Below, piece after piece: positions 1-64,000 of a stretch of 64,000 nucleotides of DNA. The position numbers were made by a program, and so were the translations under genes. Where the stretch lies: the NCBI GenBank assembly GCA_014360645.1, contig JACIXD010000005.1:62001-126000 (forward strand), written 5' to 3'. Position 1 is the stretch's first letter, and every line of letters begins with the position of its first letter. The DNA comes from Actinomycetota bacterium. Its GTDB lineage: Bacteria > Actinomycetota > Geothermincolia > Geothermincolales > RBG-13-55-18. Under the pieces are notes generated by a model. It was not told the origin of the DNA and ran no database searches. It saw only the letters and a list, made by a program, of their open reading frames with translations.

Positions 1-8
1 CTTTTCAT
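1..8 (-). CDS. rpmH: 50S ribosomal protein L34, start only (partial)
   Basis: Only the first codons are inside the window. Read on the minus strand they are ATG AAA AG, which begins Met-Lys-Arg as L34 usually does. A good ribosome-binding site (CTGGAGGTAAG) stands just upstream at about 12-22. L34 lies divergently beside dnaA in very many bacteria, so both position and start fit. The identity rests on two full codons plus gene order and is therefore an inference. Confidence 0.5.
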
Positions 9-410
9 AACTTACCTCCAGATAAAGCATAAAGATTATATCCGCGGCCCTTGGGGGTGTCAAGAAACGGGCTGTTCGCGGACGGGCTCCGCCTGCCCGA
101 GGTCTTTTCCTGCCTGGATACAGTTTTTCCGATCCCACAACCCATCGCTTGCGCCGCATTGATTTCTCGAGGGAAACGCCGGGGGGCCAAAGAATCCTCC
201 GGTTATAGTGTGGGGGGTTCCCCATCCACCGTTTGCTGCCTCCTCTTCTCATACGGCTCTTTCTCCCGAGTCCGGCGGCGCATTTACCCCTTCTTCCGGT
301 ATTTCTCCCGCCACCTCCTCGTTTCCGGATATCTTTCCGCTCTTTTCATCCTCCTCCACCTCTGCTCCATCGTTCAATTCGTTGACGGTGTGGTCCCCAT
401 TCAGTCCGGT

Positions 411-419
411 TGATATAAT
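411..419 (+). promoter_or_regulatory. Extended -10 promoter for the ATPase-dnaA operon
   Basis: TGATATAAT is a perfect extended -10 element (TG-N-TATAAT). No good -35 box lies 16-18 bases upstream; a TTGACG at 382-387 is too far away. Transcription would start near 426 and run through the two DnaA boxes, which would suit autoregulation by DnaA. Confidence 0.5.
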
Positions 420-467
420 AGGCCGTGTGAGCGCAGGCGCCTGTATCGTTCTCTGGTTTTCAACAAC

Positions 468-488
468 TGTGGATTATTCTGTGGATAA
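468..488 (-). promoter_or_regulatory. Two DnaA boxes
   Basis: TGTGGATAA at 480-488 is the exact complement of the consensus DnaA box TTATCCACA. TGTGGATTA at 468-476 differs by one base. They are 12 bases apart in the same orientation, just downstream of the predicted promoter. Known function is DnaA binding for initiation or for repression of dnaA. Confidence 0.75.
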
Positions 489-677
489 TCAGCTTTTTGC
501 CTGCTAGAAGGCCATTTTCAAGGAGGTCAGTCCTTTTGTTGGAGCAGCCGTTGTTCCACGTATTCCCGCCCCTCGCTCGCATCATGGCTGTGAATAACGG
601 CGCTGTCTTTTTCGCCTTTTTAGAGTTTTCCATCTTCCTTCGCTGGTTTTTTACGTACGGCCTGAAAGGAGTGGAAA

Positions 678-1430
678 ATGGCCTCCGGTAAGGCCAGCGG
701 GCGGGACGCGAACAAGCCTCCCCGCTTCTCTCCTCCTCCCACCCGCGTTGCCGTTCCCGATGGTGATGGGGGGTTCGAGGTCGTTGAGGTCGTGGAGAGC
801 GATTTCTTCTCCCTAACAGGACGCGTCTCCGATTTGTTGAAAAAGGAGCTGGAGGCGGCGCAGTCCCCCTTTCCCGCAACGGCCCTGCGGGAAGTGATGG
901 AGAACCTCGTTCACGCCGTCCCCTGTACCGCCTCAGTTGTCCTTGACCCCCTCTACTCCTCCATCTCCATCTGCGACACCGGTCCGGGCATGGAACGCAC
1001 CGACATCGCCTTTGAGTTGGGGTTCACCACCGCCGACGAGCGCCTCCGCCAAGTGATACGGGGGGTGGGGATCGGACTCAACCTCGCTCTCGAAGAGCTG
1101 CGTTCCCTCGGCGGCGACCTTCTCCTGGACTCCCTTCCCGGCAAAGGAACCTTCGCCCGGCTTATCCTTTCCCCCACCCCGACAATCAATCCCGCCACCC
1201 GTGAAGAGGTGTCGCTCTCGCAGCGCCAGAACAACATCCTTTTCCTGCTCTCGGAGGGAGACCAACTCGGACCATCTCTCATCTCCTCCGAGCTCAACAT
1301 AAGTCTGGGAACCGCCCACCGCGACCTGGTGAAGCTCCAGGAGATGGGACTCGTCGGCGTGACAAAAAATGGTAAAAGATTCCTTTCCAACGCCGGTAAA
1401 TCCTACTTGCAGAGGCTTCTCTCGCTGTAA
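678..1430 (+). CDS. GHKL-type ATPase with C-terminal winged helix, beside dnaA
   Basis: A 250-residue protein of unassigned role. The middle (about residues 65-170) is a HATPase_c fold: N-box LREVMENLVHA, G1 box DTGPGM and G2 box GVGIGLNLA are all visible. The last 70 residues look like a winged helix-turn-helix (SLSQRQNNILFLLSEG, then SSELNISLGTAHRDL). It has no transmembrane segment and no phospho-acceptor domain, so it is not a standard histidine kinase. An anti-sigma-like or nucleotide-controlled DNA-binding regulator is possible. AAGGAG lies 8 bases before the ATG. The gene ends just upstream of dnaA and probably shares its transcript. Confidence 0.8.
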   Translation: MASGKASGRDANKPPRFSPPPTRVAVPDGDGGFEVVEVVESDFFSLTGRVSDLLKKELEAAQSPFPATALREVMENLVHAVPCTASVVLDPLYSSISICDTGPGMERTDIAFELGFTTADERLRQVIRGVGIGLNLALEELRSLGGDLLLDSLPGKGTFARLILSPTPTINPATREEVSLSQRQNNILFLLSEGDQLGPSLISSELNISLGTAHRDLVKLQEMGLVGVTKNGKRFLSNAGKSYLQRLLSL

Positions 1431-1478
1431 TAGAATTGCCCTGTGTCGCAGCCGAATACCCACCCGGGGGATGATCCG

Positions 1479-2819
1479 ATGGTGCAGAAGGCCGACCTTT
1501 TATGGCAAAAATGCCTGACAAGATTACAGGAACAGGTCCCCGATTCCTCCTCCATGTGGTTTAAGAATCTGCACATGGACAAGGTCGAGGGCTCGGTCCT
1601 ACTGGTCTACACCAACAACACCTTTACTAAAGAGTGGGTGGACAAGAGGTATCTGGGCCTCCTGCAGCAAGTGGCCTCGGAGGTGTTCCCCGGCGTCAGC
1701 GAGGTTAAAGTCCTACTAAAGGATCGCAGGAAAAAGGGCCGGGATCCTGTCTACCTCGACGTAAACATCCTCGCGGAGCAGGACGGTCTTGGGGTAAGCG
1801 ATGACCTAAACCCGAGGTTCACCTTTGAGACCTTCGTCATCGGATCCAGCAACCGCTTCGCCCACGCCGCCGCGCTCTCTGTGTCGGAGAATCCCACTTG
1901 TTATAATCCCCTCTATATCTACGGAGGGGTGGGGCTGGGGAAGACGCACCTTCTTCATTCTATCGGCCACTACACCAAGCGTCTGTATCCCGACTTCAGG
2001 GTCCTCTATCGGAGTTCCGAACAGTTCCTCAACGATTTCATCAATGCGCTTTCCTCCGGTAAGACCTCCGCTTTTCAGAAAAGGTACCGCTCCATAGACA
2101 TGCTGCTCATCGACGACATACAGTTCCTCGCCAACAAAGAGAGGACTCTCGAGGAGTTCTTCCACACCTTCAACGAGCTGTACAACAACAACAAACAGAT
2201 CGTTTTGAGCAGCGACCGTCCGCCAGAAGAGATCGGAGGTCTGCAGGACCGGCTTGTATCCCGCTTCAAGTGGGGCCTCACCACCGATATCCAACCCCCG
2301 GAGCTCGAGACCCGCATCGCCATCCTGCGCAAGAAGTCCGCTCTCGATAAGAAGGATGTGCCGGACGAGGTCATAGATTTCATCGCCTCTAAGTTCGTGT
2401 CCAACATACGCGAACTGGAAGGCGCTCTTATCCGGGTGGTCGCCTACTCCAATCTCACTAAGGAGCCGCTCAGTCTAGATCTCGCAAAGGAAGTTCTGCG
2501 AGACATCCTCCCCGCCGAGGAACAGCGCAACATCACCATCGAACATATCATGAAAACAACGGCGGACTTCTTCAACATCTCCCTTGCCCAGTTGACCAGC
2601 CCAAACCGTTCTCGCCAGTTGGTTACCGCCAGACAGATATGTATGTACCTGTGCCGTGAGTTGACGGATGCCTCCCTCCCCGCCATCAGCAGCGCTTTTG
2701 GCGGCAGGCACCACTCCACCACCATCCATTCCGTCGAGAAGATCAAAAAACTCATGGAGGAGAAGCGGGATATCTACGATGCCGTGCAGAAGCTGACCAA
2801 CCGTATAAAACAGGGGTAG
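1479..2819 (+). CDS. dnaA: Chromosomal replication initiator DnaA
   Basis: DnaA binds origin DnaA boxes and melts the duplex, recruiting the DnaB helicase. The protein shows the N-terminal domain I (LWQKCLTRLQEQV), Walker A GGVGLGKTHLLH, Walker B LLIDDIQFLANK, and the C-terminal DNA-binding helix-turn-helix with the signature GGRHHSTTIHSV. ATG at 1479 gives 446 residues and has GGGGG eight bases upstream. GTG at 1443 would add 12 residues but has no ribosome site. The gene sits between the candidate origin and dnaN. Confidence 0.97.
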   Translation: MVQKADLLWQKCLTRLQEQVPDSSSMWFKNLHMDKVEGSVLLVYTNNTFTKEWVDKRYLGLLQQVASEVFPGVSEVKVLLKDRRKKGRDPVYLDVNILAEQDGLGVSDDLNPRFTFETFVIGSSNRFAHAAALSVSENPTCYNPLYIYGGVGLGKTHLLHSIGHYTKRLYPDFRVLYRSSEQFLNDFINALSSGKTSAFQKRYRSIDMLLIDDIQFLANKERTLEEFFHTFNELYNNNKQIVLSSDRPPEEIGGLQDRLVSRFKWGLTTDIQPPELETRIAILRKKSALDKKDVPDEVIDFIASKFVSNIRELEGALIRVVAYSNLTKEPLSLDLAKEVLRDILPAEEQRNITIEHIMKTTADFFNISLAQLTSPNRSRQLVTARQICMYLCRELTDASLPAISSAFGGRHHSTTIHSVEKIKKLMEEKRDIYDAVQKLTNRIKQG

Positions 2820-3063
2820 TACAAATTGTTATCTTTTCATGCAACCGCTGTGGATAAACCGCTCTTTTCTTTTCGTCCGCTCATCCCCTGTTTATTGTCC
2901 ATCCTTAAAGCATCTTCTTTTCAACAGCCTGTCGACAGCTTTTGTCTTTTTGGTTGCGCCATCTACCAGCGACTGCGGTATATATGCTCATCATCAACAG
3001 GAGATACTATTAATCCTATGAAGGTATATTTATAGGATAGTTGTAAGAGGAGGTGTCGATAAC
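2820..3063 (+). promoter_or_regulatory. dnaA-dnaN intergenic region with a DnaA box
   Basis: This 244-base gap is markedly more AT-rich than its surroundings. It carries an exact DnaA box complement, TGTGGATAA, at 2849-2857. An AT-rich stretch precedes dnaN around 2980-3045. It could be the dnaN promoter region, part of a bipartite origin, or both. Short open frames here are not supported. Confidence 0.5.
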
Positions 3064-4152
3064 ATGAAGGTCCACGTGTTGAGAAGCGACATACTGGAAG
3101 CGATGCAGAGGGTTCAATACTCGGCGAGCGGAAAAGGGATAATGCCCATTCTGTCCGGCGTGAAGATAGACTGCAGCGACGGAGCTATGGAGTTGAGCGC
3201 GACCGACCTGGAGTCATATACCGTCACTGGGTGCGAGGCGAACGTGGAGGAGACGGGCGCTTGCGTGGTAAACATGAAGACCTTTCTTGAATACCTGAGG
3301 GGCTCGGGGGATGAGAGATTGGCCATGGAGTGCACGGCAAACGAGCTGAAGGTGCAGGGCGAGAAAAGCACCGTAAGGCTGTACGTTATGCCGGTGGAAG
3401 ATTTTCCGGCGCGACCGGAGGTGGATATTCCGGTGCTGGAAGAGATGCAGGCGGGAGAAATATTCAGAGCGGTGAGTAAGGTGAGCAGGGCTGCATCAAA
3501 GGACGAGAAGAGACCCACCCTCATGGGAGTTTATATGGAAGTGGCGGAGGGAGAGGTGAGGCTCGTAAGCACCGACAGTTACCGGCTAGCGATAGAGGTC
3601 CTCAGGGGCGGTTTTAAGGTGAGGGAGGAAGGGGATTATATTATCCCCGCAGCCTCGCTCGTCAACCTGGCCAGGGCGGCAGGAAGAGAGGGCAGCCTCA
3701 ACATATGGAGGGACGAGAACAGAGGACAGCTACGGTTCGATGTGGACGGCATCACACACATGATAAGGCTTATAGAAGGAAAGTTCCCCAAATACGGTCA
3801 GTTCATCCCTGAAGAAACGAACATCAGTATAGAGGCGGACAAGAAAGGGCTCCTTGACGCCCTGAAGAGGATATCCCTCATCAGCAGCACGGTAAAGATA
3901 ACCGCAAAAGAGGGAGTGATGTTGTTGGAGGGAGAATCGAGAGAGGTGGGAGAGGGAAAAGAGGAAGTGGAGACGGTACACACAGGAGAAGAGATAAATA
4001 TAGCTTTCAATACCACCTTCCTCGAGGACGGGATACAGTCGCTGGAGGGGGAAAAAGTGGTCCTGGGCCTGAACGAGCCCTTAAAACCCGGGGTCGTAAA
4101 GGAGAAGGATGGGAGGGAGTTCACCTACGTGATAATGCCGATAAGAATGTAG
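3064..4152 (+). CDS. dnaN: DNA polymerase III sliding clamp (beta)
   Basis: The ring-shaped clamp tethers DNA polymerase III and other repair proteins to DNA. The 362-residue length is typical. The first domain begins MKVHVLRSDILEAMQRV and the protein ends in the family's characteristic YVIMPIRM. AGAGGAGG lies about ten bases before the ATG. recF follows after three bases, so the two are co-transcribed and probably translationally coupled. Confidence 0.97.
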   Translation: MKVHVLRSDILEAMQRVQYSASGKGIMPILSGVKIDCSDGAMELSATDLESYTVTGCEANVEETGACVVNMKTFLEYLRGSGDERLAMECTANELKVQGEKSTVRLYVMPVEDFPARPEVDIPVLEEMQAGEIFRAVSKVSRAASKDEKRPTLMGVYMEVAEGEVRLVSTDSYRLAIEVLRGGFKVREEGDYIIPAASLVNLARAAGREGSLNIWRDENRGQLRFDVDGITHMIRLIEGKFPKYGQFIPEETNISIEADKKGLLDALKRISLISSTVKITAKEGVMLLEGESREVGEGKEEVETVHTGEEINIAFNTTFLEDGIQSLEGEKVVLGLNEPLKPGVVKEKDGREFTYVIMPIRM

Positions 4153-4155
4153 AAA

Positions 4156-5196
4156 GTGATCGAAGGGATAGAGATCGCGGGCTTCAGGAATTATGAACTC
4201 GCGGAATTCGTATTTCGCGAGGGAATAAACGCGATCATCGGTAACAACGGGCGAGGGAAGACCAATCTTCTCGAAGCCCTTTATTTTTCACTGCAAGGAA
4301 AACCGATGCGGGGCTCAGACGTGAAGGAGATGGTGAAAAGGGGCGCGGACTCTGCACGCCTGCGCATAAGAGCGCGCGGGGCGGTATACATGGAAAAGGG
4401 GCTGGAAATAAAGGGGGGAGGGGAAAAGAGGGAGAGCGGCTCGCTGGAGGGGTACGGGGCGGTATCGTTCCAACCCGATGACCTCTGGATGATAAAAGGG
4501 GGGCCGGAGGCGAGGCGCAGACAGCTAGACGAGGCGCTTTCGGAGATCAAGAAGGGGTATCGTGTCACCCTCAGGGAATATCATAGGGTGCTGAGGCAGA
4601 GGAACGAAGCGATAAGGGCGGCAAAAAAAGGGCTGGGGGATAGAGAGCTGCTGAGAAGCTGGAGCCCCTTGCTCTTGAGGTGGGGGACGGCGGTAGTGCG
4701 GGAGCGCGCGGAAGGGTTGGGGGAGCTGGGGGCGGAAATGGCGCGCATGGCGGACAGCTGGGGGATGGGGGAAATAAAACTGAGATATTATTCCAATATG
4801 TGGGAGGGAATAGATGAACCGGAAAAACTGACAAAGAAGGTAGAGCGGCTGGAGAACACGGAGATCGGCAGGGGTATGACCCTCATAGGGCCGCATCGCG
4901 ACGAGATCGTCTTCGAGTTGGGAGGGAGAAACGCAAGGAGGGAATGTTCTCAGGGGGAACAAAAGTTGATCGCCCTGATGTGGAAGATAGCCTTGGCAAG
5001 GACGATCAAGAACAGGTCGGGGAGGGAGATAATACTGCTGGTGGACGACGCGCTGTCGGAGCTGGACAGGGAAAATCGGCGCCTGGTCGTGGAGGAGTTA
5101 AAAGAATGGAGGCAGGTATTTCTGACCCATACGGAGGACATCGAGGAGCTGGCAGGGGCGGAAAAGATCTTCCTCGATCATCCCGAAAAAAGATAA
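4156..5196 (+). CDS. recF: DNA replication and repair protein RecF
   Basis: An SMC-like ATPase that helps load RecA at single-strand gaps. Visible motifs are Walker A GNNGRGKTNLLEAL near residue 30, the ABC signature CSQGEQKLIALMWK and Walker B EIILLVDDALSELD near the end. The start is GTG (giving MIEGIEIAGFRNYELA) only three bases after the dnaN stop. Length 346 residues is normal. Confidence 0.96.
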   Translation: MIEGIEIAGFRNYELAEFVFREGINAIIGNNGRGKTNLLEALYFSLQGKPMRGSDVKEMVKRGADSARLRIRARGAVYMEKGLEIKGGGEKRESGSLEGYGAVSFQPDDLWMIKGGPEARRRQLDEALSEIKKGYRVTLREYHRVLRQRNEAIRAAKKGLGDRELLRSWSPLLLRWGTAVVRERAEGLGELGAEMARMADSWGMGEIKLRYYSNMWEGIDEPEKLTKKVERLENTEIGRGMTLIGPHRDEIVFELGGRNARRECSQGEQKLIALMWKIALARTIKNRSGREIILLVDDALSELDRENRRLVVEELKEWRQVFLTHTEDIEELAGAEKIFLDHPEKR

Positions 5197-5238
5197 GCGT
5201 GTAGGGGCGGCTTAAAAAGATCGGATCCGGGGAGGACG

Positions 5239-5535
5239 ATGAGGGAGATAAAAGGGATAGAAGAGTTGATGGAGGATCTCTTGGAGGAGGAGGGGACCCC
5301 GGAACTATCGGCGCTCTTGAGGATAAGAAAGGGGTGGGAAAGGATAGCGGGCGAGAGATTGGGGAGAAGGACCGTGCCGTATCGCCTGGAAGAAGGGACG
5401 CTTTATGTGGGGGCGGACTCGCACGCGACCGCCCAGGACCTTCACTACCTGGAGGAAAAGATAAAAAAGGCTGCGGGAGAGATATCGAACATGACGATAA
5501 AAAGGGTAAAAACAAAAAAGATAAACCTTAAGTAG
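5239..5535 (+). CDS. DciA-type helicase loader (DUF721)
   Basis: A 98-residue protein with the DUF721 pattern: LRIRKGWERIAGERL, then VPYRLEEGTLYVGADSHATA and LHYLEEKI. In bacteria without DnaC or DnaI, DciA family members deliver the DnaB helicase to the origin. The place between recF and gyrB is typical of actinobacterial chromosomes. The ATG is preceded by GGGGAGGACG. The basic tail (KRVKTKKINLK) fits DNA contact. Confidence 0.85.
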   Translation: MREIKGIEELMEDLLEEEGTPELSALLRIRKGWERIAGERLGRRTVPYRLEEGTLYVGADSHATAQDLHYLEEKIKKAAGEISNMTIKRVKTKKINLK

Positions 5536-5661
5536 AGATTAATATAAGCCGAGAAAAAACCCCACATCACCACACCCCAGCGGGAGCAGACGCGCGAAAG
5601 TGTACATCCGACACGAGAGACGCAGAAATTGAGATAGAGGAACACGGCCGCAGTGGGCGGA

Positions 5662-5670
5662 TGCTATAAT
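5662..5670 (+). promoter_or_regulatory. Extended -10 promoter for gyrB
   Basis: TGCTATAAT is a perfect extended -10 element about 70 bases before gyrB in an otherwise empty 206-base gap. No -35 box with normal spacing is visible, which is tolerable for extended -10 promoters. It has the same architecture as the promoter at 411-419. Confidence 0.55.
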
Positions 5671-5741
5671 TTGATCATAGGAAAAGCGCAGGACTAAAGC
5701 GGCGGAAGGCGGAGAACATACGGCGTAAAGATGGAGGATAG

Positions 5742-7661
<1,920 letters not shown>

Positions 7662-7703
7662 TCGGAAACGGCTGCGTTCGGCGGCGACACAAGGAGAGGA
7701 AAA

Positions 7704-10202
7704 ATGGTACAGGCCCTTGCCGGAAAAGTTAAACCGGTGGAGATCGACGAGGAGATGCGGCGTTCCTACATCGATTACGCCATGAGCGTGATCGTGGGCA
7801 GGGCGCTACCGGACGTCAGGGACGGGCTGAAGCCGGTGCACCGCAGGATCCTCTACGGCATGTACGAGCAGGGCCTGCTCCCCAACCGCCCGCACCGCAA
7901 ATCGGCCAGGGTGGTGGGAGACGTGATGGGGAAATATCACCCTCACGGGGACGCCGCCATCTACGAGACGCTGGTACGCATGGCGCAGGACTTCTCCTCC
8001 CGCTACGAGCTGGTGGACGGACACGGCAACTTCGGCTCGGTGGACGGGGACAGCCCCGCGGCCATGCGCTACACCGAGGCCAGGCTCTCGCCCATAAGCC
8101 TGGAGATGTTGCGCGACATCGAGAAAGAGACGGTGGACTTCGTCCCCAACTACGACGAGTCCCTTCAGGAACCCTCGGTGCTGCCGTCTCGTTTCCCCAA
8201 CCTGCTCGCCAACGGCTCGTCGGGCATCGCGGTGGGCATGTCCACCAACATACCCCCCCACAACCTGGGAGAGATAATCGACGCCGCCATCGCGGTGATC
8301 AAAGACCCGGAGGTGGAGACCGCCGAGCTCATGAAGCTGGTGAAGGGCCCCGATTTTCCCACCGGGGGTATGGTGATGGGGCTGGAGGGACTGAAGAGCG
8401 CCTATGAGACGGGGCGCGGCGTGATAAGGGTGAGGGGGAAGGCCCACGTCGAGCAGAGCAAGTCCGGAAAATCGAGCATCGTCATCACCGAGATACCCTA
8501 CCAGGTGAACAAGGCCAGGCTCACGGAGCGCATCGCGGAGCTGGTGCGCGAGAAGAAACTGGTGGGCGTGTCCGACCTGCGCGATGAGAGCGACCGCGCG
8601 GGCATGCGGCTGGTGGTGGAGCTGCGCAAGGAGAGCGTCCCCCAGGTGGTCCTCAACCAGCTTTACAAGCACACGCAGCTCCAGGAGTCCTTCGGCATCA
8701 TCATGATCGCCCTGGTGGGAGGCGTTCCACGCCTCATGGGCCTGAAGGAGCTGCTCTCGCAGTACGTCGCCCACCAGATAGAGGTGGTCACCAGGCGCAC
8801 GCGCTTCGATCTGGACAAGGCGGAAAAGAGGGCCCATATCCTCGAGGGGCTGCTCATCGCCCTCTCCCACCTCGACGAGGTGATCGCGCTCATCCGCGCC
8901 TCCCGCACCGTGCAGAACGCCAAGGACGGCCTGATGAAGAAGTTCAAGCTCAGCGAGGAGCAGGCCCAGGCCATCCTGGACATGAGGCTGCAGCGGCTGA
9001 CGGGGCTGGAGAGGGAAAAGGTGAAGGAAGAGCACAAAGAGCTCAAGAAAGAGATCGCCCGCCTCAAGGAGATCCTCGCGGACGAGAGCAAGTTGCGGGC
9101 CATCATCGTGGAGGAGCTGGAGGCCATCAAGAAGCGCTTCGCGGATCCCAGGAGAACGGAGATCGTCCCCGACTACGAGGACCTGGAGGTGGAGGACCTC
9201 ATCGCGGACGAGGAGGTGGTGGTGACCATCACCCACTCCGGTTACGTGAAGAGGCTGCCCATCAACACCTACCGCATCCAGAGGAGGGGGGGGCGCGGGG
9301 TGGTGGGCATGAACCTCAAGGAGGGCGATTTCGTGGAGCACCTCTTCGTCTCCTCCACCCACCACTACATCCACTTCTTCTCCAACCGCGGCAAGGCCTA
9401 CCGCCTCAAGGTGTACGAGCTCCCCGAGGGATCAAGGGCGGCCCGCGGTCAGGCCTTGGTGAACCTGTTGCCCCTCTCCTCGGGGGAGAAGATATGCTCG
9501 GTCATCGCAACCCGGGATTACCCCGAGGGCGCCTACCTGGTGATGGCCACCAGGAAGGGTATGGTGAAAAAGACGCCCTTCAAACTATATGACACCCCGC
9601 GAAAGGACGGCATCATAGCCATCAGCCTGTTAGAGGACGACGAGGTCATAGACACCAGGCTGACCGACGGCAAGAGCGACCTGGTGATGGTCACTCGCAA
9701 CGGGCAAGCCATCAGGTTCCCGGAGTCGGATTGCCGGCCCATGGGGAGGGACACGCGAGGCGTCAAGGGCATGACCCTGGTGGGCGACGACGAGGTCATC
9801 GCTATGGGCATCGCGGCCGAGGACGCGGACCTCTTCGTCATCACCGAGCTCGGCTACGGCAAGAGGACCGCCGTATCGAAGTATCCCCGTCACCGACGGG
9901 GAGGGAAGGGGGTCCGCACCATCTCCTTCGCGGGGGGGAAGGGGCTGCTGGTGGGAGCCCGCGTGGTGAAGGAGAACCAGGAGCTGATGGCCATCTCGGT
10001 GGACGGGGTGGTGATCCGGGTGGCGGTGGAGGACATCTCGCGCCAGGGGCGCGCCACCCAGGGCGTGAGGGTGATGAGGCTTTCGGAGAGCGACCGGGTC
10101 GCCTCCATAGCCCAGCTCGCCACCCGCGAAGGGTTGCCCGAGGACGGCGAGGAAGAGGTCGAGGGAGCGGAGCCCGGGGAAGCGGCGGGAGAGCTCGAGT
10201 AA
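7704..10202 (+). CDS. gyrA: DNA gyrase subunit A
   Basis: The DNA cleavage and rejoining subunit of gyrase, 832 residues. The catalytic tyrosine is Tyr123 in [10 protein letters not shown]. The C-terminal wrapping domain carries the GyrA box QRRGGRG, which separates gyrase from topoisomerase IV. The quinolone pocket reads [10 protein letters not shown], with Ala84 where E. coli has Ser83. The last 25 residues are a Glu- and Gly-rich acidic tail. AAGGAGAGG precedes the ATG. Confidence 0.98.
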
Positions 10203-10335
10203 GGGAGGCGAAGCAAGCGCTCCTGAGCCTCCGTGATCGCCCTCGAGCAGGGACGCGCGGAAGGCTCGCGGGCAGGCACGAGCACCGTCGAGAGCGAGGC
10301 CAGGCACGCGCGGTGGCGCCGCGAACGGGGGAACC

Positions 10336-10752
10336 ATGAGACCCTTCGAGCTGGTGGAACACACCTCGGACGTGGGCATACGCGCCCGGGGAGGCAGCCT
10401 GGGCGAGGCGTTCGGGAACTGTGCCCTGGGCATGATGTCCCTCATGCTGGACCCGGGGAAGGTGCGGCACGAGAGAAGGGTGAGGATAGAAGCGGAGGCG
10501 GAAGACCCCGAGGCGCTCCTGGTGGCCTGGCTTTCCGAGATACTGTTCAGGGTGGAAGCGGAGGGCTTCGCCTTCGCGCGGTTCGAGGACGTTGAGCCGG
10601 GGGAAGGGAAAGTCGCGGGGTGGGGGTGGGGGGAGCCCCTGGACCCCGAAAGGCACGACCTCAGGATAGAGGTGAAGGCCCCCACCTACCACGGGCTGGA
10701 GCTGAGGGAGGAGAACGGGGTTTGGGTGGCGCAGGTGATCTTCGACGTGTGA
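10336..10752 (+). CDS. Archease, RtcB activating factor
   Basis: Archease speeds guanylylation and turnover of the RNA ligase RtcB. The 138-residue protein has the family start FELVEHTSDVGIRARG, an acidic metal site, and the conserved HDLRIEVKAPTYHGLEL segment. It lies 40 bases upstream of rtcB, the usual pairing. The ATG follows GAACGGGGGAACC, a modest ribosome site. Confidence 0.93.
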   Translation: MRPFELVEHTSDVGIRARGGSLGEAFGNCALGMMSLMLDPGKVRHERRVRIEAEAEDPEALLVAWLSEILFRVEAEGFAFARFEDVEPGEGKVAGWGWGEPLDPERHDLRIEVKAPTYHGLELREENGVWVAQVIFDV

Positions 10753-10792
10753 GAGCGCCGCGGCGAGGCGACCTGACGAAGGGGCGGAGAAG

Positions 10793-12238
10793 ATGGCATT
10801 TCTCGAATACCTGAAGGAATTGGATGAATTTACCTGGGAGATCCCGCGCGAAGCCCAGGAGGGCATGCGCGTCCCCGGGATCGTCTTCGCGGACCGCGCC
10901 CTGCTGGAGAAAGCGGACGCGGACAACGCGCTCCAGCAGGTGGCCAACGTGGCCTGCCTGCCGGGCATCGTGAGGGCCTCCCTGGCCATGCCGGACATCC
11001 ATTGGGGGTACGGGTTTCCCATCGGGGGCGTGGCGGCGACGGACGCGGAAGAGGGAGTGGTCTCCCCAGGTGGCGTGGGCTACGACATCTCCTGCGGGGT
11101 ACGACTGATCAAGACCACGCTCTCCTACCGCGAGGCGGCGGGGAAGATGCAAGAGGTGCTCGACCTGCTGGAGGCGGGGGTCCCCAAAGGGTTGGGGACG
11201 AAGGGGAGGCTGCGCATCGAGCGCAGGGAGATGGAGCGCATGATGGCGAAGGGGGCCAGGGAGCTGGTGGCCCGCGGCATAGGCTGGGAGGAAGACCTGG
11301 AGGCCATGGAGGAAGAGGGATGCTACCCCGGGGCGGATCCCTCGCGGGTGAGCGAAAAGGCCTATGCGCGCGGGCGGGATCAGGTGGGCACCCTGGGAGC
11401 TGGAAACCATTTTTTGGAAATACAGGTCGTGGATGAGGTCTATCCTCTCGCGGAGCGACTCGGTCTCTTCCCCGATCAGGTGGTGGTGATGGTGCACTCG
11501 GGATCCCGCGGGATGGGTCATCAGATCTGCACCGACTACATCCAGCTCATGGGTTCCTCGCTCGCCCGGTACGGCTACCGCCTGCCGGACCGACAGCTGG
11601 TCTGCGCCCCCGTGGATTCCCGCGAGGGAAGTGACTACCTGGCGGCCATGGCCTGCGCGGCAAACTTCGCCATGTGCAACCGCGAGGCCATCACCCACTG
11701 GGTCCGCGAATGCTTCGAACGTGCCTTTGGGGCAGGCGCGCGGTCGCTGGGAATGGAGGTGCTCTACGACGTATCGCACAACCTTGCGAAGATCGAGGAG
11801 CACGAGGTGGAGGGAAGTAAGAGGCGGTTGCTGGTGCACCGCAAGGGGGCCACTCGCGCTTTCCCGGCGAGCCGGCCCGAGGTGGCGGAGAGGTATTCCC
11901 GCACCGGACAGCCGGTGATAATCCCCGGGGACATGGGCAGTCACTCCTATGTGCTGGTGGGCACGGAGGAGGCGCTGCGTAAGAGCTTCGGCTCCACCTG
12001 CCACGGCGCCGGAAGACAGCTGAGCCGCAAGGCGGCGAAAAAGAAGGTGAGGGGGGAAGAGCTTAGACGCCGGCTGGAGGAGAGCGGGATAATGGTGCGC
12101 GCCGGGCACCCGGCAGGCCTGGCCGAGGAGGCGCCGGAGGCCTACAAGGACGTGCGCGAGGTGGTGGAGATATGCGAAGGAGCGGGGCTCTCGCGCAGGG
12201 TGGCCCGCACGCGGCCGGTGGCGGTGATGAAGGGTTGA
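10793..12238 (+). CDS. rtcB: RNA-splicing ligase RtcB
   Basis: A GTP- and manganese-dependent ligase that joins RNA 2',3'-cyclic phosphate to 5'-OH ends in RNA repair. Family signatures are MPDIHWGYGFPIGG, the metal-binding Cys in GVGYDISCGVRL, LGAGNHFLEIQ, and the catalytic His region STCHGAGRQLSR. Length 481 residues is full. With archease upstream it forms a two-gene repair operon. Confidence 0.96.
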   Translation: MAFLEYLKELDEFTWEIPREAQEGMRVPGIVFADRALLEKADADNALQQVANVACLPGIVRASLAMPDIHWGYGFPIGGVAATDAEEGVVSPGGVGYDISCGVRLIKTTLSYREAAGKMQEVLDLLEAGVPKGLGTKGRLRIERREMERMMAKGARELVARGIGWEEDLEAMEEEGCYPGADPSRVSEKAYARGRDQVGTLGAGNHFLEIQVVDEVYPLAERLGLFPDQVVVMVHSGSRGMGHQICTDYIQLMGSSLARYGYRLPDRQLVCAPVDSREGSDYLAAMACAANFAMCNREAITHWVRECFERAFGAGARSLGMEVLYDVSHNLAKIEEHEVEGSKRRLLVHRKGATRAFPASRPEVAERYSRTGQPVIIPGDMGSHSYVLVGTEEALRKSFGSTCHGAGRQLSRKAAKKKVRGEELRRRLEESGIMVRAGHPAGLAEEAPEAYKDVREVVEICEGAGLSRRVARTRPVAVMKG

Positions 12239-12831
12239 GAGGCGCGGGAAGGCGCGCGGCGACCGGGGCGCTGGCGGCAGCGGCGGCGCTGGCGCTCGGC
12301 CTGGTCGCGGGCTGCGGGGGCGGCGGGGAGGCGCTGTCTCCGCGCGAGAGGTCCATGCGCAGCACCTACGAGGGTCGCTACCAGGTCAAAACACTGGAGG
12401 ACGGGAAGACGCGGGGGGTGGGAGTCTTCGACCGCGGCTCCTTCCGCATCGTGGCGGAGGAGAACAACCAGGTGATCATCTATAACCGGGAGACGGAGGA
12501 GGGCTGGCTGATAAGGCTGGCGCAGAGGACCTACGAGCCCATAAGCCGCGAGGACGCCCTCTACCGCGCGGGGTTCATGCCGGACATCACCATGAAGGCC
12601 TACTTCGACCTCGAACAGTTCTGGGACGGCCTGGAGTTCCGCATGGACACCTCCGACGGCAGGTCTATCCGGGCGGGCGCCGGCGGACCCGAGGGCCTGC
12701 CCGATTTCTGGAGGGCGGAGCAGGGCGGCAGGGTTTTGAAGGAGATACGGTGGGAATACCGGCGCGTGGGAGAGGTATCCCCGGCCAACTTCCAGCTCCC
12801 CGAGGGATTGAACCCGCGCCCCCGGGGTTGA
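12235..12831 (+). CDS. Lipoprotein of unknown function
   Basis: I do not recognise the family. The best start is TTG at 12235, overlapping the rtcB stop. It gives a clean lipoprotein signal: Arg-rich start, an Ala/Leu core, and a lipobox ending LVAGC with Cys27 as lipidated residue. An in-frame ATG at 12172 inside rtcB would put 21 unlikely residues before that signal. The mature part (about 170 residues) is beta-rich with YEGRYQVKTLEDGKTRGVGVF, and resembles outer-surface LolA/LppX-like carriers only in general character. It is probably co-transcribed with rtcB. Confidence 0.65.
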   Translation: MRGAGRRAATGALAAAAALALGLVAGCGGGGEALSPRERSMRSTYEGRYQVKTLEDGKTRGVGVFDRGSFRIVAEENNQVIIYNRETEEGWLIRLAQRTYEPISREDALYRAGFMPDITMKAYFDLEQFWDGLEFRMDTSDGRSIRAGAGGPEGLPDFWRAEQGGRVLKEIRWEYRRVGEVSPANFQLPEGLNPRPRG

Positions 12832-13130
12832 GGCGTCCAGGCGCACGACCGCGCGCCATCATCCCCCGGAACCCACATCTCCGGGGACGAAGCGCACGGA
12901 AGGGGAGCGGATGGAAGCCCGAGCCCCTGGGTCCCTGTAACGCGGGAGGAGCCGGCAGCGGATGCCGGGAACGAAAGGGCAAAGACTAAAGCCCGCCTCG
13001 GCGGCTATCAGTTTTTTCGATTGCGACCTCTGCCGGGACACAGGGAAAGAACGGGCTGATACCGAGGCCCGCCTCCCAGCGCTGTGGAGATGGACGCCGG
13101 AGAAAAACCCCGCCCGATTGTCACGAGGCA

Positions 13131-13177
13131 TACAACATATGGGGTTGTAGAGGCTTAATTTCCACAACATATTGTTG
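13131..13177. promoter_or_regulatory. Two palindromes with a shared ACAACATAT core
   Basis: TACAAC(N7)GTTGTA lies at 13131-13149 and CAACATATTGTTG at 13165-13177. Both contain ACAACATAT and stand in an AT-rich island within GC-rich DNA. They look like operator sites of a dimeric regulator. No gene follows closely except the tRNA 540 bases on, so the target is unknown. Confidence 0.35.
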
Positions 13178-13522
13178 AATGTGTGCATAAGGAGGCCGTC
13201 TCCGACATTGCGGCGCCGGGACCCGCAGGCGCCGCGGCCCGGCCGTCAGGGGGGTGGACTCGCCGCCCACCACCCCCCCGCCCCGGCTGATCCGGGAAGA
13301 ACTCCTTGGTGTGAAAAGACGTGGGGAGAGAGCCAGGCTTTCCGGGCCAGGGCTTCGGACCTTCCTCTAGGGATATGCAGCCGAGGAGCCGAGCGAGATG
13401 GTCGACGGACGGCATCACCGGTAAGATCGCGCGAGACCACACCATGGCAGGGGGCATCTCGCCCCCGGGGAGTTGCTGGCCCCGCTAATGGAGTAAAGCG
13501 GGGGTGGAGCCCATGCGTCCGC

Positions 13523-13667
13523 GATGCAGAGAACCGGCATAAATCACATCTACAATTACGCGGGACCTCACCAGGGCCTCTGATACCACGCCCCCGCGGA
13601 GTCTACGGCAGAATGGTTCGAAGGCAGCAAGGATATGGTGTATGTGTCCACGATGCAGAGAACCGGC
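13523..13667. repeat. Dispersed repeat, two copies upstream of tRNA-Ile
   Basis: The 16-base string GATGCAGAGAACCGGC occurs exactly at 13523-13538 and 13652-13667, 129 bases apart. The second copy lies in a longer block that begins about 13632 and continues into the tRNA promoter. It matches a block at 62300-62348 that leads into the trpB2 promoter, including GTATGTGTCCACGATG. In both places the GATG lies 24 bases before the -35 box. Confidence 0.6.
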
Positions 13668-13675
13668 TCGGTTTC

Positions 13676-13704
13676 TTGTGCCCGGGCAAGCTTGGGGCTA
13701 TAAT
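13676..13704 (+). promoter_or_regulatory. Promoter of tRNA-Ile
   Basis: The -35 box is TTGTGC (13676-13681) and the -10 box is a perfect TATAAT (13699-13704), with a 17-base spacer. The predicted start near 13711 is six bases before the mature tRNA. Confidence 0.7.
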
Positions 13705-13716
13705 TCTTTTCTGCGA

Positions 13717-13793
<77 letters not shown>

Positions 13794-13802
13794 GCGATCA
13801 GG

Positions 13803-13832
13803 GCCCGGGGGCCGCAAGGCACCCGGGCTTTT
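13803..13832 (+). terminator. Rho-independent terminator of tRNA-Ile
   Basis: A perfect 7-bp stem GCCCGGG (13803-13809) with CCCGGGC (13822-13828) is followed by TTTT and a pyrimidine-rich tail. It starts 10 bases after the tRNA CCA end. Confidence 0.75.
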
Positions 13833-14029
13833 CCTTCTGCCACCATTTGTCGTCGCTGCGGGGTAGTATCGAGCCGAAGGGTAATGTCTCTCTCCCGGAC
13901 GCGGGCTTAGGCGATGCGCGGCCTGGCCCCCGGCGGCAGGGGCCGGAGAGGCCGGGTCCCGGAGGAAAAGCGGCGGGGGAAAAGAAGAATAGATAAGGGA
14001 GAGAAGGGCGAGACGAACGGGAGGAAGGG

Positions 14030-15025
14030 TTGTCTAAACAGCTCATCAAGGACCTTGAGCCGGGGGACGAGGTGAGGAGCGCCTTTGTGGTCACGCGCAA
14101 GGAGGTACGCAAGACGCGGGCGGGGGCGCCGTACCTGGCCCTGGAACTGGTCGACAAGAGCGGGCGCATAGAGGCCAGGATGTGGGACGGCGTCAACCGT
14201 TACAAGGACGCCTTCTCCGAGAAGGACTACGTGGCGGTGAGCGGCCGGGTGGAGAAATACCGCGACCAGCTGCAGGTGGTGGTGGACTCCCTTCGCCGGT
14301 GCAGCGATGACGAGGTGGACACGGCGGATTTCCTGCGCGTGGTGGAGACCGACCGCGCGGCCCTGGAGGGAGAGCTGCGGGCGGCCGCGGAGGAGGTGCG
14401 AGAGCCTCACCTGCGGGCACTGCTGCTCGCTTTCCTCAACGACGCGTCGTTCATGCGCAGGTTCACCGCCGCGCCTGCTGCCAAGAACTACCATCATCCA
14501 TATCTGGGCGGGCTGCTCGAACACACCGCGACCACGGTGCGCATCTGCCGCCTGCTCTGCGACCTCTACCCCGATGTGGACCGCGACCTGCTGGTGTCCG
14601 CGGCCACCCTCCACGACATCGGCAAGATAGAGGAGCTGGACTTCGAGCGCGCCATCGACTACACCGACGCCGGCCGCTTCCTGGGACACCTCATGCTCTC
14701 GGACGAGATGATCCGGGAACGCATGGCCGGGATACCCGGGTTTCCTCCCGATCTCGCCATGCGGCTGCGGCACGCCGTCCTCAGCCATCACGGCGAGCTG
14801 GAATGGGGATCTCCCAAGCGACCCAAGACCCTGGAGGCGGTGGTGCTACACCACGTCGACAACCTCGACGCCAAGATCAACAGCTTCCGGGAGATCGTGA
14901 GCCGGGCGGGCGATTCCGATTCTCCGTGGACGGACATGAAGAACCTCTTCAAGCGTCCCCTATACGCGCCCAGGTCAATGAGCCAGGAGATGGAGCTGAA
15001 CCTGGAGGAGGAGGTCCCCCGCTGA
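14030..15025 (+). CDS. YhaM-like 3'-5' exonuclease (OB fold plus HD domain)
   Basis: YhaM family proteins degrade RNA and single-stranded DNA from the 3' end. The N-terminal 90 residues form an OB fold (AFVVTRKEVRKTRAGAPYL, then VSGRVEKYRDQLQVVV). The HD domain shows LLEHTATTVRIC, the ATLHDIGK metal site and HAVLSHHGELEWGS. Length 331 residues matches the family. The start is TTG with GGAGGAAGGG directly upstream. Confidence 0.85.
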   Translation: MSKQLIKDLEPGDEVRSAFVVTRKEVRKTRAGAPYLALELVDKSGRIEARMWDGVNRYKDAFSEKDYVAVSGRVEKYRDQLQVVVDSLRRCSDDEVDTADFLRVVETDRAALEGELRAAAEEVREPHLRALLLAFLNDASFMRRFTAAPAAKNYHHPYLGGLLEHTATTVRICRLLCDLYPDVDRDLLVSAATLHDIGKIEELDFERAIDYTDAGRFLGHLMLSDEMIRERMAGIPGFPPDLAMRLRHAVLSHHGELEWGSPKRPKTLEAVVLHHVDNLDAKINSFREIVSRAGDSDSPWTDMKNLFKRPLYAPRSMSQEMELNLEEEVPR

Positions 15026-15055
15026 CCCCCCGGCGGGCGCGGTGGTATCCGTGGC

Positions 15056-17317
15056 CTATGCGCGCGCCCGCCCATCCCCCGCCCCGCGTGAACGGAGGCG
15101 CCGCAGACCGTGGCTCACCCGCCCCGACCTCGACTCCAGGATCCGCGCGGCGGCATCGAGTCCCTTGCGAAGCAGGCGCAGCTCCTCCTCGTCCAGGGGA
15201 TCGGCGCCGTATCTGACGCGCTCGAAGAGCTCCGTCTCGCGGGCGATGTCCAGCCCCGGCGCCAGCTCCCGCAGCGCGGCGGCGAACTCCTCCGCCGTCT
15301 GGCTCGGCGATCGCGAGATGCCCAGCCCTTCCACGCGCTGGAGAAAGCCCCGCATGGCCTCGATGCCGTCGGCGCCGCCGCGCAGGAAACGGGTCGCGGA
15401 GCGCTTTCTCCGGCGCGCCATCCCGGCACAGGGGAGGGCGGAGAGCAGCAGGGCGAGGATCAGGGGAGCCCACGGGGCCTCCCTCACCGAGTAAAGGAAG
15501 CCCGACGCGAGTGCCGATGCCCCGGAGACCAGGGCGGAGAAAAAGCCCTTTGCCGCGGACCGCAGGGCGGGAGGGAAAAGGGCGGAAAGGCTGCGTCCCA
15601 CCCAGGAAAAGAACTCGCCGAAGACCCAGAGCCCGCCCGAGCCCTCGCCGGGATCGGGAAGGGAGAAGCTCGGGGTGGGCTCTCGCGTGACCCAGCCGAT
15701 GCCCTCGAGGTAGATCTCCACCCAGGCATGGGCGTCGCGCAGGCGCACCTCGTAGAGCCCCGTGAAAGGATTGTATTCCCCGGTGGAATATCCGGTGACC
15801 ACGCGAGCGGGGATGCCCGCGAGGCGGCAGAGCACCGCGTAGGCGCTGGCGAAGTGCTCGCAATAACCCGCCCCGGCGTCGAAGAGGAAGTGGTCCACGG
15901 CATCCCTGCCCCGGGGGAGCGGCGGAACGTCCAAGGAGTAGCGATAGTTCTCCCGCAGGTAGTCCTCTATGGCCAGAGCGCGCTGGAAGGGCCCGGCCCC
16001 GGCGGGCACGATCTCCCGCGCCAGCTCGACCACGCGCTCCGGGAGGGGCGGCAGCTCCAGGTAGGGGAGAGAGGCGCCCTCCGCCACCTCAGGGGTGGAG
16101 GCGGCCAGGCGGTCGCCGGGTGCGTTGTAACTGGAGATCACGCTGTACACCAGCCCCTGGTCGAGCTCGAAGGGGCTCTTGAGCCCCGAGGCGTCGCGGT
16201 AGATGAAGTCGGCGGGGAAATACACCGTGGCGGGCCGGAAGGCGGCGAAGACCACGCTGGGCTGCTCGCGCTCCACGTAGAAGGTCTGGATGACGGAACG
16301 GGAGCCCAGATGCGCTTCCGCCGGGGGATATTCTATCTCGAAGGGCTGCTCGGGGGTCCGCAGGCGTTCGGGCTCCTCCTCGGCTGCCAGCCAGGAATAG
16401 CCGTTGTAGGAGACGAAGGACATGCCTCTCCAGTACGCCGGTTCCGTGGAGCGCACCTTCATCACCAGGCCGTCGGCCAGCCTGCCCCGGACGCGCAGGT
16501 CCAGGTAGGGACTGAAGCCGAAATAGGCCTCGGGGTTCACCTGCACGGGGTTTTCGGGCGGCCTGAAGGGAAGCCCAGGATAGCCGGGGTTGGAGAAGGC
16601 GTAGGAGCCGGAGGAGGGAGCCGCGCGGCGCAGGGAGAAGGGCAGCGAGCGCAGGTAGCTGGCGTTGACGCGGGGCATGAAAGCCCCCACCGCCAGGCCG
16701 GCCAGGGCAATGGCGGCGGTCAGGGCCGAGAGCATGGCCAGCATGCCCTTGAGGGTGGGAGGACGGACGGCGGCACGCTGGGGCCGGGAGGAGAGGAGGC
16801 AAAGGCGCGAATGCTGGATGAAGTACAAAGCGGGGAGGGCCGCCGAGAGCCAGGCCAGGACCACCAGGCCGTAGGAGGCGGAGAGGGCGTAGGAGCCGGC
16901 CAGGGCCATGAGGATGAGCGAGCTCACCAGGGACAGCAACAGGTCCTTGGCGCGCGGCAGGTCGAAGCTGTGCAGCACCTGCACCCACACGAACAGCTCC
17001 GCGAGGGGGATACGGGGGTCGTACGGCTGGAGATAGACCTGGCGAAGAAAGGAGACCAGGGCTGCCAGGGTCAGGCCCATGATCACCAGCTTGACCGGGA
17101 TGTTCGGCCGGTAGCGCCTCCACCAGCTGGAAACATATCCCAGGGTGAGGAGAGTGATGGAGAAAACCGATACCCGCGGCGAAGTCACCCCCTGCTGGGA
17201 CAGGGCCACGAGGGAGATGCACACCGCCGCCCATACCGCTATGCGGAGCGGAAGGGAGTCCTCTACCTCGCGGGGGGCATTGAGTCTGCGAAGATAATCA
17301 AGGGCTCTTCCAGGCAT
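15056..17317 (-). CDS. TgpA-like membrane transglutaminase
   Basis: A 753-residue membrane protein. The N-terminal 200 residues contain about six hydrophobic segments (DUF3488-like). A large extracytoplasmic transglutaminase-like domain follows, with catalytic Cys in GAGYCEHFASAYAVLCRLAG and His in DAHAWVEIYLEGIGW. One more transmembrane segment and a cytoplasmic DUF4129-like tail end the protein. It is the last gene of a moxR, DUF58, tgpA operon found widely in bacteria, with a proposed role in envelope or peptide maturation. Its ATG overlaps the end of the DUF58 gene by 55 bases, suggesting coupling. Confidence 0.85.
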   Translation of the reverse strand: MPGRALDYLRRLNAPREVEDSLPLRIAVWAAVCISLVALSQQGVTSPRVSVFSITLLTLGYVSSWWRRYRPNIPVKLVIMGLTLAALVSFLRQVYLQPYDPRIPLAELFVWVQVLHSFDLPRAKDLLLSLVSSLILMALAGSYALSASYGLVVLAWLSAALPALYFIQHSRLCLLSSRPQRAAVRPPTLKGMLAMLSALTAAIALAGLAVGAFMPRVNASYLRSLPFSLRRAAPSSGSYAFSNPGYPGLPFRPPENPVQVNPEAYFGFSPYLDLRVRGRLADGLVMKVRSTEPAYWRGMSFVSYNGYSWLAAEEEPERLRTPEQPFEIEYPPAEAHLGSRSVIQTFYVEREQPSVVFAAFRPATVYFPADFIYRDASGLKSPFELDQGLVYSVISSYNAPGDRLAASTPEVAEGASLPYLELPPLPERVVELAREIVPAGAGPFQRALAIEDYLRENYRYSLDVPPLPRGRDAVDHFLFDAGAGYCEHFASAYAVLCRLAGIPARVVTGYSTGEYNPFTGLYEVRLRDAHAWVEIYLEGIGWVTREPTPSFSLPDPGEGSGGLWVFGEFFSWVGRSLSALFPPALRSAAKGFFSALVSGASALASGFLYSVREAPWAPLILALLLSALPCAGMARRRKRSATRFLRGGADGIEAMRGFLQRVEGLGISRSPSQTAEEFAAALRELAPGLDIARETELFERVRYGADPLDEEELRLLRKGLDAAARILESRSGRVSHGLRRLRSRGAGDGRARA

Positions 17318-18615
17318 TTCCTTATATCCTCACCTTTCCGGTAAAAGGACACGCTGTGGAGGCCGGCGAAAGGACGGCGGCTCAACGCCTCCAGGAGCTG
17401 GAGCGGCGAAGGACGGGGGAGGCGGTTTCTGCCGTCGGCGGCATGCGAGCCGGCATCTATGAGCACCAGCGACACGCGGCACATGGGGGGGAGGACATGC
17501 GCCAGGCCCTCGCGGTCCAGGTCCGCCGCGGGGGTGACGCAGCAGAGGAAACATCCGGGGGTGAGCTCGCGTCCCAGCAGCCTAGCCTGGTCCGCGAGTC
17601 CCGCGGCCCCCTGGGGCGTGAGGGCCGCGAGCCAGCGCAGGGCTTCCGGAAAGGTCCTCACCCGCAGGGTGTCAAGGGAGCCGTCGCGGGCGGCGGCCAT
17701 GGCCACGGGATGCCCGGCATGGAGGGCGTAGCGCGCCACGCTGGCGGCGAGGCGAGCTGAGGAATCAAGGACCTCGCCGGCGGCTTCCGGCCCGCCCTCT
17801 GCCCGGTTGTCCACCAGGATGAGCAGGGGAGCTCCCGTCTCGTGCTCGAACTCCCGCACCACCAGCTCACCGCGGCGCGCCGTGGTCCTCCAGTGCACGT
17901 GGCGCAGGGGATCGCCGGCGCGGTATTCCCGCACCCCGTAGAACTCGGAGCCGCCGCCCTTGCTGGAAACCTCCTGCAGGGTCCTCTGGGGGTAGAGGAA
18001 GGAGTCCACGAGGGGGAGGCTCCCCAGCTCCACGTAGCCGGGCAGCACGGTAAGACACGAAGACACCCGAGCCCTTGCCGCATGCCGCGACAGGCCGATT
18101 ATGCCCTCGGAATAGAAATAGGCAGGCCAGTCCCGGTAGATGCCGCGCCGCAGTCCCCCCCGCTGGTAGGTTATGGTAACCGTCTCGCCACCCCCGATGC
18201 GCGGCACCAGGAAAGCAGCCCTACCGCCGGACTCGGAGGGGGAAGGGCCGCGCGGAGGAGAGGGGTCGCGCAGGTATTCCGCCAGGGACTTGCCCGGCGC
18301 GCGCAGCCTCGGCTTGCGCCTGGGGTGCCCGGCGCGGGGATCCTCGTCGATGACCTCCAGAAGGTGGCGGGAGAGGCGGCCGCGGTTACGCACCTCGAGG
18401 GTCACCCCCAGCAGAGAGCCCTCCACCACCTCCGAAAGGTGGGCGCGCTGCAGGGAGAGGTTCCTCACCTGCAGCGCCGACGCCGCCCAGGAGACCAGGA
18501 GGGCGGCGAGGAGAAGCCCCGCCAGCCAGAACATCCAGCCCGACTGGGAGTTGACCCCGATGAGCACCATGGTGAGGGAGAGGGCCATCACCAGCAGGGA
18601 GCGGGAGAAGAACAA
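17263..18615 (-). CDS. DUF58 family protein
   Basis: A 450-residue protein with two N-terminal transmembrane segments. The central DUF58 motif is GVREYRAGDPLRHVHWRTTARRG-like, and a degenerate von Willebrand A fold follows (LILVDNRAEG). It lies between moxR and the transglutaminase gene; MoxR ATPases are thought to act on such proteins. The TTG start is preceded by AGGAGG, which overlaps the moxR stop. Confidence 0.85.
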   Translation of the reverse strand: MFFSRSLLVMALSLTMVLIGVNSQSGWMFWLAGLLLAALLVSWAASALQVRNLSLQRAHLSEVVEGSLLGVTLEVRNRGRLSRHLLEVIDEDPRAGHPRRKPRLRAPGKSLAEYLRDPSPPRGPSPSESGGRAAFLVPRIGGGETVTITYQRGGLRRGIYRDWPAYFYSEGIIGLSRHAARARVSSCLTVLPGYVELGSLPLVDSFLYPQRTLQEVSSKGGGSEFYGVREYRAGDPLRHVHWRTTARRGELVVREFEHETGAPLLILVDNRAEGGPEAAGEVLDSSARLAASVARYALHAGHPVAMAAARDGSLDTLRVRTFPEALRWLAALTPQGAAGLADQARLLGRELTPGCFLCCVTPAADLDREGLAHVLPPMCRVSLVLIDAGSHAADGRNRLPRPSPLQLLEALSRRPFAGLHSVSFYRKGEDIRKCLEEPLIIFADSMPPAR

Positions 18616-18624
18616 GGCGACCTC

Positions 18625-19578
18625 CTAGACCACGGGGACCGGGATGCGCTCCACGAGGCGGAGGACCAACTCTCGCGCGTCCTCGGGGCCCAGGGAACGG
18701 GAAGCGGGGATGACGCGGTGCGCGAGCACCGGCATCGCCAGCGCCTTGACGTCGTCGGGGACGACGAAATCCCTGCCGGAGAGGAAAGCGCGGGCCTGTG
18801 CAGCCCGCATCAGGAAGACGGAGCCCCGCGGGCTGGCCCCGAGGACCAAGCCGCCGTCCTCGCGCGTGGCGCGCACCAGGCTGACGGCATATGAGAGGAC
18901 GTCCGGGTCCACGCGCACGGAGCGCGCGGCGCGCTGGAGGCGGGGGAGCTCCTCCGCCTGCAGTACCGGGCGCAGGCCGGACACCGGGTGCTCCTCCAGC
19001 TGGCCGGCCACCACCGCGCGCTCCGTCTCCTCCGTGGGATAGCCCAGAGTCAGGCTCATGCAGAAGCGGTCGAGCTGGCCCTCGGGGAGGGGGTAGGTGC
19101 CATGGTATTCGACCGGGTTCTGGGTGGCGATGACGAAAAAGGGGCGGGGCAGCGGGTAGGCGACCCCGTCCGCCGTGACCTGGCCCTCGTCCATGGCCTC
19201 GAGGAGGCTGGACTGCGTGCGCGGGGTGGCGCGGTTTATCTCGTCCGCCAGCACCACGTTGGCGAAGATGGGGCCGGGGCGGAACTCGAACTCCGAAGTC
19301 TTCTGGTTGAACACCGCGGTCCCCGTTATATCCGAGGGCAGGAGGTCGGGCGTGAACTGTATGCGGCGGTAGGTGCCGGAGACGGAGAGCGCCAGGGAGC
19401 GGGCGAGCATGGTCTTGCCCACCCCCGGGACGTCCTCGATCAGCAGGTGGCCTCCGCTGAGCAGGGCGATAACCGCCAGGTCCACCTGTGCATCCTTGCC
19501 CAGTATCACCCGGCGGATGTTCTCCGCCAGCGCGGCGGCACGCGCCACCAGGCCTTCTTCCTCGCCGCTGAACGTCAT
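18625..19578 (-). CDS. MoxR family AAA ATPase
   Basis: A chaperone-like ATPase of the MoxR group. It shows Walker [13 protein letters not shown], Walker [15 protein letters not shown] and the sensor [22 protein letters not shown] typical of the APE2220/MRP-type MoxR. ATG at 19578 has GGGAGGGG just before it and gives 317 residues. An upstream in-frame start at 19602 is possible. It heads the operon with DUF58 and the transglutaminase. Confidence 0.9.
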
Positions 19579-19617
19579 CGCCCCTCCCGCTCCGCGAGAC
19601 AACGACTCACAACTCTA

Positions 19618-19646
19618 TATATCGAGCATATTGCGCCGCATGTTAA
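19618..19646 (-). promoter_or_regulatory. Promoter of the moxR operon
   Basis: On the minus strand TTAACA (19646-19641) and GATATA (19623-19618) are separated by 17 bases. Transcription would begin about 30 bases before the ATG at 19578. The region is visibly more AT-rich than its flanks. Confidence 0.45.
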
Positions 19647-19778
19647 CAGACAACGACGCCCGTCATGTCGCGGGGGGAAGCAGGTCCGGGGTTTCCCGGG
19701 TCCGGAAGGGACAGGAGCCCCGTCATCTGGGGTAAAATGCGTGTTGAGAGGAAAGGGAGGGCGCCGAGGAGGAGCACG

Positions 19779-20582
19779 GTGGCGGAGGACGCATACGCCT
19801 CCCCGTTCTTTCAGCGGGAGAGGCTGGCCTTACCCCCAGGCGGACCGCGCCTGGGCGCGGAAGGGGCGCTGGTGGAGCTGGCCGGCAGGGACAGCGTGGC
19901 GGCGGCAGCGGCGCTGGCGCGCGAGGGGCGGCTGCACAGGATACTCCCGGTGATAGCCTATACCGGCACGGAGTTCGGCGAGATGTCCTCCCTGGCGCGT
20001 GCCGAGGAGAGGATGCGCCGGGCGCTCGCTCCCTTCGGTGTGGAGGTCTTGGAGGCGGCGGTGGTGGGCTCGCCCCTGTGGTGGCGTGCGGTGGTGGGCC
20101 GGCCCAACACCGTGCTCGCGAGGCGCTACGGTCCCTGGCACATCTGCGTTGGATGCCACATGTACCTGCACGCCTGCCGCGTTCCCGCCGCCTGGAGCAC
20201 GGGGGCGGCGCGCCTGGTGGCAGGGGAGAGGCTGAGGCACGGCGGCAGGGTGAAAGTCAACCAGACCGGTGAGGCGGTGGAGGCATACCGGCGCGTCCTG
20301 GGGACGTGCGGCGTAGAGCTGGAGCTTCCCCTGCTGCGCCTGGACGATGAGGAGGCCATCGTCTCGCTGGCCGGCGACTGGCGCGAGGGGGAAGAACAGC
20401 CCGAATGCGTCATGGCCGGCAACTACCGGCGCATGGACGGGAGCGCGGACCTCGATCCAGCCGCCCTCCGGGCATATCTCGAGGAATACCTGGTTCCGGT
20501 CACCCTGCGCATCCTCGATGAACTCAAGGAGGGCGGGACTGCGGACTACGAGGAGGCGGTGAGGGAGGTCCTGCGCGGGTGA
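19779..20582 (+). CDS. PP-loop (adenine nucleotide alpha hydrolase-like) ATPase
   Basis: About 267 residues. Near the start LVELAGRDSVAAAAALA resembles the PP-loop SGGxDS, with Arg in place of the second Gly. Further on come a CVGCHMYLHACR cysteine/histidine motif and GERLRHGGRVKVNQT. Members of this superfamily adenylate substrates in tRNA thiolation, queuosine and amide synthesis; the substrate here is unknown. GTG at 19779 is chosen because GAGGAGGAG lies 4-7 bases upstream. ATG at 19737 is an alternative. Confidence 0.65.
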   Translation: MAEDAYASPFFQRERLALPPGGPRLGAEGALVELAGRDSVAAAAALAREGRLHRILPVIAYTGTEFGEMSSLARAEERMRRALAPFGVEVLEAAVVGSPLWWRAVVGRPNTVLARRYGPWHICVGCHMYLHACRVPAAWSTGAARLVAGERLRHGGRVKVNQTGEAVEAYRRVLGTCGVELELPLLRLDDEEAIVSLAGDWREGEEQPECVMAGNYRRMDGSADLDPAALRAYLEEYLVPVTLRILDELKEGGTADYEEAVREVLRG

Positions 20583-20792
20583 GGCGGGGCGGCTGCGACA
20601 GTGGAAAGGCGGAACAGGAGAGCGAGGAATATCCATATATTTACATAGAACCGGCGGGGTCGCCGGCGCGCGTCCGGCCGGTATGGAAGGTCCGCCGAGG
20701 TAGCACCGTCCGGTGGTTGATCGCGCCCGCCCGGCTGCGGCATCCGCCGCGCGGCTGCGGGCGGAGAGAAGCCCGCGGAAGGAGGTCGGGGC

Positions 20793-22007
20793 ATGAAGGC
20801 GCTGTTGTTGGTGCTGGACGGGCTGGCGGACATCTCCCACCCAGAGCTTGGTTGGAGGACGCCGCTGCAGGCCGCCGAGACCCCCTGCCTGGACCGCCTG
20901 GCGAGCGAGGGCTGCAGCGCCCTCATGTACCCCCTGCGGCCGGGCATCTGCCCCTCCAGCGAGGTGGCGCACTGGGCGATGTTCGGCTACAAGCCGGAGG
21001 AGTTCCCGGGGCGCGCTTATTTCCATGCCCTGGCGGCGGGGCTCCCGTTCGCGACGGGCGATGCCCTCTACATGTTCAACCTGGTGCGGGTGGAGAGGCG
21101 CAAGGGCGGCACTTACGTGATAGACGGCGAGGAATCCTCCCTTGCCGAGGCCTGCGAGGCCCTGGCGGACGAGCTGTGCGGCGCCGCCCCCGAGGGGCTT
21201 GAGGTGTTCTACATGGGGGGCATCGAATTCCTGGCGGTGGTTAGGGGAGGGTCCTCCCGCGTGATGCCCACCGACCCCTTCATCCACGCCTTCCCGGTGG
21301 AGGAGATGCGCGCCGCGCCCGGCTGGGAGGAGGACGAGGAGACGGCATGGACTCTGGCCCTGCTGAGGGAGTACGCGGGCAGGGCGGAGGAGATCGCCGC
21401 CGCATGGAGAGACCCGTGCAGCTGCGCGCTCGGGGTCATCGAGAAGTGGCCTTCGCGCGCACGGGAGGTGGAGGCCTTCGAGGAGCGGCACGGCCTGAGG
21501 GCGGCGGGGGTGGTCTCAACGCCCTGTTTCGCGGGCATGTGCGAGGCCCTTTCCATGAGGGTGGTGAGGAAGGGAGCGCCAGAACCCGAGGCGGACCTGG
21601 GGGCGAAGCTGGCTGCGGCGGAGGAACTGCTGCGAGACGACCGGGAGTTCGTCTTCGTGCACACCAAGCACGCCGATGAGGCGGCGCACCGCGGCGATCC
21701 CGCCGCGAAGGCGGAGGTGATCGAGGCCATGGACCGCGCCCTGGCGGCGGGGCGGTTGTGGGATGACCCCGGGATCCTCGCGGTGATCACCGCCGACCAT
21801 TCCACCCCCACCACCCGTGACGGCAGGGTGATCCACGGCGGTGACGCAGTCCCCGCCCTCTTCCACGGGGTCACGGTGAGGAGAGACGCCCTGGAACGTT
21901 TCGATGAGGTGGCGGCGGCGGGGGGCGGCATGGGGCAGCTGAGGGGGGCGGACCTCATGCCCCTGGTCCTTTACCTTGCCAGAAGGGCACGCTATTTCAC
22001 CGGCTGA
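20793..22007 (+). CDS. apgM: Archaeal-type phosphoglycerate mutase (ApgM)
   Basis: Cofactor-independent interconversion of 3- and 2-phosphoglycerate in the alkaline-phosphatase superfamily. The N-terminus carries the metal-site LLLVLDGLAD and the Ser region CPSSEVAHWAMFGY. The C-terminal metal motifs are VHTKHADEAAHRGD and ITADHSTPTT with HGGDAVP. Length 404 residues matches the family. AAGGAGGTCGGGGC precedes the ATG. The 210 bases upstream hold an AT-rich patch near 20630 but no clear promoter. Confidence 0.85.
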   Translation: MKALLLVLDGLADISHPELGWRTPLQAAETPCLDRLASEGCSALMYPLRPGICPSSEVAHWAMFGYKPEEFPGRAYFHALAAGLPFATGDALYMFNLVRVERRKGGTYVIDGEESSLAEACEALADELCGAAPEGLEVFYMGGIEFLAVVRGGSSRVMPTDPFIHAFPVEEMRAAPGWEEDEETAWTLALLREYAGRAEEIAAAWRDPCSCALGVIEKWPSRAREVEAFEERHGLRAAGVVSTPCFAGMCEALSMRVVRKGAPEPEADLGAKLAAAEELLRDDREFVFVHTKHADEAAHRGDPAAKAEVIEAMDRALAAGRLWDDPGILAVITADHSTPTTRDGRVIHGGDAVPALFHGVTVRRDALERFDEVAAAGGGMGQLRGADLMPLVLYLARRARYFTG

Positions 22008-22524
22008 GGCGAGTCGTCCGCGGGGACAGAAGAAAAAAGCCGATTCGCACCGCTGCGTGGTCATGGGTGCAAGGCGCGAGCGACCGGTAGATGGGGAGGG
22101 AAAGAAAAGGGCACCCATCGGGTGCCATCTCTTCCTCCCGGGCCCCGCCGGCCTTCGACCCGGGAGATTCCGGCCTGTCCCCAACCGCGGCCCGGCGCAT
22201 TACCCCCACGCCTATATACCCGCGGTGGGAAGGAGATAAACCTCCCCATGAGAGGGTCGCCGCCTGCGGCGGCGAAACGAAGAGGCAGGTGAGTCGTTCA
22301 CGAGGCCGGCGGACGGGGCAAGGGGGTCGGGAGCCTCGCCCTTCGCCCTGCATCGACGGCCCGGCCTCACCGGACCCGCGGGGACGGACACGCAGGAGAG
22401 GGGAAAAGGCTGGTCGCCGCCGTCCCCCGCGTGGCCTAACATATTCACATTGGGAAGAGCCGCCGGGGCGGGGGTTCGCGGCGGCAGAGGGAGCGGCGTC
22501 TAGGCGGAGGCACGGGAGGAGAAG
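22008..22524. other. Intergenic region after apgM, with a GGCACCC hairpin
   Basis: No gene is supported in this 517-base gap. A perfect stem GGCACCC-ATC-GGGTGCC at 22110-22126 lies about 100 bases after the apgM stop. It lacks a clean T-run, so it is only a possible terminator. The rest is GC-rich without recognisable motifs. Confidence 0.4.
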
Positions 22525-23295
22525 ATGCGCGAGAGGGAACTGGTGCTCGAGGTGGAGGGCGTGACGTTGCGGGGGACGGTGTTGGTCCCGGAGGGGGGCG
22601 GCTGGCCGCTCGTCGTGCTCTGCCACGGCATACCCAGCGGGGAGCCGGTGTCGGGAGACCCGGGATATCCCGCCCTGGCGGCCAGGTTCGCCTCCGAGGG
22701 TTGCGCGGCGGCGTATTTCAATTTCCGGGGGACAGGCATCTCCGGCGGCGACTTCTCCCTCGGAGGCTGGGCCCTTGACCTGGAGGCTCTGCTCGACGAG
22801 GCGGGCGAGGCGCGAGGACCTTTCCGGGGATGCGACCCGGAGCGCATGGCCCTGGTGGGCTTCAGCGGCGGGGGGGCGGTGAGCATCATCTGCGCCGCCC
22901 GCCGCGGGGGACTCGCGGGGGTGGCGGCCATCTCGTCCCCCGCTGATTTCTCGCGCCTCCTACCCCGGGAGGGCATGGCGGCCTTCATCGCCCGCGCGCG
23001 GGAGATAGGCATCATCCGCGACCCCGCCTTCCCGGCCAGCGAGGAGGCATACTACCGGGAGATGCTCGCTTACAGCCCCGCAGCGGTGATTGGCGAGGTG
23101 TCGCCGACCCCCCTGCTCATCGTGCACGGGGACGCCGACGACATGGTGCCCGTGGAGGAGGCGTACCGCCTCTACGAGGCCGCGCGCGAACCCAAGGAGC
23201 TCTTCATCGTGGAGGGCGGCGGCCACAAACTGAGGCTGCATGCGGCGGCCATGGACAGAGCGGTGTCGTGGGTGCTGGACCGCCTGCAGGGCTGA
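22525..23295 (+). CDS. Alpha/beta hydrolase
   Basis: A 256-residue serine hydrolase. The nucleophile elbow is GFSGGG near residue 115, the acid lies in VHGDADDMVP, and the His is in EGGGHKL near the C-terminus. It resembles the dienelactone hydrolase/acyl-peptidase-like group. There is no signal peptide, so it is cytoplasmic. GGAGGAGAAG precedes the ATG. The substrate cannot be read from sequence. Confidence 0.85.
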   Translation: MRERELVLEVEGVTLRGTVLVPEGGGWPLVVLCHGIPSGEPVSGDPGYPALAARFASEGCAAAYFNFRGTGISGGDFSLGGWALDLEALLDEAGEARGPFRGCDPERMALVGFSGGGAVSIICAARRGGLAGVAAISSPADFSRLLPREGMAAFIARAREIGIIRDPAFPASEEAYYREMLAYSPAAVIGEVSPTPLLIVHGDADDMVPVEEAYRLYEAAREPKELFIVEGGGHKLRLHAAAMDRAVSWVLDRLQG

Positions 23296-23388
23296 CGCCC
23301 CGGCGCGCGGTCCCGCCGCGGGCCGGAGGCGCCGCCGGGGTGGGGTCCGGGAGGAGATAAGGGGCGGCGAGCACCGCTACCCGCGTGC

Positions 23389-25074
23389 CTACATGCGCTC
23401 CGGCGCGGAGACGCCCAGCAGCGCCAGCCCGTTCCGCAGCACCTGCAGCACGCAGCGGCAGAGGAATAGGCGGGCGGAGGTGAGGTCGGCATCGTCTCCG
23501 ATCACGCGGTGACGGTTGTAGAAGACATGGAAGGCGGCCGCCAGCTCCTCCAGGTAGCGGGTGAGGCGGTGCGGCGCCCGCGCCAGGGCAGCATCGCGGA
23601 CCAGCTCCTCGAACTCGAAGAGCTTCATGGCCAGGTCCCACTCTTCCTCGGAATCCAGCAGGCGCAGGACCTCCAGTCCGGGTATGTCCCCGGAGAGCTC
23701 TACCCCGCGCCCCTCGCCGTAGCGCAGGATGCTGCAGATGCGCGCGTGGGCGTACTGCACGTAATAGACCGGGTTCTCCATGCTCTGCTCCACCGCGAGC
23801 TGGATATCGAAGTCCAGGGCGGTGTCCTGGCTGCGGGTTAAGAAGAGATAGCGGGCGGCATCCCTGCCAACTTCTTCCAGCAGCTCGTCGAAGGTCACCA
23901 TCTCCCCTGTGCGCTTGGACATGCGCACGGGTTCACCTCCGCGCTTGAGGTTCACCAGCTGGCCGAGGATGACCTCCAGGCGATCCGGGTATCCGCTGGC
24001 TTCCATGGCTGCCTGCATGCGGCGCACGTATCCGTGGTGGTCCGCCCCCCAGATGTTGATGAGCCGGTCGTAGCCGCGCTCCATCTTGTTGAGGTGGTAG
24101 GCGATATCGGCGGCGAAATAGGTGGGCGCGCCGTTGCTGCGCACCAGCACCCGGTCCTTGTCGTCCCCGAAGCGGGAGGTGGCCATCCATACCGCCCCGT
24201 CGCGCTCGTAGGCGAGCCCCCGCTCCAGCAGCCCCGCGACCACCTCGCGTACCGCCCCGCCGCGCTGCAGCTCCCGCTCGCTGAACCAGATATCGAAGTG
24301 CACCCCGAAAGCGTCCATACTCCTCCGGATATGCTGCAGGGCGATGCCGTAGGCACGCTCCCCCAGCTCCTCGCGCCGTTCCCCCGGAGGCGCGTCCGCG
24401 AGCCGCCCGCCGTCCTCTTCCATTATCTGCCTGGCGATGTCCACCACGTAGGAGCCCTGGTAGCCCTCGGCGGGGAACTCGCAGGGCCGGCCCACCAGCT
24501 CGAGATAGCGCGCCTCCACGGAGGCGGCGAAGACCTCCATTTGGGTGCCGAAATCGTTGAGATAGAACTCGCGGTCCACCTGGAAGCCGACCGCCTCCAG
24601 TAGGTTGCACAGGGCGTCGCCCAGGGCCGCCCAGCGGCCGTGTCCCACGTGCAGAGGGCCCACGGGATTGGCGGACACGAACTCTACGTTCATGCGCGCG
24701 CCTGCGCCGAAGTCCCAGCGGCCGTAGGCTTCCCCCTCGCCGGCGACCCGCGCCAACTCGGAGAGCACGCGGTCGCGGTCGAGGGCGAGGTTGATGAAGC
24801 CGGGACCCGCGACCTCGACCCCGCGCAGCACGGCGCCGGCGGGAGGGCAGGCCCTCTCGCTCAGCAGGCGCGCCAGCACCTCGGCCACCTCCCGCGGCCT
24901 GCGTCCCTCGGCGCCGGCGAGGACCAGGGCCGCGTTGGTGGCCCAGTCCCCGTGGGCCTTGTGGCGGGGGCGCTCGAGGACGAAATCCGGCGTCTCCGGC
25001 GTGGAGATCTCGCCCCGCGACCTCGCTTCCTCTATGGCCCCGACTATAAGCCCGCGCAGTTCCCTGGCGATCAC
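23389..25074 (-). CDS. argS: Arginyl-tRNA synthetase
   Basis: Charges tRNA-Arg. The class I signatures are ANPVGPLHVGHGR (HIGH) and MSKRTGE (KMSKS). The C-terminal DALR domain ends in the usual NGLALLGVSAPERM. GTG at 25074 gives 561 residues and is preceded by GGGAGGAAGAC. An open frame extends 53 codons further upstream but looks non-coding. Confidence 0.95.
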   Translation of the reverse strand: MIARELRGLIVGAIEEARSRGEISTPETPDFVLERPRHKAHGDWATNAALVLAGAEGRRPREVAEVLARLLSERACPPAGAVLRGVEVAGPGFINLALDRDRVLSELARVAGEGEAYGRWDFGAGARMNVEFVSANPVGPLHVGHGRWAALGDALCNLLEAVGFQVDREFYLNDFGTQMEVFAASVEARYLELVGRPCEFPAEGYQGSYVVDIARQIMEEDGGRLADAPPGERREELGERAYGIALQHIRRSMDAFGVHFDIWFSERELQRGGAVREVVAGLLERGLAYERDGAVWMATSRFGDDKDRVLVRSNGAPTYFAADIAYHLNKMERGYDRLINIWGADHHGYVRRMQAAMEASGYPDRLEVILGQLVNLKRGGEPVRMSKRTGEMVTFDELLEEVGRDAARYLFLTRSQDTALDFDIQLAVEQSMENPVYYVQYAHARICSILRYGEGRGVELSGDIPGLEVLRLLDSEEEWDLAMKLFEFEELVRDAALARAPHRLTRYLEELAAAFHVFYNRHRVIGDDADLTSARLFLCRCVLQVLRNGLALLGVSAPERM

Positions 25075-25261
25075 GTCTTCCTCCCGTCTCTCCGCCGCCG
25101 GTGGGCGGGAGGCGCTATCCGGTGCACCCCGCGACCTCCGGGGGTTAATTGTACACGAAACGGAGGTCGTGGCCCCAGGCCGGGAGCGAGGAAGGGCCCC
25201 GCAAGCCGGAGCCCATACACGGAGCGAGGCCACGGCCCCGGGGAAAGGGCCGGGAAGGTCG

Positions 25262-26443
25262 CTAAAAGGCGCGAGAGGGCTTTTCCTCCAGCACCGCCGT
25301 GGTCTCCCGCTTCTCCTTGCCGCGGTAATAGGTGATGGCGACGGAGTCGCCCACCTTGCGCCTGCGTATCTCCAGCATCACCTGGTCCATGGAATCCACG
25401 GGGGAGCCGTCGATGGCCACGATGATGTCCCCGGCCTGCAGCCCTGCCTTCTCCGCCGGTGTCCCGGAGATCACCCTGCGCACGATGGCCCCCTTCTCCA
25501 CCGGGAGGTCGTAGCTCCTGGCGGTCTCGGGGTCGAGGGTGCTGCCGTTGAACCCCAGCCAGGGATGCACGGCGACCCCATTCTCTATGAGCTGCTCGAT
25601 GACCGGCTTGGCGTTGTCGATGGCGATGGCGAAGCCGAGGCCGTCGTAGCCCCCGCTCTGGGAGTAGATGGCGGTGTTGATGCCGATGACCTCTCCCACG
25701 CTGTTGCAGAGGGGGCCGCCGGAGTTGCCGGGGTTGATGGCGGCGTCGGTCTGGATGACGTCCAGGAGGGGGGCGGCGTCGGGGACGTAGATGTTGCGGT
25801 TGAGGGCGCTGATGATGCCGCTGGTCACGCTGCCCTCGAACCCCTCCGGGCTGCCCACGGCCACCGCCAGCTCCCCGGGGACGAGGTCCGAAGAGGTACC
25901 CAGGGTGACGGGGGGCAGGTCGGACTCGTCGATACGGATCACCGCGATATCCGTCTCCGGGTCGGTCCCCACTACCTTGGCGTCGTGGACGGACCCGTCG
26001 CGCAGGGAGACCTTGATGTTGGAGGCGTTCTCCACCACATGGTTATTAGTGATGATATAGCCGTCGGAACGGTAGATAAACCCGGAACCTATACCCTTGC
26101 CGAGGATGCCGTACTGCACCTCGATGTTCACCACCGAGGGGAGGACCCTGGCGGCCACCTCCACCACCGCCTCCTGTCCCGCCTTCACCACGCGCTCCTC
26201 CACCGTCTTCACTTCCTGCACGCTCCCCTTCCCCTTGTTCCCCAGCACGTCCACGGGGTTGGCGCCGAAAAAGAGTGGGAGCGCGAACACCGTGGCCGCC
26301 GCGGCGGCCACCGCCGCCACTGCTGCCAGAGCGACCGTCCTCCAGCCTACGCCCCGGGAGCGCGGGGGTGGCGCAAGGGGCGGCTCGGGCGGTATCTGAG
26401 GCAGCGGAGGTGCCGCCGGGGGGATGCCTTGGTCATCGGTCAT
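25262..26443 (-). CDS. HtrA/DegP-like serine protease with PDZ domain
   Basis: A membrane-anchored quality-control protease. A proline-rich cytoplasmic start and one transmembrane segment (about residues 35-60) come first. The trypsin-like domain has His in TNNHVV, Asp in PETDIAV and Ser in NPGNSGGPL. A C-terminal PDZ domain follows (GAIVRRVISGTPAEKAGLQ). ATG at 26443 has AGAGGTG seven bases upstream; nearby in-frame starts at 26449 and 26452 are possible. Confidence 0.93.
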   Translation of the reverse strand: MTDDQGIPPAAPPLPQIPPEPPLAPPPRSRGVGWRTVALAAVAAVAAAAATVFALPLFFGANPVDVLGNKGKGSVQEVKTVEERVVKAGQEAVVEVAARVLPSVVNIEVQYGILGKGIGSGFIYRSDGYIITNNHVVENASNIKVSLRDGSVHDAKVVGTDPETDIAVIRIDESDLPPVTLGTSSDLVPGELAVAVGSPEGFEGSVTSGIISALNRNIYVPDAAPLLDVIQTDAAINPGNSGGPLCNSVGEVIGINTAIYSQSGGYDGLGFAIAIDNAKPVIEQLIENGVAVHPWLGFNGSTLDPETARSYDLPVEKGAIVRRVISGTPAEKAGLQAGDIIVAIDGSPVDSMDQVMLEIRRRKVGDSVAITYYRGKEKRETTAVLEEKPSRAF

Positions 26444-26966
26444 ATTCATCACCTCTGAATTCGTTCGGGGCGGCCTGCTTGCCGCCCACGGTCGGCGGTC
26501 ATCCGGTCACGGATGGTATGGCCGTGAGAACAGTGTGGGCGAAGGCGGGCGGCGCCGTCAACGTCGGAGACCGTATCCCGAGGGGGCGATGCCGCGCCGG
26601 CGCGGACGGCGCCGCGGGAGTATATGGAAGGGAGGCCTCCGCCCCCCGTGTCTGCCCGAACGCCTCCGGGGGGCGGCATCATGGTCCACACGGGACCCAG
26701 GCACCGCCTCGAGAACGGGCCCCTTTCCCCAACGGCAACGGCAGGCGCCTTCGGCCTTCGGTCCCGACGAGAGGGGCGTCCCCCGGGCCCGCCGACACCG
26801 GAGAAGATCGCCACGGTCCCTCCTTGACTTTGTCGCGTATTCGCTCACACTTTACGGAGAAGAACCCATTGGTAAACGACGTCGAGCGCGGGCGGGAGGT
26901 TCCATGCGGGCCCCGCGGCGGCAGGGGAAAGAGGCACGGGCGGAGAAGTCTTTTGGGACGGAGGTG
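26444..26966. other. Divergent intergenic region, no gene seen
   Basis: About 520 GC-rich bases between the protease gene and the next plus-strand gene. TTGACT at 26824-26829 might be a -35 box, but no good -10 follows at 16-18 bases. Long open frames here, one continuous with the downstream gene, show no coding character. Confidence 0.4.
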
Positions 26967-27530
26967 ATGTCCTTGGACAGGCAGCGGGAGAACGAAGAGA
27001 GAGAGGCCGCCGCGGGACCGGCGGAGATGGAAGAGGTTCCCAGGCGAACGCCTCGTCCGCCGGATACCAGGGTGGAGAAGGCGCGCCGCAAGGTAAGCCT
27101 GGTGGCGGCCATCGTGGTGAACGTGGTGACCCTGATCACCCTGGCCATCATCCTTTTGGCGGTGCTCTTGCCCGGATACCGCAGGTCCTTCACGGTGGCG
27201 AGGGCGGTGGAGGGCGCGGAAGAGGTGTTCATCATGGTGCGCACCACGGAAGCCATGATGCGGGAGAAGAACACCGACTTTCTGCGTGCTCAGGACGGCT
27301 TGAGAAACGTTCTGCAGGAGGAGGTGGGCAAGGGGGACACGGTGTGGGCTTACGTGCGCGACGCCTACCCCGACCGCAAGTGGATAGAGGACAACCTGCC
27401 CGAGGGCATGGTGAGCTGGCTGCGTGAACTCTACCCCAAACCCGAGGTCGTCGAGAACGCGGGGAAAGCCGCGGAAAACGGCGCCTCGCAGGATGTCGAG
27501 AAACAGGGCACGGAGGTGAACAAGCCTTGA
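26967..27530 (+). CDS. Single-pass membrane protein of unknown function
   Basis: About 187 residues. A charged cytoplasmic N-terminus of 40 residues is followed by one long hydrophobic segment (VSLVAAIVVNVVTLITLAII). A 100-residue extracytoplasmic domain with Glu, Arg and Trp follows (DTVWAYVRDAYPDRKWIEDN). No family is recognised. GGAGGTG directly precedes ATG 26967; TTG at 26973 has better spacing and may be the true start. The stop lies one base before mscS, so the two are likely translated together. Confidence 0.7.
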   Translation: MSLDRQRENEEREAAAGPAEMEEVPRRTPRPPDTRVEKARRKVSLVAAIVVNVVTLITLAIILLAVLLPGYRRSFTVARAVEGAEEVFIMVRTTEAMMREKNTDFLRAQDGLRNVLQEEVGKGDTVWAYVRDAYPDRKWIEDNLPEGMVSWLRELYPKPEVVENAGKAAENGASQDVEKQGTEVNKP

Positions 27531-27531
27531 G

Positions 27532-28365
27532 ATGATGGTCGCCAACCTGCTCCTGGACGCCCTGCGCGACCTCTGGGAAGGTTTCGTCACCAGGCTCCCC
27601 TCCCTGGTGACGGGACTGGTGATATTCCTCGTCTTCTATCTGCTGGCGCGGGGGGTGCGCTTTTTCATCGCGCGTTCCCTGCGGCGCGTGAAGGCCTCGG
27701 AGCACGCGGCGAGGCTGGTGTCTCGCCTGGGGTTCATAGCCACGGTGATCGTCGGCGGCCTGGTGGGCCTGGGGGTGATGGGGGTCAACGCCGGCGCCCT
27801 GGTGGCATCCCTCGGCCTGGTCAGCGTGGGCATAGGCTTCGCCCTCAAGGACGTGGTGGAGAACTTCCTCGCCGGCATCATCCTCATCCTGCAGAGGCCT
27901 TTCGTGGTGGGGGACGTGGTGCGCTTCGGCGAGGTCGAGGGAACGGTGGAGGATGTGAGGGTCAGGGACACCCTTATCCGCACCTACGACGGGCGCCAGG
28001 TGTTCGTGCCCAACGCGAACATCTTCCGCACGGCGGTGATCAACAACAACCGCAACCGCAGGAGGCGGCTGGACTTCGCGGTGAGCATCGCCTACCCGGA
28101 GGATATCGCCTGTGCCCTCTCCGTGGCGTCCGAAGCCCTGGCGGGCCTGGAGGAAGCCCTTCCGGATCCCGCGCCGCTGGTGGTGGCGGAGGCGCTGGCC
28201 GAGAGTTCCGTGGCGCTGAGGGCCTATTTCTGGGTGGATCCGGAGTGCGTGAGCATCCTGGAGGTGAGGTCAAGGGCCATCGCGGCGGTGAAGCGCGCTC
28301 TGCAGGAGGCGGGCATAGAGATACCGTACCCGGTGCTCACGGTGAGGAGCGGGGAAAAGCCCTGA
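27532..28365 (+). CDS. MscS family mechanosensitive channel
   Basis: A small-conductance tension-gated channel that releases solutes on osmotic downshock. The 277-residue protein has three transmembrane helices. The pore-lining TM3 reads SLGLVSVGIGFALKDVVENF, followed by the beta domain (GDVVRFGEVEGTVEDVRVRD) and VFVPNANIF. The gene directly follows the single-pass protein gene. Confidence 0.93.
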   Translation: MMVANLLLDALRDLWEGFVTRLPSLVTGLVIFLVFYLLARGVRFFIARSLRRVKASEHAARLVSRLGFIATVIVGGLVGLGVMGVNAGALVASLGLVSVGIGFALKDVVENFLAGIILILQRPFVVGDVVRFGEVEGTVEDVRVRDTLIRTYDGRQVFVPNANIFRTAVINNNRNRRRRLDFAVSIAYPEDIACALSVASEALAGLEEALPDPAPLVVAEALAESSVALRAYFWVDPECVSILEVRSRAIAAVKRALQEAGIEIPYPVLTVRSGEKP

Positions 28366-28628
28366 ACCACGCCGGGATATTCCGCCCGCGTCAGCCGGAT
28401 CGCCCGGCTGCACCCCACACGCCCGACCTAGGGCATACGCAGGGAAGACCTTGCCGGTCGGGCTCGCGGCAGTGATGCCCGCCCTTCCCACGGCCCCATG
28501 CGGGATAAGGGCCGGGTCCGCCCGGAGCCGGCATACCCCAAGCCCCCGGGCCCGTAAGCGGAAAAGGTTGAACCGCTCGCGGGAACCCCGGCCGGCCCCG
28601 TCCTCGGGGGTCCGGGCACCCGGTGCAC

Positions 28629-29648
28629 CTAGCCGAGGGCGATGCCCAGGCGGCGCGCCAGCTCCAGGGCTCCGCGCCTCTCCTCCCCCGTGAGCCTGCG
28701 GTCCAGCTCCGGGAAGAGGGCGGCGCGGTATTCCGGACGGTACTGGAACATGAGGTTGAAGTAGGTGCCGGGGATGTTCTCGGCCACCCAGGCCATGATC
28801 CTCGCCGTGCAGCATTCCAGGTGCCCGGGGAGCAGGAGCTGCCTGAGCATCACCTCCCCCTGGCGGTGGGCGAGGAGGAAGTTGCGGCTCACCACCTCGA
28901 AGTAGCCTTCCACATCGGAGTAGCGGGCGGCGCAGGCGTCGTTTCCGTAGCGGAAATCGGCGAGGTAGATGTCCACCGCCCCCTCGAGGAGGAGCATGGC
29001 CTCACGGGAGGTGTACATGTTCGAGTTCCACACCATGGGCAGGAACTTTCCCTCCTCCCCCAGGCGGACGATGGTGTCCAGGATGGTGTGGAGATGGGGG
29101 TCGGGGTTGCCTCCCACGAAGTTGGCATTGCGCGACCCCTGGCGAAGGCCCTCCCGCAGGCCGCGGGCCAGGAGGTCGGGGTCGGCGGGGCTGCCGGTGC
29201 GAGCGTCCATGGCGATGTCCCAGTTCTGGCAATAGACGCACCGGAAGGTGCATCCCGAGAAGAAGATGGTGTGAGAGGGGACGAGCTCCGGCTCTTCTCC
29301 GAAATGGAGAAACATGGAAGCGACGCGGGACTCGGCGCCGACACCGCAGTAGCCGCGCTCCCCGGCGGCGCGGTCCGCCCCACAGCGGCGTTCGCACATG
29401 TGGCAGGAAGACAACATGCGTCGGGCCAGCAGGGCCTTCAGCTCCAGGAGGGAAGGACCGTCTGCGGCGGGGGGCTCTTCCCCGCTCGCGGACAGGTCGC
29501 GGAAGTTCTCCATGGCCGACGCGTGCAGCGACCACAGCTCCTCCGCGGGCCTTCCCTCGAGGTCATCCGCTCCCGCGGGCACGCGGGAGGCCAGCCAGTG
29601 GCGGGCCGGCCGCCTCCTTTTCAGGACCGAGAGATAGTAATCCAGCAT
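28629..29648 (-). CDS. Radical SAM protein, PflA-like (COG1313 type)
   Basis: A 339-residue radical SAM enzyme. The iron-sulfur motif is CTFRCVYCQNW. Upstream an extra cysteine set (SCHMCERRCGADRAAGERGYCG) is typical of the PflX/COG1313 group related to pyruvate formate-lyase activating enzymes. The glycine-rich VGGNPDPHLHTI follows. The substrate is unknown and no glycyl-radical enzyme gene is nearby. Confidence 0.85.
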   Translation of the reverse strand: MLDYYLSVLKRRRPARHWLASRVPAGADDLEGRPAEELWSLHASAMENFRDLSASGEEPPAADGPSLLELKALLARRMLSSCHMCERRCGADRAAGERGYCGVGAESRVASMFLHFGEEPELVPSHTIFFSGCTFRCVYCQNWDIAMDARTGSPADPDLLARGLREGLRQGSRNANFVGGNPDPHLHTILDTIVRLGEEGKFLPMVWNSNMYTSREAMLLLEGAVDIYLADFRYGNDACAARYSDVEGYFEVVSRNFLLAHRQGEVMLRQLLLPGHLECCTARIMAWVAENIPGTYFNLMFQYRPEYRAALFPELDRRLTGEERRGALELARRLGIALG

Positions 29649-29847
29649 CCGCGGTCACCAGGTCAACTTTATGACAGCGGGCGGGGGAGGGCAACACGGC
29701 GGGAACGCCCCACGCCTCCCCCGTCCCCTCCATTCCGAGACCGGCGCAGCGCCGGGGTTCACGGCTGAAAACCCGTGGGACCGCACCAACCCTCTTTTCG
29801 GGCACGCGCGGTTTGCCGGGAAGAAAAAGCGGCCGCATGATCAGTTA

Positions 29848-30117
29848 AGGCCGAAGAGCGCCCGCCGAGACAACGGCGCATAGGTCATCGGAGACACGCC
29901 GTTCCTCAGGGCTGGGCAAAGGCCAAACATTGCGCCCCCGGCATTCCTCGACAAGGGCGTGGCAGCGGACGCCCTCATCGTCAGGCCGAAGAGCGCCCGC
30001 CGAGACAACGGCGCACCGGTCGTCGGCGAGAGGACACGCCCTCGAGTCAGGTGAAGATGAAACATTGCGCCCCCGGCATTCCGCGACAAGGGCGCGGCAG
30101 CGGACGCCCCCTCTTCT
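29848..30117. repeat. Diverged tandem repeat, 2 x 135 bp
   Basis: Two units start at 29848 and 29983. They share AGGCCGAAGAGCGCCCGCC near the start and AAACATTGCGCCCCCGGCAT near the end, with a more divergent middle. The differences show an old duplication. On the minus strand the unit stays open as 45 codons with an NAGGAMF motif, but there is no ribosome site, so I do not call a gene. Confidence 0.7.
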
Positions 30118-30139
30118 TCGCGTGTCCGACGACGCGCTT

Positions 30140-30168
30140 TTGAAAACCAGCCCTCGAGGTAGTAGAGT
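30140..30168 (+). promoter_or_regulatory. Possible promoter of the small membrane protein gene
   Basis: TTGAAA (30140-30145) and TAGAGT (30163-30168) are 17 bases apart. They match the consensus at five and four positions. The predicted start lies about 75 bases before the TTG start codon. Confidence 0.35.
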
Positions 30169-30248
30169 AGGGGGTGATCCCATGGCGGATTATGGTAAAT
30201 TATGCTAGTCAGGTGGTCTTGCCGCGTGGCGGTGTTGAGGGAGGAACG

Positions 30249-30677
30249 TTGCTGGCCTGGGTGATGATCCTCGGTATGGTCTCGGTGGTCAACGTGACCC
30301 TGGTGGGGGCCACCGCCTCCCTGGCCGGGAGCATACCGGACAGCTCTTTTCTGGTCATCCTCTCGCGCTACCTGAAGCGAAGAACCGAGCCTCCCCAGGC
30401 CCTGCTATATCCGGTGGAGGCGGCCTCCCGGCTCGAGCGCATGCGCCGCAGGGTGTCCGTTGCCGCCGGAGGGATGGCCGCGATCGCGGTAGGGATTTCC
30501 CTGTGGGCGCTGGCCGCGGGATGGGGCCCGGTAGCGGCGGCAGCGGTGACCCTCTGGGTGACGGCCGCCAACGCCGCCTTTCTCGCCGTGCCCCTCGGTG
30601 TCTGGAGGAGGAGGGCGGCGAGGATGCCGGAGGAGGCCGTGGAGGAGGCCGCGAATAAGGCGCAGCGGGCCGGTTGA
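30249..30677 (+). CDS. Small membrane protein of unknown function
   Basis: About 142 residues. TTG at 30249 is chosen because AGGGAGG lies six bases upstream. One hydrophobic segment covers the first 25 residues. A second long hydrophobic region (about residues 70-120), probably two helices, ends in a basic stretch (VWRRRAARMPEE). No family is recognised. Confidence 0.6.
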   Translation: MLAWVMILGMVSVVNVTLVGATASLAGSIPDSSFLVILSRYLKRRTEPPQALLYPVEAASRLERMRRRVSVAAGGMAAIAVGISLWALAAGWGPVAAAAVTLWVTAANAAFLAVPLGVWRRRAARMPEEAVEEAANKAQRAG

Positions 30678-30875
30678 TCCGGAAACCGGGAACGGGAAGA
30701 CACGGCGAGAGGGACGCCGCCAAGGCCCTCGCCCGCCGGTCAGCCCTGCCGTTCTTCCCCTTGCGTCCTGCCCGCCATGACCCCCAGGATCTCCAAGAGG
30801 CGCGAAAGGTTCAGGGTGGCACCGTGCCCCGCCTTCCCCCGGAGGCGCCCGCCGCCGGGTTGGGTTAGAATTGAG

Positions 30876-31667
30876 ATGCCGCCGTTGACGGCGGGAACGG
30901 AGCTGGAAGCGGAGGCCGGATTGCTGGACGGAGAATATCTAGAGGCCCAGAGGCTCTCCCTGCGCATCGCCGCGGAACTGGGGCCGCCGCTGTTCTATGC
31001 CGAGAGGCGCGAGGAAGTGGAGAGGTCCCGGGAGAGCTTCGGGCAAGATCCCCTGGTGGGCGCGGCCCTCGCCATCGTGGAGGACAGGGGCGACATCCTG
31101 GGGCACGGCCTGTCCCACGTGCGTAAGGTAGCGGTGGACGCGGGGGCGCTGGTGCTCATAGACATGGACAGGGGGGCGGGGGAGGAGCGCATCAACAGAG
31201 CCGTTCTCCTGGCCCATTTGGCGGGAGTGCTGCACGACATCAGGCGCGAACAGCCGGAACACGCCCAGCGGGGGGCGGAGGAGGCGGAGAGGATTCTGGG
31301 CGGTTTCGACCTGGCGGCGGGAGAGCGCACGGCGATCGTGCAGGCCATCCGCAACCACGAGGCCTTCAAGCCCGCCACGCCCCTGGAGGACGCCTCCCTG
31401 CAGATACTCTCGGACGCCCTCTACGACGCGGACAAGTTCCGCTGGGGCCCCGACAACTTTACGGAGACGGTGTGGATGATGGCGGCGCCCCACCGCATAC
31501 CCCTCGCCCTCCTCCTCGAACACTTCGAGACCAGCATGCGAGGGATAGCGAGGATCAGCGAGACCTTCCGCACCCCCACGGGGCGCCTCTACGGGCCGGA
31601 TTTCATCGCCCGGGGCCTGCGCATCGGGGAGAGGCTGTACGGAGAACTCACCGGAAAGACGATATAG
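30876..31667 (+). CDS. HD-domain phosphohydrolase-like protein
   Basis: About 263 residues. The metal-dependent HD pattern is visible: HGLSHVRKV, then LAHLAGVLHDIRREQPEHAQRG and AIRNHEA, with a later SDALYDADKFRWGPDNF. The substrate is unknown. The start is uncertain: ATG 30876 has only a weak ribosome site, although TAGAAT at 30866-30871 could give a leaderless transcript. An ATG at 30777 adds a basic low-complexity stretch. The gene ends 74 bases before a MoxR gene. Confidence 0.7.
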   Translation: MPPLTAGTELEAEAGLLDGEYLEAQRLSLRIAAELGPPLFYAERREEVERSRESFGQDPLVGAALAIVEDRGDILGHGLSHVRKVAVDAGALVLIDMDRGAGEERINRAVLLAHLAGVLHDIRREQPEHAQRGAEEAERILGGFDLAAGERTAIVQAIRNHEAFKPATPLEDASLQILSDALYDADKFRWGPDNFTETVWMMAAPHRIPLALLLEHFETSMRGIARISETFRTPTGRLYGPDFIARGLRIGERLYGELTGKTI

Positions 31668-31741
31668 ATGGGGAGAGAGGAAGGCGGTGCCGCCCCGGAA
31701 CGGCCGGGAGCCGCGCGGGGGGCGGGGAAGGGATGAGGTAG

Positions 31742-32656
31742 ATGTTCGCGGCTGTAGACGAGGTAAGACAGAGGCTGGCGGAGCAGAAGTACATCTGCAG
31801 CAAGGAGATCGCCACCGCGGTTTTCCTGGCGGAGAAGCTGGGCAAGCCCATCCTGGTGGAGGGCCCGGCGGGGGTGGGCAAGACGGACCTGGGGAAGGTC
31901 ACCGCTGCTGCCCTGGGGCGCGAGTTCATCCGCCTGCAGTGTTACGAGGGGCTGGATGAGGCGAAATCCCTCTACGAGTGGGAGTATTCCAAGCAGCTCC
32001 TCTACACCCAGATCCTCAAGGACGTGCTGGCGGAGGAGCTGGCGGGGGCCCGGAACCTCGCCGAGGCGGTGGAGCGAGTCGCCCGCCAGGACGAGGTGTT
32101 CTTCTCGAGGAAGTTCATCGTGCCCCGGCCGCTGCTGCGGGCCATAACCAGCGAGGAGCCGGCGCTCCTGCTCATAGACGAGGTAGACAAATCGGACCCG
32201 GAGTTCGAGGCTTTCCTGCTGGAGATGCTCTCCGATTTCCAGGTGAGCATCCCGGAGCTGGGGACCATAAGCGCCCGCCATATACCCATGGTCGTGCTCA
32301 CCAGCAACAACGCGCGCGAACTCAGCGACGCCCTCAAGAGGCGCTGCCTGCACCTCTACATCGATTTCCCCGACCGGGAGCAGGAACTGGAGATCGTGCG
32401 CCTGAAGGTGCCGGGGATAAGCGAGAGCCTGGCCTCCCAGGTGGTGGAGGTGGTGCAACGCCTGCGCAAGCTGGATATAAAGAAGACCCCCGGCATCAGC
32501 GAGACCCTGGACTGGGCGCGCGCCCTGGTGGTCCTCAACGCCGATTCCCTGGACCAGGACCTCATCCGGGACACCCTGAACATCGTCCTCAAGTACGAGA
32601 AGGACATCCAGAAGGCAAAGGAAAACCTGCGTCAGCTCGCGAGCGGAGCGGCCTGA
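31742..32656 (+). CDS. MoxR family AAA ATPase, CoxD-like
   Basis: A 304-residue ATPase with Walker A VEGPAGVGKTDLGKV, Walker B LLLIDEVDKSDPEFEAFLLE and the sensor VVLTSNNARELSDALKRRC. This differs from the MoxR at 18625 and matches the CoxD/NorQ-type subgroup that pairs with VWA proteins such as CoxE. CoxD/CoxE remodel or insert metal into carbon monoxide dehydrogenase in aerobic bacteria, but no such enzyme is encoded in this window. Confidence 0.85.
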   Translation: MFAAVDEVRQRLAEQKYICSKEIATAVFLAEKLGKPILVEGPAGVGKTDLGKVTAAALGREFIRLQCYEGLDEAKSLYEWEYSKQLLYTQILKDVLAEELAGARNLAEAVERVARQDEVFFSRKFIVPRPLLRAITSEEPALLLIDEVDKSDPEFEAFLLEMLSDFQVSIPELGTISARHIPMVVLTSNNARELSDALKRRCLHLYIDFPDREQELEIVRLKVPGISESLASQVVEVVQRLRKLDIKKTPGISETLDWARALVVLNADSLDQDLIRDTLNIVLKYEKDIQKAKENLRQLASGAA

Positions 32657-32831
32657 GCGGAGAGGTCGCTTCGGTGGCGGACGGCGCCGCCTTGCTGCGG
32701 CGGACAAGGACAGGGATCCTCGCAAGAGACGCCCGAGGTGATTCCCGGCACGCCGGCGCGGATGCGGGAGCCCGGGAAACGGGGCCTGGAGCGCAGGCGG
32801 TCTTCCGTCCGCCCCGCGGGGGGATCCTTCC

Positions 32832-33048
32832 GGGATCGGAGGAAGGATTGGAAGAAAGGGTAGTGGAGTTCGTCAACGCCCTGCGGGGCCGCGGGGTCTC
32901 CGTCTCCACCGCCGGGGTTTGCGCAGGATAGGCCGTCTCCCGGCATTTACGAGAGGACGGCCTAGGGGATCGGAGGAAGGATTGGAAGAAAGGGTAGTGG
33001 AGTTCGTCAACGCCCTGCGGGGCCGCGGGGTCTCCGTCTCCACCGCCG
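32832..33048. repeat. 83-bp direct repeat flanking a hairpin, at the 5' end of the VWA gene
   Basis: Bases 32832-32914 recur identically at 32966-33048, an offset of 134. The 51-base spacer contains the inverted repeat AGGCCGTC (32930-32937) and GACGGCCT (32956-32963). The repeated unit carries the ribosome site, TTG start and first 22 codons of the VWA gene. Copy 1 therefore encodes a 27-residue abortive peptide (32848-32931). Confidence 0.85.
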
Positions 33049-34361
33049 AGAGCATCGATGCCCTGGGGGCCATGGCGGCGGTGGGCCTGGGTGACCCCGA
33101 GACCTTCAAGGCGGCACTGAAGGCGGCCACGGTGAAGCGCCAGCGTGACGCCCCCATCTTCGATGAGCTCTTCCCCCTCTATTTCTACGGGCTGGAGAGC
33201 GCCGGGGATGCCGAGAGCCTGGAGGAGGACCTGCAGGAGCGCCTGGAGGAGGCCATGCGGGCCTTCGGGCAGGGGCGCGAACTCAACCCCATGCTGCAGC
33301 TGGTGCTCACGGGCAGGGGCGGGGAATGGGAGTCCTTCATCCGCATGGCCGCGGGGGAGGTGGGGACGGCCCAGCTGGCCACGCGCATGCAGGTGGGCAT
33401 GTATACACGACGGATCTTCGAGGCCATGGATTGGCAGGACATGGAAGATCAGCTTCACGAGCTGCTGGAACATCTGCGCGAGGAGGGGTGGTCCGAGGAA
33501 GACCTGCAGCGTCTGGAGGAAGCCTTCGAGGCGAACCGCGACGCCCTCCGCAAGCAGGTGCGGCGCTACGTGGAGAGGGAACAGGCGCGCAACGCCGAGC
33601 GGGCTCCGGGCACGGAGCGCCTTGAGAGGCTCATGGGCCGCCCCCTGGCCGGTCTTGACGAGTACGAATTGCAGCAGATGCGCAAGGCGGTGGATGTGCT
33701 GGCGCGCAAGCTGCGCAACCGCATAAACCTGCGCGAGAAGCGCACCAAGAGGGGGAAGGTGGACATCAAGGCCACCCTGCGCCGCAACATGCAGCACGGA
33801 GGGGTGCCCTTCGAGCTGCGACTGAGGCGCAGGCGCGTGGAGAAGGCGGAGCTCATGGTGCTGTGCGACATCTCCTCGTCGGTGGCCAGGGTGAGCCAGT
33901 TCATGCTGCAGTTCGTGTACACCATCCAGGACTGCCTGGCCAAGGTGCGCAGCTTCGTCTTCGTGGACGACCTGGGGGAGGTGACGGAGTTCTTCCGCGA
34001 CGAGGACATCCTCAAGGGGGTACGGCGCGCTCTCACCGAGGCCGGCATCACCTATAACGCCCGCAGCGACTTCGGTGAGGTGTTCCGCCTCTTCTGCGAG
34101 CGCCACCTGCAGGATGTGGGCTACCGCACCTATATCCTGGTCATAGGGGACGCCCGTAACAACTACAACGATCCCGGCCTGCGCTATCTGGAGCGCATCC
34201 GCGACCGGGCCAAGGGCATCATCTGGCTCAACCCCGAGACCCGACCATTCTGGGATACCGGGGACAGCGTGATGGGGGAATACCTGCCCTACTGCAGGGA
34301 GGCGCGGGTGTGCCGCACCCTCAAGGACCTCGAGGAGGCCATCGGGTCGCTGCTGCTCTGA
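32982..34361 (+). CDS. VWA-domain protein, CoxE-like
   Basis: About 459 residues. A long charged helical N-terminal half is followed by a von Willebrand A domain whose MIDAS motif is LCDISSSVARVSQ. CoxE-type proteins act with CoxD-type MoxR ATPases, and the pair is adjacent here. TTG at 32982 has GGAGGAAGG directly upstream. An upstream ATG at 32919 has no ribosome site and reads through the duplication spacer. Confidence 0.8.
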   Translation: MEERVVEFVNALRGRGVSVSTAESIDALGAMAAVGLGDPETFKAALKAATVKRQRDAPIFDELFPLYFYGLESAGDAESLEEDLQERLEEAMRAFGQGRELNPMLQLVLTGRGGEWESFIRMAAGEVGTAQLATRMQVGMYTRRIFEAMDWQDMEDQLHELLEHLREEGWSEEDLQRLEEAFEANRDALRKQVRRYVEREQARNAERAPGTERLERLMGRPLAGLDEYELQQMRKAVDVLARKLRNRINLREKRTKRGKVDIKATLRRNMQHGGVPFELRLRRRRVEKAELMVLCDISSSVARVSQFMLQFVYTIQDCLAKVRSFVFVDDLGEVTEFFRDEDILKGVRRALTEAGITYNARSDFGEVFRLFCERHLQDVGYRTYILVIGDARNNYNDPGLRYLERIRDRAKGIIWLNPETRPFWDTGDSVMGEYLPYCREARVCRTLKDLEEAIGSLLL

Positions 34362-34582
34362 GAGGGCAGCGCCGGGCTTAACCCCTGATCGTTGCCGCGA
34401 CCACGATCATCTCCCGGTCGGGAAAGGGTGCGTCCCGTAGGGGGCGTTTATGATCGAGGAAGCGGTATCATGATATCTTTATCAGAAAGCAGGCGGAGCG
34501 GCGCTGCGCTGAGCGCCGTGCGGGATGGCGCTCGGCTCCTCCACAAGAGGTGCTGACTCGCCTGGTACGGATGGAGGTGAAG

Positions 34583-35527
34583 ATGGCCGGGGAAGCAGTT
34601 GACGTGGTGGTGGTGGGAGGAGGCCCCGCGGGGCTCACAGCGGGGTTGTACCTCGCCCGCGCTCGCATGGATGTGCTGCTGGTGGAAAAGCAGGCGCCGG
34701 GAGGGGCACCGGCGCTCACGGAGAGGATAGAGAACTACCCCGGTTTCCCGGAGGGGATATCCGGCTTCGAGCTCGTGGAGCGCATGCGCCGCCAGGCGGA
34801 GGGCTTCGGGCTGCGCATCAGTTCGTTCAACCCCCTGGAAGGGCTGGAGGACGGCGGCGAGGTGAAGAAGGTGCGCACCGCCGAGGAGGAGCTGTCCGCC
34901 CACGCGGTGATCCTGGCCATGGGGATGAGGCCCGCCAAGCTGGGGGTTCCGGGAGAGGAGGAGCTCCACGGCCGTGGCGTATCCTACTGCGCCACCTGCG
35001 ATGGGGCCTTCTTCAAGGACAGGGTGGTGGCGGTGGTGGGAGGCGGAAACTCGGCGGTGGAGGAAGCGCTGTTCCTCACTCGCTTCGCGCGCAAGGTGAT
35101 CATCGTGCACCGCCGCGACCGCCTGCGCGCCGGGGGGGTGCTGGAGGAGCGCGCTCTCTCCGATCCCAAGATGGAGTTTGCTTGGAAGAAAACGGTAAAG
35201 GAGATCAAGGGCCGGGAACGCGTCACCGGCCTGGTGCTCGCGGACGTGGAGGGAGGTCCGGATACCGAGCTGGAGGTAGACGGCGTCTTCCTTTACGTGG
35301 GGAACATCCCCAACACCGAGGAAGTGAGGGGAACGGTGGAGCTGGACGAGAGGGGCTTCATCAGGACCGACGCCGACTTGCAGACCAGCATCCCGGGAGT
35401 CTTCGCGGCCGGAGACGTGCGCTCCGGCGCCGTGTGGCAGGTGGCGGCGGCGGTGGGAGACGGCGTGCGGGCGGCGCTGCGGGCGCAGTTTCACGTGGAG
35501 AACCTGAAGGGGACGGCCTATATATAG
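34583..35527 (+). CDS. trxB: Thioredoxin reductase
   Basis: An NAD(P)H- and FAD-dependent disulfide reductase of about 314 residues. The FAD Rossmann motif is VVVGGGPAGLTAGLYLARA, the redox cysteines are in CATCD, and the second nucleotide site is VAVVGGGNSAVEEAL. The end has FAAGDVRSGAVWQVA. GGAGGTGAAG immediately precedes the ATG chosen. The NADPH-site HRRDRLRA is present. A thioredoxin gene follows 140 bases later. Confidence 0.92.
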   Translation: MAGEAVDVVVVGGGPAGLTAGLYLARARMDVLLVEKQAPGGAPALTERIENYPGFPEGISGFELVERMRRQAEGFGLRISSFNPLEGLEDGGEVKKVRTAEEELSAHAVILAMGMRPAKLGVPGEEELHGRGVSYCATCDGAFFKDRVVAVVGGGNSAVEEALFLTRFARKVIIVHRRDRLRAGGVLEERALSDPKMEFAWKKTVKEIKGRERVTGLVLADVEGGPDTELEVDGVFLYVGNIPNTEEVRGTVELDERGFIRTDADLQTSIPGVFAAGDVRSGAVWQVAAAVGDGVRAALRAQFHVENLKGTAYI

Positions 35528-35668
35528 CACGAGAAAGAGGGAGAACGCGTCCGCGGTCTGGGGAGGGCGGGGCGCGGCATGATCCGGATTAGGAGGCGCC
35601 GTGGCGCGATGGTGTAAAATACTCCCTGTAGCGGCGGAGGGCGGGGCATAATCCAGGACGAAAGCGAG

Positions 35669-36004
35669 GTGAGAGAGTTGGCGGGCAAGGTGATAGAGCT
35701 CAACGACGGCAACTTCGAGCAGGAGGTCCTCAAGAGCGATCTTCCCACCCTGGTGGATTTCTGGGCGCCCTGGTGCGGACCCTGCCAGATGATGGGTCCG
35801 GTGATAGAGGAAGCGGCGGCGGAATGGGAAGGCAAGATCAAGGTCTGCAAGCTCAACGTGGACGAGTCCATGCAGGTGGCGCGCAGGTATGAGATCCAGT
35901 CCATTCCGACGATGATCCTCTTCCAGAAGGGGGAGCCCGCGAAGAAGATCGTGGGAGCCCGTCCCAAGAAGGCCTTCGAGGAAGAGTTCCAGGCCTGGCT
36001 CTGA
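35669..36004 (+). CDS. trxA: Thioredoxin
   Basis: A 108-111 residue thioredoxin with the WCGPC active site in VDFWAPWCGPCQMMGP and the cis-proline in IQSIPTMILF. It is the likely partner of the reductase upstream. GTG at 35669 or TTG at 35678 may be the start; GAGGTG lies before the TTG. TAAAAT at 35615-35620 is a possible -10 box without a clear -35. Confidence 0.93.
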   Translation: MRELAGKVIELNDGNFEQEVLKSDLPTLVDFWAPWCGPCQMMGPVIEEAAAEWEGKIKVCKLNVDESMQVARRYEIQSIPTMILFQKGEPAKKIVGARPKKAFEEEFQAWL

Positions 36005-36035
36005 GCCGCGCGATCCGGACAAAGGGGTCTCGCAG

Positions 36036-36467
36036 ATGAAGATAGCGGTGGTGGACGGGATGGGGGGCTCCATCGGGCACCAGATCATCCTGGGCCTGAG
36101 GAAACATCTCCCTGAGGACACGGAGATCATCGCCCTGGGGGCGAACGCCATCGCCACCGGTAACATGATGAAGGCGAGGGCTAACCGCGGCGCCACGGGC
36201 GAGAACGCGGTACGGGTGTGCATTAACGAGGCGGACGTGATCATGGGAAGCCTTTCCATAATCATGCCCAATGCCATGATGGGAGAGCTGACGCCGGAGA
36301 TGGCCACGGCCATCTCCTCGGCGCCCGGCCGCAAGATCTTGCTCCCCCTCACCAATCCTCGCATTGAGGTCATGGGGACGAGCGAGACGCCACTGCCCAA
36401 ACTCATAGAGGAGGCGGTGGAGATGGTGAGGGAGATGTGCATGAAGGAAGGAGGCGGCGATGTGTGA
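36036..36467 (+). CDS. DUF3842 family protein
   Basis: A 143-residue protein with an N-terminal nucleotide-binding-like turn (IAVVDGMGGSIGHQIILGLR). Later segments are NEADVIMGSLSIIMPNAMMGE and LLPLTNPRIEVMG. This pattern is DUF3842, found in anaerobes near CooT-like genes; the function is not known. It overlaps the cooT-like gene by eight bases. Confidence 0.8.
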   Translation: MKIAVVDGMGGSIGHQIILGLRKHLPEDTEIIALGANAIATGNMMKARANRGATGENAVRVCINEADVIMGSLSIIMPNAMMGELTPEMATAISSAPGRKILLPLTNPRIEVMGTSETPLPKLIEEAVEMVREMCMKEGGGDV

Positions 36468-36663
36468 GGCCGCGGTCTTCTTTGACCGGGAAGGCAAGCT
36501 GGAAAAAGTGATGGATGACGTGGTGGAGATGAGGCCCGAGGAGGGTAAGCTCCTCCTGGTGGACGTGTTCGGAGAGCAGAAGCTGGTCTCGGCGAGGATA
36601 AGCCGGGTCGACCTCATGGACCACCAGGTCATCCTGCGCGAGGTCGCGGGCCGAGAGCCCTGA
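36460..36663 (+). CDS. CooT family nickel-binding protein
   Basis: A 67-residue protein beginning MCEAAVFF, with the family core RPEEGKLLLVDVFGEQKLV and VDLMDHQVIL. CooT from Rhodospirillum rubrum binds nickel through Cys2 for carbon monoxide dehydrogenase maturation; many homologues stand alone as here. It overlaps the DUF3842 gene. The last 24 codons lie in a tandem duplication. Confidence 0.85.
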   Translation: MCEAAVFFDREGKLEKVMDDVVEMRPEEGKLLLVDVFGEQKLVSARISRVDLMDHQVILREVAGREP

Positions 36664-36945
36664 GCGTCCGGGGCCTGCAGGATACCGGGGGCATCGCCGC
36701 CGGCCCCACCCCGCTTTCGCCTCGGCGAGGATAAGCCGGGTCGACCTCATGGACCACCAGGTCATCCTGCGCGAGGTCGCGGGCCGAGAGCCCTGAGCGT
36801 CCGGGGCCTGCAGGATACCGGGGGCATCGCCGCCGGCCCCACCCCGCTTTCGCCTCGGCGAGGATAAGCCGGGTCGACCTCATGGACCACCAGGTCATCC
36901 TGCGCGAGGTCGCGGGCCGAGAGCCCTGAGCGTCCGGGGCCTGCA
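36588..36945. repeat. 133-bp tandem repeat, 2.7 copies, at the 3' end of cooT
   Basis: CTCGGCGAGGATAAGCCGGG begins at 36588, 36721 and 36854, with no difference seen over 358 bases. Each copy includes the last codons and stop of the CooT-like gene plus about 60 bases beyond. Later copies are out of frame and lack a start, so they are non-coding gene-end duplicates. Confidence 0.9.
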
Positions 36946-37050
36946 TCCATAAGACCTGGGTGGGCGCGGTTAAGCGCGGCCATGGCGGGGGTGGCCACAG
37001 CGTCCGGCGGGACCAGGACGGATTTTAGGGAAGGCGGCGGAAGGCGACGC

Positions 37051-38034
37051 CTATCTCGCGGCGGCGCCCGCAGTCCGGGCTCCCGGAAGGTCCAGCTCCC
37101 ACTTGCCGCAGCGCCCGCCCCAGCGCGCCAGCACGTCTCCCTCCACCATGATCTTCACGATTTCGCAGTTGTTGGAGCAGCCCTTGCAGTTGAAGCTGGA
37201 GGTGCGGTACTCGATCTCCGTGACCCGGAACCCTTTGAAGCAGGTGGCTGTGGGGTTGAGGTCGCGGGCCAGCAGGGCGGCCCCGATGGCCCCCATCACC
37301 GCGAAGTGCTCGGGCACCACCACCTCCATGCCCAGGGCCTCCTCGAAAGCCCTCTTCATGCCCACGTTGGCGGCCACCCCGCCCTGGAAGACCACCGGCG
37401 CCTCCACACTCTTGCCCTTGGCCAGGTTGTTTAGGAAGTTGCGCACCAGGGCCTCGCAGAGCCCGAGGATGATGCTGTCTACCGGGTGGCCCACCTGCTG
37501 CTTGTGGATCATGTCCGACTCCGCGAACACCGAGCAGCGCCCCGCGATCTGCACTCCCGTCTCCGCACGCAGGGCGTAGGCGCCGAACTCCTCGATGGGG
37601 ATGTTGAGGCGCGCCGCCTGGTGGTCCAGGAAAGAGCCGGTTCCCGCCGCGCACACCGTGTTCATGGCGAAATCGACCACGATGCCGTCCTGGAGGATGA
37701 TGATCTTGGAGTCCTGCCCGCCGATTTCCAGCACCGTGCGAACGTCGGGCACCACGTGCAGGGCGGCCACGGCGTGGGCGGTGATCTCGTTCTTCACGAT
37801 GTCCGCTCCCACGATCACCCCGCTGAGGTGGCGGGCGCTTCCGGTGGTCCCCGCCCCCAGCACCTCCACGCCGGCCGGGAGCTGGGCACCCAGCTGACGC
37901 AGGCCTTCCTGCACGGCGCTGATGGGCTGACCCTTGGTGCGCAGGTACACGGAGGCCGCGACCTCGCCGCTCTCCTCCAGGAACACCAGGTTGGTGCTCA
38001 CCGAACCAACATCCACGCCCAGATAACCTCTCAA
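37051..38034 (-). CDS. 2-hydroxyacyl-CoA dehydratase activase (BcrAD/BadF/HgdC family)
   Basis: An ATP-dependent [4Fe-4S] activator that injects an electron into 2-hydroxyacyl-CoA dehydratases or benzoyl-CoA reductase-type enzymes. The ASKHA ATPase fold shows GVDVGSVSTNLVFLE, GAGTTGSA, EIGGQDSKII, CAAGTGSFLDHQA and GRCSVFAESDM. The C-terminus adds a cysteine cluster (CKGCSNNCE, GRCGKWE) seen in one subgroup. The start is TTG with CAGGAGGAAGCC before it. The dehydratase subunits lie 2 kb away on the same strand. Confidence 0.9.
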   Translation of the reverse strand: MRGYLGVDVGSVSTNLVFLEESGEVAASVYLRTKGQPISAVQEGLRQLGAQLPAGVEVLGAGTTGSARHLSGVIVGADIVKNEITAHAVAALHVVPDVRTVLEIGGQDSKIIILQDGIVVDFAMNTVCAAGTGSFLDHQAARLNIPIEEFGAYALRAETGVQIAGRCSVFAESDMIHKQQVGHPVDSIILGLCEALVRNFLNNLAKGKSVEAPVVFQGGVAANVGMKRAFEEALGMEVVVPEHFAVMGAIGAALLARDLNPTATCFKGFRVTEIEYRTSSFNCKGCSNNCEIVKIMVEGDVLARWGGRCGKWELDLPGARTAGAAAR

Positions 38035-38246
38035 GGCTTCCTCCTGTCACGCACTGCCGATGGCCTCGCGGTACCAATACATTCTATTTCCCCCCGTAGC
38101 GGAGGGCAAACGCGAGCATCTGGAACATCCGGAAGATCGCCCTCTTCACGCCGTGAAAACCGCCTGGTCTTGTCGGGAGGACAGGAGAGTGGATCACCCT
38201 GGAGCTGCTCTCGGCCCTCGCCCGCGGGGAGAGGGAGTTTTCGCGC

Positions 38247-39146
38247 GTGCGGGGCCTGAGCTGGAAGGGCGGCGGCAGGATATATCACAATCCCCCGCGG
38301 GAGAGAGAGAAGGACATCGACCGCTTTCCCCACATGTACACGGTGGCGGAGGAGTTCAGGATCGCCCTGCGCCACCGCATCCTGAACGAGCTCCGGACCT
38401 ACGAAGACTACATACCCGGAAACGGGATGCTCACCGCCAGGGGGTGCTACGGAGCCTGCACTTTCTGTCTCGACCCCGTGCTCTGGGGAAGGAAGACCGC
38501 ACGCCATGGCACGGAGTACGTACGCCGGGTGGTGGAATGGTGTTGGGATAATTACCCAGACGAAAGCCGGCTCTTCTATTTCGGGGACGCCAGCTTCGTG
38601 ACCGACCGCGATTGGCTGTTCGAGCTGCTGGGCATGTTGCGGGACATCCCCTATGCCTATAACGCCCAGACGCGCGTGGAATCCCTCACCCCCGAGGTGC
38701 TGCGCGCCATGGCCGAATGCAACTTCGCCACCGTGGGCATGGGAGCGGAGAGCTTCAACCATGACGTGTTGCGCCGTACGGTGAGGAAACGGGGCGGCCG
38801 CGAGGAGGTGCTGCGGGCGGCCAGGGAAGCGAGGCGTCTCGGGATGAGGGCCATACTCAGCTTCATCGTAGGCCTCCCCGGGGAGGGGCGCGACAGCCTG
38901 GAGGAGACCCTGGAGACGCTGCGGAGGGAGGGCATCAAGGACGCCGCCTTCTTCCCCCTGGTGGTCTTCCGCGGCACCGAGCTCTTCGAGCGCCTGGCGG
39001 CGGAGAGGACCCCGGAGGAGATGGAGGAGCTGCGCCTGACCCCCTGGTCGGAGGAGTACTACATGGTGGGGGAGGAATTCCCCACCGTGGCCTCGCTGGT
39101 GCGCTGCGCGGACGAGCTCAACCTGCGGGTCAGAGAGGTCCCCTGA
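38247..39146 (+). CDS. B12-dependent-type radical SAM protein, 5'-truncated
   Basis: The radical SAM core is intact, with GCYGACTFC and the later MGAESFNHDVLRRTVRK and FIVGLPGEGRDSLEET. The start GLSWKGGGRIYHNPPRE is the linker that follows a B12-binding domain in this family. In-frame sequence before the GTG (from about 38147) still encodes a domain-end-like LELLSALARGEREF, but a TGA lies just beyond and the rest of the domain is missing. It is therefore probably a truncated remnant, though a 299-residue core may still be expressed. Confidence 0.7.
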   Translation: MRGLSWKGGGRIYHNPPREREKDIDRFPHMYTVAEEFRIALRHRILNELRTYEDYIPGNGMLTARGCYGACTFCLDPVLWGRKTARHGTEYVRRVVEWCWDNYPDESRLFYFGDASFVTDRDWLFELLGMLRDIPYAYNAQTRVESLTPEVLRAMAECNFATVGMGAESFNHDVLRRTVRKRGGREEVLRAAREARRLGMRAILSFIVGLPGEGRDSLEETLETLRREGIKDAAFFPLVVFRGTELFERLAAERTPEEMEELRLTPWSEEYYMVGEEFPTVASLVRCADELNLRVREVP

Positions 39147-39395
39147 ACCGATGGCCGGATACCCAGGAGCGCGAAAGAGGGACGTGCCCATGACCGGGAG
39201 GCGGAGACGAAGGGCCTGAGGGCGGGCATGGGGTTTAAAGCGCGGGCTCGAGGGTGAGTATGTCAAGGGGATAAGGTGCCTGCCGGAAAAAGGAGGCGGT
39301 GAGGGCTTACGAGCGCGGGGCGAAGGCCGTGCCCCCCAAGGCGCGGTTCCGGATGCGAGGTCCCGCGCGGGACGGAAGACTGAAAACCCGGCCCC

Positions 39396-39953
39396 TCAGA
39401 CCAGCTCGTCTATGTCCAGGGGGATGCCCTTGCGCTTGTCCTGGACCAAGCCGGGAGCTCCCTCCTCGCAGCGGTCCGCGCAGAGGCCGCACCCCATGCA
39501 CAGCTCGAAGGCCACCACCGCCCTGCCTTCCCCGTCTAGGGAGACGGCCGCGAAGGGACAGGCCTGCGCGCAAGTGCCGCACCCGGCGCAGAGGGAGCGC
39601 TCGATGCGGCAGGCGCAGTCCATGGCCACGATGTGCTGCGGCTGCTCCAGGATGATGCGGTGGGCGTGGGGAAAGGGAACCACGCGCGCGCTCAACTCGG
39701 GGTCCACGGTGATGTCGCGGTCCAGGGTTAAGAGCTTGGCGGCCTGCTCCGGGGTGAGCACCTTGCAGTGGTAGCGGTTGAAGAAGAAGTCGAAGATGAA
39801 GCGCCCGCGGGGGAAGACGCGGATGTACCTGCGGGCGATGGCCATGAGGGTCTTGATGTAGTAGTCGATCCAGCGGTAGTAGACGTAGCCGTGGACGGCC
39901 CGGTCCACCCTCCAGCCGTTCGCGCGGAACAGCCGCCGCGTCGATTCCTTCAC
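39396..39953 (-). CDS. Ferredoxin-like protein, short paralogue
   Basis: A 185-residue protein. Its first 110 residues match the paralogue at 50473 (GWRVDRAVHGY, then RYHCKVL, MDCACR). Two [4Fe-4S] motifs follow (CAGCGTCAQACPF, CMGCGLCADRCEEG). About 115 residues present in the paralogue between MDCxC and the clusters, including a NCCPRCC segment, are absent. It may serve as electron donor to the dehydratase activase. GTG start; it directly follows the dehydratase genes. Confidence 0.8.
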   Translation of the reverse strand: MKESTRRLFRANGWRVDRAVHGYVYYRWIDYYIKTLMAIARRYIRVFPRGRFIFDFFFNRYHCKVLTPEQAAKLLTLDRDITVDPELSARVVPFPHAHRIILEQPQHIVAMDCACRIERSLCAGCGTCAQACPFAAVSLDGEGRAVVAFELCMGCGLCADRCEEGAPGLVQDKRKGIPLDIDELV

Positions 39954-40030
39954 CCCGCCCCCTCATCTCGCGCACGCGGTCCTGCGGGCACGCAATCCGG
40001 CATCCGTGCCGTCGGGATGGCCTCCCCTTC

Positions 40031-41473
40031 TCAGCCGCTCTCCGCCGCCGCATCCCCCGACGGCCCGGCCTTCTTGCGCCTGGCCTGAGCCCTTTTTCTC
40101 GCCACCACCTGCTCCACGAAGGTCTTCACCTCTTCCTGGAAGATCTCCATGGGAGTGTGCCGCTTGTCGAAGACGTCCCCGGTGAGCATGAGGGTGGGCA
40201 GCCCCAGTCTCTTCATCATCTCCCGCCGGAAGAAGGCCGCCGTACCCAGGGTGTGTTTGCAGGCGTGCACGCCTCCGAAGACGCAGGCATCCGCCCCCAG
40301 GTCCTGGGCGGCCCAGGCGACGTCGTCCAGCCAGCGGAGGGAGATGGACTCCCCTCCCATCTGCCTGGTCATGGGATAGTCGAAGGCGATGTCCGCCAGG
40401 CCTTCGAGCATGCTTTCCTTGGTAGAAAAATCCATCTCCGGGAAGAAGTGGATGGCCAGGATGTCCCCAAGGATGCTGATGCCCTGCTTCTCCAGCCAGG
40501 TGAAGTAACCGGAGAAGTCGAAGAGCCAGTAGATGTAGGTGATATATATCCGGGCCAGCTCCTCTCCCGCCGTGTACTCGCCCTTGCGCAGCCTCTCCTT
40601 GGATATGTCCACCATCTTCTGCAGCACGTCCACGGCCTCCTGGCGCCCCCAGAGCTGGCTGCGCAGCACCAGCAGGGTCATGCTGAAGATGTTGGGGACC
40701 GGGCAGGGCCTGGCCTTCTTGAGCTCCCAGTATTCGTGGTAGAGCCTCACCGCCTGGTAGGACTTCTCCAGGACCTCGCGCAGACGCTCCTCCCTCATCT
40801 CCGAGCCGGACCATTCCTCCAGCTCCCGGATGAACCTCTTCATGTATCCGCGGTATAGCTCGCGGCCCCGCGCCGACTCGTCCACCGGCTTCTCCAGCAC
40901 GAACTGGGGGATGCCCAGGTAGTCGGAGGCGAAGGCGTGGATCTTGGCGTTGGGGTTGCAGCTGCCGGCGGAGTTGTAGACGATGGCGTCGGGCCTGATG
41001 CCCGGCCCCATGAACAGGGGCATGGTGCCGATGGTGTTGGCGGAGCACAGGGAGTCGGGCAGGCCCAGGCCCATGGCGAAGTCCCAGAAGCGCTCCCCCT
41101 GGCCGTAGCAGATGTTGGTGATCAGGCCGCCCACGATCTCGGTGCACAGGGGGAAGATGTTGTCGAAGGCGTAGAAGATCTCGGGGGGGAAGGTGAAGGG
41201 GATGAAGACCAGCTTCTTGCCTTCCTCCTGGGCCCGCTGCGCCTCCTTGAACACGCCCAGCAGGAGGCGGAAGAAGAACAGCTCCAGCTCCCGGTCGGCG
41301 GGAAGCTCCAGCAGCCCGATGACGGTGTGCTGAAGCTCCGGGAAGACGAAGTTCTTCATGGCCTCCACGTCCTCCTCGCTCAGGTTGTCGGGGAGCTTGT
41401 AGATCATCTCCAGGATGCCCATGGCGCGCTCGAAGCCGTTCTCCCCCTCGCGCATGACGAATCCCTTTTCCAT
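40031..41473 (-). CDS. 2-hydroxyacyl-CoA dehydratase subunit (HgdB/FldC-like)
   Basis: A 480-residue protein of the benzoyl-CoA reductase/2-hydroxyglutaryl-CoA dehydratase family. Cluster-ligand regions are SLCSANTIGTMPLF and YNSAGSCNPN, and FGGVHACKHTLGT lies in the C-terminal part. The ATG shares one base with the stop of the preceding subunit gene, so the two subunits are made together. The chemistry expected is radical removal of water from a 2-hydroxyacyl-CoA; the substrate is unknown. Confidence 0.85.
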   Translation of the reverse strand: MEKGFVMREGENGFERAMGILEMIYKLPDNLSEEDVEAMKNFVFPELQHTVIGLLELPADRELELFFFRLLLGVFKEAQRAQEEGKKLVFIPFTFPPEIFYAFDNIFPLCTEIVGGLITNICYGQGERFWDFAMGLGLPDSLCSANTIGTMPLFMGPGIRPDAIVYNSAGSCNPNAKIHAFASDYLGIPQFVLEKPVDESARGRELYRGYMKRFIRELEEWSGSEMREERLREVLEKSYQAVRLYHEYWELKKARPCPVPNIFSMTLLVLRSQLWGRQEAVDVLQKMVDISKERLRKGEYTAGEELARIYITYIYWLFDFSGYFTWLEKQGISILGDILAIHFFPEMDFSTKESMLEGLADIAFDYPMTRQMGGESISLRWLDDVAWAAQDLGADACVFGGVHACKHTLGTAAFFRREMMKRLGLPTLMLTGDVFDKRHTPMEIFQEEVKTFVEQVVARKRAQARRKKAGPSGDAAAESG

Positions 41474-42597
41474 CACGCCGCACCCCCTATCCTCTCCATG
41501 AAGGCCTGCACGCGCGTCTTCACCCTCCCGATGTCCGCCCTGGCGCTGTACTCCTTCTCCAGGACCAACACCGGTATGCCGGCCTCCTCCAGGTCCCGGC
41601 GCACCAGCACGGAGTCCACGCCGTGCAGGTCGCAGAACTTGTTGTAGAGGTAGATGACCCCGTCCACCCTGGCGCGGCGGGCCGTCTCCAGGATGAGCTC
41701 CCGGCGCCGCGGGTACTCCTTGTACATGCGGGGGCAGAAGATGCTGGAGAGGTAGGTCTCGGCCAGGCGGCGCAGGGGCGGCCCCTCCTCCGGCACGCTG
41801 CGAGAGAAGGCGCGCGCGCCGAAGCAGAGGGCGTCGGCCACCACCACCGCCCCCAGGCGCTCGATCTCCTCGAACCACTCCACCTCGTCGCTGGCGGGGC
41901 CGCAGAGCATCAGCCGGGCCGCCGGCCTGGCCCCCGGAGCCCCTTTCCTCTCCTCCATGAACCGCTGGAGAAGGGCGGCGAAATCCCTGCTCAACATGGA
42001 AGAGCCCTTCACCTCCAGGGCCAAGGCCTCGCTCCCGCTCACCGCGGGCCTGTCCTGCTCGCGCAGAGCGGAGAGATCTCGCCACCTCTCCCTCACCGTC
42101 TCCCAGCCGCGTATGGCCTCATCCAGGGCCTCGTCGGTCACGCGAGAGGAGAACTTCTCCTCCAGCAGCCCCTTGAGCTCTCCCAGCTGCTCCTCGAAAT
42201 AGGCCAGGGAGTCGTCGCGGAAGAAGTGGGGCACTTTGAGGTAGTAGAAAGCGTCGAGCTTTTTTCGGTGCTGCCAGTTCTCGAACATGGCCCGCAGGTG
42301 GTCGCAGCCGTTGGTCTCGATGAGCCCGTCGAGAAAATCGTAGGTGCCGTCCAGACAGAGCTGCAGGCAGGCGCGGCAGAAGGAGCAGTTGAAGAGGGAC
42401 ATCTCCCCGTCGGCCAGTTCGGTCTCCGCGTTGCCCAGGGCCTTGATGCGGTAGGGGAGGAGGCCCGCCGCCTCGACGATCTCCACCGGGGTGGCTACGC
42501 AGGAATACCCCACCACCTTGCCTCCCGCGGCCTTCCATTCCTTGACGTAGTCGTTGTATATCTCAGTCTCCCTTCCCAGGGCGGTCGCCGTATCCAT
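41473..42597 (-). CDS. 2-hydroxyacyl-CoA dehydratase subunit (HgdA/FldB-like)
   Basis: A 374-residue partner subunit. The N-terminus has GYSCVATPVEIVEAAGLLP, the C-terminal half has YLYNKFCDLHGVDSV, and an extra cysteine pair lies in NCSFCRACLQLCLDG. ATG at 42597 follows GGGGGTGAAGGGC. It lies directly downstream of an unknown helical protein gene and overlaps the next subunit gene by one base. Confidence 0.85.
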   Translation of the reverse strand: MDTATALGRETEIYNDYVKEWKAAGGKVVGYSCVATPVEIVEAAGLLPYRIKALGNAETELADGEMSLFNCSFCRACLQLCLDGTYDFLDGLIETNGCDHLRAMFENWQHRKKLDAFYYLKVPHFFRDDSLAYFEEQLGELKGLLEEKFSSRVTDEALDEAIRGWETVRERWRDLSALREQDRPAVSGSEALALEVKGSSMLSRDFAALLQRFMEERKGAPGARPAARLMLCGPASDEVEWFEEIERLGAVVVADALCFGARAFSRSVPEEGPPLRRLAETYLSSIFCPRMYKEYPRRRELILETARRARVDGVIYLYNKFCDLHGVDSVLVRRDLEEAGIPVLVLEKEYSARADIGRVKTRVQAFMERIGGAA

Positions 42598-42602
42598 GCC
42601 CT

Positions 42603-44024
42603 TCACCCCCTCCGTGCCTTCACGCGGCCCCGCAGGCCTCTGAGGTATCCTCTGGCGCTGCCGCAAACGAGCGAGAGGGCCGTCTTGAACAAGGCTTTCA
42701 GCACCTCCGGATGGCGCGAGAGGGCCTGCGCTACTTGGCCTGACGCCGACCTGGCAGCCATTTCCAGCTCATGCGTGTCCAGGCCCGCAAGGAAGGCGTC
42801 CGTCCTTTCCGCCAGCAGGTCGGGGTGAGCGCCGGCCCAGTGGTTGTAGGCGGCAAGCGCGCGGTTGAACCCCCTCGCCGCGGCCTCGGGGCTCACCTCC
42901 ATACCCAGGGCGGAGAGGGTCTTGCGAGACAGGGCCGCGACCAGCCCGGGGTTCTCCGCTATCATCTTGCGATTAAAGTCCACGAGGCTGGTCACCGCCC
43001 TTCCCAGCTCTCCGACCTCCAGGTCCTCGGCCAGGCTGGCGGCCATCCTCCCCAGGGCCTCGCGCGGCAGCGCGTTGGCCTTCTCCAAGACCGAGGAGGC
43101 GAAGAGAAAGAACGAATTGGCCACCGCGACCATGGACTCGAACAGCGGCAAGGCCAGGCCCTCGTTCTCCAGGACCTTGCCCGCCAGCGCGCCGGCGAAG
43201 GCCTCTGCCTCCTCCCCCAGGGCGGCGATGGCCTCTGCGAGCACCTGTCCGTCGAGGGCGGGGACCAGGTCCGAGCCGATGCGCTGGAACGGCCCCCGGG
43301 TATAGAGGCTCCCGTCTCCCAGGATGAGGCTGCCGCGGTGGATGTTGACGATGAAGGCGGTGGCGCCGTTGATGATGGCGGCGACATCCTTCCACGCGAT
43401 GTCCTGCAGGATCTTGAAAAGGGCGTAGGTCACCGCCTCCGCGGGGAGTGCTAGGATCTCGAAGAGCTTCACGAGCACCGGCAACGCGTCGTTCACCACG
43501 GGAGCGACCACGCTGAAGATGTTGATGAGGGCCATGGGGTTGTCTCCCAGGATCTCCACCTCCCGGCGCAGCAGGTTCAACCTCTCGCCGGCCTTGTAAG
43601 TGACGGCCTTGCGGAGCTTGCCGAAGTCCGTGGCCTGCATGAACTCGGACAAAGTCTCCGCCCTGGTCTCTGGCAGCAGATCGGGCTGTTCCTCGTGCAT
43701 GCGGATTATGAGGCGGGAAAGGGCATTCACGGCCCGGGATATCTCCGCGCCGTCTATGCGGGCGTGGGCCGAGGCCATGAGCTCGGCGCTCTTCTCCGCC
43801 GGCAGGCTCTCCAGCGCTTCCGCGAAGGCCCTCACCGCCTGGGCGGCCGTGCTCACCAGGCGCGGTAGGGCCTCCAGCACCGCCGCCGCGAACTCGCCGT
43901 CGTCGCGGAAAAGGGCGTTCGCCAGCTCGGCGGGATCGCCCGCCCTGAGCCCCTCCACCAGTCGTGCCGCCGCGACTCTCAACTCTTCCCCCGTCAGGGG
44001 CGCACCTCGCTCTTTCACAGCCAT
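42603..44024 (-). CDS. Unknown helical protein, family member C
   Basis: About 473 residues, almost wholly predicted amphipathic helix, with few charged clusters and a basic C-terminal tail. No database family is recognised. A central segment (DNPMALINIFSVVAPVVND) has the same DP-x-Leu-Ser-x-Gly/Val-x-Leu-Pro-x-x-Asn layout as the proteins at 44880 and 45571. Membrane-surface or acyl-chain binding is conceivable but inferred only from composition and context. Its 5' end is triplicated. Confidence 0.75.
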   Translation of the reverse strand: MAVKERGAPLTGEELRVAAARLVEGLRAGDPAELANALFRDDGEFAAAVLEALPRLVSTAAQAVRAFAEALESLPAEKSAELMASAHARIDGAEISRAVNALSRLIIRMHEEQPDLLPETRAETLSEFMQATDFGKLRKAVTYKAGERLNLLRREVEILGDNPMALINIFSVVAPVVNDALPVLVKLFEILALPAEAVTYALFKILQDIAWKDVAAIINGATAFIVNIHRGSLILGDGSLYTRGPFQRIGSDLVPALDGQVLAEAIAALGEEAEAFAGALAGKVLENEGLALPLFESMVAVANSFFLFASSVLEKANALPREALGRMAASLAEDLEVGELGRAVTSLVDFNRKMIAENPGLVAALSRKTLSALGMEVSPEAAARGFNRALAAYNHWAGAHPDLLAERTDAFLAGLDTHELEMAARSASGQVAQALSRHPEVLKALFKTALSLVCGSARGYLRGLRGRVKARRG

Positions 44025-44313
44025 CCCCCTCACCTCGCCGCCAAGACTTTCCCGCAGGACGCGGCCTGCCTGCCGCGAGCCGTGCCGCCCCCGCCCCCCG
44101 TCAGGGGCGCACCTCGCTCTTTCACAGCCATCCCCCTCACCTCGCCGCCAAGACTTTCCCGCAGGACGCGGCCTGCCTGCCGCGAGCCGTGCCGCCCCCG
44201 CCCCCCGTCAGGGGCGCACCTCGCTCTTTCACAGCCATCCCCCTCACCTCGCCGCCAAGACTTTCCCGCAGGACGCGGCCTGCCTGCCGCGAGCCGTGCC
44301 GCCCCCGCCCCCG
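43988..44313. repeat. 107-bp tandem repeat, three copies, over the start of gene C
   Basis: GTCAGGGGCGCACCTCGCTC recurs at 43993, 44100 and 44207 with no difference seen. Each unit carries the ribosome site, ATG and first 12 codons of the downstream minus-strand gene. The two extra copies form 33-residue open frames (44137-44238 and 44030-44131), each ending with TGA about five bases before the next copy's ATG. Confidence 0.9.
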
Positions 44314-44356
44314 CGGGGACGCCAGGTCGGCTCCGCGGTAAGCTCCCCGGCTCTAC

Positions 44357-44785
44357 TTATCCCGCCGCCGCCTCTTTCTCTCCCTTCCACGGGACGGCGC
44401 GCGCGAGAAGCGCGATATAGAGCACGAAGAACCAGAGGATGAAATGCATTCCCCAGGAGGACGCCTCCCTGCGCAACAGCCTGCGCGCTATGAGCAGACA
44501 GGTGAGCGTCTTGTACATGATCTGGGTGTAGAGCACCGGCAGGTATCTCTCGCATTTCTCCTCGTCGCGCAGGGCTGCCGCGGAGAGCACCCCCACCGAG
44601 GTGACGATGGAGCCGTAAATGCCCATCATCACCGGGTCCTCGTGCGGCCACTTCAGGAGCTTGCGGACGAGATCCGGCGCCAGTACCATGGGGGGGCCGG
44701 CGCTGAAACACATCGCCGTGTTGTACGCATACATGAACCTCAGCCGGCTCTTCTCGCTCTTGAGACGGTTATCATCGTCCGCCAT
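44357..44785 (-). CDS. Small integral membrane protein of unknown function
   Basis: About 142 residues with three or four hydrophobic segments, for example YNTAMCFSAGPPMVLAPDLV, MGIYGSIVTSVGVLSAAAL and HFILWFFVLYIALLARAV. No family is recognised. ATG at 44785 follows GGGGGTCGGGC. It lies inside the operon between unknown helical proteins B and C and may anchor them at the membrane; that is inference. Confidence 0.7.
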   Translation of the reverse strand: MADDDNRLKSEKSRLRFMYAYNTAMCFSAGPPMVLAPDLVRKLLKWPHEDPVMMGIYGSIVTSVGVLSAAALRDEEKCERYLPVLYTQIMYKTLTCLLIARRLLRREASSWGMHFILWFFVLYIALLARAVPWKGEKEAAAG

Positions 44786-44879
44786 GCCCGACCCCCTTTC
44801 CGGTCCGCTCACGGTTCCACGGCTCGCGTCGCGTCGGCTTCACGGCTTGCAGTCGGGACTCTCCAGCCGCAAAACCTTT

Positions 44880-45557
44880 TTATCCACGCACCCTTTTCAC
44901 AGCGGCTCGTACTACCAGGAGAGCGGCGGCCGCCCCTGCCAGCGGGAGCACCTTCCGCGCCGCTTCCGCGCGTTTTTTGGCACCTTCGGGACGCGCGGCG
45001 GCGGCCGCCACCGCGCCAAGGTGCCGGAGCGACCTCGCCAGCGCCGCCGTATCCAGTTCCTTCCATATGGCGGCGAGGTCGCGCGCCACTATATCCCGCC
45101 TCTCCTCCAGGCCGGCGGTGAAGGCCTCCAGGCGGCCCAGGATGCCGTTGACGGCGTCCACGACGGCGGCGCGGACCTCCTCCGGGGCCGCTTCATCACC
45201 GATGGCCAGCCGCTTCGCGAGCCGCCCGTATACCTCCGGAAGCTGTTTCAGCCGCTCCCCGTCGATGCCGCCCCCCACCTGCCCCAGGATGTCCTTGAGC
45301 AGCGGCTCCGGGAGCCCGTTGAGCTGACGTCCCACCTCGAGGAGCAGCTCCAGCAGCCAGTTCAGCATGTCGGGAAGGGCACCGAAGAGGCTCATGGAGA
45401 TGCCGGGGTCTCCCCACAGCAGGGTCTTCACAAGTCCCGGTGCGGTCTCCGCCTTGATGTCTTTCATCTGCAGGAGGATGATCTCCTTGAGAGCCGGGGT
45501 GGCGATGATCTCCCTCAACAGGCGCTCCCCCAGTCCGACCGGCGCCGGATCCTGCAT
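44880..45557 (-). CDS. Unknown helical protein, family member B
   Basis: About 225 residues. Its N-terminal half aligns with protein A at 45571: LLREIIATPALKEI with ILRELIRTPRFKET, then a DPG...G.LP...N...E.L.E block and a PLL...GIDG block. The C-terminus ends in a hydrophobic stretch (LPLAGAAAALLVVRAAV) followed by basic residues, like a tail anchor. No known family is recognised. It starts 13 bases after the stop of protein A. Confidence 0.75.
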   Translation of the reverse strand: MQDPAPVGLGERLLREIIATPALKEIILLQMKDIKAETAPGLVKTLLWGDPGISMSLFGALPDMLNWLLELLLEVGRQLNGLPEPLLKDILGQVGGGIDGERLKQLPEVYGRLAKRLAIGDEAAPEEVRAAVVDAVNGILGRLEAFTAGLEERRDIVARDLAAIWKELDTAALARSLRHLGAVAAAAARPEGAKKRAEAARKVLPLAGAAAALLVVRAAVKRVRG

Positions 45558-45570
45558 CCCGTTCACCCCC

Positions 45571-46275
45571 TTACTCCTTGCCGCCGGCTTTTTTCACGGA
45601 GGATCCGCCGGCTGACGCCTTGCTTTTCGCCGGTGTCCCCAGCACCGGCTCCAGGATGGGCCTGAGCACGTTTTCCACGAAGGAAGGGTTCTCCCTCACC
45701 GCCCGGGCCGCCGCCTGTACGAAGCCGTGGAAGGCGGACTCCGGGTCTTGGGCACGTTCCGCCGCCCCCGCCATCCAGGCCCCGAGGCGCTCGCTCAGCG
45801 CCGCGCCGCCCGCCGCCTCGGCATAGGCGCGGCCGAAGTCGGACCCCACCGCGGCGAGGCTTCGCCTGAGACCACTCCCTTCCTCGGAGACCCCCAGCGA
45901 GAGGGCCGAGGACACCAGCCCGCCGACGGCCTCTCCCGCCGACTGCCCGTCGATACCCGCCACCACCCGATCGAGGAAATCCTGCAGCAGGGGCGGAGGC
46001 ATGGTCTTCATCTGGCAGGCCACCTCCGCCAGGGCCTCGCTTACGACGTTGATGAGGGCGGGGAGGCTGCCCATGATGGAGAGCAGGAGCCCCGGATCCT
46101 GCCAGAAAAGGGTGCGCACCAACCTCCTTGCCGAGGGCGGGTCGATGGAGTTGAGCAGTATGATCACGGTCTCCTTGAACCTGGGGGTGCGGATCAGTTC
46201 GCGGAGGATACGGTCCGCCGCATCCAGGAGGCCCTTGGTCTCCACGGCGGCAACGGTCTCGGTACCGGTCTTCAT
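45571..46275 (-). CDS. Unknown helical protein, family member A
   Basis: About 234 residues, mostly predicted helix. The signature block reads DPGLLLSIMGSLPALINVVS, with FLDRVVAGIDGQSAG downstream. It has a Lys/Gly/Ser-rich tail. It is a paralogue of protein B and, more distantly, of protein C. ATG at 46275 has GAGGTG seven bases upstream. About 210 GC-rich bases separate it from the acyl-CoA dehydrogenase gene upstream, without a visible gene. Confidence 0.75.
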   Translation of the reverse strand: MKTGTETVAAVETKGLLDAADRILRELIRTPRFKETVIILLNSIDPPSARRLVRTLFWQDPGLLLSIMGSLPALINVVSEALAEVACQMKTMPPPLLQDFLDRVVAGIDGQSAGEAVGGLVSSALSLGVSEEGSGLRRSLAAVGSDFGRAYAEAAGGAALSERLGAWMAGAAERAQDPESAFHGFVQAAARAVRENPSFVENVLRPILEPVLGTPAKSKASAGGSSVKKAGGKE

Positions 46276-46488
46276 CCTCATCACCTCACATCTCAAGGTC
46301 TCGGTGGAAGCGGGGAACCGTTATCGCGTGCTCCAGGTACCTTCCCCCGGGCGGCATCGCGTGCCTCCAGCCCGCCTCCCCGTATCCGTATTACCCAGTA
46401 TTTGTCCGTCCCGGTGCTGCGCCTCGCCGCGCAGCCTTCCGCGCCGTTCCGTTCCTGCCGCTCGGCGTTCTTCCATCCGCCCCTCGCC

Positions 46489-47721
46489 CTACAGGGTGAC
46501 GGTACGGTAGAACCAGCGCGCGAAGTCGTGCTTGGCCAGCTCGTAGGCGCCGAGATGGCACTGCAGCGTCTTCACGTCCCGCCAGTAACGTTCCAGTTGC
46601 CATTCCTTGGCATAGCCCGCTGAGGCCATGAGCTCCATGGTGCGGTTGATGGTGTATTCCGCCGAGGCGCATGCCTGGTGGGCGAGCATGAGAGCGGTGG
46701 TGTACAGCGCCTGCGAGCCGTCGCCGCCGTACGCGTCGGGCTCCGCCAGCATGCCCGCGAGTTCGTAGGCGAGCAGCCTCACCACGCCGGTCTCCTTGGC
46801 GATCTCGCCCATGAGGGCCGCGGTGAGAGGGTTGTCTTTGAAGATGTGGTCCTTGCCCTTGATCACGCGGTTATCCCCCCACTCCCGGATGATCTCGTAG
46901 TTGGCCAGGAGCGCCCCCGAGGCGGCGGCAGCCACTCCCAGGTAATACCAGGAGAGGAGGCGGAAGGTCCCCTGGTCTCCGCGCCATATGCAGTGCGCTT
47001 CCGGAACCGTGACCTCCAGGGACACCAGGTCCGCGTTGCGGCTCGCCGCCAGCCCCGTCTTCTTGAGCTCGGGGCCGCGCCTTATCCCCGGCGTGTCTCC
47101 AGGGATGAGGATAAAAGCCGCTTCCTCGCCCTCCACCGCGCACCAGGCGCCGAAGAGGTCCGCGTCCAAGGCCGAGCAGGTAGGCCTGATCATGCTGCCC
47201 CTGACCCTCCAGGTGTCGCCTGTCTTTTTGGCCGCCGCCTGGAAGCCCTTGCCCCTCCACTCCGGCGTGCCCTCCTCCTCCGCGAAGGCGGGCAGGATGA
47301 AGGAGACGACGAGGGGCCTTTCGCCGGAGCAGAAGCGCGGCGCGAAGGCGGCGCAGGCCTCCTCGTTGCGGGCGCCCTCCAGCGCCATAGCCGCCTGCAG
47401 GGCGAGGCTGTGGGCGGCCAGGAAGGCGAGGCCGGTATCCGCCCAACCCACCTGCTCCAGGGCGGCGGCCACGGTGTAGGCGGCGGAGGGGCTGTTGTGG
47501 CCCTCGCCGCCGTGCTCTTCGGGCCAGAACATCTTCTGCAGGCCTATGTCCAGCATGATCTTGGCCAGGGAAGGCGCCAGCAGCCGCTCGAAGTCCTCCT
47601 TGAGCTCCAGGCGCTTGTCCACGATCTCCTTCTCCACCATGGCCTGCAGGGTCGAGGCCAGGTCGAGGTCGGCCTTGTCGAGCCTGTTTCTCGGAAAGGG
47701 AATGATCTCCGAACCGTTCAT
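46489..47721 (-). CDS. Acyl-CoA dehydrogenase-like subunit, probably non-catalytic
   Basis: A 410-residue protein with the acyl-CoA dehydrogenase fold (FWPEEHGGEG near residue 65, C-terminal WRDVKTLQCHLGAYELAK). The usual flavin-contact motif TEPxxGSD is replaced by unrelated sequence. The residue matching the catalytic Glu of the VEGS/YEGT motif is Leu in CHLGA. It ends ARWFYRTVTL, very like its neighbour. Such degenerate partners occur in heterotetrameric dehydrogenases of the ChsE type, so it is probably the second subunit of the enzyme encoded upstream. Confidence 0.85.
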   Translation of the reverse strand: MNGSEIIPFPRNRLDKADLDLASTLQAMVEKEIVDKRLELKEDFERLLAPSLAKIMLDIGLQKMFWPEEHGGEGHNSPSAAYTVAAALEQVGWADTGLAFLAAHSLALQAAMALEGARNEEACAAFAPRFCSGERPLVVSFILPAFAEEEGTPEWRGKGFQAAAKKTGDTWRVRGSMIRPTCSALDADLFGAWCAVEGEEAAFILIPGDTPGIRRGPELKKTGLAASRNADLVSLEVTVPEAHCIWRGDQGTFRLLSWYYLGVAAAASGALLANYEIIREWGDNRVIKGKDHIFKDNPLTAALMGEIAKETGVVRLLAYELAGMLAEPDAYGGDGSQALYTTALMLAHQACASAEYTINRTMELMASAGYAKEWQLERYWRDVKTLQCHLGAYELAKHDFARWFYRTVTL

Positions 47722-47769
47722 CTTCTCCCCCCGCTCTCTTTCCTCAGGACCCCTTGCCCGCGGCGCTCC

Positions 47770-49038
47770 CTAGAGGGTCTCGCATTCGTAGAACCAGCGG
47801 GCCACCTCGATCTGGCAGAGCTGCTTGGAACCCTCCACGAGCTGGAGGATCTTGAGGTCCCTCCAGTGTTTCTCCACATCCCAGTCGCGGTCCGTCCCGT
47901 AGGCCTCCATGAGGTTCATCACCCTGCCGGTCACGTCGATGAATCGGTCCATGGCCAGGTAGCGCTGGGCGCGCATCTTGGCCACCAGCCCCGGGTGCCA
48001 CAGGGGGCCGTAGAGGTCGTGGCGGTCGCACATGCGCGCGCACTGGTAGCCCACGATGCGGATGTTCTCGATGTTGGCAGCGAAGTCCGCCAGCAGTCCC
48101 GCCACCCCGTCGTCCTCCTTGAGGGGCTTGCCGCGGTAGCGCTTGCGGTTCACGTAATCCACCAGGCGCTCGTAGATGTTCATCATGGCGCCGGATATCC
48201 AGGCGATGATCCCCATGTTCCCCGTGGCCATGACCTCCCCGAAATACTTGGCGTCGTCTCCCGGGCCGATTGCGCGGTACCAGAGAGGGACGCGCACGTT
48301 CTCGAACCAGATGTCCGAGTTCATGTCCGCCGCCATGCCCGCCTTCTCGTACGGCGGCCCCTGGGTGACCCCCGGTGTGTCGTCCTTGACGAAGATCACC
48401 GCGATGTCGCGGGGGTCGTCGGAGCCGGGATTGGTGGTGCAGACCACGGCCATGAGCTTTGCCAGGCCACCGGTGTTGGACGGCCAGAGCTTGTGCCCGT
48501 TGATGACCCACTCGTCGCCGTCCCGCACCGCCGTGGTCTGGATGGTGGTGCCTTTGACGATCTCCACGTTCTCGATATCCGATCCCCCCTGGGGCTCGGT
48601 CATGCACAGGGCGGCGAACACCGGCTCGGTGGTCTCGCAGAACATGGGCGCGAACTCCTCCAGCAGGCGCCGGTTCTCGTGGGGCTCCAGGGCGATGAAG
48701 AGGAAAGGCCAGAAAAGGGCGCCGAAGGCCAGGGCCATCCCAGAGTCCGCGCGCGCTATCTCCTCGAACATGCGGAAGGCGGCCACGCACATGTAGTTAG
48801 ACCTCCCCATCCCCCATCCCCCCAGGTCCTCGGGGAAGATCATGCGCTGCAGGCCGTATTCGCCCAGGAGCTTCTTGAAGGGTGGGTGGATGAGCTGGTG
48901 GTCGCGGTAGTCCTCGTCGAACTGCCTGCGGTAGGGGATGACCTCCTTCTCCACCCATTCCCGGAAGATGGAGCCCAGCAGGCCGTCCATGGGCGAGATG
49001 TATTCCAGCGGGCGGGTGAAATCGTCGATGTTCCTCAT
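47770..49038 (-). CDS. Acyl-CoA dehydrogenase, catalytic subunit
   Basis: A 422-residue flavoprotein that introduces a double bond next to the CoA thioester. It has FPEDLGGWGMG, the flavin motif CMTEPQGGSDIENV, and RDLKILQLVEGSKQL with the expected catalytic Glu. The first gene of the operon, 49 bases before its degenerate partner. A promoter with a built-in operator lies at 49232-49260. The acyl substrate is unknown. Confidence 0.92.
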   Translation of the reverse strand: MRNIDDFTRPLEYISPMDGLLGSIFREWVEKEVIPYRRQFDEDYRDHQLIHPPFKKLLGEYGLQRMIFPEDLGGWGMGRSNYMCVAAFRMFEEIARADSGMALAFGALFWPFLFIALEPHENRRLLEEFAPMFCETTEPVFAALCMTEPQGGSDIENVEIVKGTTIQTTAVRDGDEWVINGHKLWPSNTGGLAKLMAVVCTTNPGSDDPRDIAVIFVKDDTPGVTQGPPYEKAGMAADMNSDIWFENVRVPLWYRAIGPGDDAKYFGEVMATGNMGIIAWISGAMMNIYERLVDYVNRKRYRGKPLKEDDGVAGLLADFAANIENIRIVGYQCARMCDRHDLYGPLWHPGLVAKMRAQRYLAMDRFIDVTGRVMNLMEAYGTDRDWDVEKHWRDLKILQLVEGSKQLCQIEVARWFYECETL

Positions 49039-49231
49039 CCATACCTCCCTCTGCTCGATTGCCTGCTTGACGGATGAGCGGCCGTGTTCTCGGGGTGCGT
49101 CTCTGGTCTGCGAGGATTATGCCCGGAAACCCCTCCCTTGCACGAAGCCCGGCACGTGCCCGACCCTATCCAGCACCCGGCCGGGGCCCGGCCTGGAGTG
49201 CGATGATCGAGCAAGAGACCGCCATGGGGAA

Positions 49232-49260
49232 ATATTATGACCGGGGTCATTATTTGTCAA
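49232..49260 (-). promoter_or_regulatory. Promoter of the acyl-CoA dehydrogenase operon with operator in the spacer
   Basis: On the minus strand TTGACA (49260-49255) is a perfect -35 box and TAATAT (49237-49232) the -10 box, 17 bases apart. Plus-strand TGACCGGGGTCA (49238-49249), a palindrome with arms ATGACC/GGTCAT, fills the spacer next to the -10. A repressor there would block RNA polymerase. A related palindrome lies by tetR at 50304. A longer TGAC-N14-GTCA at 49283-49304 may be another site. Confidence 0.7.
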
Positions 49261-49492
49261 TACATTACCGGGCGTTGTTGTTTGACTTGTAAGACAGTCG
49301 GTCAGGAAGTCGAGAAATGGTTACCATATTATACCTGCCGGTGAATATCCTTTTTGAGGCCCGTTTCGACGCGGGCGGATACCGCTCGGAGGCGGGCGTC
49401 ACGGCCCGGATATGCGCAAAGACGGGCTTTTCCGCGAAAGCCGCGGAGATGGGGCCACGGGCATGAAACGGAGGGCGAGACGGCTTGTTCTC

Positions 49493-50185
49493 TCAGCCCC
49501 GGTCCCGGCGCGGCCTGGTCTTTTTCGCCGTGCTGGCAGCCCCGCCCGTCCTCGCCCCGCGGATGATGAGGTCTATGGCGGACTCGCAGATATCGGTGAT
49601 GCGCGACGGCTCGAGGAGCAGGAGGTCGTCGAGGAGCGCCAGCTCCACCAGGCTGGTTGCCAGCCTCCAGCACATGAGGCTGAACCCGTAAGGGTCGAGG
49701 CGCGGAGAGAAGGCGCCGGAGTCGATGCCCTCCCGCACCAGGGAGGCGCCGTTCTCCAGCCACTGCCGGATGTAGTTCTCTATCTGCTCTATGGAGTCCC
49801 GGGAGAGGTTGCGGCGCACCTGTTCGATGAAGGTATCGCGCAGCACCATGAACAGCGCGGGCTGCTCCAGGGCGTGCTCCACGTAGGCCAAAAAGACCGC
49901 CTTTATCCTGCCCTCTAACCCTCTGGCCTCGTTGAAGGCCTTGGTGAGCCGGTCTCCATACCCGGTGAGGGCCGACAAGCACACCGATAGGTAGAGCTCC
50001 TCCTTGCTCTTGAAGTAAAGGTAGACTCCGCCCTTGGAGATCCCGGCCCGTTCGGCGATCTCCTGCATGGTGGTGTTCCGGAAGCCCTTCTCGGAGAAGA
50101 GCAGCTCCGCGGCCTCGAGCGCCGCCCGCCGCCGCTCCCGTTTTTTCGCTTCCCTGCGCGAGGTCTTCCCCCTTGCCGTCACCAC
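49493..50185 (-). CDS. TetR family transcriptional regulator
   Basis: A 230-residue regulator. The N-terminal helix-turn-helix reads FRNTTMQEIAERAGISKGG followed by VYLYFKSKEELY. The ligand-binding C-terminal part and a basic tail follow. The start is GTG preceded by GAGAGGC. It stands upstream of the acyl-CoA dehydrogenase operon and divergent from the long ferredoxin-like gene. Shared palindromes near both promoters suggest it represses the region in response to an acyl-CoA-like ligand; the ligand is inferred from context only. Confidence 0.9.
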   Translation of the reverse strand: MVTARGKTSRREAKKRERRRAALEAAELLFSEKGFRNTTMQEIAERAGISKGGVYLYFKSKEELYLSVCLSALTGYGDRLTKAFNEARGLEGRIKAVFLAYVEHALEQPALFMVLRDTFIEQVRRNLSRDSIEQIENYIRQWLENGASLVREGIDSGAFSPRLDPYGFSLMCWRLATSLVELALLDDLLLLEPSRITDICESAIDLIIRGARTGGAASTAKKTRPRRDRG

Positions 50186-50303
50186 TTTGCCTCTCTCCTA
50201 TCCTCTCCCCTTGCGACCCATGGAGCCGGCCGAGGCCGGCGTGGCGCTCAGGGCACCCCCGCCGGTTCTCGCCGCGGTGCCGAGTTCCCGCGGCGAGAAA
50301 AAT

Positions 50304-50347
50304 TGACTACGGTCATAAATTATTCTACGCTCTGCTATTATACTCAA
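50304..50347 (-). promoter_or_regulatory. tetR promoter and TetR-type operator
   Basis: TGACTACGGTCA (50304-50315) shares TGACnnnGGTCA with the operator in the acyl-CoA dehydrogenase promoter. On the minus strand TTGAGT (50347-50342) and AATAAT (50324-50319) are 17 bases apart, putting the palindrome at the transcription start of tetR. On the plus strand TTGACT (50303-50308) overlaps the palindrome, but no good -10 box follows it. Autoregulation plus control of both directions is likely. Confidence 0.55.
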
Positions 50348-50472
50348 GCCTTGAGTCGCGAGCGGGAAACATGAGGGGACAGGCCGGGCGGGCGTTTCGC
50401 CGCGGCGCGCCTTCCTCGCCCGTTCCGAGGTCCGGAGAGCAGGTCGGGTGCATAAGACAGGGGAGGGGTGAG

Positions 50473-51372
50473 ATGGTCAAGGAATCCACGAAAAAGGTAT
50501 TTCGCCTGCACGGGTGGCGGGTGGACCGAGCAATCCATTACTACATCTATTTTCTTTTCTACGACATCTACGTGAGGGTGGCGCTCTATGCCACCAAGGC
50601 CATCGTCGCTCTCTTCTCGCGCTTCGAGGCCACCAAATACATACCCAAGTTCATCTTCGACCGCTACCACGCCAAGGTGCTCTCGCGCTCCGACGTGACC
50701 AAGATCCTCGACCTGGAGGAGACGGTGATGCTGGGCCCGGACACCACGGGGAGGATCGTTCCCTTCAAGTACGCCAACAAGATCGTGCTGCGCGAGCCCA
50801 CGCACCTGGCGGTCATGGACTGCCCCTGCAAGAAGGAGCTCAAGGACCCCTGCCAGCCCCTGGCCTCCTGCATAGCGGTGGGCAGGCCGGTGGTGGATTT
50901 CTGGATGGAGCACTGCCAGAGGCACCACGTGCGCCGCATCACCAGGGAGGAAGCCCTGGAGATCATCGACCGGCACCGCCGCAGCGGGCATATCAACCAG
51001 GCCTTCTTCAAGGTGGCCACGGGAGGCAGCATGGGGGCGATCTGCAACTGCTGCCCCAGGTGCTGCGTATCCATGCGCGCCACCGCGCTGGCGCAGCGCA
51101 TCAAGGGCGCGGAGGAGATATCCATGTACGCGCCGTCGGGCTATACCGCCCGCCACGACCCCGGCAAGTGCAAGCTGTGCGGCGAGTGCGTGAAGGCATG
51201 CAATTTCGGGGCGGTGGAGATGGTGGATGGAAGGCGCGTTTACCGCCCCGAGAGATGCTACGGCTGCGAGCTGTGCGTGGAGAACTGTCCCAACGGAGCG
51301 CTGGAGCTGGTGCTCGAGGAAGGCGGCCTCATCCCCCTGGACATGGAGCTGCTGCGGGAAAAACTGGGCTGA
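50473..51372 (+). CDS. Ferredoxin-like protein, long paralogue
   Basis: A 299-residue iron-sulfur protein. A 100-residue N-terminal domain of unknown type (GWRVDRAIHYYIYF, FDRYHAKVL) leads to MDCPCKKE. Then come a middle region with ICNCCPRCC and two C-terminal [4Fe-4S] clusters (CKLCGECVKACNF, CYGCELCVENCPN). It is divergent from tetR and likely donates electrons in the dehydratase pathway. GGGGTGAG precedes the ATG. Confidence 0.85.
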   Translation: MVKESTKKVFRLHGWRVDRAIHYYIYFLFYDIYVRVALYATKAIVALFSRFEATKYIPKFIFDRYHAKVLSRSDVTKILDLEETVMLGPDTTGRIVPFKYANKIVLREPTHLAVMDCPCKKELKDPCQPLASCIAVGRPVVDFWMEHCQRHHVRRITREEALEIIDRHRRSGHINQAFFKVATGGSMGAICNCCPRCCVSMRATALAQRIKGAEEISMYAPSGYTARHDPGKCKLCGECVKACNFGAVEMVDGRRVYRPERCYGCELCVENCPNGALELVLEEGGLIPLDMELLREKLG

Positions 51373-51580
51373 AGAAGAAGGCCGGAACGGCCTGCTTGCG
51401 ACGAGGGGTGCTCAGCGGTGGCGGCCTGGAAGCCCGATGCAGCCATGAAGCGCATGCCAAACGGCTGCTTGCGCGAAACGCGGCAGGCCCGCATCGGCAC
51501 GCCCTTCCCCATGCCGTACCGGAAGAAAATCCCGCAGCAAGCTCGGGCATGCACCGTAAAAGCCGGGTCGGAGCGACGAC

Positions 51581-52936
51581 TCAGCGGTCGGGCTCGCGGC
51601 GGCTGATGTCCTTGAAGAGGGCATACTGGGAGATGAAGGCGAGCTCGAAGGAGCCGGTGGGGCCGTTGCGGTGCTTGGCCAGGTTGATGCTCGCCTTCCC
51701 CTTCAGCTCGTCGTTGTCCCGGTCGTACTGGTCCTGGCGGTGGATGAAGATGATGAGATCGGCGTCCTGCTCTATAGCCCCGGATTCGCGCAAGTCCGAG
51801 AGGATGGGAGGGCGGTTGTGCTTCTCCGGCTCCCGGGAGAGCTGGGAGACCGCGATCACCGGGAGGTTGAAGTCACGGCCCAGGATCTTGAGCCCGCGGG
51901 AGATGGCGGCGATCTCCTGCACGCGGTTCTCGTGGCGGCGGTCCGAGCCCATGAGCTGTATATAGTCCACCACCACCAGGCCGATGTCGTGCTGGGCCTT
52001 GAGGCGCCTCACCTTGGAGCGCAGCTCCAGGATGCCGATGTCGGCGTTGTCATCGATGAAGATAGAGGCCGAGGTCAGCTCCCCCGCCGCCTCCGAGAGC
52101 CGCTGCCACACGTCATCGTCCTTGAAGCTGGACTTCAGCTTCTGGCTGTTCACGCGGGCTCGGGAGCAGAGCATCCTCTTGGTGACCTCCTTGGCGCTCA
52201 TCTCCAGGCTGAAGATGGCCACCGGCACCCGCTGCTTCACGGCCACGTGGTCCACGATGTTCAACGCCAGCGAGGTCTTGCCCATGGAGGGCCGGGCGGC
52301 GATGATCACCAGATCGGAGGGATGAAGCCCCTGGGTCAGCTCGTCCAGCCTGGAGAACCCGGTGAGCATGCCAGTGGGAACCCGGCCGTCCGCGATCTCC
52401 TCGAACTCCTCCCAGGTCTCCTCCATGAGTTCCTTCATCGGCCTGACGCTCTCCCTGCGTTCACGCATGCCCACGCTGAAGATGGCGTCCTCGGCCTCGT
52501 CGAGCGCCTCCGCGAGCTCCTCTGGAGCGCGGTAGCCGACCGCGGCCACGCGGCCCGCAGCGGCGATGAGGCGGCGGTAGGTGGCCAGCCTGGAGACCAC
52601 CTCGGCATAGTAGCGGGCGTTGGCCGGCGTGGGTACGGCGGAGACCAGGTTGAGTAGGTAGGAACGGTCACCCACCTTCTCCAGGTTGCCCTGTGCGCGC
52701 AGCGATTCCGCCACCGTCACCGGGTCCACCGGCTCCCCGGAGGCGAAGAGGGAGAGGGCGGCCCGGAAGATGAGCCCGTGGGATTCCTTGTAGAAGTCCT
52801 CCGGGCTCAACAGCTCCGAGACCTCGGCTACGGCGTCGTGCGATAGGAGCATGGAGCCCAGCACCGACTGCTCGGCCTCCAGGCTGTGCGGAGGGAGGTT
52901 GTCGTGGCGGTCAACGGCCTGGATGACGTTGCTCAT
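51581..52936 (-). CDS. dnaB: Replicative DNA helicase DnaB
   Basis: The hexameric fork helicase, about 451 residues. The N-terminal domain begins PPHSLEAEQSVLGSML, the RecA-like domain has Walker A AARPSMGKTSLALN, and VVVDYIQLM and SQLSREPE follow. There is no intein. ATG at 52936 begins MSNVIQAVDRHDN; a longer frame to 52996 is improbable. It ends the rpsF, ssb, rpsR, rplI, dnaB cluster. Confidence 0.96.
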   Translation of the reverse strand: MSNVIQAVDRHDNLPPHSLEAEQSVLGSMLLSHDAVAEVSELLSPEDFYKESHGLIFRAALSLFASGEPVDPVTVAESLRAQGNLEKVGDRSYLLNLVSAVPTPANARYYAEVVSRLATYRRLIAAAGRVAAVGYRAPEELAEALDEAEDAIFSVGMRERRESVRPMKELMEETWEEFEEIADGRVPTGMLTGFSRLDELTQGLHPSDLVIIAARPSMGKTSLALNIVDHVAVKQRVPVAIFSLEMSAKEVTKRMLCSRARVNSQKLKSSFKDDDVWQRLSEAAGELTSASIFIDDNADIGILELRSKVRRLKAQHDIGLVVVDYIQLMGSDRRHENRVQEIAAISRGLKILGRDFNLPVIAVSQLSREPEKHNRPPILSDLRESGAIEQDADLIIFIHRQDQYDRDNDELKGKASINLAKHRNGPTGSFELAFISQYALFKDISRREPDR

Positions 52937-53018
52937 GATGCCCCAACCCTCCGTGTCAGGCGCTCCGCGAGGCCTCCCCCGCCGCCCGGAGAACATCCGG
53001 GACGGGCCGACGGGGAGA

Positions 53019-53465
53019 TCATCCCGGGATTACCTTGATGTGCACGATGGCCTCGACCTGGGGGTGCAGCTTGATACGCGCCTCGTGAAACCCCGCCGTC
53101 TTTATGTGTTCATCCAGGTGGACCTTCTTGCGGTCCACCTTCACGTTGATCTCCTCCTCGAGGAGGTTGGCGATGTCCTTGGCGGTGATGGTCCCGAAGA
53201 GCTTGCCTTCCTCCCCCACCTTGGCGGCGATCTCGAAGGTACGGCCGGAGATGAGCTGCGCGGCGTCCTCCGCGCGTTTCAACTCGCGGTCGGCCTTGGC
53301 CATCTTCTCCCTGGCGAGCTGGGCCGCCTCCTTGGCCTTGCCTTTGGTGGAGCGCACGGCGAACCCCCTCGGGATGAGGTAGTTGTTGGCGTAGCCGTCC
53401 TTTACCTCCACGATCTCGCCGCGGGCGCCTAGGCCCTCGACGTTGGTTACCAGGATAACCTTCAA
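53019..53465 (-). CDS. rplI: 50S ribosomal protein L9
   Basis: About 148 residues, beginning (M)KVILVTNVEGLGARGEIVEV and containing the L9 signature GYANNYLIPRGFAV. TTG at 53465 follows AAGGAGAACGCG and matches the family start; a longer ATG frame to 53498 adds 11 residues. The C-terminal domain (KVHLDEHIKTAGFHEA) is complete. Confidence 0.94.
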   Translation of the reverse strand: MKVILVTNVEGLGARGEIVEVKDGYANNYLIPRGFAVRSTKGKAKEAAQLAREKMAKADRELKRAEDAAQLISGRTFEIAAKVGEEGKLFGTITAKDIANLLEEEINVKVDRKKVHLDEHIKTAGFHEARIKLHPQVEAIVHIKVIPG

Positions 53466-53549
53466 CGCGTTCTCCTTGTCGTCTCCAAGGCGGGCCACCC
53501 CAGTATATCAAAAAGGAATGACCCCGCGGCGGTTACATTGCCGCCGTCT

Positions 53550-53840
53550 TTACTTTATCTCGCCCTGCCTGGAAGTATAGGGGATGAGCGCCATCTCCCG
53601 CGCGCTCTTTATGGCCAGCGCCAACCGTACCTGGTGCTGGGCGCAGTTCCCCGTCACGCGCCGCGGCCGTATCTTCCCCTTCTCGGAGAGGTACTTCTTG
53701 AGGAGCGGAACGTCTTTGTAGTCGATGTGGTCGATCTTCTCCGAGCAGAAGTAGCATACCTTCTTGCGGGGCTTGCGGGCGTATCCTTCACGCGAGCGTT
53801 TTTCCTTGCCCCCGGATCTCTTGCTCTGGTTCGGGCTCAT
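53550..53840 (-). CDS. rpsR: 30S ribosomal protein S18
   Basis: A 96-residue S18 with the zinc-type cysteines (KVCYFC, GNCAQHQ) and the core [25 protein letters not shown]. The basic N-terminal extension is longer than usual. A zinc-coordinating form is common in actinobacteria, sometimes with a zinc-free paralogue elsewhere. Confidence 0.95.
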
Positions 53841-53889
53841 CTCTCCTCCGCTTTTCTCGCTCTATCCTCCGGGGGCCTCGCGCCCCCGT

Positions 53890-54318
53890 CTAGTAAACCA
53901 CCTCGTCCTCGACGCGAGCCTCCAGGTCGGCGGACAGGTCGTCGTCCACCAGGTTCACCTCTACCAGATCGTCGACGTCGCTCTCCCTGCGGTCGCGGCT
54001 CCCCAGGAAGACGACGCGGTCCGCCACGATCTCCACCGTGGACCTCTTCTGTCCGTCGCTTCCCTCCCAGCTCCGGCTCTGCAGCCGGCCGGTCACCGCC
54101 ACCTGGCGGCCCTTGCTGAGGTATTCCGCGCACTTCTCCGCCTGGCTGCGCCACACGATGACGTTGAAATAGTCGGTCTCCACCACGCCCTGCTGGTTGG
54201 CGAAATTGCGGTTCACGGCCAAACGCAAGGTGGCCACCGGCAGTCCGCTGGGGGTGTACCTCAGCTCGGGGTCGCGGGTAAGGTTCCCTATCAGGACCAC
54301 ACTGTTCAGACCAGCCAT
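53890..54318 (-). CDS. ssb: Single-stranded DNA-binding protein
   Basis: A 142-residue OB-fold protein starting GLNSVVLIGNLTRDPELRYT, with YFNVIVWRSQAEKCAEYLSKG and VTGRLQSRSW. The C-terminal tail is acidic but lacks the canonical DDDIPF end and finishes EDEVVY. It lies in the ribosomal-replication cluster. Confidence 0.94.
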   Translation of the reverse strand: MAGLNSVVLIGNLTRDPELRYTPSGLPVATLRLAVNRNFANQQGVVETDYFNVIVWRSQAEKCAEYLSKGRQVAVTGRLQSRSWEGSDGQKRSTVEIVADRVVFLGSRDRRESDVDDLVEVNLVDDDLSADLEARVEDEVVY

Positions 54319-54408
54319 GATATCCTCCTCTGGCTCTTCCCGACGCCGTTTCCCATCGCCTTGATTGTAAGGGGGGGCGATGACAAACCGGCGCGGGAGG
54401 GCCGGGGG

Positions 54409-54702
54409 TCACTTCCGCTCGTCGATGCGGAAGATCTTGAACCGCATGATCTCGTCGGTGATGGAGAGGACGCGGTCCAGCTCCTGCACGAGCTCGTTGC
54501 CGCCCTTGAAGGTGAGCACCACGTAGTGCCCTTCGGTCTCGTGCTTGATGGGATAGCCCAGCTTCCGCCTTCCCCACACGTCCAGCCCCGTCATCTCCCC
54601 GCCGTCGCGCGAGATGAGGCCGCTGACCCTCTCCTGCAGGGACTCGTACTGCTCCGGCTCAAGGTTGGGCCGGGCGATGTACATCAGCTCGTATTCGCGC
54701 AT
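54409..54702 (-). CDS. rpsF: 30S ribosomal protein S6
   Basis: A 97-residue S6 starting MREYELMYIARPNLEPEQYE, with VWGRRKLGYPIKHETEGHYV. ATG at 54702 has GGAGGAGGTGAAG directly upstream. It is the first gene of the cluster with ssb, rpsR, rplI and dnaB. Confidence 0.95.
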   Translation of the reverse strand: MREYELMYIARPNLEPEQYESLQERVSGLISRDGGEMTGLDVWGRRKLGYPIKHETEGHYVVLTFKGGNELVQELDRVLSITDEIMRFKIFRIDERK

Positions 54703-54879
54703 CTTCACCTCCTCCGGTCTCATGGCCCCCGGTCGGTTCCGGGAGCAGGAGTCGCGTCGAGCACAAGTACATATTATAGCACCAGGGGCGCGAACTGGCG
54801 ACAGCCCCGCGGATCCCTATGGCGGGGAGCCCGGATAGGGTAGAATAGACCTGCGCAAGGGCTGAGAGGAGGTGCCGAC

Positions 54880-55149
54880 TTGCTGTTCAGGAACTACATG
54901 GAAGAAGCGGTTGACGGGACCATGGAGGAGATACTGGAGCGTCGCGACGACATCTGCAAGTGCGAGCGCTGCAGGATGGACATAAAGGCCCTCGCCCTGA
55001 ACCACCTGCCTCCCAAGTACGTGGTGACGGACAAAGGATACGTCTACACCAAGGTGAACGAGTTGGAGAGCCAGTTCAAGGCGGACATCACGGTGGCGGT
55101 CACCAACGCCATCAAGGTGGTACGCAAGAATCCCCGCCACGGGGAGTGA
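54880..55149 (+). CDS. ComFB family protein
   Basis: An 89-residue protein with the late-competence ComFB pattern: C-x-C-x-x-C-x-x-D (CKCERCRMDIKALALNHLPP), then KYVVTDKGYVY. ComFB-like domains bind cyclic di-nucleotides in cyanobacteria; here the role is unknown. The start is TTG with AGAGGAGGTG upstream. It is divergent from rpsF, with TAGAAT at 54841-54846 as a possible -10. Confidence 0.8.
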   Translation: MLFRNYMEEAVDGTMEEILERRDDICKCERCRMDIKALALNHLPPKYVVTDKGYVYTKVNELESQFKADITVAVTNAIKVVRKNPRHGE

Positions 55150-55243
55150 TGCCGCGAGACCGGGCGGGCCGGACCGCCCGCTGGGAACCCTCACGTCCCC
55201 GCGCGTACCGGGAGCGCGGCACACGGCAAGTCCGGGAGGAGCC

Positions 55244-55972
55244 ATGATCATCCCACGCCCCCACGCCCTCGACGTCTCCGTGTCCGAGGCCAGGGAGATA
55301 CAGGAGAGGATGCGGCGCGAGGTGCGCGAAGGCCCTCCACTGGATCCCTCGCGCGTGACGCGGGTGGCGGGAACGGACCTCTCATACCTGCGCGAGAAGA
55401 AGGTGGCCCTGGGGGTGGCGGTGCTGATGAGCTACCCCGACCTCGAGCTGCTGGAGGTCTCCTCCGCGGCGCGGGAGGTATCCTTCCCCTACGTCCCCGG
55501 GCTGCTCTCCTTCCGCGAGCTCCCCGCCCTGCTGCCGGCCCTTGAAGGCCTCTCATCGCCACCCGACCTGGTGTTCGTGGACGGGCAGGGGTTGGCCCAC
55601 CCCCGGAGGTTCGGGCTGGCCTCGCACCTGGGGGTGCTCGCCTCCCTGCCCACCATCGGGTGCGCCAAGTCGCGGCTGCTGGGGGAGGCGGAGGAGCCGG
55701 GGCCGGAGGTGGGCGACTGGTCGCCGCTGCGGTACCAGGGGGAGACGGTGGGGGCGGTGCTGCGCACGCGGCGCGGCGTGAAACCCCTCTACGTCTCCGT
55801 CGGGCATCTCCTGGACCTGGCCTCGTGCATGAAGATGGCCCTCTCCTGCACGCGGGGCTTCCGGCTTCCCGAGCCGCAGCGCCGTGCCCACCTGGAGGCG
55901 AACAGGCTCAAGCGCGAGGTGAGGTCGCGGGGGGATGCGGCGTTCCCCCGCGGCGGCCATGCCGAAGGCTGA
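55244..55972 (+). CDS. nfi: Endonuclease V
   Basis: A deoxyinosine-specific repair nuclease, 242 residues. Motifs are VAGTDLSY with the catalytic Asp, FPYVPGLLSFRELPALL, the VFVDGQGLAHPRRFGLASHLG block and GCAKSRLLG. GGGAGGAGCC precedes the ATG. The residues expected for metal and inosine binding are present. Confidence 0.93.
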   Translation: MIIPRPHALDVSVSEAREIQERMRREVREGPPLDPSRVTRVAGTDLSYLREKKVALGVAVLMSYPDLELLEVSSAAREVSFPYVPGLLSFRELPALLPALEGLSSPPDLVFVDGQGLAHPRRFGLASHLGVLASLPTIGCAKSRLLGEAEEPGPEVGDWSPLRYQGETVGAVLRTRRGVKPLYVSVGHLLDLASCMKMALSCTRGFRLPEPQRRAHLEANRLKREVRSRGDAAFPRGGHAEG

Positions 55973-56035
55973 CGCCGGATCCCGGCCACGGGAAAGGTCG
56001 GGCAGCGGGGCGGGGGGCGCGGCGGGCTCGCTGCG

Positions 56036-56410
56036 TCACGGGGATGCGCGGCGCTCCCCGGGTGCGGGCAAGAAGTGTCCTCCCAGGCAGACCCGGAGCA
56101 GCCGGGACAGCTCGTCCCGGTCGATGCCCGCCACGATCGCGGTCACGCTCAGGACGACCCAGGCGCCCTCCTTCAGGGGACCGCCCTTCAAGCCCGCTTC
56201 CGCGTCGAGGGAGGTGAGGCTGAAGAAAAGGGGAGGGGACTCGCCGTCCTCGACCATGCCCTTGATGTGGCCGACCCGGACGCCCCCCCTCCTGCGCAGG
56301 GCCTCCCGCAGGCTATCGATAAATCTCTGCATCGCCGCCCGGAGTGAGGCCTGCGCGGCGGGGAAGGCCTCCACGCGCACGGATACGCTCACGAAGTCCT
56401 CAGCATCCAT
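56036..56410 (-). CDS. Hypothetical protein downstream of a G3E GTPase
   Basis: A 124-residue protein with no recognised family. Its ATG overlaps the end of the GTPase gene by 22 bases, so it is probably made with it. It has a VAGIDRDELSRLLRVCLGGHFLPA end. A role in corrinoid or metal handling is suggested only by the neighbours. Confidence 0.55.
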   Translation of the reverse strand: MDAEDFVSVSVRVEAFPAAQASLRAAMQRFIDSLREALRRRGGVRVGHIKGMVEDGESPPLFFSLTSLDAEAGLKGGPLKEGAWVVLSVTAIVAGIDRDELSRLLRVCLGGHFLPAPGERRASP

Positions 56411-57000
56411 GCACGCACTCTTTCCGCCGCCACGTCCAGGTTGGTGCCGTCGAGGGCCGAGACCCTTACCACCTCGGCGCGGGGGTTGATCTCCCGCAGC
56501 CTGTTCTCCGTGGCCTCGAGAAGGCCTGTATCTCCGCGGTCGGCCTTGTTCAACAACACGATGTCGGCGTGCTTGAGCTGGTTGATCACGAAGGGCATGG
56601 GAACCTCCAGGTAAAGCTCGCTCCTCTCCAGGTCGGCCAGGGATATCACCAGAGGCGCCTCCAGTTCACGGTAATACTTACCAAGGGTGTCCAGGATGCT
56701 CTCCACCCGGGCCAGGCCCGAAGCCTCCAGGATGACGCCGGCGGGGTCGAGGTCGGCCTTGATCTCGCGCATGCTCACCACCAGATCGCCCGCCAGCTGG
56801 CAGCACACGCAGCCCGAGAAGAGCTCCCTCACACGCAAGCCTTGCCCCACCAGGTAGGAGCCGTCGATGCTCACCTCTCCCGCCTCGTTCTCGAGGATGA
56901 CGAAGTCGAGACCGTCCTCCCCCGCGAGCCTCTTCGCCAGGCCTAGGAGGAAGGTGGTCTTGCCGGAACCCAGGAAACCCGAGACGATGATCAGTTTCAC
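56389..57000 (-). CDS. G3E GTPase, CobW/HypB-like
   Basis: A 203-residue P-loop GTPase. Walker A is SGFLGSGKTTFLLGLAKRL, the metal-binding CxCC motif is SGCVCCQL, and NKADRGD matches the guanine-specificity NKxD. The family delivers metals or cofactors to enzymes. It is shorter than CobW and lacks that C-terminal domain. It lies divergent from the GntR and corrinoid methyltransfer genes, so it may service their cofactor. Confidence 0.85.
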   Translation of the reverse strand: MKLIIVSGFLGSGKTTFLLGLAKRLAGEDGLDFVILENEAGEVSIDGSYLVGQGLRVRELFSGCVCCQLAGDLVVSMREIKADLDPAGVILEASGLARVESILDTLGKYYRELEAPLVISLADLERSELYLEVPMPFVINQLKHADIVLLNKADRGDTGLLEATENRLREINPRAEVVRVSALDGTNLDVAAERVRAWMLRTS

Positions 57001-57261
57001 GGCTTGCCGCCTCCCTTTTCTGCGCCGAGTATAACATCTCCGGCCCCGTGCGATCTTCCCGGCGGTACCCTATTACGGGTCCTCGCCGGGCGAGGCAGGG
57101 ATGTCGTGGGGGTCAACGGGCGATGGTCAGGTGGGCATAGTCCCGACCACAGGGGCTCGTAGGGCGAGGTTGGGACGCCGCCCGCCTCCCTCGCTCGCAG
57201 TCGGGAGCAGCGCGGGTGCGCATGCTTCCGCGAGCGCTTCCCCCGCCTACCGGCGCCACCC

Positions 57262-57302
57262 TTGTCACGCAGCAGGAAAGCTTGTATGCTTGTATATACA
57301 AG
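57262..57302 (+). promoter_or_regulatory. gntR promoter with HutC-type operator
   Basis: TTGTCA (57262-57267) and TATGCT (57285-57290) are 17 bases apart. Overlapping the -10 and the start site, CTTGTATATACAAG (57289-57302) is a perfect 14-base palindrome of the type bound by GntR/HutC regulators. A half copy CTTGTAT lies at 57281-57287. The regulator gene starts 36 bases downstream, so autoregulation is likely. Confidence 0.75.
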
Positions 57303-57337
57303 ATTCCGAGGTACGACTGGGACTCGGGAGCGTTTCG

Positions 57338-58078
57338 GTGAGACGGTTCGAGATAGAGACGGATTCCTTCACCCCGGCATATTTCCAGCTCGCGCAGATG
57401 CTCCACCGGGAGGTGATGAGCGGCAACCTGCGCCCCGGCGACCGCGTTCCCTCCGAGAACGAGTTGAGCGAGGGATACGGCGTGAGCCGCATGACCGCGC
57501 GCAGGGCCATCGAACTCCTGGTGGAGAAGGGGGTGGTGCGCAGGGAAAAAGGCAGGGGTACCTTTGTCAGCAGGCCCCGCATCGAGGGAGGGCTCTTCCT
57601 CATCCCCGACCTCCATGACGAGATGCGCATGCAGGGGCTGTCCAGCGAGGTGAGGCTCCTGGGGGTGCGCGTGGTGCGTGCGGGAAAGACCGCGGCCTCC
57701 AGGCTGGGGATAAAGAAGGGGGAGAAGGTCATCTACCTGGAGAGGATCCTCGAGGGAGGGGACGAGCCGCTGGTGCTCGACCGCAAGTACGTCCTGCTCG
57801 ACCGCTCCCAGCCGCTGCTCGAGTCGGAGCTGGGACACGGATCGATGCAGGAGCTTTTCGCGGGAAATCCGGACATGGCCCCGGTGAGGGCGGACCTCAA
57901 GCTGTCCGCCACCGTCCTCTCGGCCCGCGAGGCCAAGCTCCTGGAGAGCGGGGAGGGAGCGCCCGCCTTTTGCTTGGAGCAGCTTATCTTCGCGGCCAAC
58001 GACCGGAGGGTGGTGTGGGGGTGGTTGATATACCGTGGGGACAGGTTCAGCTTCGAGTCTTCGAGCCGGCTACTCTGA
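57338..58078 (+). CDS. GntR family regulator, HutC type
   Basis: A 246-residue regulator. The winged helix reads GDRVPSENELSEGYGVSRMTARRA, followed by KGVVRREKGRGTFV and a UTRA ligand domain (GEKVIYLERILEGGDEPL). GTG at 57338 is taken as start because the region before it is the operator. A corrinoid protein gene begins 12 bases after the stop, so it probably controls methyltransfer genes. Confidence 0.9.
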   Translation: MRRFEIETDSFTPAYFQLAQMLHREVMSGNLRPGDRVPSENELSEGYGVSRMTARRAIELLVEKGVVRREKGRGTFVSRPRIEGGLFLIPDLHDEMRMQGLSSEVRLLGVRVVRAGKTAASRLGIKKGEKVIYLERILEGGDEPLVLDRKYVLLDRSQPLLESELGHGSMQELFAGNPDMAPVRADLKLSATVLSAREAKLLESGEGAPAFCLEQLIFAANDRRVVWGWLIYRGDRFSFESSSRLL

Positions 58079-58089
58079 GGTGATGCGGA

Positions 58090-58568
58090 TTGGACATGAA
58101 AGAGAGACTGATCAAGGCCATGGGAGACCTGGATGAAGAGGGGGTTGTCTCCTGCGTTGAGGCCTTGCTCTCCGCCGGCGCAGATCCCCTGCTCATCATC
58201 GAGTTGTGCCGCGCCGGATTCGAGGTCGTGGGAAGGCGGTACGAGTGCCGGGAGTACTACCTATGCTCCGATGCAACGGCTTCGAGGTGCATGACCTGGG
58301 AGTGGACGTGGCCCCGCAGGCGTTTGTGGACAAGGCTTCCAGCACCGGCGCGGGCATGGTGGCCATGTCCGGCCTGCTCACCCTGGCCTTTGATGCCATG
58401 AAGGACATCGTCGAGGCCTTGGCCGAGGCGGGGCTGCGCGACAGGCTCAAGATCATCATCGGGGGCGGCCCGGTGAACGAGAAGGTGCTCGAATACTGCG
58501 GGGCGGACGCCTACGGAAAGGACCCCACGGATGCGGTGAAGCTCGCCGGTCAGTACCTGGGTCGATGA
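58090..58568 (+). pseudogene. Corrinoid protein gene (MtbC-like) with internal deletion
   Basis: Reading from TTG 58090 gives the N-terminal four-helix cap (MKERLIKAMGDLDEEGVVSC to VVGRRYECREYYL). A second frame from about 58262 gives the C-terminal Rossmann half (MLRCNGFEVHDLGVDV to ADAYGKDPTDAVKLAGQYLG). About 50 residues between them, which should hold the cobalamin-binding DxHxxG motif, are missing, and the frame changes. As written the gene cannot make a functional cobalamin carrier. Confidence 0.75.
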
Positions 58569-58614
58569 GGCGAAGAGAATCGAGCTGCGTGGACGACAGG
58601 AGGAGGGCCTTGTG

Positions 58615-59243
58615 ATGAAGATAACCAAGCTGCTCCATCCCGGGGATACCATGACCGCGGAGGAGAGGTTGCAGGCGGCCATCAACCTCCAGGTCCCCGA
58701 CCGCGTCCCGTCGATGCCCTCACCGAAGGATATTTCCTGGTCTGCAGGTTGGCCAGCCTGTTGATGGGCATCAGGCGGGTGGAGATATTCGTACACCGCT
58801 CCTCGACGGATTTCATCTCCCCCGAGACCTTCCGCAAGCTCTCCTTCCCCTCCCTGAAGTCGCTGGTGGATAAGCTCGTGGCCGCCGGCATCACCCCCAT
58901 CCTGCACTGCGACGGCAACTGGGACATGAACTTGGAGACCCTCAGGGAGCTCCCGGCCGGAAACGTCGTCGTCCAGTTCGACGGCCCCACGGATATCTTC
59001 CTGGCCAAGCGGGTCATCGGGGACCGTATATGCATCATGGGAGACGTGCCCCCCGACCTGCTCACCCTGGGCTCGCCCGCCGAGGTGGACGAGTACTGCC
59101 ACCGCCTCATCGAGGAGGTGGGCAGGGGAGGAGGCTACATCATGGGGGCCGGCTGCGAGATACCCCCCAACGCGCGGCCGGAGAACGTAAAGGCCATGCT
59201 GGACTCGGTGGTCAGGTACGGCTATTACAAGGCCGGGGCCTAG
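58615..59243 (+). pseudogene. Uroporphyrinogen decarboxylase-family methyltransferase with internal deletion
   Basis: ATG 58615 opens the family N-terminus (MTAEERLQAAINLQVPDRVP), but this frame stops at about 58764. From about 58690 another frame carries the C-terminal half: ISPETFRKLSFPSLKSLVDK, ILHCDGNWDMNLETL, FDGPTDIFLAKRVIGDRICI and GAGCEIPPNARPENVKAM. Some 150-200 residues of the middle are absent. The intact gene would transfer a methyl group with the corrinoid protein upstream. Confidence 0.75.
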
Positions 59244-59395
59244 GGTCACGCGGCATACACGCCCGGTCGGGTAAGCGATATTCCGGGATGCTGTGGGCGG
59301 CGGGAACGCTGCCAGTCGGCCTTCGGGTCCCGGCGCGGCGCGTTCAACAAGCGCTCCCTTCGCTCCCGGACGGGCGGGAATCTCCGGCGGGCATC

Positions 59396-59434
59396 TTGAC
59401 TTATATATCTCTACTTTTATGATAGGGAAAGTAG
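59396..59434 (+). promoter_or_regulatory. cysK promoter with inverted repeat around the -10 box
   Basis: TTGACT (59396-59401) and TATGAT (59418-59423) are 16 bases apart. The -10 box lies between the arms of a perfect inverted repeat, CTACTTT (59411-59417) and AAAGTAG (59428-59434). This is an ideal place for a dimeric repressor. The Rrf2 protein encoded 1.2 kb downstream is the obvious candidate, by inference. The surrounding gap (59244-59635) contains no gene. Confidence 0.65.
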
Positions 59435-59635
59435 TGTTAATAGCCTTGAGGCCAGCCGCCGGTTTTCGAGACTCGGGGAGGCCGGGGGCGCGGGATCCGA
59501 AGAGAAGCGGGAGAGTGGAACCGGGGGTAGGGGGATGGCAAAAGGCATGGAGCGATGGGGGAGGAAAGGGTTGGCGAAGAGGGACGGCAAGAGGGGATGG
59601 AGGATAAGAGAAGGATAGGCGGAAAGGCGGTAGAG

Positions 59636-60592
59636 ATGAGGCTGTACGACGACATCACTCAGACGGTGGGAAACACCCCCCTGGTGAGGCTCAACCGCGT
59701 CACCGCGGGGTGCCGGGCTGAGGTATACGCCAAGCTCGAGTTCTTCAATCCCCTCTCCAGCGTCAAGGACCGCATCGGGGTGAGCATGATCGAGGACGCC
59801 GAGAGGAGGGGGCTCATCGGCGAGGACAGCGTGATCATCGAGCCCACCAGCGGCAACACCGGCATCGCCCTGGCCTTCGTCTGCGCGGCCAGGGGCTACC
59901 GCCTCATCCTCACCATGCCCGACACCATGAGCCTGGAGCGGCGCAAGCTCCTGTCCGTGCTAGGAGCGGAGCTGGTGCTCACCCCGGGGACGCAGGGGAT
60001 GAAGGGGGCGATAGAGAAGGCCGAGGAGATCCTCGCCATCACCCCCGGGGGGTTCATGCCCCAGCAGTTCCGCAACCCGGCCAACCCCGCCGTGCACCGT
60101 GAGACCACCGCGCGCGAGATCTGGGAGGACACCGACGGGCGGGTGGACATCCTGGTGGCGGGGGTGGGCACCGGGGGCACCATCACCGGGGTGGCCGAGG
60201 CCATCAAGGAGAAGAAGCCCTCCTTCCTCGCCGTGGCCGTGGAGCCGGAGGCATCGCCGGTACTCTCCGGGGGAGAGCCGGGACCGCACCGCATCCAGGG
60301 CATCGGCGCCGGGTTCGTCCCCGACATCCTGAGAACGGACCTCATCGACGAGGTCATCACCGTCTCCGAGGAGGACGCCGGCGAGACCGCGCGGAGGCTG
60401 GCCCGGGAAGAAGGGATACTCGCCGGCATCTCCTCCGGGGCCGCGACCTGGGCGGCGGTCCAGGTGGCCTCGCGGGAGGAAAACGAGGGGAAGCTCGTGG
60501 TGGTGGTGATCCCTTCCTGCGGAGAGCGCTACCTCTCCACCTGGCTCTTCGAGCCGCTGATAAAGAAGGCGGAAAGGAAAGAAGGGTCATAA
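59636..60592 (+). CDS. cysK: Cysteine synthase
   Basis: A PLP enzyme that makes cysteine from O-acetylserine and sulfide, about 318 residues. The PLP lysine is in [11 protein letters not shown], the substrate loop is [11 protein letters not shown] and the phosphate-binding loop [17 protein letters not shown] is near the C-terminus. ATG at 59636 matches the family start. Rrf2 and the iscU stub follow, giving a cysteine/iron-sulfur operon. Confidence 0.94.
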
Positions 60593-60639
60593 TGTGCAAA
60601 GCCGGGGCGGGGAGGGCGGAAAGGTGATGGGGAGCTGAC

Positions 60640-61110
60640 ATGCGCCTGCCCACCAAGGCGAGGTACGGCATGCGCGCCATGCTCGACCTGGCCCTGCACG
60701 CCGCGGAGGGCCCGGTGCTCATGCGGGACATCGCCTCCCGCCAGGGCCTGCCGGTGAAATACCTGGAGCAGGTGCTCATCCCGCTGCGGCAGGCCCGCCT
60801 GGTGCGCAGCGCCCGCGGCGCCCGGGGCGGCTACATGCTGGCGCGGGATGCGTCGGAGATAAACCTGCTGGAGATCGTGGAGGCGAGCATGGGCGATCTC
60901 GCCATGGTCGACTGCACGGAGGACCCAGGCTATTGCGCCAGGGTCGACGCCTGCGCGACCTACGTCATCTGGAAGGAGCTGACGGAGACCATCAGGGAGA
61001 CCCTGGCCAAGAGGTCCCTGGCCGACCTGGTGGACATCGAGAGGGGGGTGCGCAAGGAGCGGTCCTCCGCAGGCCGGTCGGCCGTGGGCAGCGCACAAGA
61101 AAGGAAATAG
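60640..61110 (+). CDS. Rrf2 family regulator (IscR/CymR-like)
   Basis: A 156-residue regulator starting MRLPTKARYGMRAMLDLALH. The winged helix has MRDIASRQGLPVKYLEQVL and RSARGARGGYMLAR. Three cysteines (DCTEDPGYCARVDAC) could hold an iron-sulfur cluster as in IscR. Placed between cysK and iscU, it probably senses cysteine or cluster status. Confidence 0.92.
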   Translation: MRLPTKARYGMRAMLDLALHAAEGPVLMRDIASRQGLPVKYLEQVLIPLRQARLVRSARGARGGYMLARDASEINLLEIVEASMGDLAMVDCTEDPGYCARVDACATYVIWKELTETIRETLAKRSLADLVDIERGVRKERSSAGRSAVGSAQERK

Positions 61111-61113
61111 GAT

Positions 61114-61203
61114 ATGGCGATGTACAGCGAAACGGTCATGGAGCACTTCACCAACCCGCGCAACGTGGGCGAGATCGAGGACCACGAGAGCGGGCGGACA
61201 TGA
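61114..61203 (+). pseudogene. IscU/NifU-like scaffold gene remnant
   Basis: Only the first 23 codons match IscU-type scaffolds (MYSETVMEHFTNPRNVGEIE), followed by six codons and a stop. The cluster-binding cysteines and the rest of the roughly 125-residue protein are missing, as is an iscS gene expected nearby. The stop overlaps the nadA start as ATGA. The Rrf2-iscU order shows that an isc locus was here. Confidence 0.8.
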
Positions 61204-62135
61204 ACGGCGTGGATGAGCTCCTCGTAGGCGAGGACGCCCTGGCGGAGATGATCCTGCGGGCGAAGGAGGAGCGCCGCGCGATCATCCTGGCCCATAACTA
61301 CCAAAGGCCCGAGGTGCAGGACATCGCCGATTTCGTGGGCGACTCCCTGGGGCTGGCCCGCCAGGCGGCCTCCACCGACGCCGAGGTCATCGTCTTCTGC
61401 GGGGTGCACTTCATGGCCGAGACCGCCTCCATCCTCTCCCCCGAAAAGGTAGTGCTCCTGCCGGATATGGAGGCCGGCTGCCCCATGGCGGACATGGCCG
61501 GGGCCGCGCAGGTGAGGAAGGCGCGGGAAGAGCATCCCGGGGCGGCGGTGGTCTCCTACGTCAACACCACCGCGGCGGTGAAGGCGGAGAGCGACTGCTG
61601 CTGCACCTCCTCCAACGCCGTGGAGGTGGTACGCAGCGTGGAGGCGGAAGAGGTCATCTTTGTCCCGGACCGCAACCTCGCCGCCTACGTGGCGGACCGG
61701 GTGCCCGAGAAGAGGATCATCCCCTGGGACGGGTTCTGCCACGTGCACCAGGGCATCCAGGCCGAGCATGTGCTCAAGGCCCTGGAGGAGCATCCCCGCG
61801 CCGAGGTCATCGCCCACCCCGAGTGCACGCGGGAGGTGCTGGCGCTTGCCCATCACATCCGCAGTACCTCCGGCATGGTGGACGCCGCCGCCGCCTCGCC
61901 GGCCGAGGTGTTCATACTGGCTACCGAGGCGGGCATGATCCATCCCCTGACCAAGGCGGTTCCCGGCAAGAGGTTCTACCCGCCCGCCCGCGAGCCCGTG
62001 TGCCCCAACATGAAGCTCACCACCTTGACTAAAGTGCTCAGGGCGCTGGAGACTCTTACGCCCCAGGTCCGTGTGCCGGAGGAGATCAGGGTAAGGGCCC
62101 TGCGGGCGGTGGAGAGGATGCTGGCGCCGGCATGA
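61200..62135 (+). CDS. nadA: Quinolinate synthase A
   Basis: A [4Fe-4S] enzyme that condenses iminoaspartate with dihydroxyacetone phosphate in NAD synthesis, 311 residues. The opening ILAHNYQRPEVQDIADFVGDS is diagnostic. Cluster cysteines are in MEAGCPMADM, HPECTREV and PVCPNMKL. ATG at 61200 overlaps the iscU stub stop. NadB and NadC are not in the window. Confidence 0.95.
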   Translation: MNGVDELLVGEDALAEMILRAKEERRAIILAHNYQRPEVQDIADFVGDSLGLARQAASTDAEVIVFCGVHFMAETASILSPEKVVLLPDMEAGCPMADMAGAAQVRKAREEHPGAAVVSYVNTTAAVKAESDCCCTSSNAVEVVRSVEAEEVIFVPDRNLAAYVADRVPEKRIIPWDGFCHVHQGIQAEHVLKALEEHPRAEVIAHPECTREVLALAHHIRSTSGMVDAAAASPAEVFILATEAGMIHPLTKAVPGKRFYPPAREPVCPNMKLTTLTKVLRALETLTPQVRVPEEIRVRALRAVERMLAPA

Positions 62136-62212
62136 TTCGCGCGGTTCTGCCCCACCTAGGTCAAGAAGGGTCAGGGCCGGGGGGAAGTGGTAGAGGCGAA
62201 GACAGGTTGCGG

Positions 62213-62340
62213 GCGTCCGCGAGGCGGTGAACCAACACATTACCGGAGCCCGGGATATTTCGCCCTTATGGAGCTCCCGGCCCGGTGGATGGAGGAATGC
62301 AAGGATAGGGGTGTATGTGTCCACGATGTAGTGAACCAGC
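62213..62340. repeat. Dispersed repeat upstream of the trpB2 promoter
   Basis: GTGTATGTGTCCACGATG at 62311-62328, with GAACC soon after, repeats the block at 13640-13667 before tRNA-Ile. A half copy (GCGTCCGCGA...GTGAACC) lies 104 bases earlier at 62213-62233, as another half copy does at locus 1. AAGGATA precedes the full copy in both places. Confidence 0.6.
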
Positions 62341-62348
62341 ACAGTAGC

Positions 62349-62378
62349 TTGACAAGCGGGAGGGCGTGAAAGGATAAT
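62349..62378 (+). promoter_or_regulatory. Promoter of the trp leader and trpB2
   Basis: A perfect TTGACA (62349-62354) and GATAAT (62373-62378) are 18 bases apart. Transcription would start near 62385, giving a leader RNA of about 235 bases before trpB2. Confidence 0.75.
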
Positions 62379-62428
62379 TTACGAGCGCGGCCTTCCGCGG
62401 GAGAGAACGTCGCGCAAGGGGAAAAGAG

Positions 62429-62518
62429 ATGAAACGGATTTCCGGACAGTTGATGGGAGGTTTTCCCTGGTGGTGGCGGACCCGCCGTGGCGGTGTTTGC
62501 CCACCCCGCGTCTGGTAA
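62429..62518 (+). CDS. trpL: trp leader peptide
   Basis: A 29-codon open frame begins with ATG 62429, eight bases after AAGGGG. It contains three consecutive Trp codons at 62468-62476 (peptide ...GGFPWWWRTRR...) and a fourth Trp as the last sense codon before TAA. Such Trp clustering is the hallmark of ribosome-mediated trp attenuation. The peptide itself is expected to have no other function. Confidence 0.85.
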   Translation: MKRISGQLMGGFPWWWRTRRGGVCPPRVW

Positions 62519-62572
62519 GCTAGGGCAGGCATCAGAGGCCACGGAGACAAGGACTCCGTGGCCGATTTTCTT
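62485..62572 (+). terminator. trp attenuator: antiterminator segment and terminator
   Basis: GGCCACGGAG (62536-62545) and CTCCGTGGCC (62553-62562) form a perfect 10-bp stem with a 7-base loop, followed by GATTTTCTTT. The 3' arm motif CCGTGGC recurs at 62485-62491, nine bases after the Trp codons, where it could pair with GCCACGG (62537-62543) instead. Stalling at Trp codons would leave that segment free and prevent the terminator. Confidence 0.8.
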
Positions 62573-62618
62573 TCAGTAAAAGCGCGAGGACCGGAAAAGA
62601 GGATCAGGAGGAGAGGAG

Positions 62619-63926
62619 ATGAGCGAGAAGACGAAGGTGGTAAAACTTTCCGAAGAGCATATCCCGGAGGCGTGGTACAACGTGCTGCCGGACCTCCCCA
62701 AACCCCTGGAGCCGCCGCTGCATCCGGCGACCCGGCAGCCGGTGGGACCCGATGACCTGGCGCCCCTCTTTCCCATGGGGCTCATCGAGCAGGAGGTGAG
62801 CGGGGAGCGCTACATAGAGATCCCCGCGGAGGTGCGCGAGATATACAAGATCTGGAGGCCCACATCCCTGGTGCGGGCGACCAGGTTGGAGAAGTACCTG
62901 CAGACCCCGGCGCGCATCTATTTCAAGAACGAGGGGGAGAGCCCGGCGGGGAGCCACAAGCCCAACACCGCCGTTGCCCAGGCCTACTACAACAAGAAGG
63001 AGGGCGTGCGCAAGCTCACCACGGAGACGGGAGCCGGACAGTGGGGGAGCGCCCTCTCCATGGGCTGCAATTACTTCGGCCTGGAGCTGCAGGTGTTCAT
63101 GGTGCGCTCCAGCTTCCAGCAGAAGCCGTACCGGCGCGTGCTCATGGAGACCTGGGGAGCGAAGGTGCAGCCAAGCCCCAGCGAGATGACGGTGACAGGA
63201 AGGAAGATACTGGAAAGGGATCCCGACACCCCGGGAAGCCTCGGCATCGCCATCTCCGAGGCCATCGAGCTGGCGGTGCAGGGAGACGACGTGAAGTACA
63301 GCCTGGGGAGCGTGCTCAACCACGTGCTCCTTCACCAGACGGTGATCGGCCTGGAGGCCAAAAAGGCCTTCGAGGTCATCGACGACTACCCGGACATGGT
63401 CATCGGTTGCGTGGGAGGAGGTTCGAACTTCGGCGGCACCGCTCTTCCCTTCGTGAAGGAGAAGGTGGATGGCAGCGACATCCGCATCATCGCCGTGGAA
63501 CCCACCTCCTGTCCCACCCTCACCGGGGGCCGCTTCGAATACGATTTCGGGGACATCGCGGAGATGACTCCCCTGCTGCTCATGTACACCTTGGGCCACG
63601 ATTTCGTGCCCCCGGCCTCCCACGCCGGAGGACTCAGGTACCACGGCGACTCGCCCATCGTGAGCCTGCTGGTGAAGGAAGGCCTTGTGGAGGCGCGGGC
63701 CTACCACCAGGTGGAGGTGTTCGAGGCCGCGGTGACCTTCGCGCGCACCGAGGGGTTCGTCCCCGCCCCCGAGACCTCCCACGCCGTGAAGGCGGCCATC
63801 GACGAGGCGGTGAAGTGCCGGGAGAGCGGGGAGTCCAAGTGCATATTCTTCAACTTCTCCGGCCACGGCTACCTAGACCTATCCGCCTACGACGATTACC
63901 TGGCGGGCAAGCTGAGCGACGTATAG
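62619..63926 (+). CDS. trpB: Tryptophan synthase beta chain, TrpB2 type
   Basis: A 435-residue PLP enzyme that makes tryptophan from indole and serine. The PLP lysine lies in [16 protein letters not shown], and the glycine loop is [14 protein letters not shown]. The long N-terminal extension and [16 protein letters not shown] identify the TrpB2 branch, which often acts without TrpA. AGGAGGAGAGGAG precedes the ATG. No other trp gene is in the window. The upstream attenuator shows Trp-responsive control. Confidence 0.93.
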
Positions 63927-63955
63927 GCGAACGCCATAGACCACCGCGGCGTAAA

Positions 63956-63980
63956 CAGGGGGCGGCGTCGCCGCCCCCTG
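63956..63980 (+). terminator. Strong hairpin after trpB2
   Basis: CAGGGGGCGGCG and CGCCGCCCCCTG form a stem of about 11 bp immediately after the gene (30 bases past the stop). A T-run is missing (CCCATATGAG follows), so termination may depend on the stem alone. Confidence 0.5.
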
Positions 63981-64000
63981 CCCATATGAGGGATGTGTGG

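Follow-up and report, generated by a model that had tools for sequence, protein, structure and literature searches.

Closest described systems

Several of the most difficult biological reductions are catalysed by ATP-dependent radical enzymes of the HGD/BCR kind, yet those characterised so far cover a small set of substrates. Dehydratase and enoyl-CoA reductase modules are part of reductive amino-acid or lactate fermentation. The class I benzoyl-CoA reductase (BCR) of the Bzd type (BzdNO with BzdPQ; PDB 8s02) has two HGD-D subunits and BadF-type ATPases, and class I BCRs reduce an aryl-CoA at the expense of ATP. The HadBC/HadI dehydratases (PDB 3o3m) have HGD-D alpha and beta subunits, an activase, and an active-site Glu; the double-cubane cluster protein (DCCP; PDB 6eno) is also of the HGD-D family. 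In plasmalogen synthases, which make membrane lipids, domains for activation and for reduction/dehydration occur together (PMC12838417). Among acyl-CoA dehydrogenases (ACADs), the heteromeric steroid enzymes have one subunit that lacks the catalytic Glu (PMC8399759). ChsE4/5 and Scd1AB are of this kind and are encoded by neighbouring genes; in the ChsE type, the subunits assemble as alpha2beta2 and FAD sits at the dimer interface.

Here we analyze a 64,000-nucleotide stretch of DNA (the window) from a hot-spring actinobacterium, a Candidatus Solincola-like member of the Geothermincolia (Actinomycetota), in which HGD-D genes are joined, unlike those of Bzd-type BCR, with an ACAD pair and helical proteins. 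A literature search that covered part of the literature found no description of this cluster.

Layout of the locus

The cluster was originally predicted to comprise nine same-strand genes, running from 49038 to 39396 on the minus strand, with an activase at 37051, and all of these are present as open reading frames. The order is ACD1, ACD2, H1, H2, MEM, BIG, HGDb, HGDa, FERR, and then the activase.

50473..51372, plus strand: full-length 4Fe-4S ferredoxin-like protein, divergent, kept beside the A-type cluster in relatives
49493..50185, minus strand: TetR-family regulator upstream of ACD1; closest curated model FadR, with a score far under the cut-off
47770..49038, minus strand: ACD1, acyl-CoA dehydrogenase subunit with the canonical catalytic Glu (Pfam ACAD domains, alignment, tree)
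46489..47721, minus strand: ACD2, divergent acyl-CoA dehydrogenase subunit that lacks the catalytic Glu (Pfam, alignment)
45571..46296, minus strand, alternative start possible at 46275: H1, all-helical, unnamed family (no Pfam/NCBIfam match)
44880..45566, minus strand: H2, H1 paralogue with a C-terminal hydrophobic segment (paralogy, AlphaFold2, hydropathy, fusions)
44357..44812, minus strand, alternative start possible at 44785: MEM, small membrane protein (hydropathy, alignment, distribution)
43988..44312, no strand: 107-bp tandem repeat, three perfect copies (sequence)
42603..44033, minus strand: BIG, helical repeat protein with several H-like units (H profile hits, AlphaFold2)
41473..42597, minus strand: HGDb, HGD-D subunit with six double-cubane [8Fe-9S] cysteines (Pfam, BzdN alignment)
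40031..41476, minus strand: HGDa, HGD-D subunit with three [4Fe-4S] cysteines (alignments to HadB and BzdO)
39396..39953, minus strand: FERR, 4Fe-4S ferredoxin-like protein (Pfam Fer4)
37051..38034, minus strand: activase, BadF/BcrAD ATPase (Pfam, TIGR00241)

Intergenic gaps are mostly short: 48 bp between ACD1 and ACD2, ~190 bp between ACD2 and H1, 4 bp between H1 and H2, 67 bp between H2 and MEM, 5 bp between BIG and HGDb, and 77 bp between HGDa and FERR, while HGDb and HGDa overlap. The repeat copies fill most of the 323-bp MEM–BIG gap and reach into the 5' end of BIG. In the window, a plus-strand open reading frame (38247-39146) separates FERR from the activase; in a relative (locus L051), which also has the TetR-family regulator gene, the activase directly follows HGDa. 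Pfam and NCBIfam recognise the ACADs, the HGD-D subunits, the activase, and the ferredoxin.

HGDb, HGDa, and their probable electron supply

The metal-ligand residues of Bzd-type BCR are shared by HGDb and HGDa. The HGDb cysteines C33/71/98/258/288/322, invariant in 20 sequences, align with BzdN C36/73/100/263/293/327, the ligands of its [8Fe-9S] cluster (PMC11971306), and the complete six-cysteine set of the class I BCR N-type subunit is kept. In HGDa, C140/C169/C402, E109, and N172 are invariant in 22 sequences; the three cysteines align with the [4Fe-4S] cysteines C95/128/380 of BzdO, and the active-site Glu is conserved, the HadB Glu55 equivalent being invariant. Because the two cysteine sets and the active-site Glu are all kept, the most likely reading of HGDb/HGDa is a radical reductase that depends on ATP and is built like class I BCR, and not a dehydratase. 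The original prediction of a 2-hydroxyacyl-CoA dehydratase needs correction, since a double-cubane reductase of the benzoyl-CoA-reductase type is a better description. The likeness to Bzd-type BCR has limits: the acid/base His131 of BzdO is replaced by the invariant Asn172, so the proton chemistry of HGDa must differ from that of BzdO. DCCP shares the HGD-D family with HGDb, but HGDb belongs to a pair of the heterodimer type, in which the partner subunit is the [4Fe-4S] one; some relatives (L084, L103) carry DCCP-like pairs as additional genes.

The HGDa and HGDb scores lie far under all curated BCR, HAD, and double-cubane cut-offs: 151.8 with the BzdN model (cut-off 453.8), 18.4 with BzdO (448.6), 42 with HadB (750), and 149 with HadC (700). 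The best NCBIfam score, 185.7 for HGDb with NF040772 (double-cubane cluster protein), is also under its cut-off of 350. The activase, in contrast, exceeds the TIGR00241 cut-off (188.2 against 125.4 bits). Two activases accompany the B-type and other-phylum clusters, and two distinct ATPases are likewise found in class I BCRs; the window cluster has one nearby and others elsewhere in the genome. The activase pair tested, that of L103, matches the BzdQ/BcrA/BcrD models below their cut-offs. FERR, a short paralogue of the ferredoxin-like protein at 50473, is a possible electron donor.

An unlikely alternative is that HGDa and HGDb dehydrate a 2-hydroxyacyl-CoA, whose product the ACADs then reduce. 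An HGD-D pair with a single activase is the layout of the window cluster, the matches include the HadB/HadC models and those of acryloyl-CoA reductase, and the Glu55 equivalent fits as well. Against this stand C258 of HGDb, which completes the double-cubane set and has no matching cysteine in HadC in the alignment, the low HadB/HadC scores, an operon with neither a CoA-transferase nor EtfAB, and the loss of the catalytic base from most of the ACADs.

The acyl-CoA dehydrogenase pair

The window ACD1 retains the E376-equivalent catalytic Glu (QLVEGSKQL), a position held by Met/Leu in most ACD1 homologues. In ACD2 it is Leu/Val/Thr/Met in 48 of 48 sequences (Leu in the window). By the ChsE-type criterion of an adjacent ACAD pair with the catalytic Glu in one subunit, ACD1 and ACD2 of the window form such a pair, and ACD2 is likely the partner of ACD1 in a heteromer. 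What had been called a dehydrogenase pair is better described as an apparent heteromer in which ACD2 never has the catalytic base. Two differences set it apart from ChsE4/5 and Scd1AB: the hosts are of anaerobic type, and the canonical base is missing from both subunits in most homologues, which makes ordinary dehydrogenation doubtful there. The ACD1/ACD2 complex itself is a prediction from the genes.

In the ACD1 tree, sequences group mostly by phylum, and the window cluster falls in a Geothermincolia-specific branch; a recent wholesale transfer of the cluster is therefore not required.

The helical family and MEM

H1, H2, and BIG were originally described as three related helical proteins of no recognised family, and both parts of that description hold. 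H1 and H2 are paralogues (37% identity, E 5e-21), and BIG is detected with the H profile (E 9.7e-10). Neither these three nor MEM gives anything above cut-off in Pfam or NCBIfam, where the helical family draws just scattered weak matches from one or two members. The AlphaFold2 models of H2 (pLDDT 83) and BIG (pLDDT 78) are all-helical, and the family is built from repeated helical units of ~100 residues. No credible known fold was returned by Foldseek for either model against the PDB, by a second look at H2 with VIA-align, or by Foldseek for BIG against viral proteins; Pfam, NCBIfam, and PDB folds yielded no counterpart of the family, nor any match to a family of unrelated function. In a sequence-profile comparison of the H alignment with the PDB, the top hit, 7bqq ('Gogy', E 0.0016), was judged to be chance.

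Most of the H2 orthologues examined, as well as H2–BIG fusions, end in a C-terminal hydrophobic segment, a candidate tail anchor; a clear hydropathy tail is confined to H2 and some fusions. Fusion proteins join H2 with MEM in L053 and with BIG in L042, L048, and L050. Among the relatives surveyed, MEM was seen in the Geothermincolia A-type cluster and nowhere outside the Geothermincolia. The tails and fusions make a membrane link plausible for part of the gene set, and we infer that H1, H2, and BIG may serve as scaffold or lipid-presenting proteins.

The tails and MEM would also suit a cluster that makes or modifies a membrane lipid, which the helical proteins would present, by analogy with plasmalogen synthases, whose HGD/BadF-type activation and reduction/dehydration domains are paired (PMC12838417). 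We regard this as highly improbable: the PlsA-type fused architecture is absent, the HGD-D subunits are separate with HGDb closest to BzdN, and the ACADs and linked beta-oxidation-type genes indicate CoA esters.

Conservation and genomic context

The order ACD2-ACD1-H-BIG-HGDb-HGDa-activase(s) recurs in other Geothermincolia, Bacillota, deltaproteobacterial lineages, and archaea, so the refuting outcome named at the start, neighbours conserved in no relative, did not occur, and its recurrence in many independent MAGs rules out an assembly artefact. Of the related loci, 35 extend at least 6 kb past ACD1 on its downstream side; H/BIG lies there in 33, and HGDb likewise in 33, a linkage far beyond chance. 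Within the order, 16 of 18 genomes encode the H family, and the window genome has a second, paralogous cluster. Flanking genes vary from lineage to lineage.

A third locus in the window genome combines an activase with an ACS-domain-like protein and a MinD-like ATPase, near genes for an acyl-CoA ligase, an MFE-2 hydratase, and a 3-oxoacyl reductase; an archaeal H-ACD1-ACD2 locus is also near MFE-2 hydratase and reductase genes. These linked genes indicate acyl-CoA metabolism, in agreement with the original prediction.

Of the helical proteins, BIG has the closest tie to the HGD/activase core, and in L183, L184, and L188 BIG-HGDb-HGDa-activase occurs without ACADs. This arrangement, together with the invariant Glu and [4Fe-4S] cysteines of HGDa, means that the core can work alone. 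Both observations weigh against HGD and activase acting, in place of a substrate reductase, as an ATP-driven pump for reverse electron transfer, which would take electrons of the ACAD flavins up to the potential of ferredoxin, with the helical proteins holding the complex at the membrane. Such a pump would account for the tight linkage of ACAD and HGD/activase genes in syntrophic-type and acetogenic-type lineages and for the ferredoxin-like genes that adjoin the A-type cluster, but we regard it as quite improbable.

Proposed model

We propose that HGD reductase, activase, ACADs, and helical scaffold or presenting partners, all encoded by the operon, make up a complex for anaerobic acyl-CoA redox chemistry, a reading to which we give about even odds (roughly 50%). 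First: HGDb and HGDa would form the radical reductase, in which the [8Fe-9S] double cubane of HGDb serves as the store and the [4Fe-4S] cluster of HGDa binds the substrate; ferredoxin-like proteins probably feed it electrons, and the ATP-hydrolysing activase would charge it with electrons of low potential. Second: ACD1/ACD2, as a heteromeric flavoenzyme, would add hydrogen to, or take it from, either the CoA thioester that the reductase acts on or a neighbouring one, the likely substrate being a bulky or hydrophobic acyl-CoA. Third: H1, H2, and BIG would bind the enzymes as scaffold or substrate-presenting partners, and H2 and MEM may tether them to the membrane in the Geothermincolia lineage.

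A broader claim, which we consider doubtful, is that this is an ancient anaerobic system common to bacteria and archaea, in which an ATP-driven double-cubane reductase and a heteromeric flavoenzyme whose active site has been rebuilt would work on a hydrophobic acyl-CoA upon a helical membrane scaffold, with chemistry unlike that of any characterised enzyme.

Significance

The cluster brings together a new helical accessory family and two enzymes with altered active sites, and the conserved residues and fusions yield concrete testable predictions. Its conservation across several phyla of anaerobic-type bacteria, and in archaea as well, suggests that a step of anaerobic acyl-CoA metabolism is widespread and still unassigned, and points to a widespread and unstudied way in which anaerobes handle awkward acyl-CoA molecules.

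Gene content of the cluster

The cluster is a real, conserved system that is apparently undescribed so far. As the original prediction had it, nine same-strand genes run from 49038 to 39396 and are accompanied by an activase at 37051, all on the minus strand.

Genes of the window operon, with Pfam and NCBIfam domains
47770-49038, minus: ACD1, acyl-CoA dehydrogenase (ACAD) domains
46489-47721, minus: ACD2, ACAD domains
45571-46296, minus: H1, H family, nothing above cut-off
44880-45566, minus: H2, H family, nothing above cut-off
44357-44812, minus: MEM, small membrane protein, nothing above cut-off
42603-44033, minus: BIG, repeat protein, nothing above cut-off
41473-42597, minus: HGDb, HGD-D
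40031-41464, minus: HGDa, HGD-D
39396-39953, minus: ferredoxin-like gene, 4Fe-4S domains
37051-38034, minus: activase, BadF/BcrAD ATPase

The operon is broken by a plus-strand gene at 38247-39146, radical-SAM-like by eye, which separates the activase from the ferredoxin-like gene; L051, a relative's locus, has the activase directly after HGDa. Two further genes go with this cluster type (A-type) in relatives: a TetR regulator (49493-50185) and, divergently oriented, a second ferredoxin-like gene (50473-51372). The short ferredoxin-like protein (39396-39953) appears to be a paralogue of that longer one, lacking its middle part. Perfect tandem arrays lie at 36588-36945 (2.7 copies of 133 bp) and, directly upstream of BIG, at 43988-44312 (3.0 copies of 107 bp).

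The window comes from a Ca. Solincola-like member of Geothermincolia (Actinomycetota), a class assigned from the names of relatives: its ACD1 and the one in Ca. Solincola daggyaiensis share 99% identity. The window genome carries a second cluster on contig C1, ordered ACD2-ACD1-H1-(H2-BIG fusion)-HGDb-HGDa-activase-activase'-HGDa'. A third locus, on contig C3, combines an activase, an ACS(CdhC)-domain-like protein and a MinD-like ATPase, with an acyl-CoA ligase, a 3-oxoacyl reductase and an MFE-2-type hydratase as neighbours; at about 149,800-151,500 (L200, L201), the standalone ACS (CdhC) domain-like protein adjoins the MinD/CooC-like ATPase.

Conservation across lineages

Relatives of ACD1 turned up at 54 loci in a scan, all in MAGs by title; the hosts are Geothermincolia, Bacillota, deltaproteobacterial lineages and a single euryarchaeote. 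For 35 of these loci the sequence extends 6 kb or more downstream of ACD1, and there H/BIG follows in 33 and HGDb in 33. The gene set does co-occur in other bacteria and in archaea. The H family is present in 16/18 genomes of the window's order and in 25/396 of the phylum sample, all 25 from the window's class. It also occurs, with some weak matches, in genomes sampled from the phyla of a deltaproteobacterial locus, L092 (19/345 genomes), a Syntrophomonadaceae locus, L078 (2/348), and an archaeal locus, L087 (11/247). In other phyla and archaea, the cluster often runs on into two activases, an ACS-domain-like protein and a MinD-like ATPase, and a double-cubane cluster protein-like HGD pair is sometimes added. 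Within the order, the ACS-domain-like protein matches H genome for genome: all 16 that have H have it, and, full-length ACS aside, the two H-less ones do not. Each of these two is a single genome, and one is just 62% complete.

A Geothermincolia-type cluster occurs in a MAG titled Acidimicrobium ferrooxidans (L080), a record name that is probably wrong. A 3.1-kb contig of an Ectothiorhodospiraceae MAG (L085) holds H/BIG repeats and a complete ACD1 of 62% identity, which may reflect a binning error.

The cluster appears modular. BIG travels with the HGD/activase core, since L183, L184 and L188 have BIG-HGDb-HGDa-activases with no adjacent ACAD. The small H proteins travel with the ACADs, since archaeal L182 has H-ACD1-ACD2 and no HGD; its neighbours encode an MFE-2 hydratase, a reductase and an aldehyde dehydrogenase.

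The iron-sulfur enzyme

In class I benzoyl-CoA reductase (BCR), the [8Fe-9S] ligands are BzdN Cys36/73/100/263/293/327, the [4Fe-4S] ligands are BzdO Cys95/128/380, and Glu65 and His131 are the acid/base residues of the BzdNO structure (PMC11971306). BzdN is the top PDB match of HGDb (E 7.7e-46), and all six of its cysteines align in HGDb, invariant in 20 sequences. The three BzdO cysteines are kept in HGDa as C140, C169 and C402. Invariant HGDa Glu109 aligns with a glutamate of HadB (Glu55 by count), and its spacing roughly fits that of BzdO Glu65; in place of His131, HGDa has an invariant Asn172. HadC of 2-hydroxyacyl-CoA dehydratase (HAD), unlike HGDb, has no cysteine at the C263 equivalent in the same alignment. 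The ligand set thus favours a predicted multi-electron, ATP-dependent reductase over a redox-neutral enzyme, which makes the dehydratase first proposed the less likely reading.

The acyl-CoA dehydrogenase pair

In ACD1, the window and its closest A-type (Geothermincolia) orthologues keep the canonical catalytic Glu, 14/58 sequences in all; most others have Met or Leu. ACD2 has it in 0/48 sequences. The alignment included an MCAD reference sequence, and PDB alignments confirmed the same position. Heteromeric ACADs with one Glu-bearing subunit have been described for bulky steroid CoA esters (PMC8399759). In the ACD1 tree, Glu-less lineages adjoin the Geothermincolia-specific branch that holds the window copy, so Glu was either regained in that branch or lost several times.

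The helical proteins

H1 is a paralogue of H2 (37% identity, E 5e-21), and the H-family profile picks up BIG in the window genome (E 9.7e-10). BIG holds several H-like units, with two to five profile matches in most orthologues. AlphaFold2 models of H2 (pLDDT 83) and BIG (pLDDT 78) are all helical, in keeping with the expected trio of related, all-helical proteins. Their lack of a recognised family was borne out in Pfam and NCBIfam, where H1, H2 and BIG, and likewise MEM, have no match above cut-off. Foldseek gave no credible match for H2 or BIG against the PDB, nor for BIG against viral proteins.

MEM has two hydrophobic segments, and most H2 orthologues, as well as H2-BIG fusions, have a C-terminal one. 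Fusions join H2 with MEM in L053 and with BIG in L042, L048 and L050; by the usual fusion argument, they support a putative physical association of H2 with both. Our best guess is that the helical proteins are a membrane-tethered scaffold or acyl-chain presenter.

Biological meaning

The top curated match of the TetR regulator is FadR, well below cut-off. Like the ligase, hydratase and reductase genes linked to the system, it points to a role in acyl-CoA metabolism, though the flanking genes differ between lineages. Judged from sequence, the system would be a variant of the BCR/HAD-type radical enzyme, joined by an ACAD pair of unusual make-up and by helical proteins of a new family. The evidence from conservation and residues is strong; the chemistry is a prediction.
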